From: Aquimarina spinulae
GTDB taxonomy: Bacteria > Bacteroidota > Bacteroidia > Flavobacteriales > Flavobacteriaceae
Assembly: GCF_943373825.1 (NCBI RefSeq)
Contig: NZ_CALSBP010000002.1
Span: forward strand, 2,159,501 to 2,223,500
Direction: 5' to 3'
Length of the DNA: 64,000 bases
This document shows, one piece after another, positions 1 to 64,000 of the stretch (position 1 is the first letter of the stretch; each line of letters starts with the position of its first letter). The position numbers and the translations under genes were made by a program. The notes below the pieces were generated by a model. That model was not told the origin of the DNA and ran no database searches. It was given only the letters and a program-made list of their open reading frames with translations.

Positions 1-1
1 A

Positions 2-589
2 GATATAGGAGAAAATTTTATGGATTTTCTTGGGTATAATCCACTTCAGAATTCTATCGACGTTTACTTAAAAGCTGATTTTGTAGATCAGGCAAAAATT
101 GAAGAAATAAATGCTTCTATCATCAAAAAAGATTTTGTAGATGAAGTGATTTACGATAAGCCTTTGATCTCATTATTAAACGATAATATAAAGCGTATTA
201 GTTTTTGGGTACTTCTCATTAGTGGTATTTTTACTTTTATTGCTGTATTGCTTATTAATAGTTCTATCCGTTTATCGGTGTATTCAAAAAGATTTATCAT
301 TAAAACCATGCAAATGGTTGGTGCTACAAAAAAATTTATTCGCAAGCCTTTTGTATGGAAAAGTGTGCGATTAGGCATGATAGGAGCAATTGTAGCCTTA
401 ATTGGTGTTGGGATTGTATTATATTATCTTAATAAAACATTCCCAGAACTGGCATTGCTTGATGATGAAATCTTACTTATTATTTTATTTGCAGGTATTT
501 TTGGAATTGGAGTACTCATCACCTGGATCAGTACATTCTTTGCTACGCAACGGTTCTTAAATCTAAGAACTGATGAATTGTATTATTAA
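2..589 (+). CDS. ftsX: Cell division protein FtsX, C-terminal part (5' end outside window)
   Basis: The reading frame is open to the left edge, so this is the C-terminal two thirds of a gene that starts before the window; the first ATG at 20 is internal. FtsX is the membrane subunit of the FtsEX ABC complex that controls cell-wall hydrolases at the division site. The visible part has an extracytoplasmic segment with the family-like phrase LGYNPLQNSIDVYLK near its start, then three hydrophobic segments around residues 60-82, 118-138 and 150-172 of the fragment, and the conserved MQMVGATKKFIRKPF cytoplasmic loop. It sits directly before lgt (8 bp gap), probably in one transcript. Identification is firm; only the N-terminus is missing. 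Confidence 0.93.
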   Translation, partial: DIGENFMDFLGYNPLQNSIDVYLKADFVDQAKIEEINASIIKKDFVDEVIYDKPLISLLNDNIKRISFWVLLISGIFTFIAVLLINSSIRLSVYSKRFIIKTMQMVGATKKFIRKPFVWKSVRLGMIGAIVALIGVGIVLYYLNKTFPELALLDDEILLIILFAGIFGIGVLITWISTFFATQRFLNLRTDELYY

Positions 590-597
590 TCTGTTTT

Positions 598-1419
598 ATG
601 GGACCTCTAGAGTGGAATATTGATCCAGAAATCATAAAACTATTTGGAGTATTTCCTCTTAAATACTACGGTCTTCTTTTTGTTTTGGGCATTATATTGG
701 CTTACAGAGTTGCCAAACATATTTATACATTTGAGAATGTTCCTTTAGAAAGACTAGAGAAACTATCTGCCTTTCTTATGATAGGCATATTAACTGGTAT
801 GCGACTAGGCCATTGTCTTTTTTATGATTTTGAATATTACTCAGAACATATTCTTGAAATTTTCCTGCCTTTTAAGATTACAAACGATGGTTGGCATTTT
901 ACAGGGTTTACAGGACTAGCCAGTCACGGGGGTAGTCTTGGAGCTATTCTTGCCATTATTATATATTCTCAAAAATATAAAACCCCTGTCTTATGGATAA
1001 TGGATCGCATAGCAATTGTAACCCCTATTTTAGGTGCATTTATACGATTTGGAAACTTTATGAATTCTGAAATCTATGGAAAACCTACTAATGGTAATTA
1101 TGGAGTTATATTTGTGCGGGATGATATGATCCCAAGACACCCAACACAGTTATACGAAGCTTTTTCATATTTACTGATATTTGGTTTATTATGGTATCTC
1201 TATAAAAAGACTAGTGTAGTACAAAAACAAGGGTTTTTATTAGGGATATTATTAGCTGTACTATTTACAGCAAGATTAATCATCGAGTTTTTCAAAGAAA
1301 ATCAAGTTGCTTTTGAAGATGGTATGATTTTAAATATGGGACAACTTTTAAGTATTCCATTTATACTTGCCGGAATACTTTTGTTAGTCTTTAGCAAAAA
1401 ACAAACACTATACAAATAA
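598..1419 (+). CDS. lgt: Prolipoprotein diacylglyceryl transferase
   Basis: Lgt transfers diacylglycerol from phosphatidylglycerol to the lipobox cysteine of prelipoproteins in the inner membrane, the first step of lipoprotein maturation. The 273-residue protein has about seven hydrophobic segments, the ASHGGSLGAI motif near residue 105 and the Lgt signature region IRFGNFMNSEIYGKPT near residue 150, followed by PRHPTQLYEA, all typical of the family. Length is normal. It follows ftsX by 8 bp and ends in a hairpin at 1420-1446. Many products in this window carry lipoboxes (for example gldD and the genes at 6735 and 19383) and would be its substrates. Confidence 0.95.
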   Translation: MGPLEWNIDPEIIKLFGVFPLKYYGLLFVLGIILAYRVAKHIYTFENVPLERLEKLSAFLMIGILTGMRLGHCLFYDFEYYSEHILEIFLPFKITNDGWHFTGFTGLASHGGSLGAILAIIIYSQKYKTPVLWIMDRIAIVTPILGAFIRFGNFMNSEIYGKPTNGNYGVIFVRDDMIPRHPTQLYEAFSYLLIFGLLWYLYKKTSVVQKQGFLLGILLAVLFTARLIIEFFKENQVAFEDGMILNMGQLLSIPFILAGILLLVFSKKQTLYK

Positions 1420-1446
1420 ATCAGGCCCTTAAAACAAGGACCTGAT
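1420..1446. terminator. Bidirectional hairpin between lgt and the CAP-protein gene
   Basis: An 11-bp stem with one mismatch, ATCAGGCCCTT (1420-1430) and AAGGACCTGAT (1436-1446), lies between two convergent genes. The flanks are AT-rich but there is no long T run, so termination strength is uncertain. Confidence 0.55.
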
Positions 1447-1487
1447 TATATTATAAAGGCTATAGTGATACTATTCTTTTTCTGATC

Positions 1488-2903
1488 TTATTTTTTTACT
1501 AATCGTTTAGTGATGGTTTTTCCATCCATAACGAAATTGATCAAGTACATTCCCGGTGATAAATTTACTTCCAAAGTATTGCCATTTATTTTTCCTTGAT
1601 ACATTATCCTACCTGTCATGTTATGTACTTTATATATAGTATTGGCATTGTGTCCCACTATATTAACTTGATTTTGACCACCTAATAACAAGTTAGGATA
1701 CATCTTTAATTGTTGACTCACTTTGCTTACAGCTACAGAATTATCATGTGATAACGCAGAGGATAATGGTCTTGCAAATACCTGAACCCAAAGATTAGCT
1801 ACCCTAGCCATTCCTATCTCTGTATAATTAGCACTTAAGATATTTCTTCTATGCCCAGAGCTATTCATCCAGGTATCGTGTACTTCCTGTACGGTGCGCT
1901 GTCCATTTGCTATGTTTTCTGCTACTCTGCTCCATGAATACCCTTGATCTTGAACTCTATTACTCACACTTGATCCATTAGAACCTGTATGTGAGAAAAA
2001 GTTATTATTTTTCATGTCATTTGCATGAAACTCTGCTGCCGCAACTAGTTTAGCATTCATTTTTAATGGTTGTTTACCATCTGCTGCTCTAGCTTGGTTT
2101 ACCAATTTTAGAAGATCTAACATTTCTTTAGAAAATCCACCATCGGTTCCTTTTAGCGTAGTGATACTTATTGTATTAGAAAACTCTGATAAATCTCCCT
2201 GAACATTTTTTGCTCTTACCGAAAGGCTATACACTGTCTCTGGTGTTAATCCATCTAGAGTAACTGTTTTACTTCCTTTTATGCTTTTTACAACTTCATT
2301 ATTATTATAAATATCAAAAGTGGTAAGGTTTGTAACTTCCCCTTGAGTCTCCCAGGAAAGACGTACAGAATTACTTGTAATATCAGATCCTACCAAATTT
2401 AATGGAGTTGGCGGTGGCGAAGCTTTACCAATAGTAAACGATTTGGATTCTGAAGAAGTGAATGAGCTTCCCGAAACAAGTGTTGTTTCATTTAATGATA
2501 CTGCATATGATCCTTGCCCATAAGAACAACAAAGTCCATCACCATATGAATCATTAATAATAAATGTATAAACCCCATCTTCTAGGCATACATTTTCTGA
2601 AACATCTGGAGCAGAGTTTTGATAACTATTTCCTGATACTACAACTTGCCCATTTTCTCTTTCTATTTTCCAACTGATATCTGAAGCATACCGATCAAAA
2701 ACAATAGCAACGGCAACTTCTGTACAACTAGCAGTCGCACTAGCCGTAAAACTATTTCTATTGCTGATTTCTGAAACATTTTCAGTTTCGCTATAAATTG
2801 CTTTATTCTCAGAATTTCCGAAAACATTAGATCTTGAACTATCAGGATGCTTAGCATAGATAATTGACGTCCAGACAAATACGAATAAAATGATTTTTTT
2901 CAT
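1488..2903 (-). CDS. Secreted CAP/SCP-domain protein with fibronectin III domain and T9SS-like C-terminal sorting tail
   Basis: Residues 1-17 form a signal peptide. Residues about 60-165 form an extracellular module with a DSYGDGLCCSYGQGSY motif seen in other secreted proteins of this phylum. Residues about 165-250 look like a fibronectin type III domain (SWETQGEVTNLTTFDIYNN). Residues about 260-378 are a CAP domain with the motifs FSHTGSNG, ENIANGQRTVQEVHDTWMNS and SGHRRNIL. The last 75 residues resemble a type IX secretion C-terminal domain (YPNLLLGGQN through MYLINFVMDGKTITKRLVKK). The protein is therefore probably exported across the outer membrane and surface-attached or released. The substrate is unknown; bacterial CAP proteins have been linked to adhesion and lipid binding. 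It is transcribed against lgt and looks monocistronic. Confidence 0.85.
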   Translation of the reverse strand: MKKIILFVFVWTSIIYAKHPDSSRSNVFGNSENKAIYSETENVSEISNRNSFTASATASCTEVAVAIVFDRYASDISWKIERENGQVVVSGNSYQNSAPDVSENVCLEDGVYTFIINDSYGDGLCCSYGQGSYAVSLNETTLVSGSSFTSSESKSFTIGKASPPPTPLNLVGSDITSNSVRLSWETQGEVTNLTTFDIYNNNEVVKSIKGSKTVTLDGLTPETVYSLSVRAKNVQGDLSEFSNTISITTLKGTDGGFSKEMLDLLKLVNQARAADGKQPLKMNAKLVAAAEFHANDMKNNNFFSHTGSNGSSVSNRVQDQGYSWSRVAENIANGQRTVQEVHDTWMNSSGHRRNILSANYTEIGMARVANLWVQVFARPLSSALSHDNSVAVSKVSQQLKMYPNLLLGGQNQVNIVGHNANTIYKVHNMTGRIMYQGKINGNTLEVNLSPGMYLINFVMDGKTITKRLVKK

Positions 2904-3150
2904 GGTTTTAAATTTTTGTGTAATTCTTATTTTTGTTTTGGTTAAGGGAGTAAAACTTAAAACACTGTGTCCTATTGTTTATATAATTGTTAAAATTTAT
3001 ATAATTATTCTTGAAAAAACATAGCTTTGGGTTCTATAAAAAACATCTCATCGTAATCGTTTTTATGCTTAATAGTTAAAAAGATAAGATGCATTACTTT
3101 GAAAAAAATAGCACTTATATTAAATCAAAAAACATAATAATATTTCTGTA

Positions 3151-3555
3151 ATGGGTAAAATTGCTAAAATATATCTTTCGATCATTTTTGTACTTTTTAT
3201 TGCCTTTATGGTAGCAGTAATACAAACATTTCGACCTGTACGTAATGTGCAACCTGATGATGTTATGAAGATTGAAGGAATTGTAACCAACATACAGGAA
3301 GGATCGGGGTTTGATATTGTAATTACCCTTAAAAATGATAAACACCACTACTATATTAATCGTGGATTACAATATCAATTAACTGTAGAACAATTACGCT
3401 CTGATATTCTTAATAAAAAAGTTACTTTGTATGGTATAGAAAGATGGACTATATTTACCCGTGATAAAAATATGGGACATATATCAAAATTAATAATTGA
3501 TGATATTGTAATATTTAACGAAATTGATAACGATGAGCATGAAAAAACAATCTAA
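3151..3555 (+). CDS. Small membrane-anchored protein of unknown function
   Basis: This 134-residue protein has one N-terminal hydrophobic segment (residues about 6-25) and a charged extracytoplasmic or cytoplasmic domain of mainly beta-type pattern (KIEGIVTNIQEGSGFDIVITLKND). The spacing of beta-like segments is reminiscent of OB-fold proteins, but no family can be named from the sequence. Its end overlaps the start of the DUF3098 gene, so the two are probably translationally coupled and belong to the envelope-gene block that continues into uppP and truB. Confidence 0.75.
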   Translation: MGKIAKIYLSIIFVLFIAFMVAVIQTFRPVRNVQPDDVMKIEGIVTNIQEGSGFDIVITLKNDKHHYYINRGLQYQLTVEQLRSDILNKKVTLYGIERWTIFTRDKNMGHISKLIIDDIVIFNEIDNDEHEKTI

Positions 3556-3802
3556 TAAAAATACGCCAAAACCTGATTTTATTTTTGAAAAGAAAAACTA
3601 TATCGTTATGGCTATAGGGATAGCAGTAATTGCTCTTGGCTTTATTCTCATGGCAGGAGGAGGAAGTGATGATCCTAATGTTTTTAATCCAGACATCTAT
3701 AATTTTAGAAGAATTCGATTGGCACCAACTATTGTTTTAATTGGTTTTGGTATTGAAATATATGCTATTCTTCTAAATCCCAATAAGAAGAAAAAACAGT
3801 AA
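3533..3802 (+). CDS. DUF3098 small inner-membrane protein
   Basis: An 89-residue protein with two hydrophobic helices (residues about 23-44 and 64-84) separated by the loop GGGSDDPNVFNPDIYNFRRIRLAP, a pattern I recognise as DUF3098, a family found in Bacteroidota next to ftsX, uppP and truB. The start is taken at the ATG at 3533; the ATG at 3539 is an alternative, and an upstream TTG at 3524 is less likely. It overlaps the preceding gene by 23 bp. Function is unknown; context suggests a role around cell-envelope synthesis or division. Confidence 0.85.
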   Translation: MSMKKQSNKNTPKPDFIFEKKNYIVMAIGIAVIALGFILMAGGGSDDPNVFNPDIYNFRRIRLAPTIVLIGFGIEIYAILLNPNKKKKQ

Positions 3803-3828
3803 TTTATCATTTTATTTTACGGTAGTTA

Positions 3829-3836
3829 TATCTTTG
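3829..3836 (+). promoter_or_regulatory. Candidate -7 promoter element upstream of uppP
   Basis: TATCTTTG fits the Bacteroidota -7 consensus TAnnTTTG and lies 30 bp before the uppP start. No clear -33 TTTG was found, so this is a weak call. Confidence 0.35.
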
Positions 3837-3866
3837 CGTCAAATTTAAGAAATCCCAAAATTCTCT

Positions 3867-4661
3867 ATGGAAATTATCGACGCAATTATTCTAGGCATAG
3901 TACAAGGGCTTACCGAATTCTTACCTGTTTCTTCTAGTGGTCATCTCGAGCTTGGCAAAGCTATTTTAGGTGATCAAAGTGTCCCAGAAGAATCTTTACT
4001 TTTTACTGTAGTTCTACATTTTGCAACTGCGCTTAGTACCATAGTAGTGTTTAGAAAGGATATAGTAGAGATTGTAAAAGGAATATTGAAATTCGAAAAA
4101 AACGAAGAAACTCTCTTTTCTTTTAAAATCATTATATCTATGATTCCTGCTGTTTTAGTAGGTTTATTTTTTGAAGAACAATTAGAAAAACTTTTTGGAG
4201 GCAATATTATGTTTGTTGGTTTTATGTTACTCATTACAGCTGCGCTATTATGGTTTGCAGATAAAGCTAAAAGCACTCGAAAATCGGTTAGCAACTCAAA
4301 TGCATTTGTAATTGGCGTTGCCCAGGCAATCGCAATGCTTCCAGGAATTTCAAGAAGTGGTGCTACCATATCTACTTCGGTATTGTTAGGAAATGACAAA
4401 ACCAAAGCCGCTCGCTTTTCTTTCTTAATGGTTATCCCCTTGATTTTAGGAAAAATTGCTAAAGATATACTTGGTGGGGATCTTATTTTTTCATCAGAAA
4501 ACAGTATTCCTTTGGCACTTGGCTTTCTGGCTGCATTTGTCTCAGGACTTTTTGCATGCACCTGGATGATTTCTTTGGTTAAAAAGAGTAAGTTAACTTA
4601 TTTTGCCGTATATTGTATACTTGTTGGCTTATTAGCCATCAGTTTTGGTTTTATTAAATAG
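3867..4661 (+). CDS. uppP: Undecaprenyl-diphosphatase
   Basis: UppP (BacA) dephosphorylates undecaprenyl diphosphate to recycle the lipid carrier for peptidoglycan and other cell-wall polymers. The 264-residue membrane protein shows both family signatures: VQGLTEFLPVSSSGHLEL near residue 13, with the catalytic Glu and the SSSGH motif, and GISRSGATIS near residue 160, with its conserved Arg. Several hydrophobic segments span the length and the size is normal. It precedes truB by 12 bp, an arrangement common in Flavobacteriaceae. Confidence 0.96.
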   Translation: MEIIDAIILGIVQGLTEFLPVSSSGHLELGKAILGDQSVPEESLLFTVVLHFATALSTIVVFRKDIVEIVKGILKFEKNEETLFSFKIIISMIPAVLVGLFFEEQLEKLFGGNIMFVGFMLLITAALLWFADKAKSTRKSVSNSNAFVIGVAQAIAMLPGISRSGATISTSVLLGNDKTKAARFSFLMVIPLILGKIAKDILGGDLIFSSENSIPLALGFLAAFVSGLFACTWMISLVKKSKLTYFAVYCILVGLLAISFGFIK

Positions 4662-4673
4662 CCCCCATCTATA

Positions 4674-5381
4674 ATGCTAACCGAACAAAATTATAAAGAC
4701 GGTCAAATCCTTTTGATCGATAAACCGCTGCAATGGACATCTTTCCAAGTTGTAAATAAACTTCGTTGGCTCATCCGGAAAAATTTTGGTATCAAAAAAA
4801 TTAAAGTAGGTCATGCAGGAACGCTCGATCCTCTTGCAACAGGATTATTACTTATCTGTACAGGAAAATATACTAAGCGTATACAAGAATTTCAAGGACA
4901 AGCCAAAGAATACACTGGGACAATATTACTTGGAGCCACAACACCTTCTTATGATTTAGAAACCGAGATTGATCAGACTTTTCCTGTAGATCATATTTCT
5001 GAAGAAATTATTCATAAAACAACTTCTCTTTTTATTGGAGAAATAGAGCAGTACCCTCCTATTTTTTCAGCTTTAAAAAAAGACGGTAAACGATTGTATG
5101 AATATGCCCGAGAAGGAGAAACTGTAGAAATTAACTCTCGAAAAATTACTATAACCGAATTTGAAATCACTAAAATCAAATTCCCAGAAGTAGAGTTTAG
5201 AGTTGTATGTAGCAAAGGGACATATATTAGATCATTGGCACATGATTTTGGAAAAACATTAAATAGCGGGGCTCACTTAACTGTTTTAAGAAGGACTAAA
5301 ATAGGATCATTTTCGGTTGAAGATGCGACTACAATTGAGTCTTTTGAAAACCAGTTACGTCCAAAAATTGAAACTACATAA
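4674..5381 (+). CDS. truB: tRNA pseudouridine(55) synthase
   Basis: TruB makes pseudouridine at position 55 in the T loop of tRNAs. The 235-residue protein has the N-terminal KPLQWTSFQVV motif, the catalytic-Asp motif GHAGTLDPLATGLL near residue 47, the YTGTILLG strand and the C-terminal GTYIRSLAHDFG motif. This is close to the short form of the family, without a long C-terminal PUA domain. It lies 12 bp after uppP and 33 bp before a TonB-like gene, so all three may share a transcript. Confidence 0.96.
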   Translation: MLTEQNYKDGQILLIDKPLQWTSFQVVNKLRWLIRKNFGIKKIKVGHAGTLDPLATGLLLICTGKYTKRIQEFQGQAKEYTGTILLGATTPSYDLETEIDQTFPVDHISEEIIHKTTSLFIGEIEQYPPIFSALKKDGKRLYEYAREGETVEINSRKITITEFEITKIKFPEVEFRVVCSKGTYIRSLAHDFGKTLNSGAHLTVLRRTKIGSFSVEDATTIESFENQLRPKIETT

Positions 5382-5414
5382 AATATTGTAGAATAAAAGT
5401 AGTTATAATTACCT

Positions 5415-6101
5415 ATGGAATTTGTAGAAAAACATAAAGCTTTGATTATCACATCGATGTTGATGGGAATCGTCGTTCTAAGTCTTTACAATATCAATAT
5501 GATAAATAAGCAAAAAGAACAATCCGAAATCTTAATGGAAATCCCCGAGGAGTTCCTTGCCGAAGAAGAAGAGCCCGAAGAAGAACTAATCGCTCAGGAT
5601 GATCGACAATTAATTGCCGCCAAAAGAACACATGCCGCTTTTAATGAGGATTTTGAAGACCCAGATGAGTTTGAACAACGAATGAAATCATTAACAGAAG
5701 CCGAAAATTCTGCAGAAGAAAGTGAAGAAGCTGCACCAACAGAAGGAGAGGTCCCTATTGATGAAGAGGAAGAAAATGAAAAAAAGGAAAAACCAGAGCC
5801 CGAAGGTAAAGAAACCAACAACAGAAACAGCTCTCTTACTTATAGCTTGAAAAACAGAAAATCTATAGATCTACCTAATCCAGTATACACATGTAACGGA
5901 AATGGTAAAGTAGTAGTAAAAATCGAAGTCAATAAAAATGGATATGTAGTTAATACCAAAATAGACAAGAGAAATTCTACTACCAGAAACGAATGTCTTT
6001 TTGACAATGCTATGGATTATGCCAGGAAAGCTTTATTTTCTCGTTCTGATATCGAAGAACAAGAAGGTACTATTACTTATTACTTTAATTATGGTGGTTA
6101 A
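5415..6101 (+). CDS. TonB-family-like protein with acidic linker
   Basis: The 228-residue protein has one N-terminal membrane segment (residues about 11-29), a long Glu-rich linker (residues about 40-135, for example EEEEPEEELI and DEEEENEKKEKPEPE), and a C-terminal domain that looks like the TonB C-terminal fold (KVVVKIEVNKNGYVVNTKID, then NAMDYARKALF). TonB proteins usually have Pro/Lys-rich linkers, so the acidic linker is unusual for an energy transducer. It may instead interact with envelope proteins. It stands directly after truB. The fold assignment is by pattern only. Confidence 0.7.
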   Translation: MEFVEKHKALIITSMLMGIVVLSLYNINMINKQKEQSEILMEIPEEFLAEEEEPEEELIAQDDRQLIAAKRTHAAFNEDFEDPDEFEQRMKSLTEAENSAEESEEAAPTEGEVPIDEEEENEKKEKPEPEGKETNNRNSSLTYSLKNRKSIDLPNPVYTCNGNGKVVVKIEVNKNGYVVNTKIDKRNSTTRNECLFDNAMDYARKALFSRSDIEEQEGTITYYFNYGG

Positions 6102-6734
6102 AGTAATCTAATCTATTAGTTATCCATATTATAAAGCAAGTTAGTGTTTCGCGACACTATTTAGTGTTGAAATTTTTCTCTTTAAACAAATCTAGTAGTA
6201 GTATTTATAGTAAGTGAGAAAGAAAAGCTTTTATTCAGTTTGGATAAGGCACCAATCATACCGTATAATTCCCTTTTATTTTAGAACCTTTATTATTTTG
6301 GTCAGACTACTATAGTTTGAACTACTTCTAAGACCAATACATCTAAATATGAAACGATACTTATTGTAAACCTTAAGCTATATCCAAGATATATTTAAAA
6401 AAATATCAATCTATTGATAAGGTTTATGTTTATAATAGTTTTGGCAAAAATTCACTTGTTTTTTAGGTTGATTTTCTTTCAAAACCATCCTGCCCAGGGT
6501 AAATTTTATCATATGAATTTTATGTTATTATAAAGTTATTATTTGTAAAAAATCAAACCAAATACACTTATAATCCATTGATTTTAAATATATTATGTTT
6601 TTTCAAAAAGAAAACAACTATCAACTACGGAGATCCCGTATCCTATTTATATCGGTTATTAACTACTTTTATATAGAGGCATTTTACACTTCGAAACAAA
6701 AACTTAATCAACTTTATAATAAATCACAAAAATC
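6102..6734. other. 633-bp gene-free stretch
   Basis: No credible reading frame is seen. A short hairpin TAGTGT (6142-6147) with ACACTA (6154-6159) follows the upstream gene by 40 bp but has no adjacent T run. The rest is AT-rich without a recognised RNA or repeat. The last part presumably carries the promoter of the lipoprotein gene at 6735; no clear TAnnTTTG element was found there. Confidence 0.5.
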
Positions 6735-7439
6735 ATGAAAAAAACAATGACAAAAGGGCGTTTTAATTTAGTATCAAAACTTGTATTATCTACTTTTATT
6801 TGTTTAACAGCATGCCAATCAAATTTAGATGATGAAATAGAAACAAGTATTGAAAACAATGTAGAAAAAGCAGGAACTGGAGCTAACAGAGATATCAAGC
6901 TTGATTTTTACCTGGGCGACAACGGACTAGGGAATCAACAAGGTAATGTCGAGAGCACCGGATGGGTTGCAAATAAGCAGAATCAATGGTCAGAATGGGG
7001 AGGAGATTCAAACTTTTATGATCCAGATTGGATTGTCTTAAATCTGATTACCAGAACCACAAAAAATTTAAAAAACCTAGATTTTAGGATTGCTATTCAA
7101 TTATCAGACGGAGGTAGTTCTGGTAATAATGCTGGCTTAGTTAGATATACCCCTTGGGCAAGCCAAGGTGGGGGATGGTCATCATGGGCCACAGATTCGA
7201 ATGCGTATGATTTTGATGCTGTTAGGTTTATGATACAAACAAGGCCATATGCAGGATTAACTGTAGAAGATGTTCGGTTTGGAATTCAATTAACAGATGG
7301 CGGAACCAGTTCTTCAAAGAAAGGAATTGCTAAATATACTCCATGGTTATCACAAGGTGGAGGTTCTACAGGGTATGCAGGAGATTCAAACTTTTATGAT
7401 CCAGATGCTATTAGAGTTAAACTAGATATTATTAAGTAA
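6735..7439 (+). CDS. Lipoprotein made of three repeats of an unrecognised module
   Basis: Residues 1-26 are a lipoprotein signal with the lipobox LTAC (Cys27), so the protein is probably membrane-anchored. The rest is three tandem units of roughly 55-60 residues, starting near residues 54, 116 and 179. The second and third share the order IQL-DGG-YTPW-SQGGG, and all three end in a GDSNFYDPD-like motif (GDSNFYDPDWI, TDSNAYDFDAV, GDSNFYDPDAI). The regular Asp/Asn/Gly motifs could bind metal or sugar, but I cannot name the family. It is flanked by a long empty region upstream and a terminator downstream, so it is probably monocistronic. Confidence 0.85.
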   Translation: MKKTMTKGRFNLVSKLVLSTFICLTACQSNLDDEIETSIENNVEKAGTGANRDIKLDFYLGDNGLGNQQGNVESTGWVANKQNQWSEWGGDSNFYDPDWIVLNLITRTTKNLKNLDFRIAIQLSDGGSSGNNAGLVRYTPWASQGGGWSSWATDSNAYDFDAVRFMIQTRPYAGLTVEDVRFGIQLTDGGTSSSKKGIAKYTPWLSQGGGSTGYAGDSNFYDPDAIRVKLDIIK

Positions 7440-7507
7440 TCAAATTTATTTCAGGAAAAAATCTAACATTATTACAATACGTTATTTTTTTTTGAACTCA
7501 TTTTACC

Positions 7508-7537
7508 AAACCTCATAAGCTAAAACTTATGAGGTTT
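7508..7537. terminator. Bidirectional terminator
   Basis: A perfect 12-bp stem, AAACCTCATAAG (7508-7519) and CTTATGAGGTTT (7526-7537), lies between convergent genes at 7439 and 7551, with short T/A runs on both sides. Confidence 0.8.
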
Positions 7538-7550
7538 TGATATTATATAA

Positions 7551-8165
7551 CTATAACAAATCCGCCAGATCCTCTGCAATATTTGCACCTTTGTCTTTGT
7601 TATACCAAACTTGTAAATCTTGCTTAAACTCTGGATCTAAGCTACCGTGTTGCTCTTTATAATCATTTACCATTTGTGTTGCTACAGAAGGTCTGGGACC
7701 CCACGAATTTAACACTTCTTTGTTTTGATTATCATACACAATTAATTTAGGTATTGATTTTCCTCCGTTGGTTAAAAAATTATTCATCAACTCATCGTGA
7801 TCATCTCTAGAGATGATTTTTAAATCTATCCCATCATTTAATTCTGCAAGTTTATTCAATACAGGTAACACATGTGCAGCATCCCCACACCATCCCTCTG
7901 TTAATACCACCCAGGTTACATCTAGATCCGTATTAGAAAATGAAGTACTAATAGATTCGTCGATTTTCAAAGTCTTATCCCATCGTTTCATTCTACGGTC
8001 ATTAAGCATACTATAATTTGTTAATGCTTCAGATTGTTCATGACCAGTAGATTTATTTTTAGTTAATAAACTACTAATCAAACTCTTATATTCTTGGTAT
8101 GTGAAGGAATTATCAATTCCTTGAGTTATCAATTCGGGTATTGTCATTGTAGTAGGTTGTTCCAT
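7551..8165 (-). CDS. Thioredoxin-like family protein
   Basis: The 204-residue protein has a thioredoxin-like domain in its middle: TWVVLTEGWCGDAAHVLPVLN near residue 95, then FLTNGGKSIPKLIVYD containing the cis-Pro region. The active site has WCGDA rather than CxxC, so only one redox Cys is present, as in the group of Bacteroidota thioredoxin-fold proteins that may not be classical disulfide reductases. No signal peptide is seen, so it is probably cytoplasmic. The start at 8165 (MEQPTTMTIPE) is preferred over an upstream ATG at 8195, which would add ten hydrophobic residues not typical of the family. Confidence 0.85.
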   Translation of the reverse strand: MEQPTTMTIPELITQGIDNSFTYQEYKSLISSLLTKNKSTGHEQSEALTNYSMLNDRRMKRWDKTLKIDESISTSFSNTDLDVTWVVLTEGWCGDAAHVLPVLNKLAELNDGIDLKIISRDDHDELMNNFLTNGGKSIPKLIVYDNQNKEVLNSWGPRPSVATQMVNDYKEQHGSLDPEFKQDLQVWYNKDKGANIAEDLADLL

Positions 8166-8452
8166 AATTATTGGTTTCAAAAATAGGTAAAACAATATTT
8201 TTATATCAAAAACGCATAGATCAAAATCGTATAACTGTCAATTTTTGAAGGTTTCTTATACATAGACGATAGTTATCTTTAAAACTTACAGATATTCTAT
8301 ACTCCCTGAAAACAGTGAGTACGTTTATACGGTTAATAGTGTACTCTACATACGATTAGATTTGAATCTTTGTATTCTAGTCTTTTTTTGATTTTAATTA
8401 TAAAACAGACGTACATATACCATAAAAAGTAGCTCATAACTAATCTAATTAT

Positions 8453-10726
8453 ATGGAATCTCCTAAGAATACCGGATCAAAAAACAGTAAAACAAAAACG
8501 GATAACGATTATGCTATAGAATTTGAATCTGCAATGAAAAACTGGGGAGAATATTATTCAGACTGGGCAGGATGCAAAAATATTTATGTTGGTGAAGATC
8601 GAGAGGTAAAAGGTAATACCATCTATCCCGAAAGTGGTGATTGGGTTGTAAATGACATAAGAGGTAAAAGTGGCACTTATGGTATTGATCATGAATCTTC
8701 TAGAATCTATAAAGTAAAACTAAAAAACCCAGAACACTACCCCAAAGTAGATTACAAACAACAAGCATTAAAACTAAAAGTCGATGCGGTAGCACTTATG
8801 GAGCGGTACCATTGGTTCTCAATGCTTTTTAGAGACTGGGCACATCAAACAGAAGTAACTCCTTATGGCATATGGGATACCGCCGATGATATCGACAAAG
8901 ACTATGAAAATGAAAAAACCGAATTTGTAAACGACCCTCATTTAGCTTTATACTGGTTGTTACATTTTGGGTTTTCTTTGGATAATAGATATGAGGAAGT
9001 AAAAAACATTGTGCTTACTAACCAATTAGAAGAACAACTAGAATATTTTAAAATGACTCTTGGTTTTTTTAATACAACCGATGCTTTTTATGATCTGCAG
9101 ATACATGATGAATATTCTTATTGTGATGAGGAGGATAGTTTTGAAAACCTATTCTTAAGAAGACGTGCGCACTTAGTGTTTAATACTCAATCTTATGAAT
9201 TTAGAGGGAAAGAAGATAATTTACAACAATGGTGGTTATCTATAATTATATATCCCCAGGCAGAAAAAAACATGATCAAACGCATGCGATGGCTAAAAAA
9301 CAACTTAAAGAAACATAATAAATGGATCGAGTTTGATGAAATAATCAAAACGGCTAAAATAGAAGAAATCAGTTTACTATCTTATATATTGGCATGTAAT
9401 CCCAATACAAAAGACAAAACAAAACATGCAAATCGTTTTTTAGAAGAACTCCTCGACGGAAAGAAAATCTGGAAAGAAAACATACGACGTAAATTCGTAC
9501 AAATCATGATTTGGGATTTAAAAGATCTTTTTACAGAAAAAGATACTCTTAAAAAGGCGGTCAATTTTTACTTCAAAGGAAATACTGCCTCCAAAGAATA
9601 TGCAGATTTATTAACTGTAATGGGAGAACCTACTCCAGATTCTAATACCGTTCAAAAGATTTTAGGAAAACTCGCCGACATTTTTAAAGATTATGATGAT
9701 TTTGAAACGACCACAGCCGAAAAAGAAAGTTTATATAAAAAAACAGATGCTGTATTCTCTTCTCTAGAAGAAAAACTACTATATCAGGTTATAGAAAACA
9801 TTAATGAATATGAACTATCAAAACGAGCCTTTTATTTCTTGTATCTAAATGACCTTCCTGATAAGCAACAAACTATTACACAACTGTTTTCTAACTTAGG
9901 ATTATATCATCATAATATTCCTGAAATTTTCACAAAAGAATTTCCTCACTTAATCAAAGATGAGAACGATCCTAATATCGAAATAGTAAAATCATGGTTT
10001 ATACTACCCGAAAGTAAATTTGAAAGCAAGTATAATGCACAAAAAGCTCCTGGAGTTGCCTGTATGTTTTTCCTGAATGTTTTATACTTACCTGATATTT
10101 TTAATTTCGTTGTCAATACATTATTACTTGATGAAGACACTCTTCAAAAAATACCATACCTATCAGAAGCTATTTTTACACAATTACTTTCTGAAGAATA
10201 TGATACTAAAATAAACCCTACTAATAGGTTTAATAAAGAGCAAATTGAAACCATGCTCGAAAATACCTTTACGTTTTTAGAAAAAAACCATTCCAAAATT
10301 CCCGGAGGTAGTACAGAAGCTATCCGTACCGTTTACCATTGTGAGAATCCACTAGCAAAAAACTGGATTAAAGAACATTACAAAAGTATAGATATTGAAA
10401 AACGTTTTGGAAATATGTCTATTGACATGGATGATCTTACCGAAGAAATAAATGATGCTTTAGAAAGTGCTCTGGAATTTATAAGAGATGCAGAACAAAA
10501 TGTTTATTTAGAATATAAAGACGAAAAATCAGCAAAATTTTGGAAAATAAAATATTACCAGGAAATTTTCACAGTAACTTATGGTAAAATAGGCACAAAA
10601 GGACAATCAAAAACAAAAGAATTTAAGGATATAAACACAGCACATAAAGAAGGAAAAAAACTTGTTGAACAAAAAATAAAAAAAGGATATATATCGACCA
10701 CCGAAAAATATTTTTATCAGAAATAA
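8453..10726 (+). CDS. Large cytoplasmic protein with C-terminal WGR domain
   Basis: The last 75 or so residues (about 680-757) form a WGR domain: YLEYKDEKSAKFWKIKYY, then FTVTYGKIGTKGQSKTKEF and a Lys-rich end. WGR domains occur in PARPs and bacterial DNA-related proteins and bind nucleic acid in known cases. The preceding 680 residues are helix-rich without a recognised catalytic motif and may form HEAT-like repeats. There is no signal peptide or membrane segment. The gene stands alone, with about 250 bp upstream and 135 bp downstream. Function is unknown; a DNA-associated role is inferred from the WGR domain only. Confidence 0.82.
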   Translation: MESPKNTGSKNSKTKTDNDYAIEFESAMKNWGEYYSDWAGCKNIYVGEDREVKGNTIYPESGDWVVNDIRGKSGTYGIDHESSRIYKVKLKNPEHYPKVDYKQQALKLKVDAVALMERYHWFSMLFRDWAHQTEVTPYGIWDTADDIDKDYENEKTEFVNDPHLALYWLLHFGFSLDNRYEEVKNIVLTNQLEEQLEYFKMTLGFFNTTDAFYDLQIHDEYSYCDEEDSFENLFLRRRAHLVFNTQSYEFRGKEDNLQQWWLSIIIYPQAEKNMIKRMRWLKNNLKKHNKWIEFDEIIKTAKIEEISLLSYILACNPNTKDKTKHANRFLEELLDGKKIWKENIRRKFVQIMIWDLKDLFTEKDTLKKAVNFYFKGNTASKEYADLLTVMGEPTPDSNTVQKILGKLADIFKDYDDFETTTAEKESLYKKTDAVFSSLEEKLLYQVIENINEYELSKRAFYFLYLNDLPDKQQTITQLFSNLGLYHHNIPEIFTKEFPHLIKDENDPNIEIVKSWFILPESKFESKYNAQKAPGVACMFFLNVLYLPDIFNFVVNTLLLDEDTLQKIPYLSEAIFTQLLSEEYDTKINPTNRFNKEQIETMLENTFTFLEKNHSKIPGGSTEAIRTVYHCENPLAKNWIKEHYKSIDIEKRFGNMSIDMDDLTEEINDALESALEFIRDAEQNVYLEYKDEKSAKFWKIKYYQEIFTVTYGKIGTKGQSKTKEFKDINTAHKEGKKLVEQKIKKGYISTTEKYFYQK

Positions 10727-10861
10727 AACAAAAAAAATATGATTTTAAAGCTAACAGTCAGGAATTTAAATAATAACTTTACAAGAGGGGGAATTATACA
10801 CTTTACACATTACAGACTTATAGCATTATTTTAAGGGGTTTTCGATAGAAAATTTAAATAC

Positions 10862-12169
10862 ATGAAAAAATCATTTACTATAATTATACTATTACTAGGA
10901 TGTATAACCGCTATTGGTCAGGAAAATAAAATTTACACCTCATTACAAGAGGCATTAATCAATAAAGACCAGACATACAGACTAGATCTTAGCCACACTA
11001 AACTCACAAAACTATCTGATTCTATAGCGCAACTAAAACATTTACAATACCTTAATCTGGAAGGAAATGAAATAAGTAAATTACCAGAATCTATTGGAAA
11101 TCTAAAAAAATTAAGAACACTTAATGTAAAAAAGAATAAACTCGTTGAGCTACCAGGATCTTTTGGTGATTTGCAAAGCATAGAGGTTTTGTTTTTGTCT
11201 GAAAATCAAATTATTACACTACCAGAATCTATCGGGAATTTAAAAAAACTAGGATGGCTATTTTTAAAAGATAATCAAATCAAGATGTTACCCGAGTCCT
11301 TTGGTAGCCTTACCAGTTTAAAAAAATTAGATTTGAGACAGAATCAACTCGTTGAGTTATCTAATACTTTTAGTAACCTTACCAGCTTACAAGAACTTCT
11401 TATACAAGGAAATCGACTTTCAGAATTGCCTCTAACATTTGGAAATCTAAACAATATAGAAGCACTAAACCTATCAAACAATCAAATTGATGAATTGCCT
11501 GAATCTTTTGGAAATCTAAATAGTTTAGAGTGGTTGATTTGTAAAGAAAATAAGTTAGATCGTATTCCTGAAACTTTCGGAAACCTTTCAAAATTAAAAC
11601 TTCTGTACTTAAATGCTAATAAAATAAGTGAGCTGCCAAAATCCTTTCAGAATCTTACCAATTTAAAAGACCTCAACCTATCTGGCAACAGGCTTTCTAA
11701 AGCAGAAAAAGAAACAAGCAAACAATTATTACCTAATTGTGAAATTAATTTCGAAAACAGTTACTACTCTTTGCAGAAGGCCTTAGAAAACAAAAAAAAT
11801 GTTGACATCCTATATCTTTCAGATAGCGAATTAACAGAACTACCAGAATCAATAGGAGAGCTTAAAAATTTGCAAAAGCTATATCTCATAAGCAATCAAC
11901 TTAAGAAATTACCAAAATCCTTTGAGAAACTTAAAAAATTAGAAACTCTTTCTTTATCCTATAATAGCATTACAAGTTTACCCGAATCACTAAACAAGCT
12001 TAAAAATTTAAAACAACTCTATTTAGATAGCAACAAACTCTCTTCTTTACCTGAATCTATTAAAGGCTTAAAAAAATTAAAAATCATCCATCTATCTGGT
12101 AACAATTTGTCTGATTTAGAAAAAGAAAAAATCAAAAAACTACTTCCTGATTGTTCGATTTCTTTTTAA
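10862..12169 (+). CDS. Secreted leucine-rich repeat protein with duplicated LRR module
   Basis: A signal peptide (residues 1-20) is followed by leucine-rich repeats of about 23 residues with the pattern LPESIGNLKKL..L.L..N.I. The protein consists of two homologous modules. Each starts with a SLQ-ALxNK segment (residues about 28 and 300) and ends with a conserved cap, LSGNRLSKAEKETSKQLLPN near residue 275 and LSGNNLSDLEKEKIKKLLPD at the C-terminus. The second module is shorter. LRR surfaces bind proteins, so an envelope or extracellular binding role is likely. There is no sorting tail, so it may stay in the periplasm. Confidence 0.88.
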   Translation: MKKSFTIIILLLGCITAIGQENKIYTSLQEALINKDQTYRLDLSHTKLTKLSDSIAQLKHLQYLNLEGNEISKLPESIGNLKKLRTLNVKKNKLVELPGSFGDLQSIEVLFLSENQIITLPESIGNLKKLGWLFLKDNQIKMLPESFGSLTSLKKLDLRQNQLVELSNTFSNLTSLQELLIQGNRLSELPLTFGNLNNIEALNLSNNQIDELPESFGNLNSLEWLICKENKLDRIPETFGNLSKLKLLYLNANKISELPKSFQNLTNLKDLNLSGNRLSKAEKETSKQLLPNCEINFENSYYSLQKALENKKNVDILYLSDSELTELPESIGELKNLQKLYLISNQLKKLPKSFEKLKKLETLSLSYNSITSLPESLNKLKNLKQLYLDSNKLSSLPESIKGLKKLKIIHLSGNNLSDLEKEKIKKLLPDCSISF

Positions 12170-12220
12170 AATAAACAGTATTTTAGAGATTTAATCGATA
12201 AAACAAACTAAGTATATATT

Positions 12221-12784
12221 ATGCAAAAACACAGATGTGGGTGGTGTATTGGGGACCCATTATACGAAGCCTATCATGACACTGAGTGGGGAGTACCATT
12301 ACACGACGAACAACTTTTATTCGAATTTTTAATTCTTGAAACTTTTCAGGCGGGTTTGAGTTGGATTACCATTTTACGAAAACGAGAAAATTTTAGGGTT
12401 GCTTTTGATAATTTTGATTATAAAATCGTTGCTAAATATAACGATATGAAGAAAGAAGAATTATTACAAAATGCTGGAATCATTCGCAATAAACTAAAAG
12501 TAAATTCTGCAATATCCAATGCTCAGAATTTTATTAAAATACAAGAAGAGTTTGGTAGTTTTAATACATATATCTGGAGTTTTGTAGATGGGAAACAAGT
12601 TCAGAACAGTTGGCCTCATTATAAAGATTGCCCTGCGACTACAGAAACTTCTGACATCGTAAGTAAAGATTTAAAAAAGCGAGGGTTCAAGTTTGTGGGT
12701 TCTACTGTGATTTATGCTTTTATGCAGGCTATTGGTATGGTAAACGATCACGAAGTAGGCTGTTTTAGATACAAAGAAGTTTAA
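12221..12784 (+). CDS. tag: DNA-3-methyladenine glycosylase I
   Basis: Tag removes 3-methyladenine from alkylated DNA, starting base excision repair. The 187-residue protein starts with the zinc-binding and base-pocket region RCGWCIGDPLYEAYHDTEWG, followed by LFEFLILETFQAGLSWITIL and the C-terminal KFVGSTVIYAFMQAIGMVND, then the second zinc-ligand pair H and C in NDHEVGCF. Length and motifs match the family. It lies 36 bp before the ACT-domain gene on the same strand. Confidence 0.96.
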   Translation: MQKHRCGWCIGDPLYEAYHDTEWGVPLHDEQLLFEFLILETFQAGLSWITILRKRENFRVAFDNFDYKIVAKYNDMKKEELLQNAGIIRNKLKVNSAISNAQNFIKIQEEFGSFNTYIWSFVDGKQVQNSWPHYKDCPATTETSDIVSKDLKKRGFKFVGSTVIYAFMQAIGMVNDHEVGCFRYKEV

Positions 12785-12819
12785 CATATCACACACAAAA
12801 TCATAAAAAATATCAAAAG

Positions 12820-13224
12820 ATGAGTGGAGAAACTAATTTAGCTACTTTAATCAGAAACATGTCTCCTGTATTACAAACTGGTGAGTTTGTTTTTTCTACA
12901 GTAAAAAATACAGATCATATCCCCAGAGAAGATAGTATTGGTGAATTTAAAGAACCCGAAGGAGTAACTATTATAATTGATCGTAAAAAGGCAGAACATC
13001 TTAATCTCTCTTATGAATATATTGCCTCATGGATAACTTTAAAAATTCATTCTTCACTGGATGCAGTTGGTCTTACAGCTATTTTTTCGACAGAATTAGC
13101 AAAACATAAAATTAGTTGTAATGTAATTGCCGGCTATTATCATGATCATATTTTCGTTGACAAAAAAGATGAAAATAAAGCAATTACTGTTCTAAAGAAA
13201 CTATCTGAAAATTATAAAGGATAG
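12820..13224 (+). CDS. ACT-domain protein
   Basis: The 134-residue protein is mostly a pair of ACT-like halves. The first part includes YTFST-like features (GEFVFSTVKN near residue 27) and GVTIIIDRKKAEHLNLSY. The second includes HSSLDAVGLTAIFSTELAKHKISCNVIAGYYHDHIFVD, a typical ACT regulatory fold. Stand-alone ACT proteins of this type bind small ligands such as amino acids, but the ligand is not predictable here. It ends 1 bp before the convergent upp gene. Confidence 0.82.
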   Translation: MSGETNLATLIRNMSPVLQTGEFVFSTVKNTDHIPREDSIGEFKEPEGVTIIIDRKKAEHLNLSYEYIASWITLKIHSSLDAVGLTAIFSTELAKHKISCNVIAGYYHDHIFVDKKDENKAITVLKKLSENYKG

Positions 13225-13225
13225 C

Positions 13226-13879
13226 TTACAATTTTACTCCAAAAGATAAATCTCCGGCATCACCGAGGCCAGGAATAATGTAACTCTTATCATTTAATTT
13301 TTCATCGACTGCGGCAATCCAGAGATGAGTATTTTCAGGAAAAACATTTTTAATATATGATATTCCTTGCTCTGAGCCTATTACAGAAACAATATGTACT
13401 TGTTCGGGCATACCATGTCTTTTCATTACAGTAAATGTATTCTCGAGGGTTTTTCCTGTTGCCAACATTGGGTCTGCCAAAATCAAGGTTTTATCTTTCA
13501 AAGAAGGTGAAGCCAGGTATTTTACAACAATTTCAAAATCATCATCAGTATTTTGATGATCCCTATACGCCGAAATAAATCCGTTTTCTGCAGCATCAAA
13601 ATAATTTAATAACCCTTGATGCAATGGCAACCCGGCTCTAAGAATAGAACACAATACGATTGCATTCTTAGGCACAGAAATTTCTTTGGTTCCCAAAGGG
13701 GTTTGAACTGTTCTAGTTTCATAATCCAACGCTGTACTTAGTTCGTAACTTAAGATTTCGCCTATTCGTTCGATATTTTTCCTAAAACGCATTGCATCTT
13801 TCTGTATAGTAACATCTCTTAATTCTAAAACAAATTGATTTAAAATTGAATTTTTTAATCCTAAATTATGAATAACCAT
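13226..13879 (-). CDS. upp: Uracil phosphoribosyltransferase
   Basis: Upp converts uracil and PRPP to UMP in pyrimidine salvage. The 217-residue protein has the PRPP-binding loop in the form LILADPMLATGKTL near residue 133, the ILRAGLPLHQGLL motif near residue 82, and the C-terminal uracil-binding region YIIPGLGDAGDLSFG. The length is normal and there is no signal peptide. It faces the ACT-domain gene tail to tail with only 1 bp between stop codons. Confidence 0.95.
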   Translation of the reverse strand: MVIHNLGLKNSILNQFVLELRDVTIQKDAMRFRKNIERIGEILSYELSTALDYETRTVQTPLGTKEISVPKNAIVLCSILRAGLPLHQGLLNYFDAAENGFISAYRDHQNTDDDFEIVVKYLASPSLKDKTLILADPMLATGKTLENTFTVMKRHGMPEQVHIVSVIGSEQGISYIKNVFPENTHLWIAAVDEKLNDKSYIIPGLGDAGDLSFGVKL

Positions 13880-13969
13880 TGATACTGCATTTTAAGAAGT
13901 TATTAAAACTATTATTTCCAGTTACTTTTTGAAATCAATTAAAGATTAGAATAGATTCCTAATCATATA

Positions 13970-14608
13970 TTACTTCAAATATTTTATAAACGCGGCCCTG
14001 GTAATTTCTCTGGCGCCCAGGCTTGCCAAATGATCGGTATACACCTGGCAATCGATCAATTGTATCTCTTTTTTTATTAACCACTCTACCAAGGTAATAA
14101 AACCATATTTAGACGCATTACTTACTTTAGAGAACATGCTCTCACCACAAAATACTTTTTTATCTTCCAACAAAATCCCGTACAAACCTCCTACCAAAGC
14201 AGATTGTTCCCAAACCTCGACAGAAATAGCATGTCCTTGCTCATGAAGTTTTTTATATGCCTTTTGCATATCGTTTGTAATCCAGGTACCTTCTTGTTCT
14301 GGACGTTTGATTGTTGCACAGTGTTGTACAACACTGTCAAAAGCCTTATTAAATGTTACTTCAAACTTATTTTTTCTGATAAGTTGGCGCATACTTTTAC
14401 TTACCCTAAGTTCTGGCGTAAAAAGTACCATTCTTGGATCTGGGCTATACCATAGGATCGGTTGTTTCTCATCATACCAGGGAAAAATCCCGTTATGATA
14501 TGCCTCCAATAATCTATCAACAGAAAGATCTCCTCCTATAGCCAAAAGGCCATTAGCATCAGCAAGAGTAACCGGTGGAAATTGTATTGAGTCTGTTAAA
14601 ATGTACAA
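13970..14608 (-). CDS. aat: Leucyl/phenylalanyl-tRNA--protein transferase
   Basis: Aat adds Leu or Phe from aminoacyl-tRNA to N-terminal Arg or Lys of proteins, marking them for ClpS/ClpAP degradation by the N-end rule. The 212-residue protein has the conserved FPWYDEKQPILWYSPDPRMVL near residue 43, the TWITNDMQKAYKKLHEQGHA motif, EVWEQSALVGGLYGI and GESMFSKVSNASK. Size is normal for the family. It lies between upp and the DUF3127 gene on the same strand but is separated from the latter by a terminator. Confidence 0.95.
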   Translation of the reverse strand: MYILTDSIQFPPVTLADANGLLAIGGDLSVDRLLEAYHNGIFPWYDEKQPILWYSPDPRMVLFTPELRVSKSMRQLIRKNKFEVTFNKAFDSVVQHCATIKRPEQEGTWITNDMQKAYKKLHEQGHAISVEVWEQSALVGGLYGILLEDKKVFCGESMFSKVSNASKYGFITLVEWLIKKEIQLIDCQVYTDHLASLGAREITRAAFIKYLK

Positions 14609-14764
14609 AATATACTTATAAACCTTTATACAACGTTAAATATCAATCAGTTGTTTGAATTGACCAAAAAAATCGCAATATTTGTTAGGACCTTTTAAGA
14701 TAAATTTTGTTCATCATTGCTTTTTTGAGTTTTATTAAAAGGTTAACCTAAAACCACAATAATG

Positions 14765-14796
14765 AAAAGTCCGATATTATCTTATATCGGACTTTT
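14765..14796 (-). terminator. Terminator downstream of the DUF3127 gene
   Basis: A perfect 13-bp stem, AAAAGTCCGATAT (14765-14777) and ATATCGGACTTTT (14784-14796), follows the DUF3127 stop by about 34 bp on the minus strand. T-rich flanks exist on both strands. Confidence 0.85.
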
Positions 14797-14829
14797 TTCT
14801 TTTTATTAAATAGTGTGCTTAAAACCTAT

Positions 14830-15207
14830 TTAGAACGGTAAATCATCATGTTCTTCTTCAGAAAAATCTTTTGCAGGCTCAAAGGCATCTACTGGTGGAG
14901 TTGGAGGAGCAGAAGCATTCTGAGCTGCAGGTTGCAAACTCTCAATTCTCCATCCCTGGATAGAATTAAAATACTTAGTTTCTCCTTGTGGATTTACCCA
15001 CTCACGACCACGTAAATTAATACTTATTTTTACATCCTGACCAACTTGAAAAGGGTTTAATAAGTCACATTTATCCTGAACAAACTCTACCATGATATGT
15101 TGTGGGTATTGCTCTTCAGTAGTAACTACAATTTCTCTCTTTCTAAAACCATTGCTTCCAAAGGTTTGAGTCTCACCGATCATCTTTACTTTACCTTGTA
15201 CTTCCAT
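14830..15207 (-). CDS. DUF3127 protein with SSB-like C-terminal tip
   Basis: The 125-residue protein has an N-terminal beta-rich domain (residues 1-100; MEVQGKVKMIGETQTFGSNG, QVGQDVKISINLRGREW), which I recognise as DUF3127, an OB-fold-like family of Bacteroidota. A Pro/Ala-rich linker and an acidic tail EEEHDDLPF follow. The tail is the same type as the C-terminal tip of single-stranded DNA-binding proteins; the ssb gene at 45078 also ends in DDLPF. This suggests that it binds nucleic acid or recruits SSB partners. It lies 12 bp downstream of the flavin reductase gene and is probably cotranscribed. Confidence 0.88.
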   Translation of the reverse strand: MEVQGKVKMIGETQTFGSNGFRKREIVVTTEEQYPQHIMVEFVQDKCDLLNPFQVGQDVKISINLRGREWVNPQGETKYFNSIQGWRIESLQPAAQNASAPPTPPVDAFEPAKDFSEEEHDDLPF

Positions 15208-15219
15208 CTTATTGAATTA

Positions 15220-16092
15220 TTATTTTGCTGCTAAAATGTTCCATGCTGTATCTATATCATCCTGATCAAGATACTGCTTTGCAAATTTATGAATTTCTAT
15301 TAGGTTAGCCTCCTGAATTTTACCCTTAATATCATTATGGTTATTAACAAATTCTAAAGCTTCAGTTTTTGTTGGGATTCCTTCTACATTTCCTAGCTTA
15401 CCTAAATCGTTTCCTGTAAAAATAGTACTGCTTCTTATTTCTTCTGGCAATGCATCTACACCAATCCCTATAGAGCTTAATGGTTTAGGCACTTCAAACA
15501 TTCCCATGTTGGCTCTACTGTACCAATTACCCCCCATACGAGCAACCTGATCTATCTTATGCTGATCTATTCTATTATTTTCGTCCATCACATTCTCATT
15601 AATATGCATAAGAACGACCTCACAGATAATAAGATTACCCGCTCCTCCTTCGGTACCCATAGGAACTACCTGATTAACCTTACATTCAAACTGTACCGGA
15701 GATTCTCCTACACGATATGCTTTAACTTTTTCTGAAGGAACCATGGTAAGCCCAGATTTTACAAATTCGTTAACCCCTTCTGGATACTCTGTACTTGATA
15801 ATGACATCTGCTGTACAATATCATAATTCACAATATTAATGACTACTTCTTTGGTAGATTCTGCATTTTCTAATGTATGTTTAGTTGTATTATCTCTTAC
15901 TCTTCTCGCCGGAGAAAAAATAAGAATCGGTGGATTTGCACTAAATACATTAAAAAAACTAAACGGAGATAAATTAGCATTGCCATTTACATCCATCGTA
16001 CTAGCAAAAGCTATAGGTCTGGGACCGATTGCTCCAAGAATTAAACCATGTAATTTTCCTGTAGTAACCTCTGACGGATCGATTGTAATCAT
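15220..16092 (-). CDS. Flavin reductase family protein
   Basis: The protein (290 residues from the ATG at 16092) has the FMN-binding split-barrel pattern: GPRPIAFASTMDVNGNANLSPFSFFN near residue 25, NPPILIFSP, and TKEVVINIVN. Members reduce or bind flavin and are found in many oxidoreductase systems; the physiological partner is unknown. The start at 16092 (MITIDPSEV) is preferred because the upstream ATG at 16113 adds seven residues not typical of the family. The DUF3127 gene follows 12 bp downstream. Confidence 0.88.
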   Translation of the reverse strand: MITIDPSEVTTGKLHGLILGAIGPRPIAFASTMDVNGNANLSPFSFFNVFSANPPILIFSPARRVRDNTTKHTLENAESTKEVVINIVNYDIVQQMSLSSTEYPEGVNEFVKSGLTMVPSEKVKAYRVGESPVQFECKVNQVVPMGTEGGAGNLIICEVVLMHINENVMDENNRIDQHKIDQVARMGGNWYSRANMGMFEVPKPLSSIGIGVDALPEEIRSSTIFTGNDLGKLGNVEGIPTKTEALEFVNNHNDIKGKIQEANLIEIHKFAKQYLDQDDIDTAWNILAAK

Positions 16093-16227
16093 AATTTGTT
16101 TTATATTGAGCAAATATAACCAAAGTTTGGTTTTAGAATCATTAAAAAAACAGGTTTTAGAATCTGTTTTATAAACAATAAAATCGTTTTAAAACGTTTA
16201 TATTTAGGATTTAGTTAACTAGTCTGT

Positions 16228-17415
16228 ATGAATTTTTCTGATGAGCGTAATTTTTCGAGCTATTTTATTATTATAGCTGTTTTAGTAATAACTGGCCTCG
16301 TTTTATGGAATACATCGTTATTTATGCAACGTCTTAAGGATGACGAACGAACTAAAGTTGAAATATGGGTGCAATCCCAGAAAGCATTAGACAGCGAACA
16401 ATCCGATGATTATCTTGAGTTATCTATTGTAATAGGAGCAACAAATAATTCTATACCTATCATCATTACAGATTCTAAAGGTGATTTTATTAGAGATTCT
16501 TTAGGAAAACCTGACCCAAGTTATTTTAAAAATTTATCTAAAAGTGAAGTAACAGATGAAGATAAGCTTAAGTCATATTTAAAAACGTTAAAATCTGAAA
16601 ACGACCCGATAGAACTCGATCTTAAAGATACCGTTCAATATATTTATTATGGAAATTCGGATATTTTAAATAAACTGAAATATTACCCAATGACCATTGC
16701 CATCATTATATTTTTGCTAATTGGAGTAATTTATTTCTTTTTTACTACCTCTAAAGCTAGTGAACAAAATAAACTATGGGCAGGTATGGCTAAAGAGACT
16801 GCCCATCAAATCGGCACACCATTATCCTCATTGGTAGGTTGGAACGAAATCCTTAAAACCGAAAATGTAAATCCAGAATATATCGTAGAAATAGAAAAGG
16901 ATATTGAGCGACTAAAGATAATTACAGAACGTTTTTCTAAAATTGGTTCTATTCCCAATCTCGAAGATGTTGATATTGTAGAAGAAACCCGAAATGCTTA
17001 TACATATCTTCAATCCAGAAGCTCTAAACTCATTAATTTTTCGCTTAATTTACCCGATAAACCTATTCAAGTATCATTAAACTCCCAATTATATAGCTGG
17101 ACAATCGAAAATCTCGTAAAAAATGCTATTGATGCGATGCGAGGAAAAGGAGATCTTGAAATTGACCTTATAGATGATGCAAAGCGGGTATTTATACGAA
17201 TTAAAGATACTGGTAAAGGTATTCCTAAAAGTAAATTCACCAAAATTTTTGAACCTGGATATACATCTAAGAGCAGAGGATGGGGTCTGGGTCTATCCCT
17301 ATCAAAAAGAATTATAGAAGAATACCACTTAGGAAAAATTAAAGTTCTTAAATCAGATATTGGTAAAGGCACTACTTTTCAAATCACACTTCGCAAGTCT
17401 GGAGTTACTTCTTAA
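16228..17415 (+). CDS. Membrane sensor histidine kinase
   Basis: The 395-residue kinase has an N-terminal membrane segment (about 11-31), an extracytoplasmic sensor of about 120 residues, a second membrane segment (about 153-172), then a phosphoacceptor motif KETAHQIGTPLSSL with His193. The HATPase domain follows, with the N box ENLVKNAIDAM, G1 box KDTGKGIP and G2 box RGWGLGLSLSKRII. It lacks an obvious HAMP domain. No response regulator gene is adjacent, so its partner must be elsewhere. The gene lies upstream of a small zinc-ribbon gene. Confidence 0.92.
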   Translation: MNFSDERNFSSYFIIIAVLVITGLVLWNTSLFMQRLKDDERTKVEIWVQSQKALDSEQSDDYLELSIVIGATNNSIPIIITDSKGDFIRDSLGKPDPSYFKNLSKSEVTDEDKLKSYLKTLKSENDPIELDLKDTVQYIYYGNSDILNKLKYYPMTIAIIIFLLIGVIYFFFTTSKASEQNKLWAGMAKETAHQIGTPLSSLVGWNEILKTENVNPEYIVEIEKDIERLKIITERFSKIGSIPNLEDVDIVEETRNAYTYLQSRSSKLINFSLNLPDKPIQVSLNSQLYSWTIENLVKNAIDAMRGKGDLEIDLIDDAKRVFIRIKDTGKGIPKSKFTKIFEPGYTSKSRGWGLGLSLSKRIIEEYHLGKIKVLKSDIGKGTTFQITLRKSGVTS

Positions 17416-17496
17416 TCTTAAATTTTCTTAAAAAGGTATAACAATATTTTTTTCACAACGTTATAGAATACCTATTAAACGCCAAATCTAAACAAA

Positions 17497-17856
17497 GTGA
17501 AAACTGAGTATATTATTTTAAAGGAAACAACTCTTAACAATAATTGTCCAGAATGCTACTCTACTGATGGCATGGTACTTTCTTTCAAACAGCAAAGACT
17601 AAAATCAAAATTTCTGGTAAAAACCAAAAGCAATGTTGTCGAAAGTATTAACTGTAACAAATGTGAAAATCAAATTTTTCCAGGACAGTGGACCACAGAT
17701 ATAGAGAGAGTATATGATTACCATAAAAAAACAATCACTCGTCAATCTGGATCATTACGTTTTACCAAATTGTTTTATATTCTAACACTTCTTGCAATAG
17801 CTATAGCAGCTTTTCTGTATATCTATCTTTACAGACCTGATCTTTTAGGAATCTAA
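17497..17856 (+). CDS. Small Cys4 (zinc-ribbon-like) protein with C-terminal membrane segment
   Basis: The 119-residue protein starts at a GTG. It has two CxxC pairs (Cys17/Cys20 and Cys53/Cys56), which probably bind one zinc, and a single hydrophobic segment near the C-terminus (about residues 92-111). It would thus be a tail-anchored cytoplasmic zinc-ribbon protein. No family is recognised. It ends 4 bp inside the convergent thioesterase gene. Confidence 0.7.
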   Translation: MKTEYIILKETTLNNNCPECYSTDGMVLSFKQQRLKSKFLVKTKSNVVESINCNKCENQIFPGQWTTDIERVYDYHKKTITRQSGSLRFTKLFYILTLLAIAIAAFLYIYLYRPDLLGI

Positions 17857-18263
17857 TATTGTTTCATAACCCCTCGTAATTCATCTGTAATCAGAAATGT
17901 TTTGTCTGTATTAAAATCAAAACAAACTGCTACATCATGACCTTCTGCACAAAGTACCCCTTCATCATTATACAAATGATGATGTAACCCAAAACTAGAG
18001 TTTTTAATAAATTCGACTTTAGTTTTAATTACTACATTTCCCGGAAAAAACAAAGGGTTTTTAAAATCACATCGGGTAGAAACCAACATCGGTCCTTTTT
18101 TAGTTTCGGCATATAATGTTGCCAAACCGGTTACTTCCCAGAATTGAACACGTGCACTTTGCATATATTTCATGAAATTTACATTGTTCACATGCTGATA
18201 GGTATCCATCTCACTCCAATCAATACGAAGTTGTAGAGATAATTTAAAATCCGATTCTTGCAT
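17853..18263 (-). CDS. Acyl-CoA thioesterase, hotdog fold
   Basis: The 136-residue protein has the 4HBT pattern: LRIDWSEMDTYQHVNNVNFMKYMQSARVQFW near the N-terminus, where the Asp and the His-Val-Asn motif form the active site, followed by the GPMLVSTRCDFKNPLFFPG strand. Such enzymes hydrolyse acyl-CoA esters in the cytoplasm. It is probably cotranscribed with the HIT gene, whose stop is only 6 bp upstream. It overlaps the convergent small zinc-ribbon gene by 4 bp. Confidence 0.9.
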   Translation of the reverse strand: MQESDFKLSLQLRIDWSEMDTYQHVNNVNFMKYMQSARVQFWEVTGLATLYAETKKGPMLVSTRCDFKNPLFFPGNVVIKTKVEFIKNSSFGLHHHLYNDEGVLCAEGHDVAVCFDFNTDKTFLITDELRGVMKQY

Positions 18264-18269
18264 ATGTCT

Positions 18270-18659
18270 TTATAAATTCGAATGAATCTCTTTTGCCAAT
18301 GTTTTAAAATCAGACTCTGTCATAGAAATTTTATGCTGAAAAGTCATTTCTTTCATTTCATTTAGCGGAATTAAATGTACGTGTACATGTGGTACTTCTA
18401 GACCTACAACGGCAATACCAACACGTTTACAAGAAACTGTTTTTTCTATAGCTTTAGCTACTTTACGAGAAAAGCGCATTAACTCCAGATATTCGTCTTC
18501 ATCCAGATCAAATATTTTATCTTCTTCTTTTTTAGGAATACAAAGTGTATGTCCTTTTGCATTTGGACTAATATCCAAAAAGGCGTAATAATTCTCATCT
18601 TCGGCCACTTTATACGATGGAATTTCGCCATTTACAATTTTAGTAAATAGGGTAGACAT
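18270..18659 (-). CDS. HIT family hydrolase
   Basis: The 129-residue protein carries the histidine triad motif HVHVHLIPL near residue 89, with the HIT N-terminal region FTKIVNGEIPSYKVAEDENY and DISPNAKGHTLCIPKKE. HIT proteins hydrolyse nucleotide conjugates such as dinucleoside polyphosphates or adenylated amines. It lies 6 bp upstream of the thioesterase gene, so the two probably form an operon, and a terminator separates it from greA. Confidence 0.94.
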   Translation of the reverse strand: MSTLFTKIVNGEIPSYKVAEDENYYAFLDISPNAKGHTLCIPKKEEDKIFDLDEDEYLELMRFSRKVAKAIEKTVSCKRVGIAVVGLEVPHVHVHLIPLNEMKEMTFQHKISMTESDFKTLAKEIHSNL

Positions 18660-18728
18660 TAATTAAATTTTAGTTGGGTTACGGTTTTCGAAATATAGTT
18701 TATTTATCTGTAAGTCAAAACCATAAAA

Positions 18729-18758
18729 AAGCCTTTTTTAAAAAATTAAAAAAGGCTT
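18729..18758 (-). terminator. greA terminator
   Basis: An 11-bp stem, AAGCCTTTTTT (18729-18739) and AAAAAAGGCTT (18748-18758), is followed on the minus strand by a run of six T. It ends the greA transcript 28 bp after its stop codon. Confidence 0.85.
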
Positions 18759-18785
18759 GTAATAAAATCTAAAAAATTACTTCTT

Positions 18786-19262
18786 TTATTCTCTTGAAAT
18801 CTCTACAACATCAAACTTCATAATCCCATTAGGAACCTGTATTTCGGCTATTTCGCCAACACTTTTTCCTAATAGACCTTTTCCGATAGGAGAATCTACA
18901 GATATTTTTCCTGTTTTAAGATCTGCTTCACTTTGTGCTACCAATTTATAGGTCATTTCGGCACCATTAGTTTGATTTTTGATCTTTACAGTAGAATGTA
19001 TAAGGGCTTTAGATGTATCTAATTGAGATTCGTCAATTAAACGTGCATTCGAAAGAGTTTCTTCTAATTTAGAAATTCTCATCTCTAATAATCCCTGTGC
19101 TTCTTTTGCGGCATCATATTCGGCATTTTCACTTAAATCCCCTTTATCACGCGCTTCAGCTATCGCTTGAGAAGCTTTTGGGCGCTCTACATCCTTAAGT
19201 TGACTTACTTCGTCTCTTAGTTTTTTAAGCCCCTCGGCAGTATAATAAGATACTTTGCTCAT
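18786..19262 (-). CDS. greA: Transcription elongation factor GreA
   Basis: GreA rescues backtracked RNA polymerase by stimulating transcript cleavage. The protein, 158 residues from the ATG at 19262 (MSKVSYYTAEG), has the N-terminal coiled-coil with the family's tip region DLSENAEYDAAKEAQ, then EMRISKLEETLSNARLID, and the C-terminal FKBP-like domain with SPIGKGLLGKSVGE. An upstream ATG at 19328 would add 22 residues unlike GreA and would lie upstream of the predicted promoter. A promoter and a 5' hairpin are seen directly upstream. Confidence 0.96.
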   Translation of the reverse strand: MSKVSYYTAEGLKKLRDEVSQLKDVERPKASQAIAEARDKGDLSENAEYDAAKEAQGLLEMRISKLEETLSNARLIDESQLDTSKALIHSTVKIKNQTNGAEMTYKLVAQSEADLKTGKISVDSPIGKGLLGKSVGEIAEIQVPNGIMKFDVVEISRE

Positions 19263-19285
19263 AACTTCATCGTTTATATAAATAC

Positions 19286-19326
19286 AAAAAATCCCATAAG
19301 AATGGGATTCGTTATTCAAAGATAAC
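19286..19326 (-). promoter_or_regulatory. greA promoter -7 element and 5'-end hairpin
   Basis: On the minus strand, TATCTTTG (19317-19324) fits the -7 consensus and lies inside a short inverted repeat GTTAT/ATAAC (19311-19326). A hairpin AATCCCAT (19302-19309 arm) with ATGGGATT (19290-19297 arm) follows directly and ends in six T. The predicted transcript start, about seven bases after the -7 element, puts the hairpin at the extreme 5' end of the mRNA. It looks like a terminator but lies too close to the start to work as one, so it may stabilise the mRNA. Confidence 0.5.
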
Positions 19327-19382
19327 AAAAATTTTACTGAAGACTACAAATTTACGTAATTTGCCAATACAATATTAGTGTT

Positions 19383-19814
19383 ATGAAAAAGACTTTATTT
19401 TTAGCAAGTATCCTTTTGATTTTATCATGTAGCAGTGATGATAATGGAGATAATAATCAATTTCTACCTCCTTCGAGTGTTAATTATCAAATCAATCTTA
19501 ATTTACCTCAGTTTAATCCGCTTAAATTTCCAAGTAATCATTTGGTAGATAACTCAGAAAACGGAAGTATTAAAGGAGTCATCATTTATAATATTGATAA
19601 TACTCAGTATGCTGCTTTTGAGCTTAGTGACCCTAATCATGCTCCCAGCTCCTGTTCTACTCAGACAATTGATGGGATCACCGCTACTTGTAATTGCGAT
19701 GACGGAAACAGTTACAATATTGTTACTGGACAGCAAACCTCTGGAGAGGGTCAATTTGGATTAAGGCGATATAATGTGCGACGAGAAGGAAATACGTTAT
19801 TTATATCTAACTAG
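19383..19814 (+). CDS. Small lipoprotein of unknown function
   Basis: A lipoprotein signal with lipobox LILSC (Cys16) is followed by an Asp-rich linker and a 120-residue domain. Three further Cys lie within a span of about 14 residues (CSTQ...TCNCDDGN), and a C-terminal motif LRRYNVRREGNTLFISN resembles the end of Rieske-type beta domains. The usual His ligands of a Rieske centre are not visible, so an iron-sulfur cluster is unlikely. It is transcribed divergently from greA. The fold guess is weak. Confidence 0.72.
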   Translation: MKKTLFLASILLILSCSSDDNGDNNQFLPPSSVNYQINLNLPQFNPLKFPSNHLVDNSENGSIKGVIIYNIDNTQYAAFELSDPNHAPSSCSTQTIDGITATCNCDDGNSYNIVTGQQTSGEGQFGLRRYNVRREGNTLFISN

Positions 19815-19840
19815 TTATACAAAGAAAAAACAACTTGGTT

Positions 19841-20251
19841 TTAGTCTGTATCTTGTCTTTTTGAAATCACAACTTTAAAAGAAAGCGGAAAATCAAAATC
19901 CATTAACTTAAATTCATACTCATCGTTCCAGGATGAAGGAGCATATGTATACTCTGTTTCCCCTTGTAAACCATACCTGTAAACCTCTATTTCTCCACAA
20001 TTATTTCCTTTAGAAAGCGATAGCTGTACACCTGTTTTTGTTGGACCACTGGCACCGTGTGTTGGGCGTTTATGAGAATAACCTGTTAATAGAATAGACA
20101 AAGAGTCTGTAAGCATTACTGGTACATTAGGCTTTAGTTCAACCAGTATTGGGTTTACATATTGTATTACTCCTATACCCTCCTCTTGTTGGGCATAACT
20201 TAAATGATTCCAAAAAAGAAAAAGAGAAATTACAGCAATTATCCTACTCAT
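19841..20251 (-). CDS. Small secreted protein of unknown function
   Basis: From the ATG at 20251 (MSRIIAVISLFLFWNHLSYA) the 136-residue protein has a clear signal peptide, then a beta-rich domain with no recognised motif (VMLTDSLSILLTGYSHKRP, SLSKGNNCGEIEVY). An upstream ATG at 20269 would add six residues before the signal. It follows thiH-directed transcription on the same strand but lies downstream of thiH by about 60 bp, so it may be read through from the thiamine operon, though no functional link is evident. Confidence 0.7.
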   Translation of the reverse strand: MSRIIAVISLFLFWNHLSYAQQEEGIGVIQYVNPILVELKPNVPVMLTDSLSILLTGYSHKRPTHGASGPTKTGVQLSLSKGNNCGEIEVYRYGLQGETEYTYAPSSWNDEYEFKLMDFDFPLSFKVVISKRQDTD

Positions 20252-20310
20252 AAAAATAAAATTACACATCCTATATCCAAAACAGTTTTAGCCCTTAAAT
20301 ATATTACAAT

Positions 20311-21423
20311 TTATTTCCAATTATAGGCCCAATCTTTCCAAACCACTTCTAATCCTTTATTTTTAAGCATTTTTACTACATCTCCTGTAGAACGTTCATC
20401 AGAAATCTCGAACTGTTCTAAAGACTGTGGTTCTACGACATAACCTCCCGGATTAGTTTTAGATTCGGCACTTATAGAAGTGATTCCCAGATTTACAATA
20501 TGTTCTCTAAACACTTCACTTTCTCGAGTAGACAAAGACAATTCTACATCTTCATCTAACAATCGAAAAGCACATATTAACTGTACCAAATCCGAATCTG
20601 TCATTGCTACTTTTGGCTCTAGCCCACCGCTATGTGGTCTTAGTCTCGGAAAGGATATCGAATATTTTGTTTTCCAGTATGTTTTTTGCAAATAGTTAAG
20701 ATGCAATGCTGTAAAAAAGCTATCCGCCCTCCAATCTTCTAACCCAAAAAGAGCTCCTAATCCTATCTTATGAATTCCTGCTTTACCTAATCGATCCGGA
20801 GTTTCTAATCGATAATCGAAATTAGATTTTCTTCCTTTTGGATGATGTTTTTTATACTCTTCTTTGTGATATGTTTCTTGATACACCAATACGGCATACA
20901 AACCATTTTTAATTAATAGTTCATAGTCTGACTGATCTAATGGCTGCACCTCTATCGTAATATTGGCAAATTTTGATTGTATGAGCTGTATGGCATTATT
21001 GATATAATCTACTCCCACTGTCCTATTAGCTTCTCCCGTAACCAAAAGGATGTGATCATAGCCTTTGGATTTTAGAAAATCTACTTCTTTTAGAATTTCT
21101 TGATCGGTTAATGTTCTTCTCGGAATTTTATTAGTCATACTAAATCCACAATACGTACATATATTTTGACATTCATTACTTAAGTACATAGGGGTATACA
21201 TCTGGATGGTGTTGCCAAAACGTTTTTTAGTAGTATAGCTACTTATTTGCGCCATATGCTCTAAATATGGTTTTGCTGCAGGAGAAATCAATGCTTTAAA
21301 ATCTTCAAGATCTCTTTTAGGTTTTTCTAGAGCATGAACAACATCTGCTTCTGTCTTAGAAAAAATGCTAGACAGTGTTGCTTCCCAATTATATTGTTCG
21401 AATATATCTTTGAAACTACTCAT
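20311..21423 (-). CDS. thiH: 2-iminoacetate synthase (tyrosine lyase)
   Basis: ThiH is a radical SAM enzyme that cleaves tyrosine to dehydroglycine for the thiazole of thiamine. The 370-residue protein has the cluster motif [11 protein letters not shown] near residue 84 (CxxxCxxC), the [16 protein letters not shown] region, and the C-terminal [13 protein letters not shown] typical of ThiH. Its start overlaps the end of thiG by 8 bp. It is the last biosynthetic gene of the thiamine operon. Confidence 0.95.
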
Positions 21424-22186
21424 TCAAAAAACTTGTTAACGGACTACTCGCCTCTGCATGTTGTCTAACAGGGGCTAATTTTGAGTCATATGCCATACGA
21501 CCTGCCTCTACAGCCATTTTAAATGCTTTTGCCATCGTTATTGGTTGTTGAGATACTGCAATAGCCGTATTTACTAATACTGCATCTGCACCAATCTCCA
21601 TCGCTTGAGCCGCATGAGAAGGGCTTCCGATACCAGCATCTACAATTACAGGAACATTACTTTGATCTATGATAATTTCTAAAAACTCTAATGTCTTTAA
21701 GCCTTTATTACTTCCAATAGGCGCACCTAGCGGCATCACACATTGCGTTCCTACTTCTTCTAATCGTTTACATAAAACAGGATCTGCATGAATGTATGGC
21801 ATGACTACAAATCCTTGTTTTACTAATTCTGAAGCTGCTTTTAAGGTTTCAATAGGATCTGGCAATAAATATTTTGGATCCGGATGAATCTCTAGCTTTA
21901 TCCAATTGGTCTCTAGTGCTTCTCTTGCCAATTGAGCAGCAAAGATTGCTTCTTTAGCATCCCGAACTCCAGATGTATTAGGGAGTAAATTAATTCTCGG
22001 ATGATCTAAATGTTTTAATATATCATCGTTTTCATTATTAACATCAACTCTTTTTAATGCTACCGTTATTAGTTCACTTTCTGATATAAGTAATGCATCC
22101 CTCATTAACCGGGAAGAGCTAAATTTTCCTGTCCCAGTAAATAAACGGGATGAAAATTCTTTATCTGCAATTTTTAATTTTTCCAT
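21416..22186 (-). CDS. thiG: Thiazole synthase
   Basis: ThiG joins deoxyxylulose phosphate, dehydroglycine and ThiS-thiocarboxylate sulfur to make the thiazole phosphate ring. The 256-residue protein has the N-terminal [26 protein letters not shown], the Schiff-base Lys region [17 protein letters not shown], and [31 protein letters not shown] near residue 180. It overlaps thiH by 8 bp and follows thiE by 3 bp. Confidence 0.96.
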
Positions 22187-22189
22187 TTC

Positions 22190-22837
22190 TTAACGATTAG
22201 CTGATAGCTTTTGAACCATTAGCTTTTTTATAGTTTCTATTTTTTTCTCCAGATTCACCTGGTTTGTCAGTTCCCCAGAAACAGCAATTCCTGATACTCC
22301 TGTCTGCATAAGAGTTGTAATATCCTTTTCTGTAACACCTCCAATTGCAATTACGGGTAATTCTGAATTTATAACTTTTAATTTGCCAAGAATATTTGTG
22401 TAACCATCAATCCCTAATACCGGACTTAGTTTCTTTTTGGTTATTGTATGTTTATAAGGACCAAGACCTATATAATCTACACCATCTTCTATATGTTGTA
22501 TACAGTTTTCTAATGTATTTGCAGTACCGCCTATAATAAAATTATCTCCCAGAATTTTTCGTGCCTCTCGGGGATTCATATCATTTAAACCCAAATGTAT
22601 CCCATCTGCCAGAACAGCTTTTGCTACACTTACATTATCGTTGACAATCATAATAGCATGGTATTGATCACAGATATTACGGCATTGTATTGCTGTATCC
22701 AGATATGTTGCTATATCTTCATTTTTAAGACGTAATTGTATCCAACTACAACCTGCTTTACAAGCATTCTCTACATTTTTAAGATGATCCTTTGGGGTTT
22801 TACCTTGCGAAATATATTGTAAACCTACTTCTTTCAT
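22190..22837 (-). CDS. thiE: Thiamine phosphate synthase
   Basis: ThiE couples HMP diphosphate with thiazole phosphate to give thiamine phosphate. The 215-residue TIM-barrel protein shows CSWIQLRLKN, MIVNDNVSVAKAVLADGIHLGLNDMNP with the substrate Asp and Asp-Gly-His-Leu motif, YIGLGPYKHTITKKKLSP, and PVIAIGGVTEKDI. This is the better-conserved of two ThiE-like proteins in the operon and is the likely synthase. It lies 3 bp before thiG and 11 bp after thiD. Confidence 0.94.
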   Translation of the reverse strand: MKEVGLQYISQGKTPKDHLKNVENACKAGCSWIQLRLKNEDIATYLDTAIQCRNICDQYHAIMIVNDNVSVAKAVLADGIHLGLNDMNPREARKILGDNFIIGGTANTLENCIQHIEDGVDYIGLGPYKHTITKKKLSPVLGIDGYTNILGKLKVINSELPVIAIGGVTEKDITTLMQTGVSGIAVSGELTNQVNLEKKIETIKKLMVQKLSANR

Positions 22838-22848
22838 AATCTTTATTA

Positions 22849-23616
22849 TTAAATTCTATGATATCCCAGTAAACTACTATTAGAACTCAGTACTTTTTCG
22901 GTATATCTTTTTCCTCTATAACAAGCTTTAAGCAAAGAAAACCCTAATGCCAAATGTGTTGTGATTGCAGAAGATAGTACACAACCGCTTCCGTGTTTTT
23001 CTGATATGTTTTGTCTTTTTGGGTTCAACACAAACTGTTTCCCTTCGCTAGTGAACAACTCATCTTTTCCAATCGCTTCTTTCCTATGTCCTCCTTTAAG
23101 AAAAAGGTTCGTTTTATTAGCAATATGAGCGATTGTTTCTTGTATGGTTTTATCTTTGTATAACCTCTCTATTTCATCATAATTAGGCGTGAGAAGATAG
23201 ATTTTATCTAATATTTTTTCAAAATAGTTCTCGGCATCAAGAGAATTGGTATTAGAAGAACGGAAATCAAAATCTGAACTAGACTTTAATACTGGGTCTA
23301 AAACAATTTTAATGGTATTATTTTTTTCTAATAAAACATCAATAATTGCATTAAGTACTTCCCAGTTCTTAACGATTCCTATTTTTACATACGCTATTGC
23401 AAAACGATCAAATAGTATTTCTACTTGACTTTTTATCACATCAATATCCGTCCAATAACATGTTTTGAATTCAACATCATTCTGAATAGTATTTGCAGTA
23501 CAAACAGACAAACCATAGCCCTTTAATGCTTCAATCGTTTTAATATCTGCAGTAAGTCCGGCTCCGCTTGACGGGTCAAAACCTGCTATGGTAAGTATGT
23601 ACGGTCTTTTTATCAT
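22849..23616 (-). CDS. thiD: Hydroxymethylpyrimidine/phosphomethylpyrimidine kinase
   Basis: ThiD phosphorylates HMP and HMP phosphate with ATP to supply HMP diphosphate for ThiE. The 255-residue ribokinase-fold protein starts with YILTIAGFDPSSGAGLTADIKTIEALKGYG, has VLDPVLKSSSDFDF near residue 125 and LLTPNYDEIERLY, and ends with a catalytic region EKHGSGCVLSSAI. The anion-hole motif is GSGCVLS. It lies 18 bp after thiE2 and 11 bp before thiE. Confidence 0.95.
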   Translation of the reverse strand: MIKRPYILTIAGFDPSSGAGLTADIKTIEALKGYGLSVCTANTIQNDVEFKTCYWTDIDVIKSQVEILFDRFAIAYVKIGIVKNWEVLNAIIDVLLEKNNTIKIVLDPVLKSSSDFDFRSSNTNSLDAENYFEKILDKIYLLTPNYDEIERLYKDKTIQETIAHIANKTNLFLKGGHRKEAIGKDELFTSEGKQFVLNPKRQNISEKHGSGCVLSSAITTHLALGFSLLKACYRGKRYTEKVLSSNSSLLGYHRI

Positions 23617-23634
23617 TTTTATTAAGAGTCAGCT

Positions 23635-24237
23635 TTAAGTAATTTGTATAGTTTTAAGCTTATCATAAATTATTTTGAAACTTTCTAACGAATCCTTTGT
23701 ATTCCATATTCCTCCTAAAACACCTACTCCTTTAAATCCCAAATCAAATGTTGCTTGTAATGTGTTTTCATTAATTCCGCCCATTCCTATAACAAATTCA
23801 TCTAGATCATTGACATCAAATCCTTTTCCAGTATAACCAACTTTTGAAATTGAACTAAAAACAGGACTTAATAACACATATTCAAAATTAACCGGGCAAT
23901 TTTTTATATCCTCTTTAGAATGAAAAGAGCTACTTACTTTATAGCTTTTTGTTTTATAATTATTAATATATTCTTCTAGTTTTTCTTCTAAATTCAATCG
24001 TGGTTGTTCCTGAATATGAATTCCTCTCAAATTAAATTCTTCGCATAACTCATGAAATTGATGTATCATAATACGGTTGTAGTATTTTGCATCAATTTGG
24101 TTGAGCAAAACTCTGTATCCTTCAATATTCATAGTTGGTTTACGAAAATGTAGTTTTTCTAAACCATTATCGAATAGTGAATTGATTTTATCGGCTTCAC
24201 TTTCTAATTCTCGTTCTGAGGTTAATATGATTAGCAT
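23635..24237 (-). CDS. ThiE/TenI-like protein
   Basis: The 200-residue protein has the ThiE/TenI barrel pattern (KLHFRKPTMNIEGY, EFNLRGIHIQEQPRLNLEEK, FEYVLLSPVFSSISKVGYTGKG, FVIGMGGINENTLQATFDLGFKGVGVLGGI), but the HMP-diphosphate-binding Asp-Gly-His motif of true ThiE is replaced by RGIHIQEQ. It therefore looks more like a TenI-type thiazole tautomerase, which would act on the ThiG product. It lies between thiC and thiD in the operon, behind a large inverted repeat. The functional assignment is inferred from the motif difference and the context. Confidence 0.85.
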   Translation of the reverse strand: MLIILTSERELESEADKINSLFDNGLEKLHFRKPTMNIEGYRVLLNQIDAKYYNRIMIHQFHELCEEFNLRGIHIQEQPRLNLEEKLEEYINNYKTKSYKVSSSFHSKEDIKNCPVNFEYVLLSPVFSSISKVGYTGKGFDVNDLDEFVIGMGGINENTLQATFDLGFKGVGVLGGIWNTKDSLESFKIIYDKLKTIQIT

Positions 24238-24271
24238 AGATTTTAAATATCAGGTTTTAGTTACCGGGTAT

Positions 24272-24331
24272 CAGCGATCAGGTATCGGGTTTTTGGTATC
24301 AGGATTATTGAAACCTGACACCTGATCACTG
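24272..24331. repeat. Long imperfect inverted repeat inside the thi operon
   Basis: Arms at 24272-24292 and 24311-24331 match at about 18 of 21 positions when one is reverse complemented (CAGCGATCAGG... against CAGTGATCAGG...), with an 18-bp spacer containing GGTATCAGG. It sits between thiC and the ThiE/TenI-like gene and would form a strong RNA hairpin. It resembles a REP or MITE-like element, or an mRNA processing site. Confidence 0.75.
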
Positions 24332-24335
24332 TGAT

Positions 24336-26208
<1,873 letters not shown>

Positions 26209-26272
26209 TCAGGTTTTGATTATACCTTTTGCTGTTAGTTTTTCTTACGGTATTAATGATTTGTAATTAACT

Positions 26273-26473
26273 CTACCCTCCTTGAGTAGCTTTTATGATT
26301 ACTATATCATCATCGTTTTCTATCATTGTTTGTTCCCATTCTTCTTTAGAAATCACTTCATTATTAATGGCAATAGCAATTCCGTTAGGAAGAATATCTA
26401 ATTGTTCTAACAATTTTTTTATTGAACTGTTTTTTGAAATTGATTGAGATTGATTGTTAACGTTTATGGTCAT
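26273..26473 (-). CDS. thiS: Sulfur carrier protein ThiS
   Basis: ThiS carries sulfur as a C-terminal thiocarboxylate for ThiG. The 66-residue ubiquitin-like protein has the pattern MTINVNNQ, ILPNGIAIAINNEVISKEEWEQT, and ends in the required Gly-Gly (IIKATQGG). It is the first gene of the operon, about 85 bp downstream of the TPP riboswitch. No ThiF adenylyltransferase gene is present in the operon, so the activation step must be supplied from elsewhere. Confidence 0.95.
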   Translation of the reverse strand: MTINVNNQSQSISKNSSIKKLLEQLDILPNGIAIAINNEVISKEEWEQTMIENDDDIVIIKATQGG

Positions 26474-26530
26474 TTTTTTTATATTAATTCCATAAACTTT
26501 AGGTCGTAATTGCCTAAATAGAGAAGAAAA

Positions 26531-26552
26531 ATCACATGTATAAAAATGTGAT
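26531..26552 (-). terminator. Candidate expression-platform terminator of the thi riboswitch
   Basis: On the minus strand, a 7-bp hairpin ATCACAT/ATGTGAT (26546-26552 and 26531-26537) is followed by TTTTT and a pyrimidine-rich tract. It lies directly after the TPP aptamer and before thiS, where a ligand-controlled terminator would be expected. The stem is short and AT-rich. Confidence 0.5.
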
Positions 26553-26558
26553 ATTTAC

Positions 26559-26637
26559 TTTTCCCTTCGTCGGTACTAACCGCATCAGGTTCAAAGGGTA
26601 TTTCTCAGACCTAACCGAAGTTAAGGACACCCCTAAA
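26559..26637 (-). promoter_or_regulatory. TPP riboswitch of the thiamine operon
   Basis: Read on the minus strand, the conserved THI-box pieces occur in order: AGGGGTGTCC, the CTGAGA motif, ATACCCTTTGAACCTGATGC and CGGTTAGTACCGACGAAGGGA. This is the aptamer that binds thiamine pyrophosphate and represses thiamine synthesis genes. It lies 85 bp upstream of thiS, so it should control the whole thiS-thiH operon. Confidence 0.95.
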
Positions 26638-26670
26638 GTTTATGTTATAAAAGTAATAAAACTTATATAA

Positions 26671-26705
26671 AAAAGGAGGTTAAAGCCAAGTTTTAACCTC
26701 CTTTT
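26671..26705 (-). terminator. Terminator after the TonB-dependent receptor
   Basis: A stem of about 14 bp, AAAAGGAGGTTAAA (26671-26684) and TTTAACCTCCTTTT (26692-26705), starts 3 bp after the receptor stop codon, with A/T flanks. It separates the receptor from the thi operon, whose riboswitch begins about 35 bp further on. Confidence 0.85.
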
Positions 26706-26707
26706 AT

Positions 26708-28927
26708 TTAAAATTTTAATGTTGCTCCAAGTAAAAAATTAATCCCTGCCTGTGGATAAAAACCTGCTCCCTCGACAGTAGTTACTGTGCCTGGATCAGA
26801 AAAATCATCATCAAATGTAAAAAAGTATCCATTAGACACATATTCCTCATCAAAGACATTATTAACCAATCCTGTTAATACTATAGATTTAAAAACAGGA
26901 ATATTTTTAATTTCATATACCACATTAAGGTCATTTATAAAGAAATTATCGAGTTTCGAAACCTCACTATCAATATTTCCCATGTATTGTTCTCCTACAA
27001 ACTTAGATAGCAACCCTAATTGAAGATTTTTTATAGGGCGATATATAAACATATTACCCGCTACAATATTAGGAGAATATGAGATGTTTGTATCTCCAAG
27101 ATTTGCTAAACTACCATCTCTAGAGGTTATAAAATCTTTATTCTTATTCGTACTTAATGAAACATTGGGTTTAACTACAAATTGATCAGAAAGTGTAATA
27201 TCTGCATCTATTTCGATTCCCAAACGATAGCTTTCTCCACTAGTTGCTCTAATTGGCGCACCTACATCATCTAATGCTCCTGTTAGTACCAATTGATCTC
27301 TATACCACATATAATAAAGGTTGGTATTTACTATTATTTTGTTTTTTGCTAATCGCCATCCTAGCTCAATATCATTAAGTCTCTCTGCTGTATCTATCCC
27401 ATTTTCAAAATCATCTCTTCTTGGCTCCCTATTAGCTCTGGCATAAGATACATATAGATGATTTGCATCATTTACATGAAAGGTTGCTCCCATTTTTGGG
27501 TTAAAGAATGCGTAGTTTTTATCTACTTGAAGTGCTACTCTTTTTGAAGTTAACCCTGAGGTTTTATAATTTACAAAACGCCCTTGCAAGTCTAAAAATG
27601 CACTCCATTTATCATTAATTCTATAGGTGGTTTTACCAAAAACAGAGTATTCGGTTTTCTTTCCATTTCCAAAATAGTATTTGTCTCCGCTCTGAAAACC
27701 GATAGGATTCTCTGTCCAAATAATTTCACCAAAATGATCTCCGTCATAATAACTATAGAATCCACCAAAATCGATATCGAGATTATTATCTTTATAATTC
27801 ACACTAGCATTTGCAACATAAAAATCGTTCTGCAACCATCTTTTACGAAGGTAATCGGTTTGTGTAATTTCTTCTCCGTTAACAGTAACAGGATTTACTC
27901 CTAAGAACGCCAAAGTAGCCTGATCAGAAAATAACACATTACTATAATGCCACTCATCTACATATTGCTCAAAGAATCCTCGACCATACGTATAATTTAG
28001 GCCTAAATTTGTAGACCAGTTATTATTATACTTTTGGTTCCAATGCAATTGGTAATGATCTTGTTTATAATTATCTACTTCATTTTCATAAAACCCTTGA
28101 AGATTTCCTTCGGCATCATATTGAAATCCTATTGGATTAAATCGCCTGTCATTTTCTAAAGTAGTCTTATCAATACCATTCCACGATTGATATGTAATCT
28201 CATGTCCACCAAAAGTAATTGCTTTAATTAAAGTGTTATCGTTTACATAAGATCCTTGTACGAAATACGATTTTAAATCTGAAGAAGCACGGTCGATATA
28301 GCCGTCTGATGCGATAGCTGATAAACGCCCTGCTATTTCTATCTTTTCGTTAATTAACCCTGTACTAAATTTTAGGTTATGCTTTCTGGTTCCGAAGGAC
28401 CCCACTGTATTCGAAATTTCTGCATTAGCTTTTTCAGAAACAGCGTCTGTTAATAAGTTTAAACTTGCTCCAAAAGCTCCCGAACCATTAGTTGAAGTTC
28501 CTACTCCACGCTGAAGCTGAAGATTTTCGACAGAAGATGCAAAATCAGGAAGGTTTACCCAAAATGTCCCCTGGCTCTCTGCATCATTAAAAGGTATCCC
28601 ATTTAATGTAACATTTACCCTTGATGCATCACTACCTCTTACTCTAATATATGTATACCCAACTCCAGTTCCTGCATCAGAAGTCGTAACTACTCCAGGT
28701 AAATAATTTAATAAAATCGGAATATCCTGACCTAGATTACGTGTCGCCAGTTCCTCTTTAGACAAATTAGAATGGGTGATAGGTGAATCTGCCTCTACTC
28801 GTACAGATTTTACTAAAACCTCATCTAGTTTTTCTATCTTGGTTTGAGTAGAATCTGTTGATTTTTCCTGAGCCGTAAGGTTAATGCTCAATAATAAAAG
28901 TGTAAGATATAATAATACGTTTTTCAT
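26708..28927 (-). CDS. TonB-dependent outer-membrane receptor under TPP control (probable thiamine importer)
   Basis: The 739-residue protein has a signal peptide (1-19), a plug domain (about 40-150: TRNLGQDIPILLNYLPGVVTT, YIRVRGSDASRVNVTLNGIP), and a beta-barrel of the usual size ending in LLGATLKF with a terminal aromatic. Such receptors import large or scarce ligands across the outer membrane with TonB energy. A second TPP riboswitch lies directly upstream, so the natural ligand is thiamine or a precursor. No SusD partner is adjacent, which suggests a small-ligand receptor. The terminator at 26671 makes it a single-gene unit. Confidence 0.92.
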   Translation of the reverse strand: MKNVLLYLTLLLLSINLTAQEKSTDSTQTKIEKLDEVLVKSVRVEADSPITHSNLSKEELATRNLGQDIPILLNYLPGVVTTSDAGTGVGYTYIRVRGSDASRVNVTLNGIPFNDAESQGTFWVNLPDFASSVENLQLQRGVGTSTNGSGAFGASLNLLTDAVSEKANAEISNTVGSFGTRKHNLKFSTGLINEKIEIAGRLSAIASDGYIDRASSDLKSYFVQGSYVNDNTLIKAITFGGHEITYQSWNGIDKTTLENDRRFNPIGFQYDAEGNLQGFYENEVDNYKQDHYQLHWNQKYNNNWSTNLGLNYTYGRGFFEQYVDEWHYSNVLFSDQATLAFLGVNPVTVNGEEITQTDYLRKRWLQNDFYVANASVNYKDNNLDIDFGGFYSYYDGDHFGEIIWTENPIGFQSGDKYYFGNGKKTEYSVFGKTTYRINDKWSAFLDLQGRFVNYKTSGLTSKRVALQVDKNYAFFNPKMGATFHVNDANHLYVSYARANREPRRDDFENGIDTAERLNDIELGWRLAKNKIIVNTNLYYMWYRDQLVLTGALDDVGAPIRATSGESYRLGIEIDADITLSDQFVVKPNVSLSTNKNKDFITSRDGSLANLGDTNISYSPNIVAGNMFIYRPIKNLQLGLLSKFVGEQYMGNIDSEVSKLDNFFINDLNVVYEIKNIPVFKSIVLTGLVNNVFDEEYVSNGYFFTFDDDFSDPGTVTTVEGAGFYPQAGINFLLGATLKF

Positions 28928-29098
28928 CCGTAAACATTCATTACGAATAAAAGGGGTTATTATTCTGTTATAAAATTAATACTTAAAAAAAGCTTGATAC
29001 CATTAAGAATATACATACTACCTAAAGTTTTGGTATTTTCTATAATGTCATCTTGCTTATCACAAAAGAGGCACATCGTACCTTTTTTGGTTCCACAG

Positions 29099-29182
29099 TC
29101 CCTTGGCAACATTACTCGCCCAGGTTCATCGGGTATGATCTCAGCCTTTTACATTTTAAACTTAAAAAGCACCCCTTTTGAG
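29099..29182 (-). promoter_or_regulatory. TPP riboswitch of the TonB-dependent receptor
   Basis: On the minus strand the THI-box pieces are seen in order: AAAGGGGTGC, GGCTGAGATC, ATACCCGATGAACCTG, and GTAATGTTGCCAAGGGA. The aptamer is followed by a short hairpin GGTAC-GAT-GTGCC (29070-29082) and TCTTTT, a possible terminator, about 140 bp before the receptor start. It fills most of the 370-bp gap between the receptor and the divergent hybrid kinase; the part next to the kinase (29183-29297) shows nothing recognisable. Confidence 0.94.
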
Positions 29183-29297
29183 ATTTTGGCGCAAAAATAC
29201 TGTGTTTTATTGATTTATTGTACATTTATTTGATGTAATGTAGAATCTATACTAAAACAAAGCAATGCTTTGGGGTTTTTGAAGTTATAAAAGGGTT

Positions 29298-31730
29298 ATG
29301 AAGAATACGAAAAGATCGGTTACTTTTAAAATTATTGCAGGTTATCTACTTGCAGGTTTACTTGCTGTAACTGCATTTTGGGTTATCTACCAGCAATTAG
29401 GCAATTATACTCAAATTACCGAAATCAAAAATCAAAATAACGAAAAACTCTTTCTTGTTGGTGAAACGATAACAGGATTATACGAGGCCGAAAGCTTAAC
29501 AAGAAATATCATTCAAACTTCTGATGTTAAAAAGTTTATTACTTATAAAGCTAAAATAGATACCATCTTAAAAACGATTAATCAGGTTTCTGAAATATCT
29601 GATGATACCTTACAAACTCGAAAAATCGATAGTATCAAACATCTTATTGATAGTAAAAATAAAAACCTCGAAGAGCTTATTAAAGTTTATGAGCAGCGAA
29701 AACAAAAAGGGTTATACGAGACTGCTATTGATGAACTGGAAAAAGTAAACAAAAGCTTTGGCGGGTATACCAAATACGATATTCGATTTAAAAAATATGA
29801 TCCTCGTACAAGAAGGGCACTGATAAACATTCTAGAATTAACCAAACAAGATAATGCAAAACGACTTACCAATCAGACAGTCGATTCATTAGCTACTTCT
29901 GTAAAACAAGTACTTGCTGAGCTTGAACAAAAGGATAAGAAATATAGGCGTGAAATAACGTTAAAGGAGAACAATCTTCTCAAAAAAGATCAAATCATTA
30001 CAAAACAGTTAAGAGATTTACTTGCTTCTATTGAACGTAATGAAAGAAATGAATATTTTGCACGTCTAGAAGCTTCAAGTCAGGTTTTAAATAATACTGC
30101 ATATATTATTGTAATAATTGCAGCCATTAGTCTGCTAATAGCAATTATATTTCTGTTTTTGATTACTAAAGATGTTTCTAAAAGTCAAAAATACCGTAAT
30201 GAACTCGAAGCCGAAAAAACATATACCGAATCTCTTTTAAAAACACGGGAATCTTTAATTAACACGGTTACTCATGACCTTCGTTCTCCTTTAAATACGG
30301 TTATTGGATATTCGGATTTATTAGAAAGAACCGGGCTGGACAATAAGCAAAAGCATTATCTGGATCACTTAAAAAAATCATCAGACTATATTCTTCACCT
30401 GGTAAATGACCTTCTTGATTTATCAAAACTTGAGGCTGGTCGAATGGTAATTGAAGAGCTTCCGTTTTCTCCACAAAAATTAATAGAAAATACGATTTCT
30501 AGTGTTATTCCTATAAATGATAAGAAAAATCTTGATATTAGGATTATAACAGATCCTCAATTAAAAAAACAGTATTTAGGAGATCCTTTTAGAATAAAAC
30601 AGGTATTGACAAATTTGGTAAATAATGCTTATAAATTTACTAATGAAGGCTCTATAACAATTGACAGTAAGGTTATCGAAAATGGTTTGTCGGAAAAACA
30701 ATTGGTTATATCTGTAAAAGATACAGGAATCGGAATTACAAAGGAGCAACAGCATTATATTTTCGAAGAGTTTTCTCAAGGAGATGATAATACCGAGAAA
30801 AAGTACGGTGGTTTTGGTTTAGGGCTTGCCATTACCAAAAAAATAATTAAACTCTTAAAAGGTAAAATCGAATTAGAGAGTGAACTTAATGTAGGTAGTA
30901 AATTTACATTTTATATTCCTTTTAAACAGTCTGGAACATTAATCCTCGAAGAAGAGTCAGAAGTCATAGAAATACAGAATCTTACAAATAAGAAGGTTTT
31001 GATCGTTGATGATGATCCTAGTCAATTAGCGCTAACCAGTGAGGTAGCTACATTAGCTGGTCTGACTTATGATATTTGTAAAAACGGTATTGAAGCGATT
31101 TCATTATTACAGACCAATACATACGATCTTGTGCTTACTGATATTCAAATGCCAAAAATGGGTGGTTTTGAACTTTTACAATCTATAAAAAGTAATGCAA
31201 ATCAATCCGCTATACCAGTTGTTGCATTATCGGGTAGAACAGATACTTCTTTTACAGAGTATCAAGAGGCCGGATTTGCTGCCAGCTTGCGAAAACCATA
31301 TGCCCCAAAAGAATTAATTGATCTTATTGCCAAGATACTTAGTGTTGATTTAACCAATTATAATGGGACAACTCATAATGGTCTTAACCTATCTAACGAA
31401 CAATATTCTCTTAGTGATCTAATGCTTTTTGCACAAGGTGATTCTGATTCTTTATATGCAATTCTAGATACATTTTATGAAAGTACTATTGACAATGTTA
31501 AAGAACTAAAAACAACAATCAGAAAAAAAGACATCTATCATATTAAAAAGATTGCTCACAAAATGCTTCCTATGTTTAAACAGATCAAGGCAAAAGAAGT
31601 AGTACCTATTCTAGAAAAGCTAGAACATCCGGATCAATATCTTCTTAATAAAAAAGCGATATTACATCTAACAAATGAAGGTATCGAAAAAATTGAAGAT
31701 TTAATTGATAAATTAAAAGTAGAAAATTAA
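29298..31730 (+). CDS. Hybrid sensor histidine kinase with receiver and HPt domains
   Basis: The 810-residue protein has membrane segments at about 11-31 and 267-290 enclosing a helical extracytoplasmic sensor rich in coiled-coil. Then come HisKA with the H box NTVTHDLRSPLN (His326), HATPase with VNNAYKFTNEG, VKDTGIGI and GGFGLGLAITKKI, and a receiver domain with KVLIVDDDP and LTDIQMPKMGG (phospho-Asp615). A C-terminal HPt-like domain carries KIAHKMLPMF. This is a complete phosphorelay in one polypeptide. The gene overlaps the convergent NtrC-type regulator gene by 4 bp, so the two are candidates for one signalling pathway. Confidence 0.93.
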   Translation: MKNTKRSVTFKIIAGYLLAGLLAVTAFWVIYQQLGNYTQITEIKNQNNEKLFLVGETITGLYEAESLTRNIIQTSDVKKFITYKAKIDTILKTINQVSEISDDTLQTRKIDSIKHLIDSKNKNLEELIKVYEQRKQKGLYETAIDELEKVNKSFGGYTKYDIRFKKYDPRTRRALINILELTKQDNAKRLTNQTVDSLATSVKQVLAELEQKDKKYRREITLKENNLLKKDQIITKQLRDLLASIERNERNEYFARLEASSQVLNNTAYIIVIIAAISLLIAIIFLFLITKDVSKSQKYRNELEAEKTYTESLLKTRESLINTVTHDLRSPLNTVIGYSDLLERTGLDNKQKHYLDHLKKSSDYILHLVNDLLDLSKLEAGRMVIEELPFSPQKLIENTISSVIPINDKKNLDIRIITDPQLKKQYLGDPFRIKQVLTNLVNNAYKFTNEGSITIDSKVIENGLSEKQLVISVKDTGIGITKEQQHYIFEEFSQGDDNTEKKYGGFGLGLAITKKIIKLLKGKIELESELNVGSKFTFYIPFKQSGTLILEEESEVIEIQNLTNKKVLIVDDDPSQLALTSEVATLAGLTYDICKNGIEAISLLQTNTYDLVLTDIQMPKMGGFELLQSIKSNANQSAIPVVALSGRTDTSFTEYQEAGFAASLRKPYAPKELIDLIAKILSVDLTNYNGTTHNGLNLSNEQYSLSDLMLFAQGDSDSLYAILDTFYESTIDNVKELKTTIRKKDIYHIKKIAHKMLPMFKQIKAKEVVPILEKLEHPDQYLLNKKAILHLTNEGIEKIEDLIDKLKVEN

Positions 31731-33088
31731 AGACTAATATCGTACTGTTTTAATTTATTGTACAGTGTTTTTCTATCTATCAAAAGCATTCTGGCAGCTT
31801 TAGCTTTATTTCCATTTGCTTTTTCTAACGCATCAAGAATCAATTCTTGTTCATTTTGGTTTTTAAACAAGCCATAATTTTGTTTTGCATTATGAGGAGC
31901 ATATGCAATATCATTTGGTAATACATCTAATGTAATCATATCACTTTGAGAAAGAAGAACAGATCGTTTTACCATATTTCTTAATTCTCTTAAGTTACCA
32001 GGCCAATTGTATTTTTTAAATGCTTCCAATACTTCATCTGTGAATCCAACTACATGTTTTTCTAATTCGATATTTGATTCTTCAAGAAAGTGATTTGCAA
32101 AAAGCATCAAATCTTCAATTCTATCTCGCAATGGTGGCACCTTAATAGAAAATTCATTTAATCTATGATATAAATCTTCTCGAAAATCTCCTTCTTTTAC
32201 GGCATGACTAAGATCTTCATTAGTAGCGACTATTACTCTAATATCTACTTCTATTTCTTTATTACTACCTACTGGCTTGATTTTTCGTTCCTGAAGTGCT
32301 CTTAACAATTGAACTTGTAGTTCATAACTTAGATTACCTATTTCATCTAAAAATAATGTTCCTTTATTGGCAGCCTCAAAATGACCCACTTTATCATTTA
32401 CCGCACCGGTAAAGGATCCTTTTATATGCCCAAAAAACTCACTAGAAGCTATTTCTTTAGGAATAGCTCCGCAATCTACCGCTACAAATGGTTTATCTGC
32501 TCGCTTACTTGCTTTATGAATACTGCTTGCAACATATTCTTTACCTGTACCACTATCTCCTATTACTAAAACAGACATACGTGTAGGAGCTACCAGAGCG
32601 ACATATTCATTTAGTTTTTTGGAAGCATCACTAACTCCACGAACAAAAGAATCATTAGCCCTTTTTGGTATTTTAGGCTGTGTTACATTAGTTTCCTTTT
32701 CTTTAACTGTTTTGTCTGATATAGGTTTTTGTTTATATAGTGCTTTTTCTATAGTATGTAGTATAGTATCTGGATTAAACGGTTTTGAAACATAATCAAA
32801 AGCTCCTTGTTTAATAGCACTAACAGCCATATTGATTTCGGCATAACCTGTCATAATAATTACTTGAGTATCCGAGCTATGTTTTAAAATTTCGGCTAAT
32901 AAGGTAATACCATCACTATCGGGTAATCTCACATCAGAAAGTACAACATCAAAAGTTTCTTTCTTTATTTTTTGAATAGCTTCATTACCAGAAAATGCTG
33001 TAAAGACCTCATATTCCTTTTTTTGTAAAAAGGTCTTAAGCATTGTACAAAAAGCCACATCATCTTCAACGATAAGTATCTTAGACAT
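31727..33088 (-). CDS. Sigma-54-dependent response regulator, NtrC family
   Basis: The 453-residue protein has an N-terminal receiver (ILIVEDDVAF, phospho-Asp in VVLSDVRLPDSDG), a central AAA+ domain with Walker A GDSGTGKEYVASSIH, and a sigma-54 contact loop GSFTGA in place of the usual GAFTGA. It also has Walker B GTLFLDEIGNL, the R-finger region WPGNLRELRN, and a C-terminal Fis-type helix-turn-helix (NGNKAKAARMLLIDRKTLYNKL). It would activate RpoN promoters when phosphorylated, plausibly by the hybrid kinase it converges with. The targets are unknown; one candidate lies upstream of the gene at 33259. Confidence 0.95.
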   Translation of the reverse strand: MSKILIVEDDVAFCTMLKTFLQKKEYEVFTAFSGNEAIQKIKKETFDVVLSDVRLPDSDGITLLAEILKHSSDTQVIIMTGYAEINMAVSAIKQGAFDYVSKPFNPDTILHTIEKALYKQKPISDKTVKEKETNVTQPKIPKRANDSFVRGVSDASKKLNEYVALVAPTRMSVLVIGDSGTGKEYVASSIHKASKRADKPFVAVDCGAIPKEIASSEFFGHIKGSFTGAVNDKVGHFEAANKGTLFLDEIGNLSYELQVQLLRALQERKIKPVGSNKEIEVDIRVIVATNEDLSHAVKEGDFREDLYHRLNEFSIKVPPLRDRIEDLMLFANHFLEESNIELEKHVVGFTDEVLEAFKKYNWPGNLRELRNMVKRSVLLSQSDMITLDVLPNDIAYAPHNAKQNYGLFKNQNEQELILDALEKANGNKAKAARMLLIDRKTLYNKLKQYDISL

Positions 33089-33163
33089 ATTTAAAAATTT
33101 ATTCTCTAAAAAAGCTATTGTATAAAATTACGATTTAAAATACTTAGTTCGAATAAAAACATA

Positions 33164-33197
33164 AAAAAAGAGACCCTTGGGATTGAGTCTCTTTTTT
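33164..33197 (-). terminator. Terminator of the small secreted-protein gene
   Basis: An 11-bp stem, AAAAAAGAGAC (33164-33174) and GTCTCTTTTTT (33187-33197), has A/T runs on both flanks. It follows the gene at 33259 on the minus strand and separates it from the sigma-54 regulator. Confidence 0.85.
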
Positions 33198-33258
33198 AGC
33201 ACTAAACAACTTTATATCGTCCTTGGTTGCAAAACGATATCCTTTTCTACCCCTAGAT

Positions 33259-33594
33259 TTAAGATTTATTGTCGTTTGGCTTTATCCATTCGCCATTAGC
33301 GCTTGCAAATACAACTTTTGTATTATCGTCTTTACTTTGCAGGATAATTTTATACGTATTATCCTTAGACATATATGCTTTTACAATCCTTAACTCTGCA
33401 AAATCTTTGGCAGCTGCTTCTTGAATTGATAATGGCAATTCTACAATATTAATTTCAGTATATTCCTGCTGCTCATACTCATAATCTCTAAATTCGAGAT
33501 CATCACTAAGAACGGCTAATTCGTCCTGAGCAACAACACCCTGTGCCGAAAAGATACTTACTACAATCGCTACTATCATTGGTAACTTTTTCAT
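33259..33594 (-). CDS. Small secreted protein of unknown function
   Basis: The 111-residue protein has a signal peptide (about 1-22, ending VVAQ), an acidic and Tyr-rich stretch, and a C-terminal region with ELPLSIQEAAAKDFAELRIVKAYMSKDNTYKIIL and a short beta end. The C-terminal part recalls PepSY-like periplasmic domains (a helix followed by strands) but the match is loose. It lies just upstream of the sigma-54 regulator gene on the same strand, separated by a terminator. A weak sigma-54-like element lies upstream. Confidence 0.72.
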   Translation of the reverse strand: MKKLPMIVAIVVSIFSAQGVVAQDELAVLSDDLEFRDYEYEQQEYTEINIVELPLSIQEAAAKDFAELRIVKAYMSKDNTYKIILQSKDDNTKVVFASANGEWIKPNDNKS

Positions 33595-33629
33595 TTTGGG
33601 TTACTGAATTATTTCTACAGTTAATAAAT

Positions 33630-33646
33630 AGTAATAATTGTTCCAA
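33630..33646 (-). promoter_or_regulatory. Weak sigma-54-like promoter candidate
   Basis: On the minus strand TTGGAACAATTATTACT resembles the -24/-12 consensus TTGGCAC-N5-TTGCA with three mismatches, including A for the key G at -12. It lies 36 bp before the start of the gene at 33594, next to a sigma-54 activator gene. AT-rich sequence makes chance matches likely. Confidence 0.25.
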
Positions 33647-33789
33647 AGATGTAATCATAAGTAAAAACAATTTAAATGCCTGATTATCAATATATTATTG
33701 TTTTTACATGTATAAATGTATTAGTGTAGAAAATGTAGAATCCACACAAAAGTGTAGAAATATTACACGCTTTTAAAAAAGAGATTAGC

Positions 33790-34191
33790 TCATAAAGAAG
33801 GTTTTTTGCGATTAGCTTTCTTTAATGAATGCTTTTGTTTACTATCCAGACGTTTTTTGATAGCTGTCCTAGAAGGTTTAGTTTGTTTTCTTTTTTTAGG
33901 AATATAGAGATTGGCTTTAAGAATCTCTAAAAGCCTTTTAATCACTAGTTCTTTATTTCTATGTTGACTTCTACTATCACCACATTGTAATAATAAAACA
34001 CCAGATTTGGTTAATCGTGAAGACAACTTTTGGCTCAACCGTAATTTTTCGTCATCGGTAAACCCTGCCGATGTCTTGATATCTAAAGCTAGTTCTATTT
34101 TTGAAGATACTTTATTTACATGTTGACCTCCTGCTCCAGAGCTTCGAATAGCTTTAAATTTTAGCTCATTTATGACTATAGAAGTATTCAC
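33790..34191 (-). CDS. arfB: Alternative ribosome-rescue factor (ArfB-type peptidyl-tRNA hydrolase)
   Basis: The 133-residue protein has the class I release-factor GGQ motif (RSSGAGGQHVNKVSSKIEL near residue 20), which hydrolyses peptidyl-tRNA on stalled ribosomes, but lacks the stop-codon recognition domain. Its C-terminal tail is very basic (IPKKRKQTKPSRTAIKKRL and KKANRKKP), as needed to enter the empty mRNA channel. Length fits ArfB (YaeJ). Its start overlaps the end of the DUF4301 gene by 4 bp, indicating translational coupling. Confidence 0.93.
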   Translation of the reverse strand: MNTSIVINELKFKAIRSSGAGGQHVNKVSSKIELALDIKTSAGFTDDEKLRLSQKLSSRLTKSGVLLLQCGDSRSQHRNKELVIKRLLEILKANLYIPKKRKQTKPSRTAIKKRLDSKQKHSLKKANRKKPSL

Positions 34192-35753
34192 GAAAAAAGA
34201 GTTACCTGGTGTGCAGACTTAAGCAAATCATTTACTGTTTTCACGGGGTTAAATGTAGTTAATGGCACTTCTACAAATACACTAATCCAATTTGCCATTG
34301 CACCATTCCATAACCCAGGAAGCTCCAGTGCTTTAAGAATCTTACCATTCAAAGTTTTTTGGGTAATAAATCCTGCATCAGGATCTACAAAATCAAGTAG
34401 GTTAAATTTCTTACCGTTATAATCCCGTACACCACACACCAAATCAACCGGGTTAAAATGAGTAGCACTACCAAGAATTTCTTCTTGTCTTCGATCTTTT
34501 TTATCAATTTGTGGTGCTTCGATAATCTGTAATACTAATCTTCCATTTTCTCGCTTTATCCAAAATGGGCCTCCTCCTGGTTCTCCTTCATTAATTACCA
34601 TACCACAAACCCGAATAGGTCGATTTAAGGATTCTCGTAAGAATTGAAGTTTATATTTATCAGAAAATTTATCAAAATCTAGCGGCAATCTTACATTAAG
34701 CTGGCGTACCAAAAACTTCTTGATGTCTTTTAGCTCTGCTTCTGAAGGCTTCTTTTCATCGATTGCATTTAATATTCTAAATACTTCGTCCTGAATTTCG
34801 ATAAGCTTACCTGCTAATACTTTTTTATATCCAGAAACCTCATCTTGATATTTACGTACCACTACATTATCTATATTTTTAATGTAAATAATATCTGCAT
34901 CCAAATCATTTAAGTTTTCGATCAACGCTCCATGTCCTCCTGGTCTAAACAACAAACATCCATCTTCTTTTCTAAACGGCTCATTATCTTCTGTTACTGC
35001 GATAGTATCTGTTTCTGACTTTTGAAATGAATAGGTAATACTAAAATTAGTATTGGTCTTCTCTTCAACTTTTTTCTTAATTCTTTCAAACTCACCTTTA
35101 AAAGCTTCGAGATGGTCTTTAGAAATCGTAAAATGCAGTTTAGAATCGCTTTTATCGTTAGTATTATAACCGGCTGCCTCATATAAATGTTCTTCAAAAG
35201 AGGTTGCTATGCTATCATCATATTTATGAAAAGGAAATAATCCCTTAGGAAAGGTTCCGTAATTTAATCCTTTCTCTTTTAGCATCATTTCGACAAAAAT
35301 ATACAATTGTTTCCCTTCGGATAAGGATCTAAATTTAGGATAGGCACTTTTTACTTTTTCCATAACTATATCATAGAATGGAAATTTTTCTAAGCCTATT
35401 AAAAAAAGACGTATTGCATTTGCTTTTTCATGATTTGTATAGGAGTTAAGGCTTTCTTTCTTAAAATCATAATTATCAAGAAACCGAAATAAATCTTTAA
35501 ACATTCGTGTAGCTGCACCCGATGCAGGGACAAACTTTATCGTTTCGAGATGCTGCACTCTAGAATCGTATAACTTGGTAAGTTCTGATTGGTAGTGTTC
35601 AGAAAATTTAAGGATTCCATTATCCAGTGTCGCTGCACTTCTTAATGCTACAAAAGGGATTTCGTTTTTAAAAGTTTCTATTTGTGTAAGTACCTTATCA
35701 ATCGTTAATCCTTTTGATTTGATTAACTTAATATCTTTATCTGTTATATTCAC
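34188..35753 (-). CDS. DUF4301 protein
   Basis: The 521-residue cytoplasmic protein fits the DUF4301 family of Bacteroidota: an N-terminal helical part, then FVPASGAATRMFKDLFRFL near residue 77, a LLFRPGGHGALIENLNDLDADIIYIKNID segment near residue 265 and GEPGGGPFWIKREN near residue 385. The GGHG/ASGAATRMF pattern is reminiscent of nucleotidyltransferase-like or sugar-phosphate-binding folds, but no reaction is established. Its start overlaps the NadR-like kinase gene by 17 bp and its end overlaps arfB, so it belongs to a tightly coupled operon. Confidence 0.88.
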   Translation of the reverse strand: MNITDKDIKLIKSKGLTIDKVLTQIETFKNEIPFVALRSAATLDNGILKFSEHYQSELTKLYDSRVQHLETIKFVPASGAATRMFKDLFRFLDNYDFKKESLNSYTNHEKANAIRLFLIGLEKFPFYDIVMEKVKSAYPKFRSLSEGKQLYIFVEMMLKEKGLNYGTFPKGLFPFHKYDDSIATSFEEHLYEAAGYNTNDKSDSKLHFTISKDHLEAFKGEFERIKKKVEEKTNTNFSITYSFQKSETDTIAVTEDNEPFRKEDGCLLFRPGGHGALIENLNDLDADIIYIKNIDNVVVRKYQDEVSGYKKVLAGKLIEIQDEVFRILNAIDEKKPSEAELKDIKKFLVRQLNVRLPLDFDKFSDKYKLQFLRESLNRPIRVCGMVINEGEPGGGPFWIKRENGRLVLQIIEAPQIDKKDRRQEEILGSATHFNPVDLVCGVRDYNGKKFNLLDFVDPDAGFITQKTLNGKILKALELPGLWNGAMANWISVFVEVPLTTFNPVKTVNDLLKSAHQVTLFS

Positions 35754-36318
35754 TTTTATCTTCTATTAATTGGCTAATGTGTGTCAATGCTTTTTCAAAA
35801 CGAGATATTTTATCTCCTTTTAAGACGATGTATGGAAGATTATGTTTATCAAGACATTCTTTAAATCTTAAAAACATTTCTTCTCGTTCGTGGGGTTTGT
35901 CCCTTAGATCATCGGCAATCCAAGGAATGTCAATATAAGTTAAAAGATACAAATCATAAACATTTTCTAATGAAATTTTATTTAAGGTTTCGGGAACAGC
36001 TCCATCGTAGTATGCTTCTGAATATACTTTGAGTTCTAAAAGATTTGTATCACAAAACAGTAGGGTGTTAACTTTTTGAGCGATTTCATTTTCTAATTTC
36101 ATTTGCCCTTCTGCAATCTGAATCATATCATCATATACACATACTTCTTTAGATTCGTTCCATTTTTTTTGCAAATATTCTCGCATGTATTCGGGAACAC
36201 ACTCCGTATTATAATATGCTGCCAATTGTCTGGATAATGTAGTTTTGCCCGTACATTCTGGACCAAACAATACTATTTTTATACAATTGCCGGGTCGTTG
36301 TCTAAGCTTTTCTTCCAT
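35737..36318 (-). CDS. NadR-like P-loop kinase (AAA family ATPase)
   Basis: The 193-residue protein has a Walker A loop in KIVLFGPECTGKTTLSRQLA, then VPEYMREYL, a TLLFCDTNLLELKVYSEAYY region, and a C-terminal DDLRDKPHEREEMFLRFKE. The arrangement matches the ribosylnicotinamide kinase domain of NadR, without the nucleotidyltransferase part. It overlaps the PnuC-family transporter gene by 40 bp and the DUF4301 gene by 17 bp. Family knowledge suggests that it traps a vitamin by phosphorylation after import. The substrate may be nicotinamide riboside or, given the thiamine-binding gene next door, thiamine. Confidence 0.85.
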   Translation of the reverse strand: MEEKLRQRPGNCIKIVLFGPECTGKTTLSRQLAAYYNTECVPEYMREYLQKKWNESKEVCVYDDMIQIAEGQMKLENEIAQKVNTLLFCDTNLLELKVYSEAYYDGAVPETLNKISLENVYDLYLLTYIDIPWIADDLRDKPHEREEMFLRFKECLDKHNLPYIVLKGDKISRFEKALTHISQLIEDKSEYNR

Positions 36319-36911
36319 GTGATATATCCAAAAATTGCAATAATCGTAAACACTACATATTGCAAACTGGTAAATGTAAATCCTTTATAAAAATATAACG
36401 GTACCGAAATAACATCTCCGATAATCCAAAATATCCAATTTTCAATTTTTCTTTTTGCCATTAACCACATTCCAACAAAGAATATCGCTGTAGTTAAGGT
36501 ATCTATATATGCTGCCCAATCATTTAACTTATCAAAAACAACATAAACTCCATACACAAAAAGCAAGGTCATGACAAAAATTATTGCAGATATATTCTTT
36601 TCTTCAGTAGTTGTTCTTGCAATGGGAGTAACATGTGTCTCATCTATTTTTCGGGTCCAGATATACCACCCATAAATACTCATTATGAAATAATACGCAT
36701 TGATCATCATATCTCCTAATAATGACCATTGTAATAATAAATACACATAAATCGCAGTACTTATAATACCCGTTGGATACACCCAAATCTTATTAAACCA
36801 AGCAAAAATTACACTTAGCAGACCAAAAATTGCAGCTATAATCTCGAGAGTTATATGTAAATCGGAGTATTCTGAATACTGTCCAAATAAAAATTCAAAA
36901 ATGGGGTTCAT
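36279..36911 (-). CDS. PnuC-family vitamin transporter
   Basis: The protein (210 residues from the ATG at 36911) has about seven hydrophobic segments and the PnuC-type motif SIYGWYIWTRK near residue 83. PnuC proteins import nicotinamide riboside by facilitated diffusion, and the PnuT subgroup imports thiamine, with a kinase trapping the substrate inside. The gene is placed between a thiamine-binding YkoF-like gene and a NadR-like kinase gene, all overlapping, so the substrate is nicotinamide riboside or thiamine. I cannot decide from the sequence alone, so no symbol is given. Confidence 0.88.
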   Translation of the reverse strand: MNPIFEFLFGQYSEYSDLHITLEIIAAIFGLLSVIFAWFNKIWVYPTGIISTAIYVYLLLQWSLLGDMMINAYYFIMSIYGWYIWTRKIDETHVTPIARTTTEEKNISAIIFVMTLLFVYGVYVVFDKLNDWAAYIDTLTTAIFFVGMWLMAKRKIENWIFWIIGDVISVPLYFYKGFTFTSLQYVVFTIIAIFGYITWKKSLDNDPAIV

Positions 36912-37155
36912 AATCACTTCTATTACTTTTTACCATTTTCATATACACCAAAACGTGATCCATATCTCCAAACGCGTTTTTAATTTCTAAAGTCAAAAAA
37001 GACATTACTTCATCATACTCTCCATAGACTTGAGTACTTAAAGGATTTTCTATAACTGTAAATTCAGATGCCCTTAACCGTTTTATAAAACGAATAATAT
37101 GTTCTTCAAAATCAGCTTGAAGTGGGGTAAGGGTTAATTCTATTGATATTTGCAT
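36895..37155 (-). CDS. YkoF/MTH1187-like thiamine-binding protein
   Basis: The 86-residue protein looks like the thiamine-binding MTH1187/YkoF (DUF77) family, with the pattern ISIELTLTPLQADFEEHIIRF, LSTQVYGEYDEVMSF and DHVLVYMKMVKSNR. YkoF of Bacillus binds thiamine and HMP derivatives. Here it is the first gene of an overlapping set with a PnuC-family transporter, a NadR-like kinase, DUF4301 and arfB. No TPP riboswitch lies upstream. The thiamine link of the set rests mainly on this gene. Confidence 0.75.
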   Translation of the reverse strand: MQISIELTLTPLQADFEEHIIRFIKRLRASEFTVIENPLSTQVYGEYDEVMSFLTLEIKNAFGDMDHVLVYMKMVKSNRSDYEPHF

Positions 37156-37212
37156 GTTATCTTTTTTATGATATTTTCCAAAAAAATATTCATGTATTCG
37201 TAGCTACAAAAT

Positions 37213-37854
37213 TTATATTTCAGAAGCTGGTAAAGCATATACACAGGTAAATCCTTCAAATTCTATAAATGCCATATCATAATGCGTTATTTCATCTTTA
37301 TAATTAACAGCGCCATAAACAAATGGATATTCTAATGTAAAAGGAGAAATATAAACATGTTGCTCAAAACTTAAGCCTGCCGTTGCATATAACTTATACA
37401 AAGATTCTTTGGCTCCCCAAATTATAGTTAATGCACGAGTCTTATCCAGATTTTGTTTTTCCAGAGCATCATTCTCAAAATCATTCACAAATTTATGAGC
37501 AATTCTATGAATCTTTTCTCTTTGTTTCTCGATATCAATCCCAACAAGTTTATCACTAATTATGATTCCTGCATACTCATAAGAATGGGTGATTGAAATT
37601 TGTTTTCCATCTTTAAGATGTGGTTTTCCAAATTCATCATAATACAGATCATGATCGGTATACCCATATGCAGCCAGCAGATGCCTAACGCTCATAAAGC
37701 CTCTGCGATGCATATCAGATTTCATATTATCTACTCTATTCTGGCAATGTTGTGTTAATTCTATTCCCTGACAGAGAGAATCATAAGATTCTTCAATCTT
37801 CCAAATCAACACATTAGTACTTTCATCTACTGTTATAGTTTTGTAAAGAGGCAT
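37213..37854 (-). CDS. 4'-phosphopantetheinyl transferase superfamily protein
   Basis: The 213-residue protein has the Sfp-type motifs ISITHSYEYAGIIIS and LVGIDIEKQREKIHRIAHKF near residue 105 (metal-binding Asp/Glu), then the WGAKESLYKLYA motif near residue 147. It transfers the phosphopantetheine arm of CoA to carrier proteins of fatty acid or secondary metabolism. It faces away from ahcY, a neighbourhood seen in other Flavobacteriaceae. It is transcribed alone. Confidence 0.92.
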   Translation of the reverse strand: MPLYKTITVDESTNVLIWKIEESYDSLCQGIELTQHCQNRVDNMKSDMHRRGFMSVRHLLAAYGYTDHDLYYDEFGKPHLKDGKQISITHSYEYAGIIISDKLVGIDIEKQREKIHRIAHKFVNDFENDALEKQNLDKTRALTIIWGAKESLYKLYATAGLSFEQHVYISPFTLEYPFVYGAVNYKDEITHYDMAFIEFEGFTCVYALPASEI

Positions 37855-37876
37855 TTAAATTCTTAAAGTTATTATG

Positions 37877-37916
37877 TACCTTTGCAAACCGAAAAAGGAA
37901 TATTATTCCATTTTTC
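37877..37916 (+). promoter_or_regulatory. ahcY promoter element and 5'-end hairpin
   Basis: TACCTTTG (37877-37884) fits the -7 consensus. Seven bases later, where transcription should begin, a hairpin starts: GAAAAAGGAAT (37891-37901) paired with ATTCCATTTTTC (37905-37916), with one bulged A. The mRNA leader to the ATG at 37986 is about 95 nt long. Confidence 0.45.
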
Positions 37917-37985
37917 GGGAAACGAATTTAGAACAATTTAGTGCGAAATACCAGAAAGCACTTCATAAACATAAAATTAACTACT

Positions 37986-39296
37986 ATGAGTACTAAAACT
38001 GTACCTTATGTTCCTTACAAGGTGAAAGATATTTCATTAGCTGCCTGGGGAAGAAAAGAAATCGAATTAGCTGAAGCAGAAATGCCAGGACTTATGTCTC
38101 TTCGTGAAGAATATAAAGATGAGCAACCTCTTAAAGGTGCTCGTATTGCGGGTTGTTTGCATATGACTATCCAAACTGCAGTGTTAATAGAAACACTTCA
38201 GGCTCTTGGTGCAGAGGTAACCTGGAGTTCTTGTAACATATTTTCTACTCAGGATCAAGCTGCAGCTGCAATCGCAGAAGCAGGTACCCCAGTATATGCC
38301 TGGAAAGGTATGAATGATGAAGAATTTGACTGGTGTATAGAACAAACTCTATTTTTTGGTGAAGATCGTAAACCTTTAAATATGATCCTTGATGATGGAG
38401 GAGACTTAACTAATATGGTTTTAGACAAGTATCCTGAATTGGTAGAAGGAATCAATGGTTTATCTGAGGAAACAACTACTGGAGTTCATAGATTATATGA
38501 GCGTATGACAAATGGAACGCTTCCTATGCCTGCGATTAATGTAAACGATAGTGTTACTAAATCAAAATTTGACAATAAATACGGATGTAAAGAAAGTGCT
38601 GTAGATGCGATTCGTCGTGCTACCGATGTAATGCTTGCTGGTAAACGTGTTGTTGTTTGTGGATATGGAGATGTAGGTAAAGGTACTGCTGCATCGTTTA
38701 GAGGAGCAGGTTCTATAGTAACTATTACTGAAATTGACCCGATTTGTGCTTTACAAGCAGCCATGGACGGTTTTGAAGTGAAAAAACTAGAAACTGTTGT
38801 TGGAAAAGCAGACGTTGTTATTACCACTACCGGAAATAAAGATATTGTTCGCGGAGAACACTTTCAAGCAATGAAAGATAAAACCATTGTTTGTAATATC
38901 GGGCATTTTGATAATGAGATTGATGTGGCTTGGTTAAATTCGCAAAGCGAGAAAATTGAGATCAAACCTCAAGTAGATAAGTACAACATTGGAGGTAATG
39001 ACATTATACTTCTTGCCGAAGGTCGTTTAGTAAATCTAGGTTGCGCAACAGGTCACCCAAGTTTTGTAATGAGTAATTCATTTACCAATCAGACTTTAGC
39101 ACAAATTGAACTTTGGACTAATCTCGAAAATTACGAAAACAAGGTATACATGCTTCCGAAGCACCTAGATGAAAAGGTAGCAAAATTACACCTTGCTAAA
39201 ATTGGAGTAGAACTTACTGATCTTAGCAAAGATCAAGCTGAGTATATTGGTGTAACCGTTGAAGGACCTTACAAGCCTGAATATTACAGATACTAA
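37986..39296 (+). CDS. ahcY: Adenosylhomocysteinase
   Basis: AhcY hydrolyses S-adenosylhomocysteine to adenosine and homocysteine, keeping methylation running. The protein (436 residues from the ATG at 37986, [19 protein letters not shown]) has [16 protein letters not shown], the DDGGDLT motif near residue 136, [13 protein letters not shown], the NAD-binding [13 protein letters not shown], and the C-terminal [12 protein letters not shown] and YKPEYYRY. An upstream in-frame ATG at 37941 gives an extension unlike the family. A strong terminator follows. Confidence 0.97.
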
Positions 39297-39339
39297 AAAA
39301 AGATCGCTGTAGCGGTTAGATTTTAGAAATAAATCAAGA

Positions 39340-39365
39340 AACCCCTTATCTTTCGATAAGGGGTT
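39340..39365 (+). terminator. ahcY terminator
   Basis: An 11-bp GC-richer stem AACCCCTTATC (39340-39350) and GATAAGGGGTT (39355-39365), with a TTTC loop, is followed by TTTTT. It ends ahcY and may also serve the convergent gene at 39391. Confidence 0.92.
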
Positions 39366-39390
39366 TTTGTTTAGAATAACAATAGTATTA

Positions 39391-39726
39391 TTATTTCTTT
39401 TTCCTGAAGATATAGCTCATCCATACAGGATCATTCTCTTCAGAAACAATAGATTGTCGATCTACGAACTCCCAATTCGCAGCATTCATATAATTCAATA
39501 AATCAGAGGTTTTCTCTAGGTCTTCTAGCTGCTTAATGGTTATTTGCTTACCTACCAAAGATGTTTGCTCCTCTACCTTAATTCTTTTTACCTTACCTCT
39601 ATTATTTGCTTTTTGAATTACAATAACCTCGAGATAATCATATTTAGGAATATCTTGCGAAGTAGCGGTAAATGCTATGCATAAAAAGAAGATAAAGGAT
39701 ACTGTTTTGGTTAGTATAGTATTCAT
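39391..39726 (-). CDS. Small secreted protein of unknown function
   Basis: The 111-residue protein has a signal peptide (about 1-23, ending TATSQ) and a short domain with YDYLEVIVIQKANNRGKVKRI, then LVGKQITIKQLEDLEKTSDLLNYMNAANWEFVDRQSI. The end MSYIFRKKK is basic. I recognise no family, although the YDYLEV..NWEF pattern resembles small Bacteroidota proteins of unknown role. It lies tail to tail with ahcY and is probably monocistronic. Confidence 0.75.
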   Translation of the reverse strand: MNTILTKTVSFIFFLCIAFTATSQDIPKYDYLEVIVIQKANNRGKVKRIKVEEQTSLVGKQITIKQLEDLEKTSDLLNYMNAANWEFVDRQSIVSEENDPVWMSYIFRKKK

Positions 39727-39853
39727 AGTTTTCTATGTATTTAGTACACTTTGCATTTTAAATAGTAAATAAAACGCAAAGTGTACCTATTTTTTTATTT
39801 CTCATATCCATTCAATATCATTGTTTTTTGATTATGAATGTATAGATCAGAGA

Positions 39854-40456
39854 TTACTTTGCCTTTTTAAGGATATATTTAGCCATTTCCTTAGCTAGTT
39901 TAGCATAACTCTCGGCTATTCTGTATCCAGAGTTATAATCGGCTCCATAAAAATTACTTCCTGGCACTTTAAAATACTTTGTAGAGAATAATATTTTATC
40001 AGGATTACCAGTTTCATATACAATAATCGTTGCATTTACTTTAGAGGGTTGTTTCATAACACCCACATTATAACCTGGATAAATCCATGTTGTTTTAACT
40101 TTCATAGTATGGGTAGCGCCATCCAGGTTTTTTTCAACTTTAACAACCCCACCATCAAAACGTTTATTGAAAGACTCGATATACTTTGGCTCATATAAAT
40201 TTTCGCGATCAGCAAACCAGGATTTTTTAAATTTTTCACCTTTACCAGCTTCTTTAGCTTCTCGCTTATCCATTTTATTTTTTAGGAATTCTTCTTCAGT
40301 ATCAAATTTGTCAACTTTAAGATTTTCGTAGTCGAAAACTAAATTATACGCTGTGATACCTTTTAAATTTTTAATACTTCCTTCCTGGTCTTTTCTTTTT
40401 TGACTAAAAGCAAGGGTAACAGTCATTAACAATGTTAATAATAATAACTTTTTCAT
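39854..40456 (-). CDS. Secreted protein of unknown function
   Basis: The 200-residue protein has a signal peptide (1-18, ending LAFSQ), a charged linker, and a domain with EEFLKNKMDKREAKEAGKGE, YEPKYIESFNKRF and a C-terminal NSGYRIAESYAKLAKEMAKYILKKAK. The strand pattern VKTTWIYPGYNVGVMKQPSKVNATIIVYE looks beta-rich. No family is recognised; it is probably a periplasmic or outer-membrane-associated protein. No neighbour gives a clue. Confidence 0.75.
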   Translation of the reverse strand: MKKLLLLTLLMTVTLAFSQKRKDQEGSIKNLKGITAYNLVFDYENLKVDKFDTEEEFLKNKMDKREAKEAGKGEKFKKSWFADRENLYEPKYIESFNKRFDGGVVKVEKNLDGATHTMKVKTTWIYPGYNVGVMKQPSKVNATIIVYETGNPDKILFSTKYFKVPGSNFYGADYNSGYRIAESYAKLAKEMAKYILKKAK

Positions 40457-40594
40457 GATTAGGTTTTTAAATTTGATGATAAATATATTTCTTTTTTTTA
40501 AGAATAGGGAAAAAGTCTTTAACTACTCGGTTCTTGGAGGTTAAAACAAAAATTCCTTAAACTCAAAGTAGACATTAGAGAATTTATGATAAAC

Positions 40595-40629
40595 AAAAAA
40601 CCCTTTTCTATATAAGAAAAGGGTTTTTT
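40595..40629 (-). terminator. rplU-rpmA terminator
   Basis: A perfect 15-bp stem AAAAAACCCTTTTCT (40595-40609) and AGAAAAGGGTTTTTT (40615-40629), with T-rich ends on both strands, lies about 20 bp after the rpmA stop codon. Confidence 0.9.
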
Positions 40630-40651
40630 TATATTACAAAGGAAAGATCCT

Positions 40652-40912
40652 TTATGCTTCAAATGGAATTATAGAAACATAGGATTTATTGTCTTTCTTT
40701 TTAGTAAATTTCACTAAACCATCTACTTTAGCATGTAGAGTATGATCTTTACCTGCATATACGTTTTCACCTGGCTTGTGGGCTGTACCTCTTTGTCTTA
40801 CAATGATGTTACCAGCCACGGCAGCTTGTCCACCAAATATCTTCACACCTAAGCGTTTCGATTCTGATTCTCTACCGTTTTTCGAACTACCAACTCCTTT
40901 TTTATGAGCCAT
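40652..40912 (-). CDS. rpmA: 50S ribosomal protein L27
   Basis: The 86-residue protein is a standard L27 with [20 protein letters not shown], then [21 protein letters not shown] and [20 protein letters not shown]. Its N-terminus lies near the peptidyl transferase centre. The protein starts MAHKKG directly and has no cleavable pre-sequence of the Firmicutes type. It follows rplU by 50 bp, the usual rplU-rpmA pair. Confidence 0.97.
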
Positions 40913-40962
40913 TTTCTTTCGGTTTTATATTGTTAATACTTACAGGGATTACCTGCCGTTTT

Positions 40963-41526
40963 TTATTTTCCTTGTAAAGCTTCAATTAATTCTGCTTTCT
41001 TCATAGAAGAAATCCCAGAGATTCCCTGCGCTTTAGCCATCTCTTTTAATTCAGCTACTGTCTTAGCGCTTAAATCTTCTTTATCAGCTTTTGGCTTTGC
41101 TGCTTCTTTCTTAGGAGCAGCTGCTTTAGTTTCAGCTTTTGGAGTAGAAGCTTTTACTTCTTTCTCTGCTTTAGCTTTTGGTTCAGCTTTTTTAGTTGCA
41201 GTTTTCTTAGCTCCAGAAGTTACTATACTTTCGATAATAATTTCTGTAAGAGATTGGCGGTGACCATTTTTAACACGGTATCCTTTACGTCTCTTTTTCT
41301 TGAAAACAATAACTTTATCACCTTTAAGGTGTCTTGTGATTTTTGCTCCTACTTGAGCTCCATCTATAGCTGGGGCGCCTAAAGTAACTTTATCTCCATC
41401 TGCCGCAAGAAGAACTTTATCAAAAGAGACTTTATCTCCTTCTTCTCCTGCTAAACGATGTACAAATACTTTTTGGTCTTTTGCAACTTTAAATTGCTGC
41501 CCTGCTATCTCTACAATTGCGTACAT
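40963..41526 (-). CDS. rplU: 50S ribosomal protein L21 with C-terminal extension
   Basis: Residues 1-105 are a normal L21 (MYAIVEIAGQQFKVAKDQKV, VIVFKKKRRKGYRVKNGHRQ). Residues 106-187 are an extension: an Ala/Lys/Glu-rich linker (KKTATKKAEPKAKAEKEVKA) and a C-terminal motif of about 36 residues (DLSAKTVAELKEMAKAQGI, then SSMKKAELIEALQG) that resembles Rho N-terminal or SAP-like helical nucleic-acid-binding domains. Known L21 proteins are about 100-105 residues. The extension may be typical of flavobacteria. It heads the rplU-rpmA operon, behind a promoter at 41592. Confidence 0.95.
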   Translation of the reverse strand: MYAIVEIAGQQFKVAKDQKVFVHRLAGEEGDKVSFDKVLLAADGDKVTLGAPAIDGAQVGAKITRHLKGDKVIVFKKKRRKGYRVKNGHRQSLTEIIIESIVTSGAKKTATKKAEPKAKAEKEVKASTPKAETKAAAPKKEAAKPKADKEDLSAKTVAELKEMAKAQGISGISSMKKAELIEALQGK

Positions 41527-41566
41527 AGCGTAACGTTTAATTAATTATTTTTATAAATAAAGAACT

Positions 41567-41599
41567 GCACCTATTTCTAAATAGGCGGGTGCAAATATA
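41567..41599 (-). promoter_or_regulatory. rplU promoter element and leader hairpin
   Basis: On the minus strand TATATTTG (41592-41599) fits the -7 consensus. It runs into a structured stretch: CCTATTT (41579-41585) paired with AAATAGG (41570-41576), flanked by GCA/TGC. The predicted start, near 41585, places the hairpin at the very 5' end of a 60-nt leader. Ribosomal protein leaders often carry autoregulatory structure. Confidence 0.45.
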
Positions 41600-41626
41600 C
41601 TGCTAATTAATTAAATGGCAAATATT

Positions 41627-42100
41627 TTATACCTCTACAGGCTTTGAATTGTGATTTTTTTTAGGATTCCAGCTTTCTTTAAATAATTGCATAAAAGATA
41701 ATGTAAGCACAAAAGTAGTAGCAAACCCCATAACTGCTGCAACAAACACAACTACCCCTACTCCCACATGATAATGCGAACTCCAATTCGCCAGCATTTC
41801 TGGTAAGAAATTAGTGTTGATATTAGTTACATATATTGCAAAAAAGATAATAAAAATAACTGTAGCATTAAACCCTGTAAAAAGTCCTGCCATAAATCCT
41901 TTTTGATATTCAAAATCACTTCCTTTTTCCCGTTTGTAGTTTTTCATGGCTTTGTACAAACCAAGAGCAACTATAATACCATTACCTAAACTAAAAACAG
42001 GCTTTGTTTGCACACCAACCAGAGAAAGGAGTAAAAAATATGCAATAAGTCCAACCGCAATAAGGAGTCCATATCTAACAGGAATAGTTGATTTTTTCAT
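41627..42100 (-). CDS. DUF4199 membrane protein
   Basis: The 157-residue protein has four hydrophobic segments (about 9-27, 33-50, 70-92 and 108-135) and the pattern NGIIVALGLYKAMKNYKREKGSDFEYQKGFMAGLFTG, which I recognise as DUF4199 of Bacteroidota. Function is unknown. It lies upstream of rplU on the same strand but has its own position in a small cluster of membrane-protein genes. Confidence 0.85.
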   Translation of the reverse strand: MKKSTIPVRYGLLIAVGLIAYFLLLSLVGVQTKPVFSLGNGIIVALGLYKAMKNYKREKGSDFEYQKGFMAGLFTGFNATVIFIIFFAIYVTNINTNFLPEMLANWSSHYHVGVGVVVFVAAVMGFATTFVLTLSFMQLFKESWNPKKNHNSKPVEV

Positions 42101-42198
42101 GGTTTCGCTCTTTAGGATTCTCTCTTAAAAGTAAGAAATTTAAGAGTTTTTTAACCTTAAAAGCTTGTTAATTTATTGTTTAGCAATAAGATAGAGAA

Positions 42199-43074
42199 CT
42201 ATCTATTTCTATTAGCTAAATATACTCCCAGAATAATAACTCCAGAAGCAAGTACTTGATACAATGTAAATTTCTCATTATCCAATATCCCCCATAGCAT
42301 AGCTACAATAGGAATAGTATAGGTTACCGAAGTCGCAAATACAGGTGTACTTATCTGCACTAGTTTATTAAACAATACTTTTGCAATACCTGTACCTACT
42401 ATGGCAAGTATAGAAATATATATCAAGCTCATATGCACTTTTGGACTAGTAACTACTTCGGCTTTAAAAAACCCCGAAAAACATAACACGACCAAAGCAG
42501 GGATCACTAATACAATAAAATTTCCGTTAGCAATTGCCATAGGCGGGATATGCTGCATATACCTTTTTATGATATTTACATTTATTGCATAACATACGGA
42601 AGCACAAAGCACTAATAGTGCATACCAATAGTTTTGATTTGGGTTTACCGAAGCCCCTTCTAATATCAGAGCAACACAACCTATTAGCCCCACAATCACA
42701 CCAAAGAATTGATTTTTACTAAATCGAATAGAGAAAATCAACATCCCCAGAATCAAAGTAACCAGTGGTGTGGTAGAATTAAGGATTGATGCTATACCAC
42801 TATCAATTTCTGTCTCGGCAAAGGCAAATAAAAAAGCAGGGATAAATGTTCCTGCAAAGGCAGATATGATCACCCATTTCCAGTCTGATGCTGCTATTTT
42901 TCTCATGCTTCTAAATCCGATCAAGAATAAAAATGTTGCTGCAAACAATGTTCTTAACGCACCCAATTGTAGCGGCGTAAGTCCGATCAATGATTTTTTG
43001 ATAAGAATAAATGAACTACCCCATACCACAGAAAGTACTGCCAGATATATCCATTTTAGTCTTGTGTTTTGCAT
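42199..43074 (-). CDS. EamA/DMT family transporter
   Basis: The 291-residue protein has ten hydrophobic segments in two repeats, with the EamA motifs VVWGSSFILIKKSL at the N-terminus and IASILNSTTPLVTLILGMLIF, then a second half with ILAIVGTGIAKVLFNKLVQ. Family members export amino acids, metabolites or drugs. The substrate cannot be predicted. It is not closely linked to neighbours. Confidence 0.92.
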   Translation of the reverse strand: MQNTRLKWIYLAVLSVVWGSSFILIKKSLIGLTPLQLGALRTLFAATFLFLIGFRSMRKIAASDWKWVIISAFAGTFIPAFLFAFAETEIDSGIASILNSTTPLVTLILGMLIFSIRFSKNQFFGVIVGLIGCVALILEGASVNPNQNYWYALLVLCASVCYAINVNIIKRYMQHIPPMAIANGNFIVLVIPALVVLCFSGFFKAEVVTSPKVHMSLIYISILAIVGTGIAKVLFNKLVQISTPVFATSVTYTIPIVAMLWGILDNEKFTLYQVLASGVIILGVYLANRNR

Positions 43075-43168
43075 TTTTGCGAAGTAAGTTGCAAAAGTGA
43101 TAAAATTATAAGTACACAGAATACCTTTTGGAAGAAAATTAACTATTAAAAAGCGTATTTGAAGTTTT

Positions 43169-43741
43169 TTACTCTTTCCAACGAAGCGTTTCCATAAAAT
43201 ACCTCATATCATTACGCAAATAATTCGCAGCAGGAAGTATAGAATCATAGTTAGGTTTCACCTTAAAATACATAGAACCTACTATAAAATGCCGAATACT
43301 ATCGGTGACATAAAACTGAGATGGAGAAGCTGCATCACCAGAAACCTCATAAAACATACCATATACTTTATTTTCTTCATTTGCATATGGTGTTTGTACA
43401 ATCCCATCTGCTTTGATTACATGTTCCTGAGTAAGGTTTTGAGCATCCCTAAGTAATGAATCCAGGTTATTGTTAATTTCATAATAAGAAATATACATCG
43501 TGGCTCTTAGTTTTTTATACTCTAGATTGTACCAACAATTTTTATTTCTTCTCGCTCTACGTAGTTCTGAAAATTCGTTTTTTTCAAAAGAATAAGGACA
43601 AGGCAATGCCAACTCTTTATACTTGGGAGCAGGGTAACTTAAACGCAGCATCCCTTCTGGTTTAGGCAGTATTTCGCCCCCGCAAGAAAATAGCATACAT
43701 ATACTGGTCACTATAAAAAATCTAACTATTTTCGTTTTCAT
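43169..43741 (-). CDS. gldD: Gliding motility lipoprotein GldD
   Basis: GldD is a lipoprotein required for gliding motility in Flavobacterium. The 190-residue protein has a signal with lipobox LFSC (Cys20), then the family features ILPKPEGMLRLSYPAPKYK, CPYSFEKNEFSEL, NKNCWYNLEYKKLRATMYISYYEI, and C-terminal LRNDMRYFMETLRW. Its start overlaps the end of gldE by 20 bp, so both are coupled. It stands in the conserved gldD-gldE-ssb-mutY neighbourhood. Confidence 0.94.
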   Translation of the reverse strand: MKTKIVRFFIVTSICMLFSCGGEILPKPEGMLRLSYPAPKYKELALPCPYSFEKNEFSELRRARRNKNCWYNLEYKKLRATMYISYYEINNNLDSLLRDAQNLTQEHVIKADGIVQTPYANEENKVYGMFYEVSGDAASPSQFYVTDSIRHFIVGSMYFKVKPNYDSILPAANYLRNDMRYFMETLRWKE

Positions 43742-45053
43742 TAATGGTCAATTTCACTTGTTTTATTCGCTTATTATCCAACGATTCTATTTTAAAAGTA
43801 TACTGATCTACTACAATAATTTCTCCACGTTTTGGGAAACTTCCAGAGATCTCTAGCAACAAGCCTGCAATAGTTTCTGCATCCCCTTTCTTTTCTTCAA
43901 AAACCTCATTATCTTCCAGTTTCAGTACTTTATAAAAATCTTTTAAAGCTGTTCTTCCTTCAAAAACATAGTTTTGATCATCTAATTTTGAAAATATTAA
44001 ATCTTCATCATCAAACTCATCACTAATATCTCCTACAATTTCTTCTATAATATCTTCGAGAGAAATCAAACCACTGGTTCCTCCATACTCATCTACAACT
44101 ATAGCCAGATGATTTTTTTTATCCTTAAAATCATTAAGTAAATCATCTAGTTTTTTATTCTCTGGTACAAAATAAGGATCTCTTAACAGAGATATCCAAT
44201 CAAAAGAAGATGTATTAATATAAGGCAATAAGTCTTTTACATACAGAATCCCAATTACATTATCGATACTATCCTCATACACCGGAATCCTGGAATATCC
44301 TTTTTCGATAACTACAGGAAGAATTTCTTGATATGCAGTTGCACTATTTAACGCAAAAATATCCATTCTAGGATGCATCACCTGCTTAGTATCTGTGTTT
44401 CCGAAAGATACAATACCTTCTAATATTTTCTTCTCTTCGTCTGTAGTATCCTTGTCTGAGGTTAATTCTAATGCCTGTGACAATTGATCTACACTTAAAT
44501 TAGATTTCTGTTTTCCTAATCGGTTATGAATCCCAACAGTGATGCTACGCATTGGCATACTAACTGGCGAAATGGCCCAATCCAGAATTGCCAGGGGTCT
44601 TGCCATAAATTTAGCGAACTTCACCTTATTTCTACTGGCATATAGTTTGGGTAAAATTTCACCAAACAATAAAATCAAGAATGCTGCGACTCCGACTTCT
44701 ACTACAAATCTCACATTAATCCAACCTAGCCAAACATAATCAAGATTGCTAAAATATATCTTCCCCAAAGTATCAAAGAGCAACACTATCGCTATATTGA
44801 TAAAGTTATTTGCCACTAATATGGTGGCTAATAACTTTTTAGGGTTATCTAGTAATTTAGATACAATCCTAAGATTCTTAGACGCATTCTCTTCATCTTT
44901 AAGATCTGTGGGAGTTAAAGAAAATAGAGCTACTTCACTACCAGATATTAATGCAGAAAAAATGAGCAGCACTACCAGTACAACCACATTAATAGTTTGC
45001 ATAAAATCGAAAACAAATAGTGAAATAAATAACGGTTCAGGATCAGGGTCCAA
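43722..45053 (-). CDS. gldE: Gliding motility-associated membrane protein GldE (CNNM/CBS family)
   Basis: The 443-residue protein starts MDPDPEPLF, as in GldE. It has an N-terminal DUF21 membrane domain with about four helices (ALISGSEVALFSLTPTDLK, FLILLFGEILPKLYASRNK), a central CBS pair (VMHPRMDIFAL, YSRIPVYEDSIDNVIGILYVKDLL, HLAIVVDEYGGTSGLISLEDIIEEIVGDI) and a C-terminal CorC-type domain. It resembles hemolysin C-type magnesium or ion-related proteins. GldE is associated with gliding and probably supports GldD. Confidence 0.94.
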   Translation of the reverse strand: MDPDPEPLFISLFVFDFMQTINVVVLVVLLIFSALISGSEVALFSLTPTDLKDEENASKNLRIVSKLLDNPKKLLATILVANNFINIAIVLLFDTLGKIYFSNLDYVWLGWINVRFVVEVGVAAFLILLFGEILPKLYASRNKVKFAKFMARPLAILDWAISPVSMPMRSITVGIHNRLGKQKSNLSVDQLSQALELTSDKDTTDEEKKILEGIVSFGNTDTKQVMHPRMDIFALNSATAYQEILPVVIEKGYSRIPVYEDSIDNVIGILYVKDLLPYINTSSFDWISLLRDPYFVPENKKLDDLLNDFKDKKNHLAIVVDEYGGTSGLISLEDIIEEIVGDISDEFDDEDLIFSKLDDQNYVFEGRTALKDFYKVLKLEDNEVFEEKKGDAETIAGLLLEISGSFPKRGEIIVVDQYTFKIESLDNKRIKQVKLTINENENS

Positions 45054-45077
45054 ATTATCTTTGTTTAGTTAGACATA

Positions 45078-45539
45078 TCAGAACGGAAGATCATCATCTT
45101 CTGTTGCTGGTGAATTAGATGAAACTTCCTGCGAATTGCTGGTAGCAGGTGTGTTAGTTTGTGGGGTATTCTGAGGTTTATGCTCAGAAGGTTGGTTCTC
45201 ATTCTTAGGTGTAAGAAAAGTAAAATCTGTACATTGTATTTCTGTACTATACCTGTCTTTTCCTTGCTCATCTTGCCATTTTCTGGTTTTAAGACGGCCT
45301 TCAATATATACCTTATCTCCCTTATTAAGGTATTTCTCGCAAATTTCTGCAGCTTTATTTCTAACCACGATATTGTGCCACTCTGTAGTGTTTACACGTT
45401 CTCCTGTACTTTTATTTACATACGAATCATTAGTAGCAAGAGGAAATCTGCCTATGCAACTACCTCCTTCAAAATAATGCATCTTTACCTCATCACCCGT
45501 ATGCCCTATAAGCATTACTTTATTTAGTGTTCCAGACAT
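45078..45539 (-). CDS. ssb: Single-stranded DNA-binding protein
   Basis: The 153-residue protein has an OB-fold (MSGTLNKVMLIGHTGDEVKM, FPLATNDSYVNKSTGERVNTTEWHNIVV, KAAEICEKYLNKGDKVYIEGRLKTRKW), a Gln/Asn/Pro/Thr-rich linker, and the acidic tip EDDDLPF that recruits partner proteins. It is essential for replication and repair. It lies between gldE and mutY, as in other flavobacteria. The DUF3127 protein at 14830 ends in the same type of tip. Confidence 0.96.
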   Translation of the reverse strand: MSGTLNKVMLIGHTGDEVKMHYFEGGSCIGRFPLATNDSYVNKSTGERVNTTEWHNIVVRNKAAEICEKYLNKGDKVYIEGRLKTRKWQDEQGKDRYSTEIQCTDFTFLTPKNENQPSEHKPQNTPQTNTPATSNSQEVSSNSPATEDDDLPF

Positions 45540-45765
45540 TTTAGTTTATGGTTTGTTGTTTTGGTTTATCATTGCAAAGAAATGACAAACTGTATTAAAT
45601 AACGCTATCCTAATACTTCTTATTTTTCAAAGTAACTTCAAATAACTTTGTTTATAGTAAATGTAATAAAAAAATTAATATATAAATGATCTCTCGATGG
45701 TCTTAACTTAGGTTTTAGATCTTTTTAACCTGTTGTGCTTTGAGGTTCTAAATTCATCAATTTTG

Positions 45766-46815
45766 CTAAAAAAAGGCATCTATAAAATTACCCAACAGAA
45801 TAGGAACGGGATAGGTATGTATTTCCTCATAATCAACAATTTTTTGATCCTGGTTTATTTTTGAAGGCATATCTGATTTAACGATATAAAATCGGGTATA
45901 TAAATGCTGATGAGATAATTTATGCACAATAGCCTCTTGTTGATGAGGTACAATCTCATACTCTTTATCTTTTATCATTTCTCTAAAAACAACATGAGAT
46001 GCAATAGCATCTGTATCTATAGCATCACTTTCTATTAAAGGAAACTCATATAATCCTTTCCATATACCACTACCTACTCTTTGTTGGATGATCGTTTTTT
46101 TATCTTCTGTAAAAAACACCAAATAATTAAAGTAGCGTTTTTTGATTTTTAGTTTTTTGATTTTAACTGGCAATATAGCTACTTTTCCATTTTTAAGTGC
46201 TTCGCAACTATCTTGCAGTGGACATACAATGCAATACGGACTTTTGGGTTTGCATTGTAGTGCTCCAAACTCCATAATTGCCTGGTTATATTCTGCTGGC
46301 TCTTCATGATCCATTAAGGTTATCGCAAGTTCTTTAAATTCTTTTACTCCTTTTGTACTATTAATAGGAGTATCGATTCCAAAATATCGTGACAATACCC
46401 GGTATACATTTCCGTCTACTACAGGAACCGCTTCGGCATAACATATAGAAGCTATAGCGCTCGCTGTATAATCGCCAACTCCTTTTAATTGTATGAGACC
46501 TTTATATGTATCGGGAAAAACACCATTTAAATCATTTGCTACATATTTTGCCGTAGCATGTAGATTTCTGGCTCTCGAATAATACCCTAATCCCTGCCAT
46601 AACTTTAACACTTCTTCTTCACTTGCATTTGCAAGATCAAATACCGTTGGAAAAGTTTCTGTAAACGACATATAATAAGGTAATCCTTGCGCCACTCTGG
46701 TCTGCTGAAGTATAATTTCACTGAGCCAAATATGATATGGATTTTTAGTTTCTCGCCATGGCATCGACCTTTTATTTTGTAAGTACCACGTAATGAGTTT
46801 TTTAGAAAATATCAT
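45766..46815 (-). CDS. mutY: A/G-specific adenine glycosylase
   Basis: MutY removes adenine mispaired with 8-oxoguanine. The 349-residue protein has MPWRETKNPYHIWLSEIILQQTRV, the HhH-GPD region LKGVGDYTASAIASICYAEAVPVVDGNVYRVLSR with catalytic Asp, the iron-sulfur motif CKPKSPYCIVCPLQDSC, and a C-terminal NUDIX-like 8-oxoG-sensing domain. Length is normal. It lies divergently from the HU gene. Confidence 0.96.
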   Translation of the reverse strand: MIFSKKLITWYLQNKRSMPWRETKNPYHIWLSEIILQQTRVAQGLPYYMSFTETFPTVFDLANASEEEVLKLWQGLGYYSRARNLHATAKYVANDLNGVFPDTYKGLIQLKGVGDYTASAIASICYAEAVPVVDGNVYRVLSRYFGIDTPINSTKGVKEFKELAITLMDHEEPAEYNQAIMEFGALQCKPKSPYCIVCPLQDSCEALKNGKVAILPVKIKKLKIKKRYFNYLVFFTEDKKTIIQQRVGSGIWKGLYEFPLIESDAIDTDAIASHVVFREMIKDKEYEIVPHQQEAIVHKLSHQHLYTRFYIVKSDMPSKINQDQKIVDYEEIHTYPVPILLGNFIDAFF

Positions 46816-46834
46816 AGTAAAATTATAAGTTTTG

Positions 46835-46906
46835 CAAAATTAAACGTTTAAAGATGAAAATATCATCTTAAGTATTGATATTTTGGATTTTAAATTCTTA
46901 TATTTG
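46835..46906. promoter_or_regulatory. Divergent promoter region between mutY and the HU gene
   Basis: For HU, TATATTTG (46899-46906) fits the -7 consensus, with a TTG at 46875 about 21 bp upstream as possible -33. For mutY, the minus-strand TAATTTTG (46835-46842) fits -7. A perfect 7-bp inverted repeat, AAGATGA (46851-46857) and TCATCTT (46863-46869), lies between them, just upstream of the HU -33, and could be an operator. Confidence 0.5.
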
Positions 46907-46945
46907 CCCCCTTGAAAATTTAAAAACCCCTAAATAGGTAATATA

Positions 46946-47236
46946 ATGACTAAAGCAGATATTGTAGCAAAAATTTCAGAAAAATTAGGAATAGAAAAAG
47001 GTGATGTTCAGGCAACGGTTGAAACCTTTATGGAAGAGGTAAAAAGTTCACTAGAGAGTGGAGATAATGTATACCTTAGAGGATTTGGTAGTTTTATAAT
47101 CAAAACCAGAGCAGAGAAAACAGGCCGTAATATTTCTAAGAACACTACGATCAAAATTCCTGCACACAATATACCTGCGTTTAAACCTGCAAAAGTATTT
47201 GTAGAAGGTGTAAAAACTAACGTAGAAGTAAAATAA
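46946..47236 (+). CDS. HU family DNA-binding protein
   Basis: The 96-residue protein has MTKADIVAKISEKLGIEKGDV, FMEEVKSSLESGDNVYLRGFGSF and the DNA-binding arm FIIKTRAEKTGRNISKNTTIKIPAH, ending in PAFKPAKVFVEGVK, which is the standard HU/IHF fold. It bends and compacts DNA as a dimer. It is followed, in the same transcript, by a 29-residue basic protein gene. Confidence 0.96.
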   Translation: MTKADIVAKISEKLGIEKGDVQATVETFMEEVKSSLESGDNVYLRGFGSFIIKTRAEKTGRNISKNTTIKIPAHNIPAFKPAKVFVEGVKTNVEVK

Positions 47237-47264
47237 ATAATTATAAATATAAAAAGTACACACT

Positions 47265-47354
47265 ATGCCAAGTGGTAAAAAACGTAAAAGACACAAGGTA
47301 GCTACGCACAAGCGTAAAAAAAGAAGAAGAGCCAACCGCCATAAGAAAAAGTAG
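47265..47354 (+). CDS. 29-residue highly basic protein, probably RNA-binding or ribosomal
   Basis: ATG at 47265 opens MPSGKKRKRHKVATHKRKKR, followed by nine more residues ending KKK, then TAG at 47352-47354. Two thirds of the residues are Lys, Arg or His. It lies 28 bp after the HU gene and its stop codon lies inside a terminator, so it has the layout of a real terminal gene of the HU transcript. Such short Lys/Arg-rich proteins fit small ribosomal proteins; flavobacterial ribosomes contain lineage-specific small proteins, but I cannot confirm the match from memory. Confidence 0.72.
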   Translation: MPSGKKRKRHKVATHKRKKRRRANRHKKK

Positions 47355-47370
47355 TTTCTAACTACTTTTT
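47346..47370 (+). terminator. Terminator of the HU/small-protein transcript
   Basis: A 10-bp stem AAAAAGTAGT (47346-47355) and ACTACTTTTT (47361-47370) is followed by TC and AT-rich sequence. It overlaps the stop codon of the 29-residue gene. Confidence 0.78.
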
Positions 47371-47427
47371 TCATTTAAAAAGTTAAGTTCTTTGAAATCG
47401 AAATAAGACATATTACCCCACTACCGG

Positions 47428-47505
47428 TATCTTTGTTTTATTTCAACGGAATTGTAAAAATTCCTGTGAAAAAATTGTTTAATCCATCTCGATAATTATC
47501 GGGAT
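47428..47505 (+). promoter_or_regulatory. rng promoter element and structured leader
   Basis: TATCTTTG (47428-47435) fits the -7 consensus. Two hairpins follow in the leader: GGAATT (47448-47453) with AATTCC (47459-47464), and the near-perfect 20-base palindrome ATCTCGATAATTATCGGGAT (47486-47505), which contains a perfect 12-bp core CGATAATTATCG and ends 15 bp before the GTG start of rng. They could be sites of autoregulatory cleavage by RNase G. Confidence 0.4.
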
Positions 47506-47520
47506 AAAAATCTAATCAGA

Positions 47521-49059
47521 GTGAACAACGAATTGATCATTAGGTCAGGTTCCTCTACGGATTTTGCCTTATTAAAGGATGGAAAACTAATTGAATTACA
47601 TAAGGAAGAAGACGACAGCGATTTTTCGGTAGGTGATATTTTTATTGCCAAAATCCGCAAATCTGTCCCAGGTCTAAACGCCGCATTTGTTAATGTAGGC
47701 TATGAAAAAGATGCGTTTTTGCATTACCACGACCTTGGTCCTCAAGTATCTTCTTTACTTAAATTCATAAAACGTGTAAGCACAGGTAAATTAAAAAATT
47801 ATTCTCTTAAGGATTTTCCTTTTGAGAACGATATTGATAAACACGGTACTATTACCAATGTGTTAAAATCAAATCAATCACTATTAGTACAGATAGTAAA
47901 GGAACCGATATCTACCAAAGGCCCTCGAATTAGCTCAGAGCTTTCGATTGCTGGTCGATATATTGTTTTAGTTCCTTTTTCGAATCGAATTTCTATTTCT
48001 CAAAAAATAGAATCCTCAGAAGAAAAAGAACGTTTAAAAAGGCTTGTAAAAAGTATTAAGCCAAAAGGTTTCGGAATTATTGTACGTACAGTAGCAGAAG
48101 GCAAAAAAGTAGCAGAACTAGACAAAGATTTAGAGAATCTAATGGGACGATGGCAAAGCATGTGTAAAAAAATGCACAAAGCTCATCACCCTTCAAAAGT
48201 ACTAGGTGAAATGAATAGAGCATCTTCTATATTAAGAGATGTATTTAATGACACTTTTACTTCTATTGTTGTAGATGATGAAGATCTCTGCAACCAAATC
48301 AAAGAGTATCTGCAAGAAATTGCTCCAAAAAAAGAATCAATTGTAAAACTTCATAATCCTAAAATACCAGTTTTCGAAAAATATGGTATTGAACGGCAAA
48401 TCAAAACAAGTTTTGGCAAGACGGTGTCTATGAGTAAGGGTGCTTATTTGGTTATAGAGCATACAGAAGCGATGCATGTAATCGATGTAAATAGCGGTAA
48501 CCGATCTAATAAAGCCAAAAACCAAGAAGATACTGCACTAGAGGTAAACCTAATTAGTGCAGCTGAAGTAGCCCGCCAACTGCGTCTTAGAGATATGGGA
48601 GGTATTATTGTAGTCGATTTTATCGATATGAATAATGCAGATAACCGTAGAACGCTCTTCAACCAATTGCGAGAAGAGATGAAAGACGATAGGGCAAAAC
48701 ATAAAATTTTACCGCCAAGTAAATTTGGCTTGATTCAAATCACGCGACAGCGTGTTCGACCAGAAATGAATATCAAAACCCGGGAGGATGATCCAAACGG
48801 AATAAATGGCGAAGTTGAGGCGCCTATAGTATTGGTAGAAAAAATTAAAGTCGAACTAGAAAAATTAATTAAAAAAGAACATAAAAAGATAACGTTAAGT
48901 GCGCATCCTTTTATTGCAGCTTTTTTAACCAAAGGATTTCCATCCACCCGATCCAAATGGTATTTTAACCATAAACGATGGGTAAAGATTGTACCTAGAG
49001 ACGCTTACACGTATTTAGAATATCATTTTCACGATAAAAATGGTGAATTGATAAAATAA
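47521..49059 (+). CDS. rng: Ribonuclease G/E family endoribonuclease
   Basis: The 512-residue protein starts with GTG and has an S1 RNA-binding domain (VGDIFIAKIRKSVPGLNAAFVNVGYEKDAFLHYHD), then the RNase E/G catalytic region with VIDVNSGNRSNKAKNQEDTALEVN, RDMGGIIVVDFIDM and the C-terminal LGLIQITRQRVRP-like motif (FGLIQITRQRVRPEMN). This is the RNase G size, without the long RNase E C-terminal scaffold. It acts in rRNA maturation and mRNA decay. It follows the HU unit with its own promoter. Confidence 0.95.
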   Translation: MNNELIIRSGSSTDFALLKDGKLIELHKEEDDSDFSVGDIFIAKIRKSVPGLNAAFVNVGYEKDAFLHYHDLGPQVSSLLKFIKRVSTGKLKNYSLKDFPFENDIDKHGTITNVLKSNQSLLVQIVKEPISTKGPRISSELSIAGRYIVLVPFSNRISISQKIESSEEKERLKRLVKSIKPKGFGIIVRTVAEGKKVAELDKDLENLMGRWQSMCKKMHKAHHPSKVLGEMNRASSILRDVFNDTFTSIVVDDEDLCNQIKEYLQEIAPKKESIVKLHNPKIPVFEKYGIERQIKTSFGKTVSMSKGAYLVIEHTEAMHVIDVNSGNRSNKAKNQEDTALEVNLISAAEVARQLRLRDMGGIIVVDFIDMNNADNRRTLFNQLREEMKDDRAKHKILPPSKFGLIQITRQRVRPEMNIKTREDDPNGINGEVEAPIVLVEKIKVELEKLIKKEHKKITLSAHPFIAAFLTKGFPSTRSKWYFNHKRWVKIVPRDAYTYLEYHFHDKNGELIK

Positions 49060-49064
49060 AATTA

Positions 49065-49091
49065 AACCCGGCCTGATAACAGTGCCGGGTT
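49065..49091 (+). terminator. rng terminator
   Basis: An 8-bp GC-rich stem AACCCGGC (49065-49072) and GCCGGGTT (49084-49091) is followed by TTTTT, a few bases after the rng stop. Confidence 0.9.
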
Positions 49092-49287
49092 TTTTGTTTT
49101 TAATGATGTTTATGCAGCTATCATAAGTAAGCTACAATTTCTCATTCCTAACCTTCTACTATACTTTTCATCCATAAAATTATATGTAACAAAAACATTA
49201 TTAATAAAAAAAATCCCAGTCCCGAAAAATGAAACTGGGATATCGTATTCTTGACCTATGAAATCAATCTCATATACCATCTGTATC

Positions 49288-52200
49288 ATGAAAAATACTA
49301 TACTCTTCGTCTTATTAACCCTCACAGGGTGGCATCTTAGTGCCCAGGTAGTACTATCAGACAAGAACTATGTACATACTACAGTTCCGCAAACAGCCTT
49401 GACGATTGCAGAAATGGAGAATGTAAACTGCTCTAATATCAATGATATCGATAGGGCTATAGAGAGTGTTACTTATTTTGATGGATTAGGTAAGCCTATT
49501 CAGGAAAGAGCCATCAAAGCCTCACCAGATGGTAAAGATATTGTGACTCATATCGAGTATGATGCCTATGGCAGACAAGCAAAGCAATATCTACCTTTTG
49601 AGGCAGACAATACGATAGGGAGTTATAAAGAGATCAATATTAATACGGATATCAATCAATATTATAAGGATACCTATGCTAATGATTTTCCTGGGATTAG
49701 TGATCTTACACAAATTAACGCCTATTCAGAAAGTATTTTTGATAAATCTCCTCTTAATAGAGTAGTAAAAATTGGCGCACCTGGTACAGCCTGGAAAGCA
49801 AACCCCAGTAGTGATGCAGATCATGCTATAAAGACAGATTGGTATACTAATAAAGCTAATGAAGTGGTGTATTTTAAAGTTGATTTTGCTAATCCAAATG
49901 ATACTGAGGCCCCTAGTCTGGTAAAGGATGGGCACTATGCCGTAAATCAATTGCACATAACTATTACTCAGGATGAGAATTGGACTCCGGCAGAAGGTAA
50001 CAACCATACGACCAAAGAGTACAAGGATAAACAAGGTAGAGTGATCTTAAAAAGAACCTTTGCCAATGTTGGAGCGCCGAGCGTAGTCGAGGCGCACGAC
50101 ACTCATTATGTTTACGATAGATTTGGGAATTTAACCTATGTAATCCCTCCAAAAGTAACCACTAGTGATGGCGTGAGTCAGAGTGAGCTTGCCGAATTGT
50201 GTTACCAATACAAGTACGATCAGAGAAATCGCCTTATCGAAAAGAAAATTCCTGGTAAAGACTGGGAGTATATTGTCTATAATAAACTAGATCAACCGAT
50301 TCTAACTCAGGATGCCAACCTAAAAGCAGATAATGCCTGGCTCTTTACCAAATATGATATTTTTGGCAGGGTTACCTATACGGGTAAGATTACCGATAAC
50401 CGAGATAGAAAGACCATACAACAAGCTGTGAATACAGAATCTACACTATGGGAACAACGAGATGTTGCTTCCCAGATCGATGGGACTACCATCTATTACA
50501 GCAACACGGCATTCCCAAAAACAAACCTGGAGTTACATACCATCAACTATTATGATGATTATGGCTTTGATCTTGCAGGATTAACCAATCCCGGTACTGT
50601 ATATGGCGAAACTATATCAGATCAAACCAAGACACTACCTACAGGAAGCAAGGTACGAGTACTTGATACTTATGATTGGATCACTACCGTTACTTGGTAT
50701 GATAAAAAAGCACGACCTATATACGTAGCTAGTAAAAATGAATATCTTAACACTACAGATATCATAGCAACCCAATTGGATTTTGTAGGTAAGGTAGAAC
50801 AAACCAAAACTACTCATACCAAAGACAATACTACACCAATTATAACCATAGATACCTTTACCTATGATCATATGGGTAGGATGCTTACCCAACGACAATG
50901 TATAGAAGATACTTCTGGGGTCAATTGTACTGGTAATACAGGAGTTACACCAGCAGTAACCTTATCACAACCGATTACCCAAACCACAACTACTGTAGCG
51001 GGTAATACCATTACCTTATCTAATGGATTTCATTTTGCAGCTACGGCTAGTACTTCTTTCCTTGCTAAGATCCAGAACGAGGAATTCCCGGGAGAATTGA
51101 TTGTATCTAATACTTATGATAAGTTAGGGCAACTAACTTCTAAAGAAGTTGGTGGTGGATTACAAGATGTACATTATACCTACAATGTACGAGGATGGTT
51201 AAAAAACATCAATCAGGATAGTTATGATGATAATGACCTGTTTGATTTCACCATCAATTATAATACCCCACAACATGGGGCTACAGCTTTATATAATGGA
51301 AATATCTCTGAAACAGCATGGAAAACTCAAAGTGTAAACCCTAATCCTCCGAACAATCCGGTAAGTAGTTTCTATTTGTATAGTTACGATGCACTTAACA
51401 GGATTGTAAGTGCAACAGATAATACTGGCAATTATTCGATAAGCAATATCACCTACGACAAAACAGGAAATATCCTTTCCTTAAACCGAAAAGGGAATCT
51501 TAATGAAGCAGCTACTTCTTTTGGAGATATGGATATGCTAGCATACACCTATGATAGCGGTAATAAACTCTTAAGAGTGACTGATACCGGGAATACGACT
51601 TTTGGTTTTAACGATGGCACCAATACCAATGATGACTATGCGTATGATGCTAATGGTAATATGACCCAGGATCAAAACAAAGGGATTATAGGGATCACTT
51701 ACAATCATTTAAACTTGCCTAAAACAGTAACGGTAAATAATGCTTCTCATAATGGAAATATTACCTATATTTATGATGCCACTGGGGTAAAACTAAAAAA
51801 GATTGCAACAGAGGGAAGCTCTTTAATTACTGAGTATGCCGGCAATTATATCTATAAGAATGGTACACTAGAATTCTTTAACCATGCGGAAGGAATCGTA
51901 GAGCATGAAACCGATGGATATAAATATGTATACCAGTTTAAAGATCATTTAGGAAACATCAGACTCTCCTACAAAGATGCGGATAAAAATGGTTCTATAT
52001 CCCAAAGTGAAATTATTGAAGAGAAAAATTATTATCCCTTTGGACTACAACATCGAGGTTACAATTTTGCAGTGAATGGGAGCAAACATAACTATGGTTT
52101 TGGAGGGAAAGAAGAACAGAATGAGCTTGGTTTAAATTTATATGATTATCATGCTAGAATGTATGAACCATCAATTGGAAGAATGATGAATATTGATCCT

Positions 52201-52902
52201 CATGCAGACAGTTATTATGGAATTAATCCTTATAACTATACGCTTAATAATCCTGTTTTGTTAATCGATCCCGATGGGAAAGATACTGTGATTTCAATAG
52301 AAGGTAATACCATAACTGTATCTACACAAATTTATATTCATGGTAGCGGAGCTACTCAAGAAGAAGCAAATAAAATTCAAAAGAGCATTCAATCACTTTT
52401 TGGAAAGCATAATGAGTTTAAATACACAGATGAAGATGGTAACGAGTTTGACGTAAACTTTGAAACATCAGTAGATATATATGATGAAGAAAACACAGAA
52501 TTAGCAGAAGGTGATAACCTTATTGAAGTTAAAAATGAAGAAGGAAGATCAGAAGTAAGTGAATTAACAGGAGATACAGGTACTTGGTATTCTAAAGAAA
52601 AAACAGCTGGAGAAAATTATGGGATATATCCGCATGAATTTGGACATTTGGTTGGATTAAAAGATAGATATTCAGTTTTACACTCCCTAGTTGGAATAAA
52701 TAAACCTGATAAAAATTGGGAAGATAATTTTATGGCAGATGGGGCCACTATGAATGTCCAACAACGTAATATTGATGGAATTGTAAAAGGGGCAGTAAAA
52801 AGTTATAACAGGTACAAAGAGCAATATAGTGATCAAAAGAGTTCGAAAAAACCATACAAATACATAAAAAATACATCTTTTAATAGAATTAGAGGAAATT
52901 GA
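49288..52902 (+). CDS. RHS-repeat protein with metzincin-like C-terminal domain (candidate polymorphic toxin)
   Basis: The protein is 1204 residues from the ATG at 49288, where the signal peptide MKNTILFVLLTLTGWHLSAQ begins (an upstream ATG at 49258 adds ten residues). The N-terminus has a DUF6443-like region (SVTYFDGLGKPIQERAIKAS), followed by many YD/RHS repeats (YVYDRFGNLTYVIPP, YTYNVRGWLKNI, YDYHARMYEPSIGRMMNIDP). The RHS core ends at the conserved IDPDGKD near residue 997. The last 207 residues differ in type and carry PHEFGHLVGLKD (HExxHxxGxxD at His1116-Asp1126) with a possible Met-turn at Met1149. That predicts a zinc metallopeptidase, typical of variable toxin tips in RHS proteins. 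It is exported, but the delivery route is unclear. Confidence 0.88.
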   Translation: MKNTILFVLLTLTGWHLSAQVVLSDKNYVHTTVPQTALTIAEMENVNCSNINDIDRAIESVTYFDGLGKPIQERAIKASPDGKDIVTHIEYDAYGRQAKQYLPFEADNTIGSYKEININTDINQYYKDTYANDFPGISDLTQINAYSESIFDKSPLNRVVKIGAPGTAWKANPSSDADHAIKTDWYTNKANEVVYFKVDFANPNDTEAPSLVKDGHYAVNQLHITITQDENWTPAEGNNHTTKEYKDKQGRVILKRTFANVGAPSVVEAHDTHYVYDRFGNLTYVIPPKVTTSDGVSQSELAELCYQYKYDQRNRLIEKKIPGKDWEYIVYNKLDQPILTQDANLKADNAWLFTKYDIFGRVTYTGKITDNRDRKTIQQAVNTESTLWEQRDVASQIDGTTIYYSNTAFPKTNLELHTINYYDDYGFDLAGLTNPGTVYGETISDQTKTLPTGSKVRVLDTYDWITTVTWYDKKARPIYVASKNEYLNTTDIIATQLDFVGKVEQTKTTHTKDNTTPIITIDTFTYDHMGRMLTQRQCIEDTSGVNCTGNTGVTPAVTLSQPITQTTTTVAGNTITLSNGFHFAATASTSFLAKIQNEEFPGELIVSNTYDKLGQLTSKEVGGGLQDVHYTYNVRGWLKNINQDSYDDNDLFDFTINYNTPQHGATALYNGNISETAWKTQSVNPNPPNNPVSSFYLYSYDALNRIVSATDNTGNYSISNITYDKTGNILSLNRKGNLNEAATSFGDMDMLAYTYDSGNKLLRVTDTGNTTFGFNDGTNTNDDYAYDANGNMTQDQNKGIIGITYNHLNLPKTVTVNNASHNGNITYIYDATGVKLKKIATEGSSLITEYAGNYIYKNGTLEFFNHAEGIVEHETDGYKYVYQFKDHLGNIRLSYKDADKNGSISQSEIIEEKNYYPFGLQHRGYNFAVNGSKHNYGFGGKEEQNELGLNLYDYHARMYEPSIGRMMNIDPHADSYYGINPYNYTLNNPVLLIDPDGKDTVISIEGNTITVSTQIYIHGSGATQEEANKIQKSIQSLFGKHNEFKYTDEDGNEFDVNFETSVDIYDEENTELAEGDNLIEVKNEEGRSEVSELTGDTGTWYSKEKTAGENYGIYPHEFGHLVGLKDRYSVLHSLVGINKPDKNWEDNFMADGATMNVQQRNIDGIVKGAVKSYNRYKEQYSDQKSSKKPYKYIKNTSFNRIRGN
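50074..50095. repeat. REP-like fragment inside the RHS coding sequence
   Basis: GCGCCGAGCGTAGTCGAGGC plus GC (50074-50095) has GCGCC/GGCGC ends around GAGCGTAGTCGA. It resembles the palindromic intergenic element at 60700, which carries GAGCGTATCGAAG. It lies in frame and encodes about ten residues (GAPSVVEAHD) just before the conserved TYYVYD-like motif. Confidence 0.4.
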
Positions 52903-52915
52903 TAAAATTTAGATT

Positions 52916-53131
52916 ATGAAAAGAATAATTATTTTTTTAGTAATAAATATAATAGGATTTTTTTTTCAACTCTATGTGTTGATGCCTCATTGTTATCCCT
53001 GTAGACCTGGAGAACCCTGTTCTATATGCATGGGTAAAGAGCAAGGAATATTCCTCATTGCTTTACTTCTATTTGATATTTTTTATATATTAAAATATTT
53101 TATTAAACCCAGAATAAAGAAAAATAGATAA
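52916..53131 (+). CDS. Small membrane protein, candidate immunity protein for the RHS toxin
   Basis: The 71-residue protein has two hydrophobic segments (about 3-25 and 44-64) and a loop with four Cys (CYPCRPGEPCSIC) between them, then a basic end. It starts 13 bp after the RHS stop codon on the same strand. Polymorphic toxin genes are usually followed by a small immunity gene, so this is the candidate. No family is recognised, and a membrane protein guarding against an extracytoplasmic protease is plausible but unproven. Confidence 0.7.
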   Translation: MKRIIIFLVINIIGFFFQLYVLMPHCYPCRPGEPCSICMGKEQGIFLIALLLFDIFYILKYFIKPRIKKNR

Positions 53132-53344
53132 CCTGTTAAAAGAAATATTTTCCTGCTAGCGTAGATTAAAACCAGATCGCTCAGATATGATAGTACAGAA
53201 ATGTTTTCTGAGCTTCCCTGCTCCCGTTAGCGTCTCACCAGTAGTGTCAAAGCTGTAACAGTATATCAGGACAAGACAGTCTGAGTTTCATATTCCAGAT
53301 CTTAAACTCGTGACTTTGCATCATAATGCTACTCCTAGTCGTGG

Positions 53345-53399
53345 ATTCCGGATCAAGTCCGGAATGACAAGGATAATGGATTCTGGCGTAAGCCAGAAT
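53345..53399. repeat. Two tandem REP-like hairpins
   Basis: ATTCCGGA/TCCGGAAT (53345-53352 and 53358-53365) is followed by ATTCTGGC/GCCAGAAT (53380-53387 and 53392-53399). Both share the frame GGATTC-hairpin and lie in a 316-bp gap between the small membrane-protein gene and the AraC fragment. The rest of that gap (53132-53344) shows nothing recognisable. Confidence 0.7.
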
Positions 53400-53410
53400 A
53401 ACAGAACAAA

Positions 53411-53448
53411 CCTAAAACCTAAAACCTAAAACCTAAAACCTAAAACCT
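53411..53448. repeat. Five-copy heptamer tandem repeat
   Basis: The unit CCTAAAA is repeated five times from 53411 and followed by CCT. It abuts the stop codon of the AraC fragment and lies directly after the REP-like hairpins. It is a simple tandem repeat prone to copy-number change. Confidence 0.85.
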
Positions 53449-53650
53449 TACTCCTCCAGCTTTTTTATGAAATACGAGGGGTATATCCCTGTTTTTTTGT
53501 AGAACGTTTTAGAAAACGCCTCTGCGGTATTAAAACCGACCTCTTGCGCAATAGCTTTAATCGTATATTTTCTGAATCTTGAATCAGATTGTAGTTTCTC
53601 TACTACAAAATCGATACGTAGGTCATTGATGTACTGACTTAACGTTTTCT
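53448..53650 (-). pseudogene. Fragment of an AraC-type regulator gene (C-terminal HTH only)
   Basis: On the minus strand, from about 53650 to the stop at 53448-53450, an open frame of about 67 codons encodes the end of an AraC family HTH: QYINDLRIDFVVEKL, IKAIAQEVGFNTAEAFSKTF and YKKTGIYPSYFIKKLEE. It is highly similar to the C-terminus of the regulator at 54109 (FYKKTGIYPSYFIKQLEKGK). No N-terminal part precedes it, and a terminator hairpin takes its place. It is a remnant of a duplicated gene. Confidence 0.85.
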
Positions 53651-53666
53651 GTTTGCAACAATAGAT

Positions 53667-53706
53667 AAATAATCGTCCTGGCTTAGATACGCCAGGACGA
53701 TTATTT
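53667..53706 (-). terminator. Terminator downstream of the precursor peptide gene
   Basis: A perfect 16-bp stem AAATAATCGTCCTGGC (53667-53682) and GCCAGGACGATTATTT (53691-53706), with an 8-nt loop, is flanked by A/T runs. On the minus strand it lies about 60 bp after the precursor stop, so it would end that transcript. Confidence 0.92.
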
Positions 53707-53765
53707 TTTACTACTTCTTGATTAGTATTTAAGTAGTACTTATTTATTACAATTGTAATAAATAT

Positions 53766-53981
53766 TTATCTATGCGCAACAAGATCATCAATATCTGTTT
53801 GATTACCGCCACATTGAGGAGGTCTTTGATGGCTTCGGCAACCTGGTCCAGATTGATCACATCCATTTATTGCTACAGTTTCCATACTCCCAGCTTTTAT
53901 CTTCGACAGTTTATGCATTGTTAATAATGTAATGTTCAGTTTTTTTAGCCCCAGCTTCTTTGTTTGATGTTGATTTTTCAT
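53766..53981 (-). CDS. Candidate lanthipeptide-type precursor peptide
   Basis: The 71-residue peptide has a leader of class I lanthipeptide type found in Bacteroidota: KKLGLKKLNITLLT near residue 8, then LSKIKAG ending at Gly31. Cleavage after Ala-Gly by a C39 peptidase would leave a 40-residue core with three Cys (41, 48, 57), three Ser and two Thr. The core has the order INGCDQSGPGCRSHQRPPQC, then GGNQT. The SGPGC motif resembles the PGC-containing ring B of nisin. It is encoded beside two dehydratase genes, a regulator and a C39 exporter. No LanC gene is visible. A promoter, two palindromes and a terminator frame the gene. Confidence 0.85.
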   Translation of the reverse strand: MKNQHQTKKLGLKKLNITLLTMHKLSKIKAGSMETVAINGCDQSGPGCRSHQRPPQCGGNQTDIDDLVAHR

Positions 53982-54006
53982 GAGTTTTTATGTTATGAGT
54001 TCAAAA

Positions 54007-54041
54007 CAAATGTAGGGGATTACCTTAAAAAAATAAGGTAA
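54007..54041 (-). promoter_or_regulatory. Precursor-gene promoter with an operator-like palindrome
   Basis: On the minus strand TACATTTG (54007-54014) is a perfect -7 element, giving a 5' leader of about 20 nt. A perfect 8-bp inverted repeat, TTACCTTA (54020-54027) and TAAGGTAA (54034-54041) with an A6 loop, covers the -20 to -41 area, where a regulator would block or help RNA polymerase. There is no T run at its end, so it is not a terminator. Confidence 0.65.
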
Positions 54042-54055
54042 AAAAAGGAAGTGCC

Positions 54056-54080
54056 AGTCTGTATTCTAAGAAATCAGACT
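54056..54080. promoter_or_regulatory. 25-bp near-perfect palindrome upstream of the precursor gene
   Basis: The half-sites AGTCTGTATTCT (54056-54067) and AGAAATCAGACT (54069-54080) are mirror images except for a swapped TA/AT pair. It lies about 75-100 bp upstream of the precursor start and 28 bp after the regulator stop. The first half-site recurs exactly upstream of the dehydratase gene at 59193. Confidence 0.6.
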
Positions 54081-54108
54081 ATTAACATTCTCATAATCAA
54101 TGATTTGC

Positions 54109-55815
54109 CTATTTACCCTTTTCAAGCTGTTTGATAAAGTAAGAAGGGTAAATTCCCGTCTTTTTGTAGAAGGATTTAGAAAAAGCTTCGGTAGTATTAA
54201 ATCCAATTTCGCGAGAAATCGCTTTGATGGTATATAATCTAAATTTGGATTCGCGCTTTAGTTTTTCGATCACATAGTCAATACGCAATTCATTTATATA
54301 CACACTAAAGCTTTTTTTCTTATAGGTATTAATGATCTTAGATAAATATTTAGAATTGGTCTGCAATTTTTTGGCCAACTCCCCGGTAGTAATATTCGCC
54401 GATAAATAGCCTTGTTTATCTTCAAACTTTTGCAAGCCTTCTAAGACTGAGTTTACAATCTCCTCAGAAATCCCTATCGCCTCTGGTGTGGCAGGATGCT
54501 TATCCGAAATTTCTTTTAGTGCGGTAGCATCAAGGGTTGGTGCATGCATCAATTCTTTAAAACGTTTTCTATACCTTACATTTTTAATATAGATCAACAC
54601 TACAACAATGATCAGTATTATAGCAAAAATGACGGCAATGATAAATTTTATACTCGTCTTTTTCTCTTTTTGCTCTAAAACATTAATTAAATTCTGCTTT
54701 TCTTCTAATAGTTTTGGAGTATCATACTCCTGCACTATTTTTTTACTCAGGTTTTTATAATTGGTATCCAGGATACTATCTACTCTAAATAACTTATCAA
54801 TATAATATAACTGTTTATTTTTATCATCTATCGATTTATAATGATCGATCAATAGTTCATACCCTTCTCGCATTTCCATAGAAACAAAACCCGAACGCTC
54901 ATAGGATTGATCAATTTTTAATAAGTACTCCAGGTGCTTTTCGTTTTCACCAAATTCTTTATACAATCTTGCCAGGTAAACATATGCATTAACCAATGAT
55001 TCCTCTACTCTTGGCTTATATTTCTCAATAAATGGTAATGCTTTGTTAATACTATCTAGTGATCTTTGATATTGTTGCTTATAGTATAAATTAATCCCTT
55101 CATGCAATACAAAAAAAGGATAAATATCTAAACTATCTTTAAGCGATTCTTGTATTCCTTTGGTATTATAAAAAGTGGCAGAATCTCCATACTCTAACTT
55201 TCTATAGGTATCTGCTAAATACCATATAGTTCCCAAATGCCCTATCCCACCTATATTATTATCTTCTTCATAGTCTATAACCTCTTTAAAGATTACTACA
55301 GCATCATCAAGTTCTCCAATTTCTCTTTTTATACTGCCTATATTATGTTTGGTTAGGTAGTAAAAGTCTTTATTATTAGATGCATTAGCATACTTTAAGG
55401 CCGCCAAATAACTATCCAATGCTTTAGAATAATCTCCTATCTGTCTATATTCTCCTCCTTTAATAGAATATGGCACTGCAGGATATAACTTATGGTTTAA
55501 ATCTTTACTTACCGCGATTGAGCTATCCAAATATGCAATTCTTTCAGGAAATTTGTTTTTAAACATAAATACCGCAGATCGATATGCTTTGGCAAGAGAG
55601 AGTGGGTCATTTTTCTGTTTTGCTTTGACTAATAACGTATTTGCATAAATTTCATGCCTAATAGAATCATTATAATACTTAAAGCCTAGCTTTTCAATCT
55701 CATCAAATGTTTTATTCTTTAACGAATCCGGGATGGTAAACGTACCCGTATTCTGGGCAACCCCCGGGATCATATATAAAAAAAAGATACTAACGATAAG
55801 TACTAGTTTTTTCAT
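54109..55815 (-). CDS. TPR-containing membrane protein with C-terminal AraC-type HTH
   Basis: The 568-residue protein has a signal-like N-terminus (1-20), about 360 residues of TPR-like helical repeats (SYSIKGGEYRQIGDYSKALDSYLAALKY), a membrane segment near residues 393-413, and a C-terminal AraC HTH (residues about 465-568: GYLSANITTGELAKKLQTNSKYLS, YINELRIDYVIEKLKRESKF, IKAISREIGFNTTEAFSKSFYK). Such proteins join an extracytoplasmic TPR sensor with a cytoplasmic DNA-binding domain. It overlaps the LanB C-terminal-domain gene by 4 bp, so it is translated with the biosynthetic genes and is a likely regulator of them. The palindromes at 54020 and 54056 are candidate targets. Confidence 0.9.
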   Translation of the reverse strand: MKKLVLIVSIFFLYMIPGVAQNTGTFTIPDSLKNKTFDEIEKLGFKYYNDSIRHEIYANTLLVKAKQKNDPLSLAKAYRSAVFMFKNKFPERIAYLDSSIAVSKDLNHKLYPAVPYSIKGGEYRQIGDYSKALDSYLAALKYANASNNKDFYYLTKHNIGSIKREIGELDDAVVIFKEVIDYEEDNNIGGIGHLGTIWYLADTYRKLEYGDSATFYNTKGIQESLKDSLDIYPFFVLHEGINLYYKQQYQRSLDSINKALPFIEKYKPRVEESLVNAYVYLARLYKEFGENEKHLEYLLKIDQSYERSGFVSMEMREGYELLIDHYKSIDDKNKQLYYIDKLFRVDSILDTNYKNLSKKIVQEYDTPKLLEEKQNLINVLEQKEKKTSIKFIIAVIFAIILIIVVVLIYIKNVRYRKRFKELMHAPTLDATALKEISDKHPATPEAIGISEEIVNSVLEGLQKFEDKQGYLSANITTGELAKKLQTNSKYLSKIINTYKKKSFSVYINELRIDYVIEKLKRESKFRLYTIKAISREIGFNTTEAFSKSFYKKTGIYPSYFIKQLEKGK

Positions 55816-56681
55816 GATACAGTATAGCTTACTTTTGTTTTTTGGTATCGTACTAAAAAATCATAACACACCAACTCATAAAATCGTTGTTTGGATCTAA
55901 AGGCACGGTTTACCAGCATATGTATATAGCTGCTTAGCAAATCGTCTAATGGCATTTCTAATTGGTTATCTTGCTGTGCTTCCATAATCTTTTGTACTAC
56001 TCCTAATGATTGTTTTGCTTTGTGATCCAGCAAATCATCTAAGACTTTATAATCTTCCTGCATAGAAGTTGTCTCTAAAAAAGAAGAAAGCTTGCTTTTT
56101 AACCCCCTATATTTTTTATCTAATTGTTTATTTAGTCCCTTATCGGCATGAAATTCTCGCTTAAATCCCATGCTGTTTCGGGCTACCAACTCTAGTTTTT
56201 GTTGTTGTTCATAGCCAAAACTGTTTAACAATCTATCGATTGCTTTTACTACAAATAAAAAGTACAATTCTTCATCTTCGATCAACGCTATGGCATCCAG
56301 TAACATGGTACTGTCATAAAAAAACAGAGCTTCAGAAATCCCTATGGTATTTGTACCATAGCGTTCTAATTCTCGTATATAGGTATCGGTTTGCAGTTTA
56401 TATACTACCCGCTGTTCTACATAATGTTGCATCGCAGCATTAATCTGCAGGATCACGGTTCCTATCGCTCGTATATCAGGTAAACGAAATCGTATCCTAA
56501 TATGAAAATCGGGATCTCCGTAACGTATAAAAAACCAGGAGTCGATCAGACCTTGTTCCAGCAACTGCGCAGTGAGTGGTTTTATGGTTTCGGTAAGGAG
56601 TACATCAGACGTACGAGCACCACAATATATCTTATAATATAGCCACTCATCCCCCAGTATATATGTTCTTTTTGTACTCAT
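55812..56681 (-). CDS. LanB C-terminal domain protein (thiopeptide-type bacteriocin biosynthesis, elimination step)
   Basis: The 289-residue protein matches the separate C-terminal domain of lantibiotic dehydratases: YILGDEWLYYKIYCGART near the N-terminus, WFFIRYGDPDFHIRIRFRL near residue 50, and QRVVYKLQTDTYIRELERYG. In class I systems this domain eliminates glutamate from Ser/Thr-glutamyl esters to form dehydroalanine or dehydrobutyrine. In most lanthipeptide loci it is fused to the N-terminal glutamylation domain, but here it is encoded separately, 99 bp after it, with a REP-like hairpin in between. It overlaps the regulator gene by 4 bp. Confidence 0.92.
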   Translation of the reverse strand: MSTKRTYILGDEWLYYKIYCGARTSDVLLTETIKPLTAQLLEQGLIDSWFFIRYGDPDFHIRIRFRLPDIRAIGTVILQINAAMQHYVEQRVVYKLQTDTYIRELERYGTNTIGISEALFFYDSTMLLDAIALIEDEELYFLFVVKAIDRLLNSFGYEQQQKLELVARNSMGFKREFHADKGLNKQLDKKYRGLKSKLSSFLETTSMQEDYKVLDDLLDHKAKQSLGVVQKIMEAQQDNQLEMPLDDLLSSYIHMLVNRAFRSKQRFYELVCYDFLVRYQKTKVSYTVS

Positions 56682-56719
56682 GTAGTATCCCCCTTGTTTT
56701 GTGTTTTTACTGCTTTGTC

Positions 56720-56764
56720 ATTCCTGCCCTTCGATTTTACTCAGGATAAACTAAAGGCAGGAAT
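56720..56764. repeat. REP-like inverted repeat between the two LanB genes
   Basis: ATTCCTGCC (56720-56728) and GGCAGGAAT (56756-56764) form a perfect 9-bp stem around a 27-nt loop. It lies between the LanB N- and C-terminal genes and shares the frame of other intergenic palindromes in this region. Confidence 0.65.
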
Positions 56765-56780
56765 CCAAAAATGATCTTAA

Positions 56781-59066
56781 TTATACCTCAACTGCTTTTA
56801 ATGCTTCGGTGTTCTTTCTTGTCTGCTCTAGTTTTTCTTTATTATACAGCGAGATTACAAACTGGTTGGTATAACTCATACCTTCTTGCTGTACGATACC
56901 TTTTTGCTCATTAGACTGTCCTTCTTCTGCAAATAAAAACTCTTCTAATACGCATGTTTTTTTATTTTTTATAGTGTCTAACCACATGTTTATCGAGTTT
57001 GTATTCTCCATATGGATCAGCAAAGTATTATCTCCATCTATCAATTGTACCATCTTTGGTATATTATGTTTTGCTCTCCAGGTGGATATCATTGCGATCC
57101 TGTTGTTTTCACTATTTTCTTTTAGAAAAAGCAGGTCTGCCATAGTGATCTTCCATCGGGCTTTTGCCAATATAAACTCTTTATACACTACCCTGGGTAA
57201 AAAAGTATGCTTCTCTAACGCTTCTCCCCAATAAAACCCAAGGCCTGGTCGACCACCTTGCTTTTGTACATCACATAAGAAATGATATACCGGCAATGCA
57301 TTAGCACTATAATTATGGGCATTGGTCAAACGAGGAATAATTTCTTTATTAAGTGTTTTAGAGCGTAATATAATACGACCATATCGCACCGATATCATTA
57401 AATCTGATATAGATACCTGTTGCTCTATTGGTACATTAGATTTTCCTAAATACGGGATTTCATACTCACGTATGGTTGCCCTGCGAATCACATTACCCGT
57501 CCTGGATTCTGGTAAATGAACAACTTCGGCCAGGATCTGGTTTTGATACATTTCTTGTTCTATCGCTGCAATACCTTGTACATGTTTTAAAATATCCTCG
57601 TTTCCGGTAGAAAACCGCCCTAACAGATTTGCCGCAGAGGATCCTCCTACAGAAGAAAATATCATCTTTTCTTCACCATCAACCGTTGCAATTTGAGCAA
57701 TTGTCGACATAGTATCGGGCAAATCACCCCAGTCTAATTCGAGATGTTCAACATCTTTATCTTCGAGCGATAGCGTATATTGGTTTTCCTTATGTATATG
57801 TTGTAATTTCTTATTTAGAATTTCCTGTACCGGGGTCCAGTGCATTTCTTGTTTTGAAGCCGGTTTGGAAGGAATATACAGATCGTCTAAAAAAGAAGTA
57901 GAGTCACTGGCATCCTGATGCTGAAGGTATCCAATACCTACCTCGGTATCTAAAACAGTAGCCAGAGGAATTTCCTGAGTTTCGTATCGTTTTGTAAATG
58001 CATCTTTAAACCGTTGTAAGTGCGTTTCTGATGAAGCGCTATTCATTCTATTTAACAGCTCTAGTGCTCGCGTTAACTTATATCCCCATCGTATATTTAA
58101 TTGATTAGACTGTGCCTGGGTATACATATCGGTCTGAAAAAGGTATTTTAACTCGAAAGGTGTTTCTAGCTTTGCTACCCGCTCACTAAGTTTTAGGTAT
58201 TCGCCAGGTCCATTACCCAGTTTCTGATCTATTTGTTCCAGAAATTTTTTATAGAAATCAATCTCTGTTAGTATAGCATCTGTACCTTCTATCTGACTCA
58301 AACAGGTTTCTAACTGTTCTAAAAAATCATCTCCGGTTACAGAGGGTTCTATCTCACTCACCAGGATTTGATTGTCTATCAATTCATCTATAAATTCTGA
58401 AGCTTCTTCATGGGTAATTTCGTCATCAACCAGAAGAGAAGCTAATTCGTTTATCTTTTTACCAGTCCTGGCACTCTCGATTATAGCTTCGAGATACTCT
58501 GCATAGGCTACCGCCTCGATAGAGTGTTCTCGTCTATTATATTTGTTATACTTGTATTCTATATATCGATATTGATCTCCGATTTTATACAGGCTATTAT
58601 TGGTATACCACAATAGCTGTTTTTTGATGACTTCTTCTTTGGCCATCTTTTGCGAGAAAGCCACCAAAAAGTTCATATCAAACCGCGTTTGTCTTTGATG
58701 AGTATCATAATTAGACAATTCTATTGCTGTAGTCTTGCTAAAGGTTCCTATACTACAACCGGCAAATAACCCAAAGGGAGTACAACGCGAACTCATCCTG
58801 GATAGATATTTTAACAAAGATGATTCTAATCGTTTCTTCTTTTTAACATCTTTGAGTTGTCCCGACAGCCATTTCTCTATTTCAGAAAACAGTTCTGGTG
58901 ATGCCAGAAAAATAGCTTCTCTAATGCTGTCATTTTTCCAGACATCTTTAAACATTTCTACAGGTATCTCCTTCTCTTTGGTAAGGTTATGATAAAAATC
59001 TAATGGTAAAAGGGGAGTTCTTAGACAAAACTGATCAAAGAAGGTATATGGATTTTTTAGTTTCAA
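56781..59066 (-). CDS. LanB N-terminal (lantibiotic dehydratase, glutamylation domain)
   Basis: The 761-residue protein has the N-terminal LRTPLLPLDFYHNL, the YLSRMSSRCTPFGLFAGCSI motif near residue 92, IRRATIREYEIPYLGKSN, ISVRYGRIILRSKTLNKEII and the C-terminal WRAKHNIPKMVQLI. This is the part that esterifies Ser/Thr of the precursor with glutamate from glutamyl-tRNA. The C-terminal elimination domain is absent and lies in the next gene. The start is TTG at 59064-59066; an in-frame stop (TAG) lies 18 bp upstream and no upstream ATG fits, and the next internal Met is at residue 39, after conserved sequence. It is first in the biosynthetic operon. Confidence 0.93.
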   Translation of the reverse strand: MKLKNPYTFFDQFCLRTPLLPLDFYHNLTKEKEIPVEMFKDVWKNDSIREAIFLASPELFSEIEKWLSGQLKDVKKKKRLESSLLKYLSRMSSRCTPFGLFAGCSIGTFSKTTAIELSNYDTHQRQTRFDMNFLVAFSQKMAKEEVIKKQLLWYTNNSLYKIGDQYRYIEYKYNKYNRREHSIEAVAYAEYLEAIIESARTGKKINELASLLVDDEITHEEASEFIDELIDNQILVSEIEPSVTGDDFLEQLETCLSQIEGTDAILTEIDFYKKFLEQIDQKLGNGPGEYLKLSERVAKLETPFELKYLFQTDMYTQAQSNQLNIRWGYKLTRALELLNRMNSASSETHLQRFKDAFTKRYETQEIPLATVLDTEVGIGYLQHQDASDSTSFLDDLYIPSKPASKQEMHWTPVQEILNKKLQHIHKENQYTLSLEDKDVEHLELDWGDLPDTMSTIAQIATVDGEEKMIFSSVGGSSAANLLGRFSTGNEDILKHVQGIAAIEQEMYQNQILAEVVHLPESRTGNVIRRATIREYEIPYLGKSNVPIEQQVSISDLMISVRYGRIILRSKTLNKEIIPRLTNAHNYSANALPVYHFLCDVQKQGGRPGLGFYWGEALEKHTFLPRVVYKEFILAKARWKITMADLLFLKENSENNRIAMISTWRAKHNIPKMVQLIDGDNTLLIHMENTNSINMWLDTIKNKKTCVLEEFLFAEEGQSNEQKGIVQQEGMSYTNQFVISLYNKEKLEQTRKNTEALKAVEV

Positions 59067-59192
59067 GAGGTGTTGGTATTATTCTATACTTATTTAACAG
59101 GATATAAATATACTATTTTCTGTTTTAAGATTTCTTTTAGATAATTATAACAAAACTATATGATAATCAATTGATTACCATTTTAAACTAAA

Positions 59193-59235
59193 AGTCTGTA
59201 TTCTGGGAATCCCGTGTTTGTTTTCAGGAATCACG
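59193..59235. promoter_or_regulatory. Regulatory region between the dehydratase and exporter genes
   Basis: The 12-mer AGTCTGTATTCT (59193-59204) is identical to a half-site near the precursor gene. It is followed by two direct repeats, GGAATCCCG (59206-59214) and GGAATCACG (59227-59235), spaced 21 bp, about two helical turns. The 372-bp gap (59067-59438) between divergent genes is otherwise without recognised features. AraC-type proteins typically bind such direct repeats. Confidence 0.5.
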
Positions 59236-59438
59236 ACTTCTTTCCCTTGTTTTTGGGGCTTTATCAAAGGTATATTTGATCAAATCAAAAAACGTAGCAG
59301 TCGCTTTAGTTTCACTCAAAAAATCAAAACTTATGATACACGTACTGATCAATTTCATTTCACAATTCACCTCTTTTCTGATGGATCATTTTATCATCAT
59401 GTATCAATCTATTGTTAACGTTTAAAGAATATTCCAAT

Positions 59439-60614
59439 ATGAAACAGTTATTTCCAAAAGAAATTATAGAAAACACCATAGAGGTACATCAGTTTGAACA
59501 TAGTCGTAAAAGTAAGATGATCTATACAACGATATTAGTTGCTTTTATTATTGCATTGGCACTATTACCGTTCATCAAAGTCGATATCTATACTACGGCA
59601 AGAGGAATGCTAAGGCCTAGTAAAGAACGAATTGCTATTACTCCGCTTCAATCAGGTAAAGTTGTTTTTGTAAATATGGTGGATAATCAAAAAGTAAATA
59701 AAGGTGACACCTTGCTTATGACGAACACTTCTGTAGTAAAGGAACAAATCACCCGATCCTCGACACAGATTAAAGAGACCGAACAGTTTATTACAGATTG
59801 CGAATATCTGATCAATACAGCTAAGCCGAAATTCAACAACATACAATCGGCACGTTACCAAAAAGAATATCTGTACTTCACTCAAAAAATACAGGAGCTA
59901 AGAACCCGATTTGAAAAAACAAAAATCGATTACTTGCGTAACCAAAAACTGTTTGAAAAAGGAGTAGTCGCCAAAGTAGATTATGAGAACAGTGCTTTTG
60001 AGCATCAACTGGCATCGAGTACACTGCAACAATATCGAAAACAACAAAAAAATAACTGGCAGGCCACAGTAACAGAGTACCACAACACCATAAGAGAATT
60101 AAAAGGTGGATTAACTCAACTAAAACAGAATCAAAAAGAGCTGTTGATTACGGCACCAATAGATGGGATTCTTAAAAATGTTTTGGGTATCGAGCCGGGT
60201 AGTTTAATTGCAGGAGGATTAACTATTGCCGAAATATCTCCCGATACCGGACTGGTTGCAGAATGTTACCTCTCGCCATCAGATATAGGATTGGTGGGTC
60301 GGAATAAATCGGTGAATTTTCAAATCGATGCTTTTAACTATAACCAATGGGGATTAGCTACCGGAAAAATTCTGGAGATCAGCAAAGATGTAGATATCAT
60401 TAATGAACGACCTGTTTTTAAAGTACGCTGTGCTATAGATCAGGGGCATCTCGAACTTAAAAATGGTTTTAAAGGGAGTTTTAACAAAGGGATGACACTT
60501 AGCGCACGATTTCAACTTACGCAACGCACCTTGTATGAATTACTTTATGATAAGGTAGATGACTGGTTTAACCCATCGAGTCCCACTATAGCAGAAGTAG
60601 TGAATGTCGAATAA
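59439..60614 (+). CDS. HlyD-family secretion adaptor protein
   Basis: The protein has 391 residues from the ATG at 59439 (a TTG at 59412 upstream is less likely). A membrane segment (about 25-45) is followed by a lipoyl-like strand (GMLRPSKERIAITPLQSGKVVF), a long alpha-helical hairpin, and the second half of the lipoyl domain (ITAPIDGILKNVLGIEPGSLIAGG), ending in a beta-barrel. HlyD proteins link an inner-membrane exporter to an outer-membrane channel. It precedes the C39 ABC exporter and should work with it to export the mature peptide. No TolC-like outer-membrane gene is in view. Confidence 0.93.
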   Translation: MKQLFPKEIIENTIEVHQFEHSRKSKMIYTTILVAFIIALALLPFIKVDIYTTARGMLRPSKERIAITPLQSGKVVFVNMVDNQKVNKGDTLLMTNTSVVKEQITRSSTQIKETEQFITDCEYLINTAKPKFNNIQSARYQKEYLYFTQKIQELRTRFEKTKIDYLRNQKLFEKGVVAKVDYENSAFEHQLASSTLQQYRKQQKNNWQATVTEYHNTIRELKGGLTQLKQNQKELLITAPIDGILKNVLGIEPGSLIAGGLTIAEISPDTGLVAECYLSPSDIGLVGRNKSVNFQIDAFNYNQWGLATGKILEISKDVDIINERPVFKVRCAIDQGHLELKNGFKGSFNKGMTLSARFQLTQRTLYELLYDKVDDWFNPSSPTIAEVVNVE

Positions 60615-60699
60615 ATGAATTGTGAAGTTGAGAAATACGAAAGCGATAAGCTAGACGATAGAGGTCTGGTGTAATGGTCGTCAAGTTGAACTTTTAATT

Positions 60700-60769
60700 G
60701 TCAGTCTGAGCGTATCGAAGACATCTGAATACTCAAATTTGAAAGCACTTCGACAAGCTCAGTGTGACA
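60700..60769. repeat. Palindromic intergenic element
   Basis: The left arm TCAGTCTGAGCGTATCGAAG (60701-60720) and the right arm CTTCGACAAGCTCAGTGTGA (60748-60767) are imperfect inverted copies around a short spacer. The rest of the 348-bp gap (60615-60962) between the HlyD and ABC genes has no other recognised feature. The arms resemble the in-frame fragment in the RHS gene. Confidence 0.7.
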
Positions 60770-60962
60770 TAGAATTTTAAATCTTATTCTTGACTAATCT
60801 AGATTGGAGATTGATAGTTCGAAGTAAAAAATATAAAATAATGAATATGAAAGTGATAAGTAAAAAACCCTGTTACACTCTTTAAAAACAGCGTTTTGTA
60901 AGTGAGACAAAAGATGCATAAGTCTCAACACTCACTACTCTTATCTCAATACTAAATAAATT

Positions 60963-63146
60963 ATGGCTAAAACAAAAATAAAACAACACGATATCACTGA
61001 TTGCGGTGCGGCTTGCCTGGCATCAATTTCGGCACATTATAAATTGCAACTGCCAATCGCACGTATTCGACAGTTTGCAAGTACCGATAAAAAAGGAACC
61101 AATGTATTGGGATTAATCGAAGCTGCCGATAAACTCGGGTTTGAAGCCAAAGGAGTACGTGGGGATCTGGATAGTTTGTTTAAAATCCCTAAACCTGCCA
61201 TCGCTCACGTGATCGTGAATGAAAAATTACATCATTATGTAGTGATCTACGAAGTAACTAAAGAGCACATCAAAATAATGGATCCGGGAGATGGTAGGTT
61301 TCATAAAAAAACACATGAAGAATTTAATAAAGAATGGACAGGAGTATTGGTACTACTACTACCAAAAGAAGATTTTACAACAGGTAACGAAAAAGTATCG
61401 GTTTATAAACGATTCTGGTTTTTATTAAAACCGCATAAAGGAGTATTGACACAGGCTTTTGTTGGGGCAATCATCTATACCTTATTAGGGTTCTCTACCT
61501 CGATATACATCCAAAAACTCACTGATCATGTTTTTATGGGTACCAGTACCAAACTGCTTAATCTGTTAGGAATTGTTATGGTCACATTATTACTTTTAAA
61601 ACTAATAGTAGGAGCATACAAAGATGTTTTCCTGATCAAAACCGGGCAACAGATCGATTCGCGACTCATTCTTGGGTATTATAAACACCTGTTAAAACTA
61701 CCACAGCAATTTTTTGATACGATGCGGGTCGGAGAGATCATCTCCCGAATTAGTGATGCTGTAAAAATCAGAAACTTTATCAATGGAGTAGCCTTAAACC
61801 TAACCGTTAATATTCTAATCCTGATATTTTCTTTTGGATTGATGTTTACCTACTATTGGAAACTGGCGCTGATCATGCTGGCGATTATTCCAATATATGC
61901 GATCATATATGTAATTACGAATAAACTAAACAAGCGTACAGAACGAGGGATTATGGAAAAATCTGCAGATCTGGAGAGTCAGTTGGTAGAATCTCTAAAC
62001 GCTGTAGGAACTATCAAAAGATTTGGTCTTGAAGGCTTTGCCAATATTAAAACAGAAACCCGCTTTATTGGGTTATTAAAAATAGGATACAAGTCTGCAT
62101 TAAACAGTGTATTTTCTAACTCCAGTACCGGTACTATTGCACAATTATTTACCATCATCCTATTATGGAGTGGTTCTTTTTTTGTAATTCAAAAAGAAAT
62201 TACTGCCGGAGAACTTATGGCTTTTTATGCGATTATAGGATATTTTACCAATCCTGTTGCCAGTTTAATCAGTGCTAATAAACAGATCCAAAATGCATTG
62301 ATTGCAGCAGATCGTTTGTTTGAGATCATGGACCTGGAACGCGAAGAAGGGGAGCAGAAAATAAAACTCACAAAAGATAGCATTGGTGATATCAATTTCT
62401 CTAGTGTAGGGTTTAGATATGGCTCCAGAGTAGAGGTTTTTAAAGATTTTAATCTTGAGATTCAGACAGGGAAAATCACAGCCATTATCGGGGAGAGTGG
62501 TTCGGGAAAATCTACTCTGATGTCTTTACTACAAAATATCTACCCTATCCAGAAAGGACAAATATCTATAGGAAATCAGGATCTGAAACACATCGAGAAT
62601 GGTAGTCTAAGAGATCTGGTAAGTGTGGTGCCACAAAAAATAGATCTATTTGCCGGTAATGTGATAGACAATATTGCAGTAGGAGAATTTGCTCCAGATA
62701 TAGAGCGCATTATGGAAGTATGTAAAGCCATAGGTATTCTTGAATTTATAGAAAATCTGCCTAATAGCTTTGCTACATATCTGGGAGAAAACGGAGCTAC
62801 CTTATCTGGAGGACAAAAACAACGTATTGCCATTGCCCGAGCATTATATAAAAATCCTGAAGTATTAGTCCTAGACGAAGCTACCTCATCACTGGATAGT
62901 ACTTCTGAAAATTATATCCAGAAAGCAGTACAAAGTCTGCGCGATCAGGATAAAACCATCATCATTATTGCCCACCGATTAAGTACAGTGATTAATGCCG
63001 ATAAAATTGTAGTACTCGAAAAAGGGAAAGTAGTAGAAGAAGGAAATCATGAAGTATTATATGCCCGACAGGAAAAATACTATGAACTATGGCAAAAACA
63101 AATGCCAGTAGTAGATCATATCCCTAAAATAAATGCTGTTGCATAG
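60963..63146 (+). CDS. C39 peptidase-containing ABC exporter
   Basis: The 727-residue protein has an N-terminal C39 protease (HDITDCGAACLASI with catalytic Cys14, then KLHHYVVIYEV with His, and IMDPGDGR with Asp), six membrane segments (about 160-450), and a nucleotide-binding domain with Walker A IGESGSGKSTLM, the ABC signature LSGGQKQRIAIARAL and Walker B VLVLDEATSSLD. The C39 domain cleaves leader peptides after two small residues such as Gly-Gly or Ala-Gly, which fits the AG end of the precursor leader. It would process and export the peptide with the HlyD partner. Confidence 0.95.
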   Translation: MAKTKIKQHDITDCGAACLASISAHYKLQLPIARIRQFASTDKKGTNVLGLIEAADKLGFEAKGVRGDLDSLFKIPKPAIAHVIVNEKLHHYVVIYEVTKEHIKIMDPGDGRFHKKTHEEFNKEWTGVLVLLLPKEDFTTGNEKVSVYKRFWFLLKPHKGVLTQAFVGAIIYTLLGFSTSIYIQKLTDHVFMGTSTKLLNLLGIVMVTLLLLKLIVGAYKDVFLIKTGQQIDSRLILGYYKHLLKLPQQFFDTMRVGEIISRISDAVKIRNFINGVALNLTVNILILIFSFGLMFTYYWKLALIMLAIIPIYAIIYVITNKLNKRTERGIMEKSADLESQLVESLNAVGTIKRFGLEGFANIKTETRFIGLLKIGYKSALNSVFSNSSTGTIAQLFTIILLWSGSFFVIQKEITAGELMAFYAIIGYFTNPVASLISANKQIQNALIAADRLFEIMDLEREEGEQKIKLTKDSIGDINFSSVGFRYGSRVEVFKDFNLEIQTGKITAIIGESGSGKSTLMSLLQNIYPIQKGQISIGNQDLKHIENGSLRDLVSVVPQKIDLFAGNVIDNIAVGEFAPDIERIMEVCKAIGILEFIENLPNSFATYLGENGATLSGGQKQRIAIARALYKNPEVLVLDEATSSLDSTSENYIQKAVQSLRDQDKTIIIIAHRLSTVINADKIVVLEKGKVVEEGNHEVLYARQEKYYELWQKQMPVVDHIPKINAVA

Positions 63147-63225
63147 CGAAGATGGTTCGGTAAAATTTAATTGATAATTATGTTTTTAAAATGCTAAAAA
63201 ACTTTTTAATCTAAAATACCTGGTT

Positions 63226-63558
63226 ATGAAAAAAATAGAGCGTCAAATTGAAGTCATAGAACGATTAAATCGGTTGATACGATTAGGAAAAACAGGAACC
63301 CCTGATCAATTATCCGAAAAATTGGAAATCTCAAAAGCATCTTTGTTTCAGATTCTTAGAGTAATGAAACAACTTAATGCTCCTATTGTATTTGATATCG
63401 CATTACAGAGCTATGTCTATGAAGAATCTGTAAACTTTACTTATGGTTTTTATACCCGTAAACTTTATGGAGAAGAAGTACTAGAAGTATCTTCTTATAG
63501 TGCTCAAAGTATTATGATGCAAGTAGATTTTAAATATCCAAGTCTAAGAATAGTATAA
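63226..63558 (+). CDS. Small HTH protein, candidate local regulator
   Basis: The 110-residue protein has an N-terminal helix-turn-helix in VIERLNRLIRLGKTGTPDQL and LEISKASLFQILRVMKQLNA, followed by a beta-like second half (APIVFDIALQSYVYEESVNFTYGFY). It lies 79 bp after the ABC exporter gene on the same strand. A second copy of the same HTH type starts at 63838 (IEMIERIDRLIRL). The pair may regulate the cluster, though the targets are unknown. No family name is certain. Confidence 0.7.
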   Translation: MKKIERQIEVIERLNRLIRLGKTGTPDQLSEKLEISKASLFQILRVMKQLNAPIVFDIALQSYVYEESVNFTYGFYTRKLYGEEVLEVSSYSAQSIMMQVDFKYPSLRIV

Positions 63559-63579
63559 TAACATTTAAAAAATAAACTC

Positions 63580-63762
63580 ATGGAAAATTATGATCCACAA
63601 AAAAACGAAAGCAACCTAACAGAGCACAAATTAGAAACCGATTTTTTACAACAAGAAATCAATGATCCAGAACTAAAACATGTGATATCTGATGTTATTT
63701 CCTACTCTGAAGAGTATGAAATCTATATAGATCATGATGATATGAACGATTGGATGTTGTAA
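63580..63762 (+). CDS. Small acidic protein of unknown function
   Basis: The 60-residue protein is rich in Asp, Glu and Asn and has no Cys, signal peptide or membrane segment (LTEHKLETDFLQQEIN, DVISYSEEYEIYIDHDD). It lies 21 bp after the HTH gene and 75 bp before the next HTH gene, so it is probably part of the same unit. It is unlikely to be a precursor because it lacks a GG-type leader and Cys. No function is evident. Confidence 0.6.
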   Translation: MENYDPQKNESNLTEHKLETDFLQQEINDPELKHVISDVISYSEEYEIYIDHDDMNDWML

Positions 63763-63837
63763 CAGGATTATAAATCGATTTACAACATGCAATCACATTA
63801 ATCATTAAGCTATTTATTAATCAAAAAACAAACATTT

Positions 63838-64000
63838 ATGAATATTATCATCAAGCAAATCGAAATGATCGAGAGAATTGACCGACTCATACGCCTACAA
63901 GCCACGGGAACTCCAGTAGAATTAGCATCGAGATTAGGGATCTCCAGAGCGCAAACCTATCGGATTATTGATATTATGAAAGAGCTAAATGCTCCTATCA
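63838..64000 (+). CDS. HTH protein, truncated by the window edge
   Basis: ATG at 63838 opens a frame that runs to the window end. The visible 54 residues (IEMIERIDRLIRLQATGTP, LASRLGISRAQTYRIIDIMK) are clearly homologous to the HTH protein at 63226, including the TGTP turn and the ending KELNAP/KQLNAP. It is a tandem paralogue. Its C-terminus and following genes, possibly including a cyclase, are outside the window. Confidence 0.75.
   Translation, partial: MNIIIKQIEMIERIDRLIRLQATGTPVELASRLGISRAQTYRIIDIMKELNAPI

Follow-up and report, generated by a model that had tools for sequence, protein, structure and literature searches.

Among described lanthipeptides, the prochlorosins also have precursor genes that lie away from the gene of their modifying enzyme. 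In the available text of PMC12328550, this class II system combines one modifying enzyme, ProcM, with many precursors that share a leader and carry diverse cores. For class I, the accessible part of PMC7268733 describes several clusters with a split LanB, that of pinensin included, and a genome-mining strategy anchored on LanC with seven genes taken on each side. The chemistry of class I LanA, LanB and LanC from Chryseobacterium and Runella has been shown in E. coli with the native GluRS and tRNA-Glu, according to the excerpts of PMC9993889, and the class I lanthipeptides of Bacteroidota (Chryseobacterium, Runella, Pedobacter) are treated as LanABC sets in the source texts at hand. In some lanthipeptides the gene of the leader protease is unclustered (PMC8960859, available text).

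Here we analysed a window, i.e., the whole stretch of 64,000 nucleotides of Aquimarina spinulae DNA, and its genomic surroundings through genome-wide profile searches that covered 6.24 Mb in three contigs. From gene content and its distribution among relatives, we estimate a probability of roughly 65% that the genome holds a class I lanthipeptide system in which dispersed regulator-precursor modules are acted on in trans by a single LanB and a single LanC. The genome-wide layout, not the split LanB, is the unusual part, and no description of a layout of this kind was found in the literature searched, which lay mostly outside subscription journals. The locus comprises the following features.

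53451..53669, minus strand: second TPR-AraC regulator reduced to its AraC end (remnant; residues 494-566 at 68% identity)
53766..53981, minus strand: LanA-type precursor, 71 aa (family alignment, core composition)
54109..55815, minus strand: TPR-AraC regulator, 568 aa (HTH_18 E 6e-11; sub-threshold TPR matches)
55812..56681, minus strand: LanB elimination protein (SpaB_C / Lant_dehydr_C), 289 aa (PF14028 E 5.2e-68, TIGR03891 E 1.5e-65)
56781..59066, minus strand: LanB glutamylation protein, 761 aa, TTG start likely (PF04738 E 1.4e-152)
59439..60614 (open reading frame from 59412), plus strand: HlyD-type adaptor (HlyD_3 E 2e-10; TIGR01843 below cut-off)
60963..63146, plus strand: C39 peptidase-ABC exporter (Peptidase_C39 E 3e-37, ABC_membrane, ABC_tran; TIGR01193 above cut-off)
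63226..63558, plus strand: small helix-turn-helix-like open reading frame, kept beside the exporter (weak MarR_2 match only)

These genes form two divergent arms, with the LanB pair, the regulator and the precursor on the minus strand and the HlyD and C39-ABC genes on the plus strand. The regulator and elimination genes overlap by 4 bases. The HlyD adaptor more likely starts at ATG 59439, because this start yields 391 aa, the length seen in five of seven close relatives. Sequence inspection of the exporter revealed C14, H91 and D107 along with Walker A and signature motifs. The original prediction had named a precursor, a split LanB, a TPR-AraC regulator, an HlyD adaptor and a C39 exporter at this locus, all of which are borne out, the precursor by its alignment with homologues and the others by strong family matches, and had seen neither LanC nor LanFEG genes, in agreement with our finding that no LanFEG gene is visible in the locus and that neither of the two PF05147 matches in the genome lies nearby. 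Judged by family matches, its broader claim of a RiPP cluster holds as far as the dehydratase (class I LanB chemistry in split form) and the C39 exporter are concerned; a self-contained cluster is not supported, LanC being unlinked and the precursors dispersed. The nearest LanB relatives (93–97% identity) are from Aquimarina, with one MAG at 95% assigned to Bacteroidia. The spacing of the two LanB genes (56682-56780 in the window) ranges from 63 to 526 bp among the closest relatives. A full-length second TPR-AraC copy occupies the position of the window remnant behind the precursor in four loci (L038, L039, L041 and L115). The small helix-turn-helix-like frames beside the exporter are paired (63226-63558 and 63838-64000, plus strand), with two copies in L037-L041 and L115 and one in L048. 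Upstream of the locus, a large RHS-repeat protein with a DUF6443 domain is encoded at 49258-52902 on the plus strand.

PF04738 and PF14028 each have a single match in the genome, namely the glutamylation and the elimination protein, respectively. The glutamylation protein aligns with NisB and with 9g04, and NisB R83, R87, D121, D299 and R464 correspond to its residues R90, R94, D130, D313 and R484, which are invariant across eight LanB proteins. In the elimination protein, which displays the motifs H60-I-R62-I-R64, E106-R107 and H254, residues R62, R64 and R107 align with NisB R784, R786 and R826. In the 9g04 chain, the residues matching its R16 and H254 occupy positions that we take to be NisB R14 and H961; the NisB alignments do not reach those positions. 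Presuming that the aligned NisB residues are the catalytic ones, the key catalytic residues of the LanB proteins, which the original prediction had singled out for such an alignment, are kept, two of them by way of 9g04 only. From their families and residues, the two proteins would dehydrate Ser/Thr of leader-bearing precursors. A peptide aminoacyl-tRNA ligase (PEARL) was considered and rejected, the adjacent gene encoding the elimination protein. A thiopeptide pathway was weighed as well, and no azoline-forming YcaO and no [4+2] enzyme was detected among the cluster proteins scanned, in a genome with one PF14028 protein. The split itself is ordinary, as it is the usual form in relatives and published for pinensin: 62 of 71 LanB matches in the genus lie in frames of 719–790 aa, and a separate elimination gene is present in 79 of 80 LanB loci (L102 being the exception), cut by the contig end in L042 and L104.

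The window precursor consists of a leader that extends to about Gly31 (KAG) and a core of 40 aa with three Cys and five Ser/Thr. It has no Pfam and no NCBIfam match and belongs to a family of 10 sequences (nine other homologues), in which the five with a named organism all derive from Aquimarina. The family alignment shows hardly any variation in the leader and a variable core, in which all three Cys and Ser50 are invariant, Ser44 is conserved at 90% or more, and column 35 is always Ser/Thr, so that three Ser/Thr-Cys pairs are available. A conserved leader combined with invariant core residues indicates that the frame is no chance open reading frame. The leader ends in AG, GG or SG throughout the family, which is what a C39 peptidase needs. 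Cleavage behind the GG/AG motif and export of the product would be the task of C39 exporters. Conservation of the frame alongside the dehydratase genes, which the original prediction had named as a test, turned out to be partial. In the six loci nearest to the window (L037-L041, L115) the precursor immediately follows the regulator, and a different core is found in L048. Inspection by eye of the 26 loci of the LanB clade described below that were examined with enough flank gave no leader-motif candidate near LanB in 9 (e.g., L043 and L045-L047). Precursors are therefore not always LanB-adjacent. With respect to known leader families, the window precursor does not match NCBIfam NF038153 (lant_leader_L1a), and among nine other peptides of this genome and its relatives that were tested one, a dispersed precursor of the genome, lies above the cut-off (25.4 vs. 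22 bits).

The original prediction had pointed beyond position 64000 for LanC; the gene is instead found at an unlinked locus on another contig. The genome contains two PF05147 (LANC_like) matches, one on the same contig as the window (C2), 1.44 Mb from LanB, and one on C3. The C3 protein keeps the WCYG, GLCHG and SHG motifs, assigned as zinc-ligand motifs by their pattern. Besides LanC, its locus holds four precursors, two of them regulator-linked, as well as HlyD, C39 and a DUF4953/DUF5117 metalloprotease, and no LanB. The C2 match is a solitary gene (L007:8817-10172) in which the zinc-ligand motifs are replaced by WTYG and FCNG, and on account of these changes it was set aside as a cyclase. 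With frames of 438 and 455 aa, both LANC_like genes are too short to be LanM, which together with the LanB-type dehydration rules out a prochlorosin system proper. A LanB with both domains, a LanC that is present in the genome but unlinked, and a leader-core precursor with Ser/Thr and Cys are the features of class I found here. The metalloprotease (L006:9292-11703 and relatives) occurs within 1 kb of an unlinked LanC in 13 loci, and one possibility is that it serves as leader protease.

LanBs of the window type group together and have no LanC of their own beside them. In a LanB tree of 91 rows (a quick tree, five identical rows dropped and long branches flagged), a 26-row clade with SH-aLRT 99 contains 23 rows without LanC within 10 kb and 2 undecided rows, and the remaining row adjoins a LanC that belongs to another LanB cluster in opposite orientation. 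Outside this clade, LanC is adjacent in 58 of 65 rows, not adjacent in 6 and undecided in 1. An unlinked LanC of the C3 type is carried by 14 of the 16 genomes of the inner clade, and the clade of such trans-LanC proteins, likewise from a quick tree (SH-aLRT 83 with 15 rows, 91 with 17 rows), has zero LanB-adjacent members. A LanC at least 64% identical to the C3 protein is present in 16 of 66 genus genomes. By rule, 15 of these have a LanB without LanC within 10 kb, and the sixteenth, A. longa, was counted by reading, its nearby LanC belonging to another cluster. The distance can be large; in a single-contig genome (G466) LanB and LanC are 3.68 Mb apart. These co-occurrences suggest that the unlinked C3 LanC closes thioether rings in trans. 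Two genomes with a window-type LanB and without a C3-type LanC, A. muelleri (G461) and the MAG G479, count against the trans reading.

Among the relatives' genomes searched (drawn from 48 of 80 LanB loci), 46 of 47 have a LANC_like gene. LanB is present and no LANC_like match was found in G501 and in the near-complete genomes G455 and G473 of the wider LanB clade, which likewise speaks against the trans reading. The latter two would be accounted for if the LanB lineage made linear peptides bearing Dha/Dhb, for which no cyclase is needed, and the same applies to some precursors near LanBs of the wider clade, whose candidate cores contain no Cys (L051, L150) or one (some loci, including L052 and L141). 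Such a dehydropeptide pathway appears improbable to us, given that the inner clade has kept its unlinked LanC in the proportion stated, with intact motifs in the A. spinulae genome, and that the window core retains three invariant Cys with Ser/Thr partners.

The regulator provides the link to further precursors. The genome encodes 15 near-full-length homologues of it, the window copy included, eight of which are followed on the same strand, 121–234 bp downstream, by leader peptides (nine peptides in total), and seven of which have no leader peptide behind them. When all loci are pooled, a same-strand leader peptide follows 55 of 89 regulators within 500 bp, usually at a spacing of about 130 bp, whereas among the control positions the upstream side of the same strand gave 9 and the other strand gave 0 both upstream and downstream (one cut regulator, duplicate loci and the C3 module of A. 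spinulae, with its regulator cut in L006, were left out of the 89). The eight of 15 in the A. spinulae genome is the unbiased count, because the other loci were mostly chosen around LanB or LanC and many come from related species. From adjacency, each regulator probably controls its own downstream precursor; a search of the regulator-precursor intervals of the eight modules for a common DNA motif returned AT-rich strings only. A leader model built from 29 typed leaders yielded 14 matches in the genome at E<=0.001, the window precursor among them, and 16 at E<=0.01. All of the 14 have Cys in the core, amounting to 35 Cys in 445 core residues compared with 0.47% in seven window proteins, and one core Cys each in L166, L164 and L006 has no Ser/Thr 2–10 residues before it. 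Two of the 14 matches lie behind a TPR-CHAT protein and not behind TPR-AraC. At L189:5792-9813 (C2 ~2135791-2139812), two near-identical leader precursors follow a 1095-aa TPR-CHAT protein of caspase-like architecture.

Six of the dispersed modules, viewed in 19.9-kb stretches, have no homologue of the genome's own LanB, LanC, C39 or HlyD within ~8–10 kb. This counts against an alternative in which a conventional class I cluster making one product no longer has a LanC of its own and the other leader peptides belong to unrelated pathways. In favor of that explanation, precursor, LanB, regulator and exporter have stayed side by side in all six of the closest loci, but leader peptides track the presence of LanB in the genus and the family (see below), and we regard it as unlikely. 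According to the trans reading, the window locus would contribute to a genome-spread system the dehydratase, one exporter, and one precursor together with its regulator. The dispersed precursors, which for the most part have no maturase next to them and follow a TPR-AraC regulator at ~130 bp, are probably served by the window LanB.

Within 66 genus genomes, LanB is found in 50, LanC in 47 and both in 46; LanC is thus present in 46 of 50 genomes with LanB and in 1 of 16 without. Leader matches, up to 37 per genome, occur in 47 of 50 genomes with LanB vs. 3 of 16 without, a comparison that is partly circular because the leader model includes leaders of LanB-bearing genus members. Regulators (E<=1e-40) are distributed similarly (48/50 vs. 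3/16), and leader and regulator counts correlate with a rho of 0.95 overall and 0.92 within the LanB-bearing genomes of the genus. In 397 family genomes, leaders were detected in 19 of 36 with LanB and 1 of 361 without, the lone exception being a 75% complete genome with a stop in the frame. The leader-model search gave no match in the other 17 of the 36 LanB-bearing family genomes, perhaps because the model was trained on the genus. P values for co-occurrence take no account of relatedness, and genomes without LanB are smaller overall.

The same caveat would favor an explanation in which the dispersed regulator-peptide pairs are signalling peptides with no need for LanB, their link to LanB reflecting shared ancestry or genome size. 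TPR proteins act as peptide receptors in other bacteria (PMC10352776, in the part available), and in one genome (G445) a leader match and a regulator occur in the absence of LanB. However, the association holds in genomes of at least 90% completeness (47/48 vs. 1/10) and outside the genus (17/34 vs. 1/360), and the cores are rich in Cys, which renders this explanation very unlikely. Signalling could also be combined with one shared LanB/LanC pair, with each TPR-AraC protein being the receptor for the exported product of its own precursor, so that the lanthipeptides would constitute private, autoinducing signal channels; we put this forward as a tentative possibility. The hydropathy profile of the regulator displays a hydrophobic N-terminus and a single strong hydrophobic span at ~384-416 before the C-terminal AraC helix-turn-helix, which suggests that the TPRs lie outside the membrane and the DNA-binding domain inside.

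Compared with the pinensins of Chitinophaga, which are likewise class I and with which it has the split LanB in common, the A. spinulae system differs in its unlinked LanC and in precursors dispersed behind regulators. With the prochlorosins it shares many dispersed precursors with a common leader, which would here be served by one enzyme, but a class II LanM operates there, and a class I split LanB with a separate LanC, and the pairing of regulator and precursor, are found here. The layout is best read as a putative class I counterpart of the prochlorosin layout. Lanthipeptides with an unclustered protease similarly have a needed enzyme outside the cluster; in the present case it is the cyclase, along with most of the precursors. 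As the parts are scattered over the genome, ordinary gene-cluster searches would see fragments only, and neither LanB loci of this kind nor the dispersed precursors would be picked up by LanC-anchored mining with seven genes per side. If one LanB/LanC pair serves a dozen or more cores, class I would have libraries akin to the class II prochlorosins, and the constant spacing between regulator and precursor makes the role of the peptides and their sensing directly testable.

Export in this region may extend to other peptides. Just past the window, two bacteriocin-type GG peptides are encoded at L005:2478-2891 (window ~65477-65890), one of which matches Bacteriocin_IIc below the cut-off, and the window exporter may also serve them. 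Further along the same locus (L005:3889-5421) lies the gene of a VKOR protein that matches C39 weakly.
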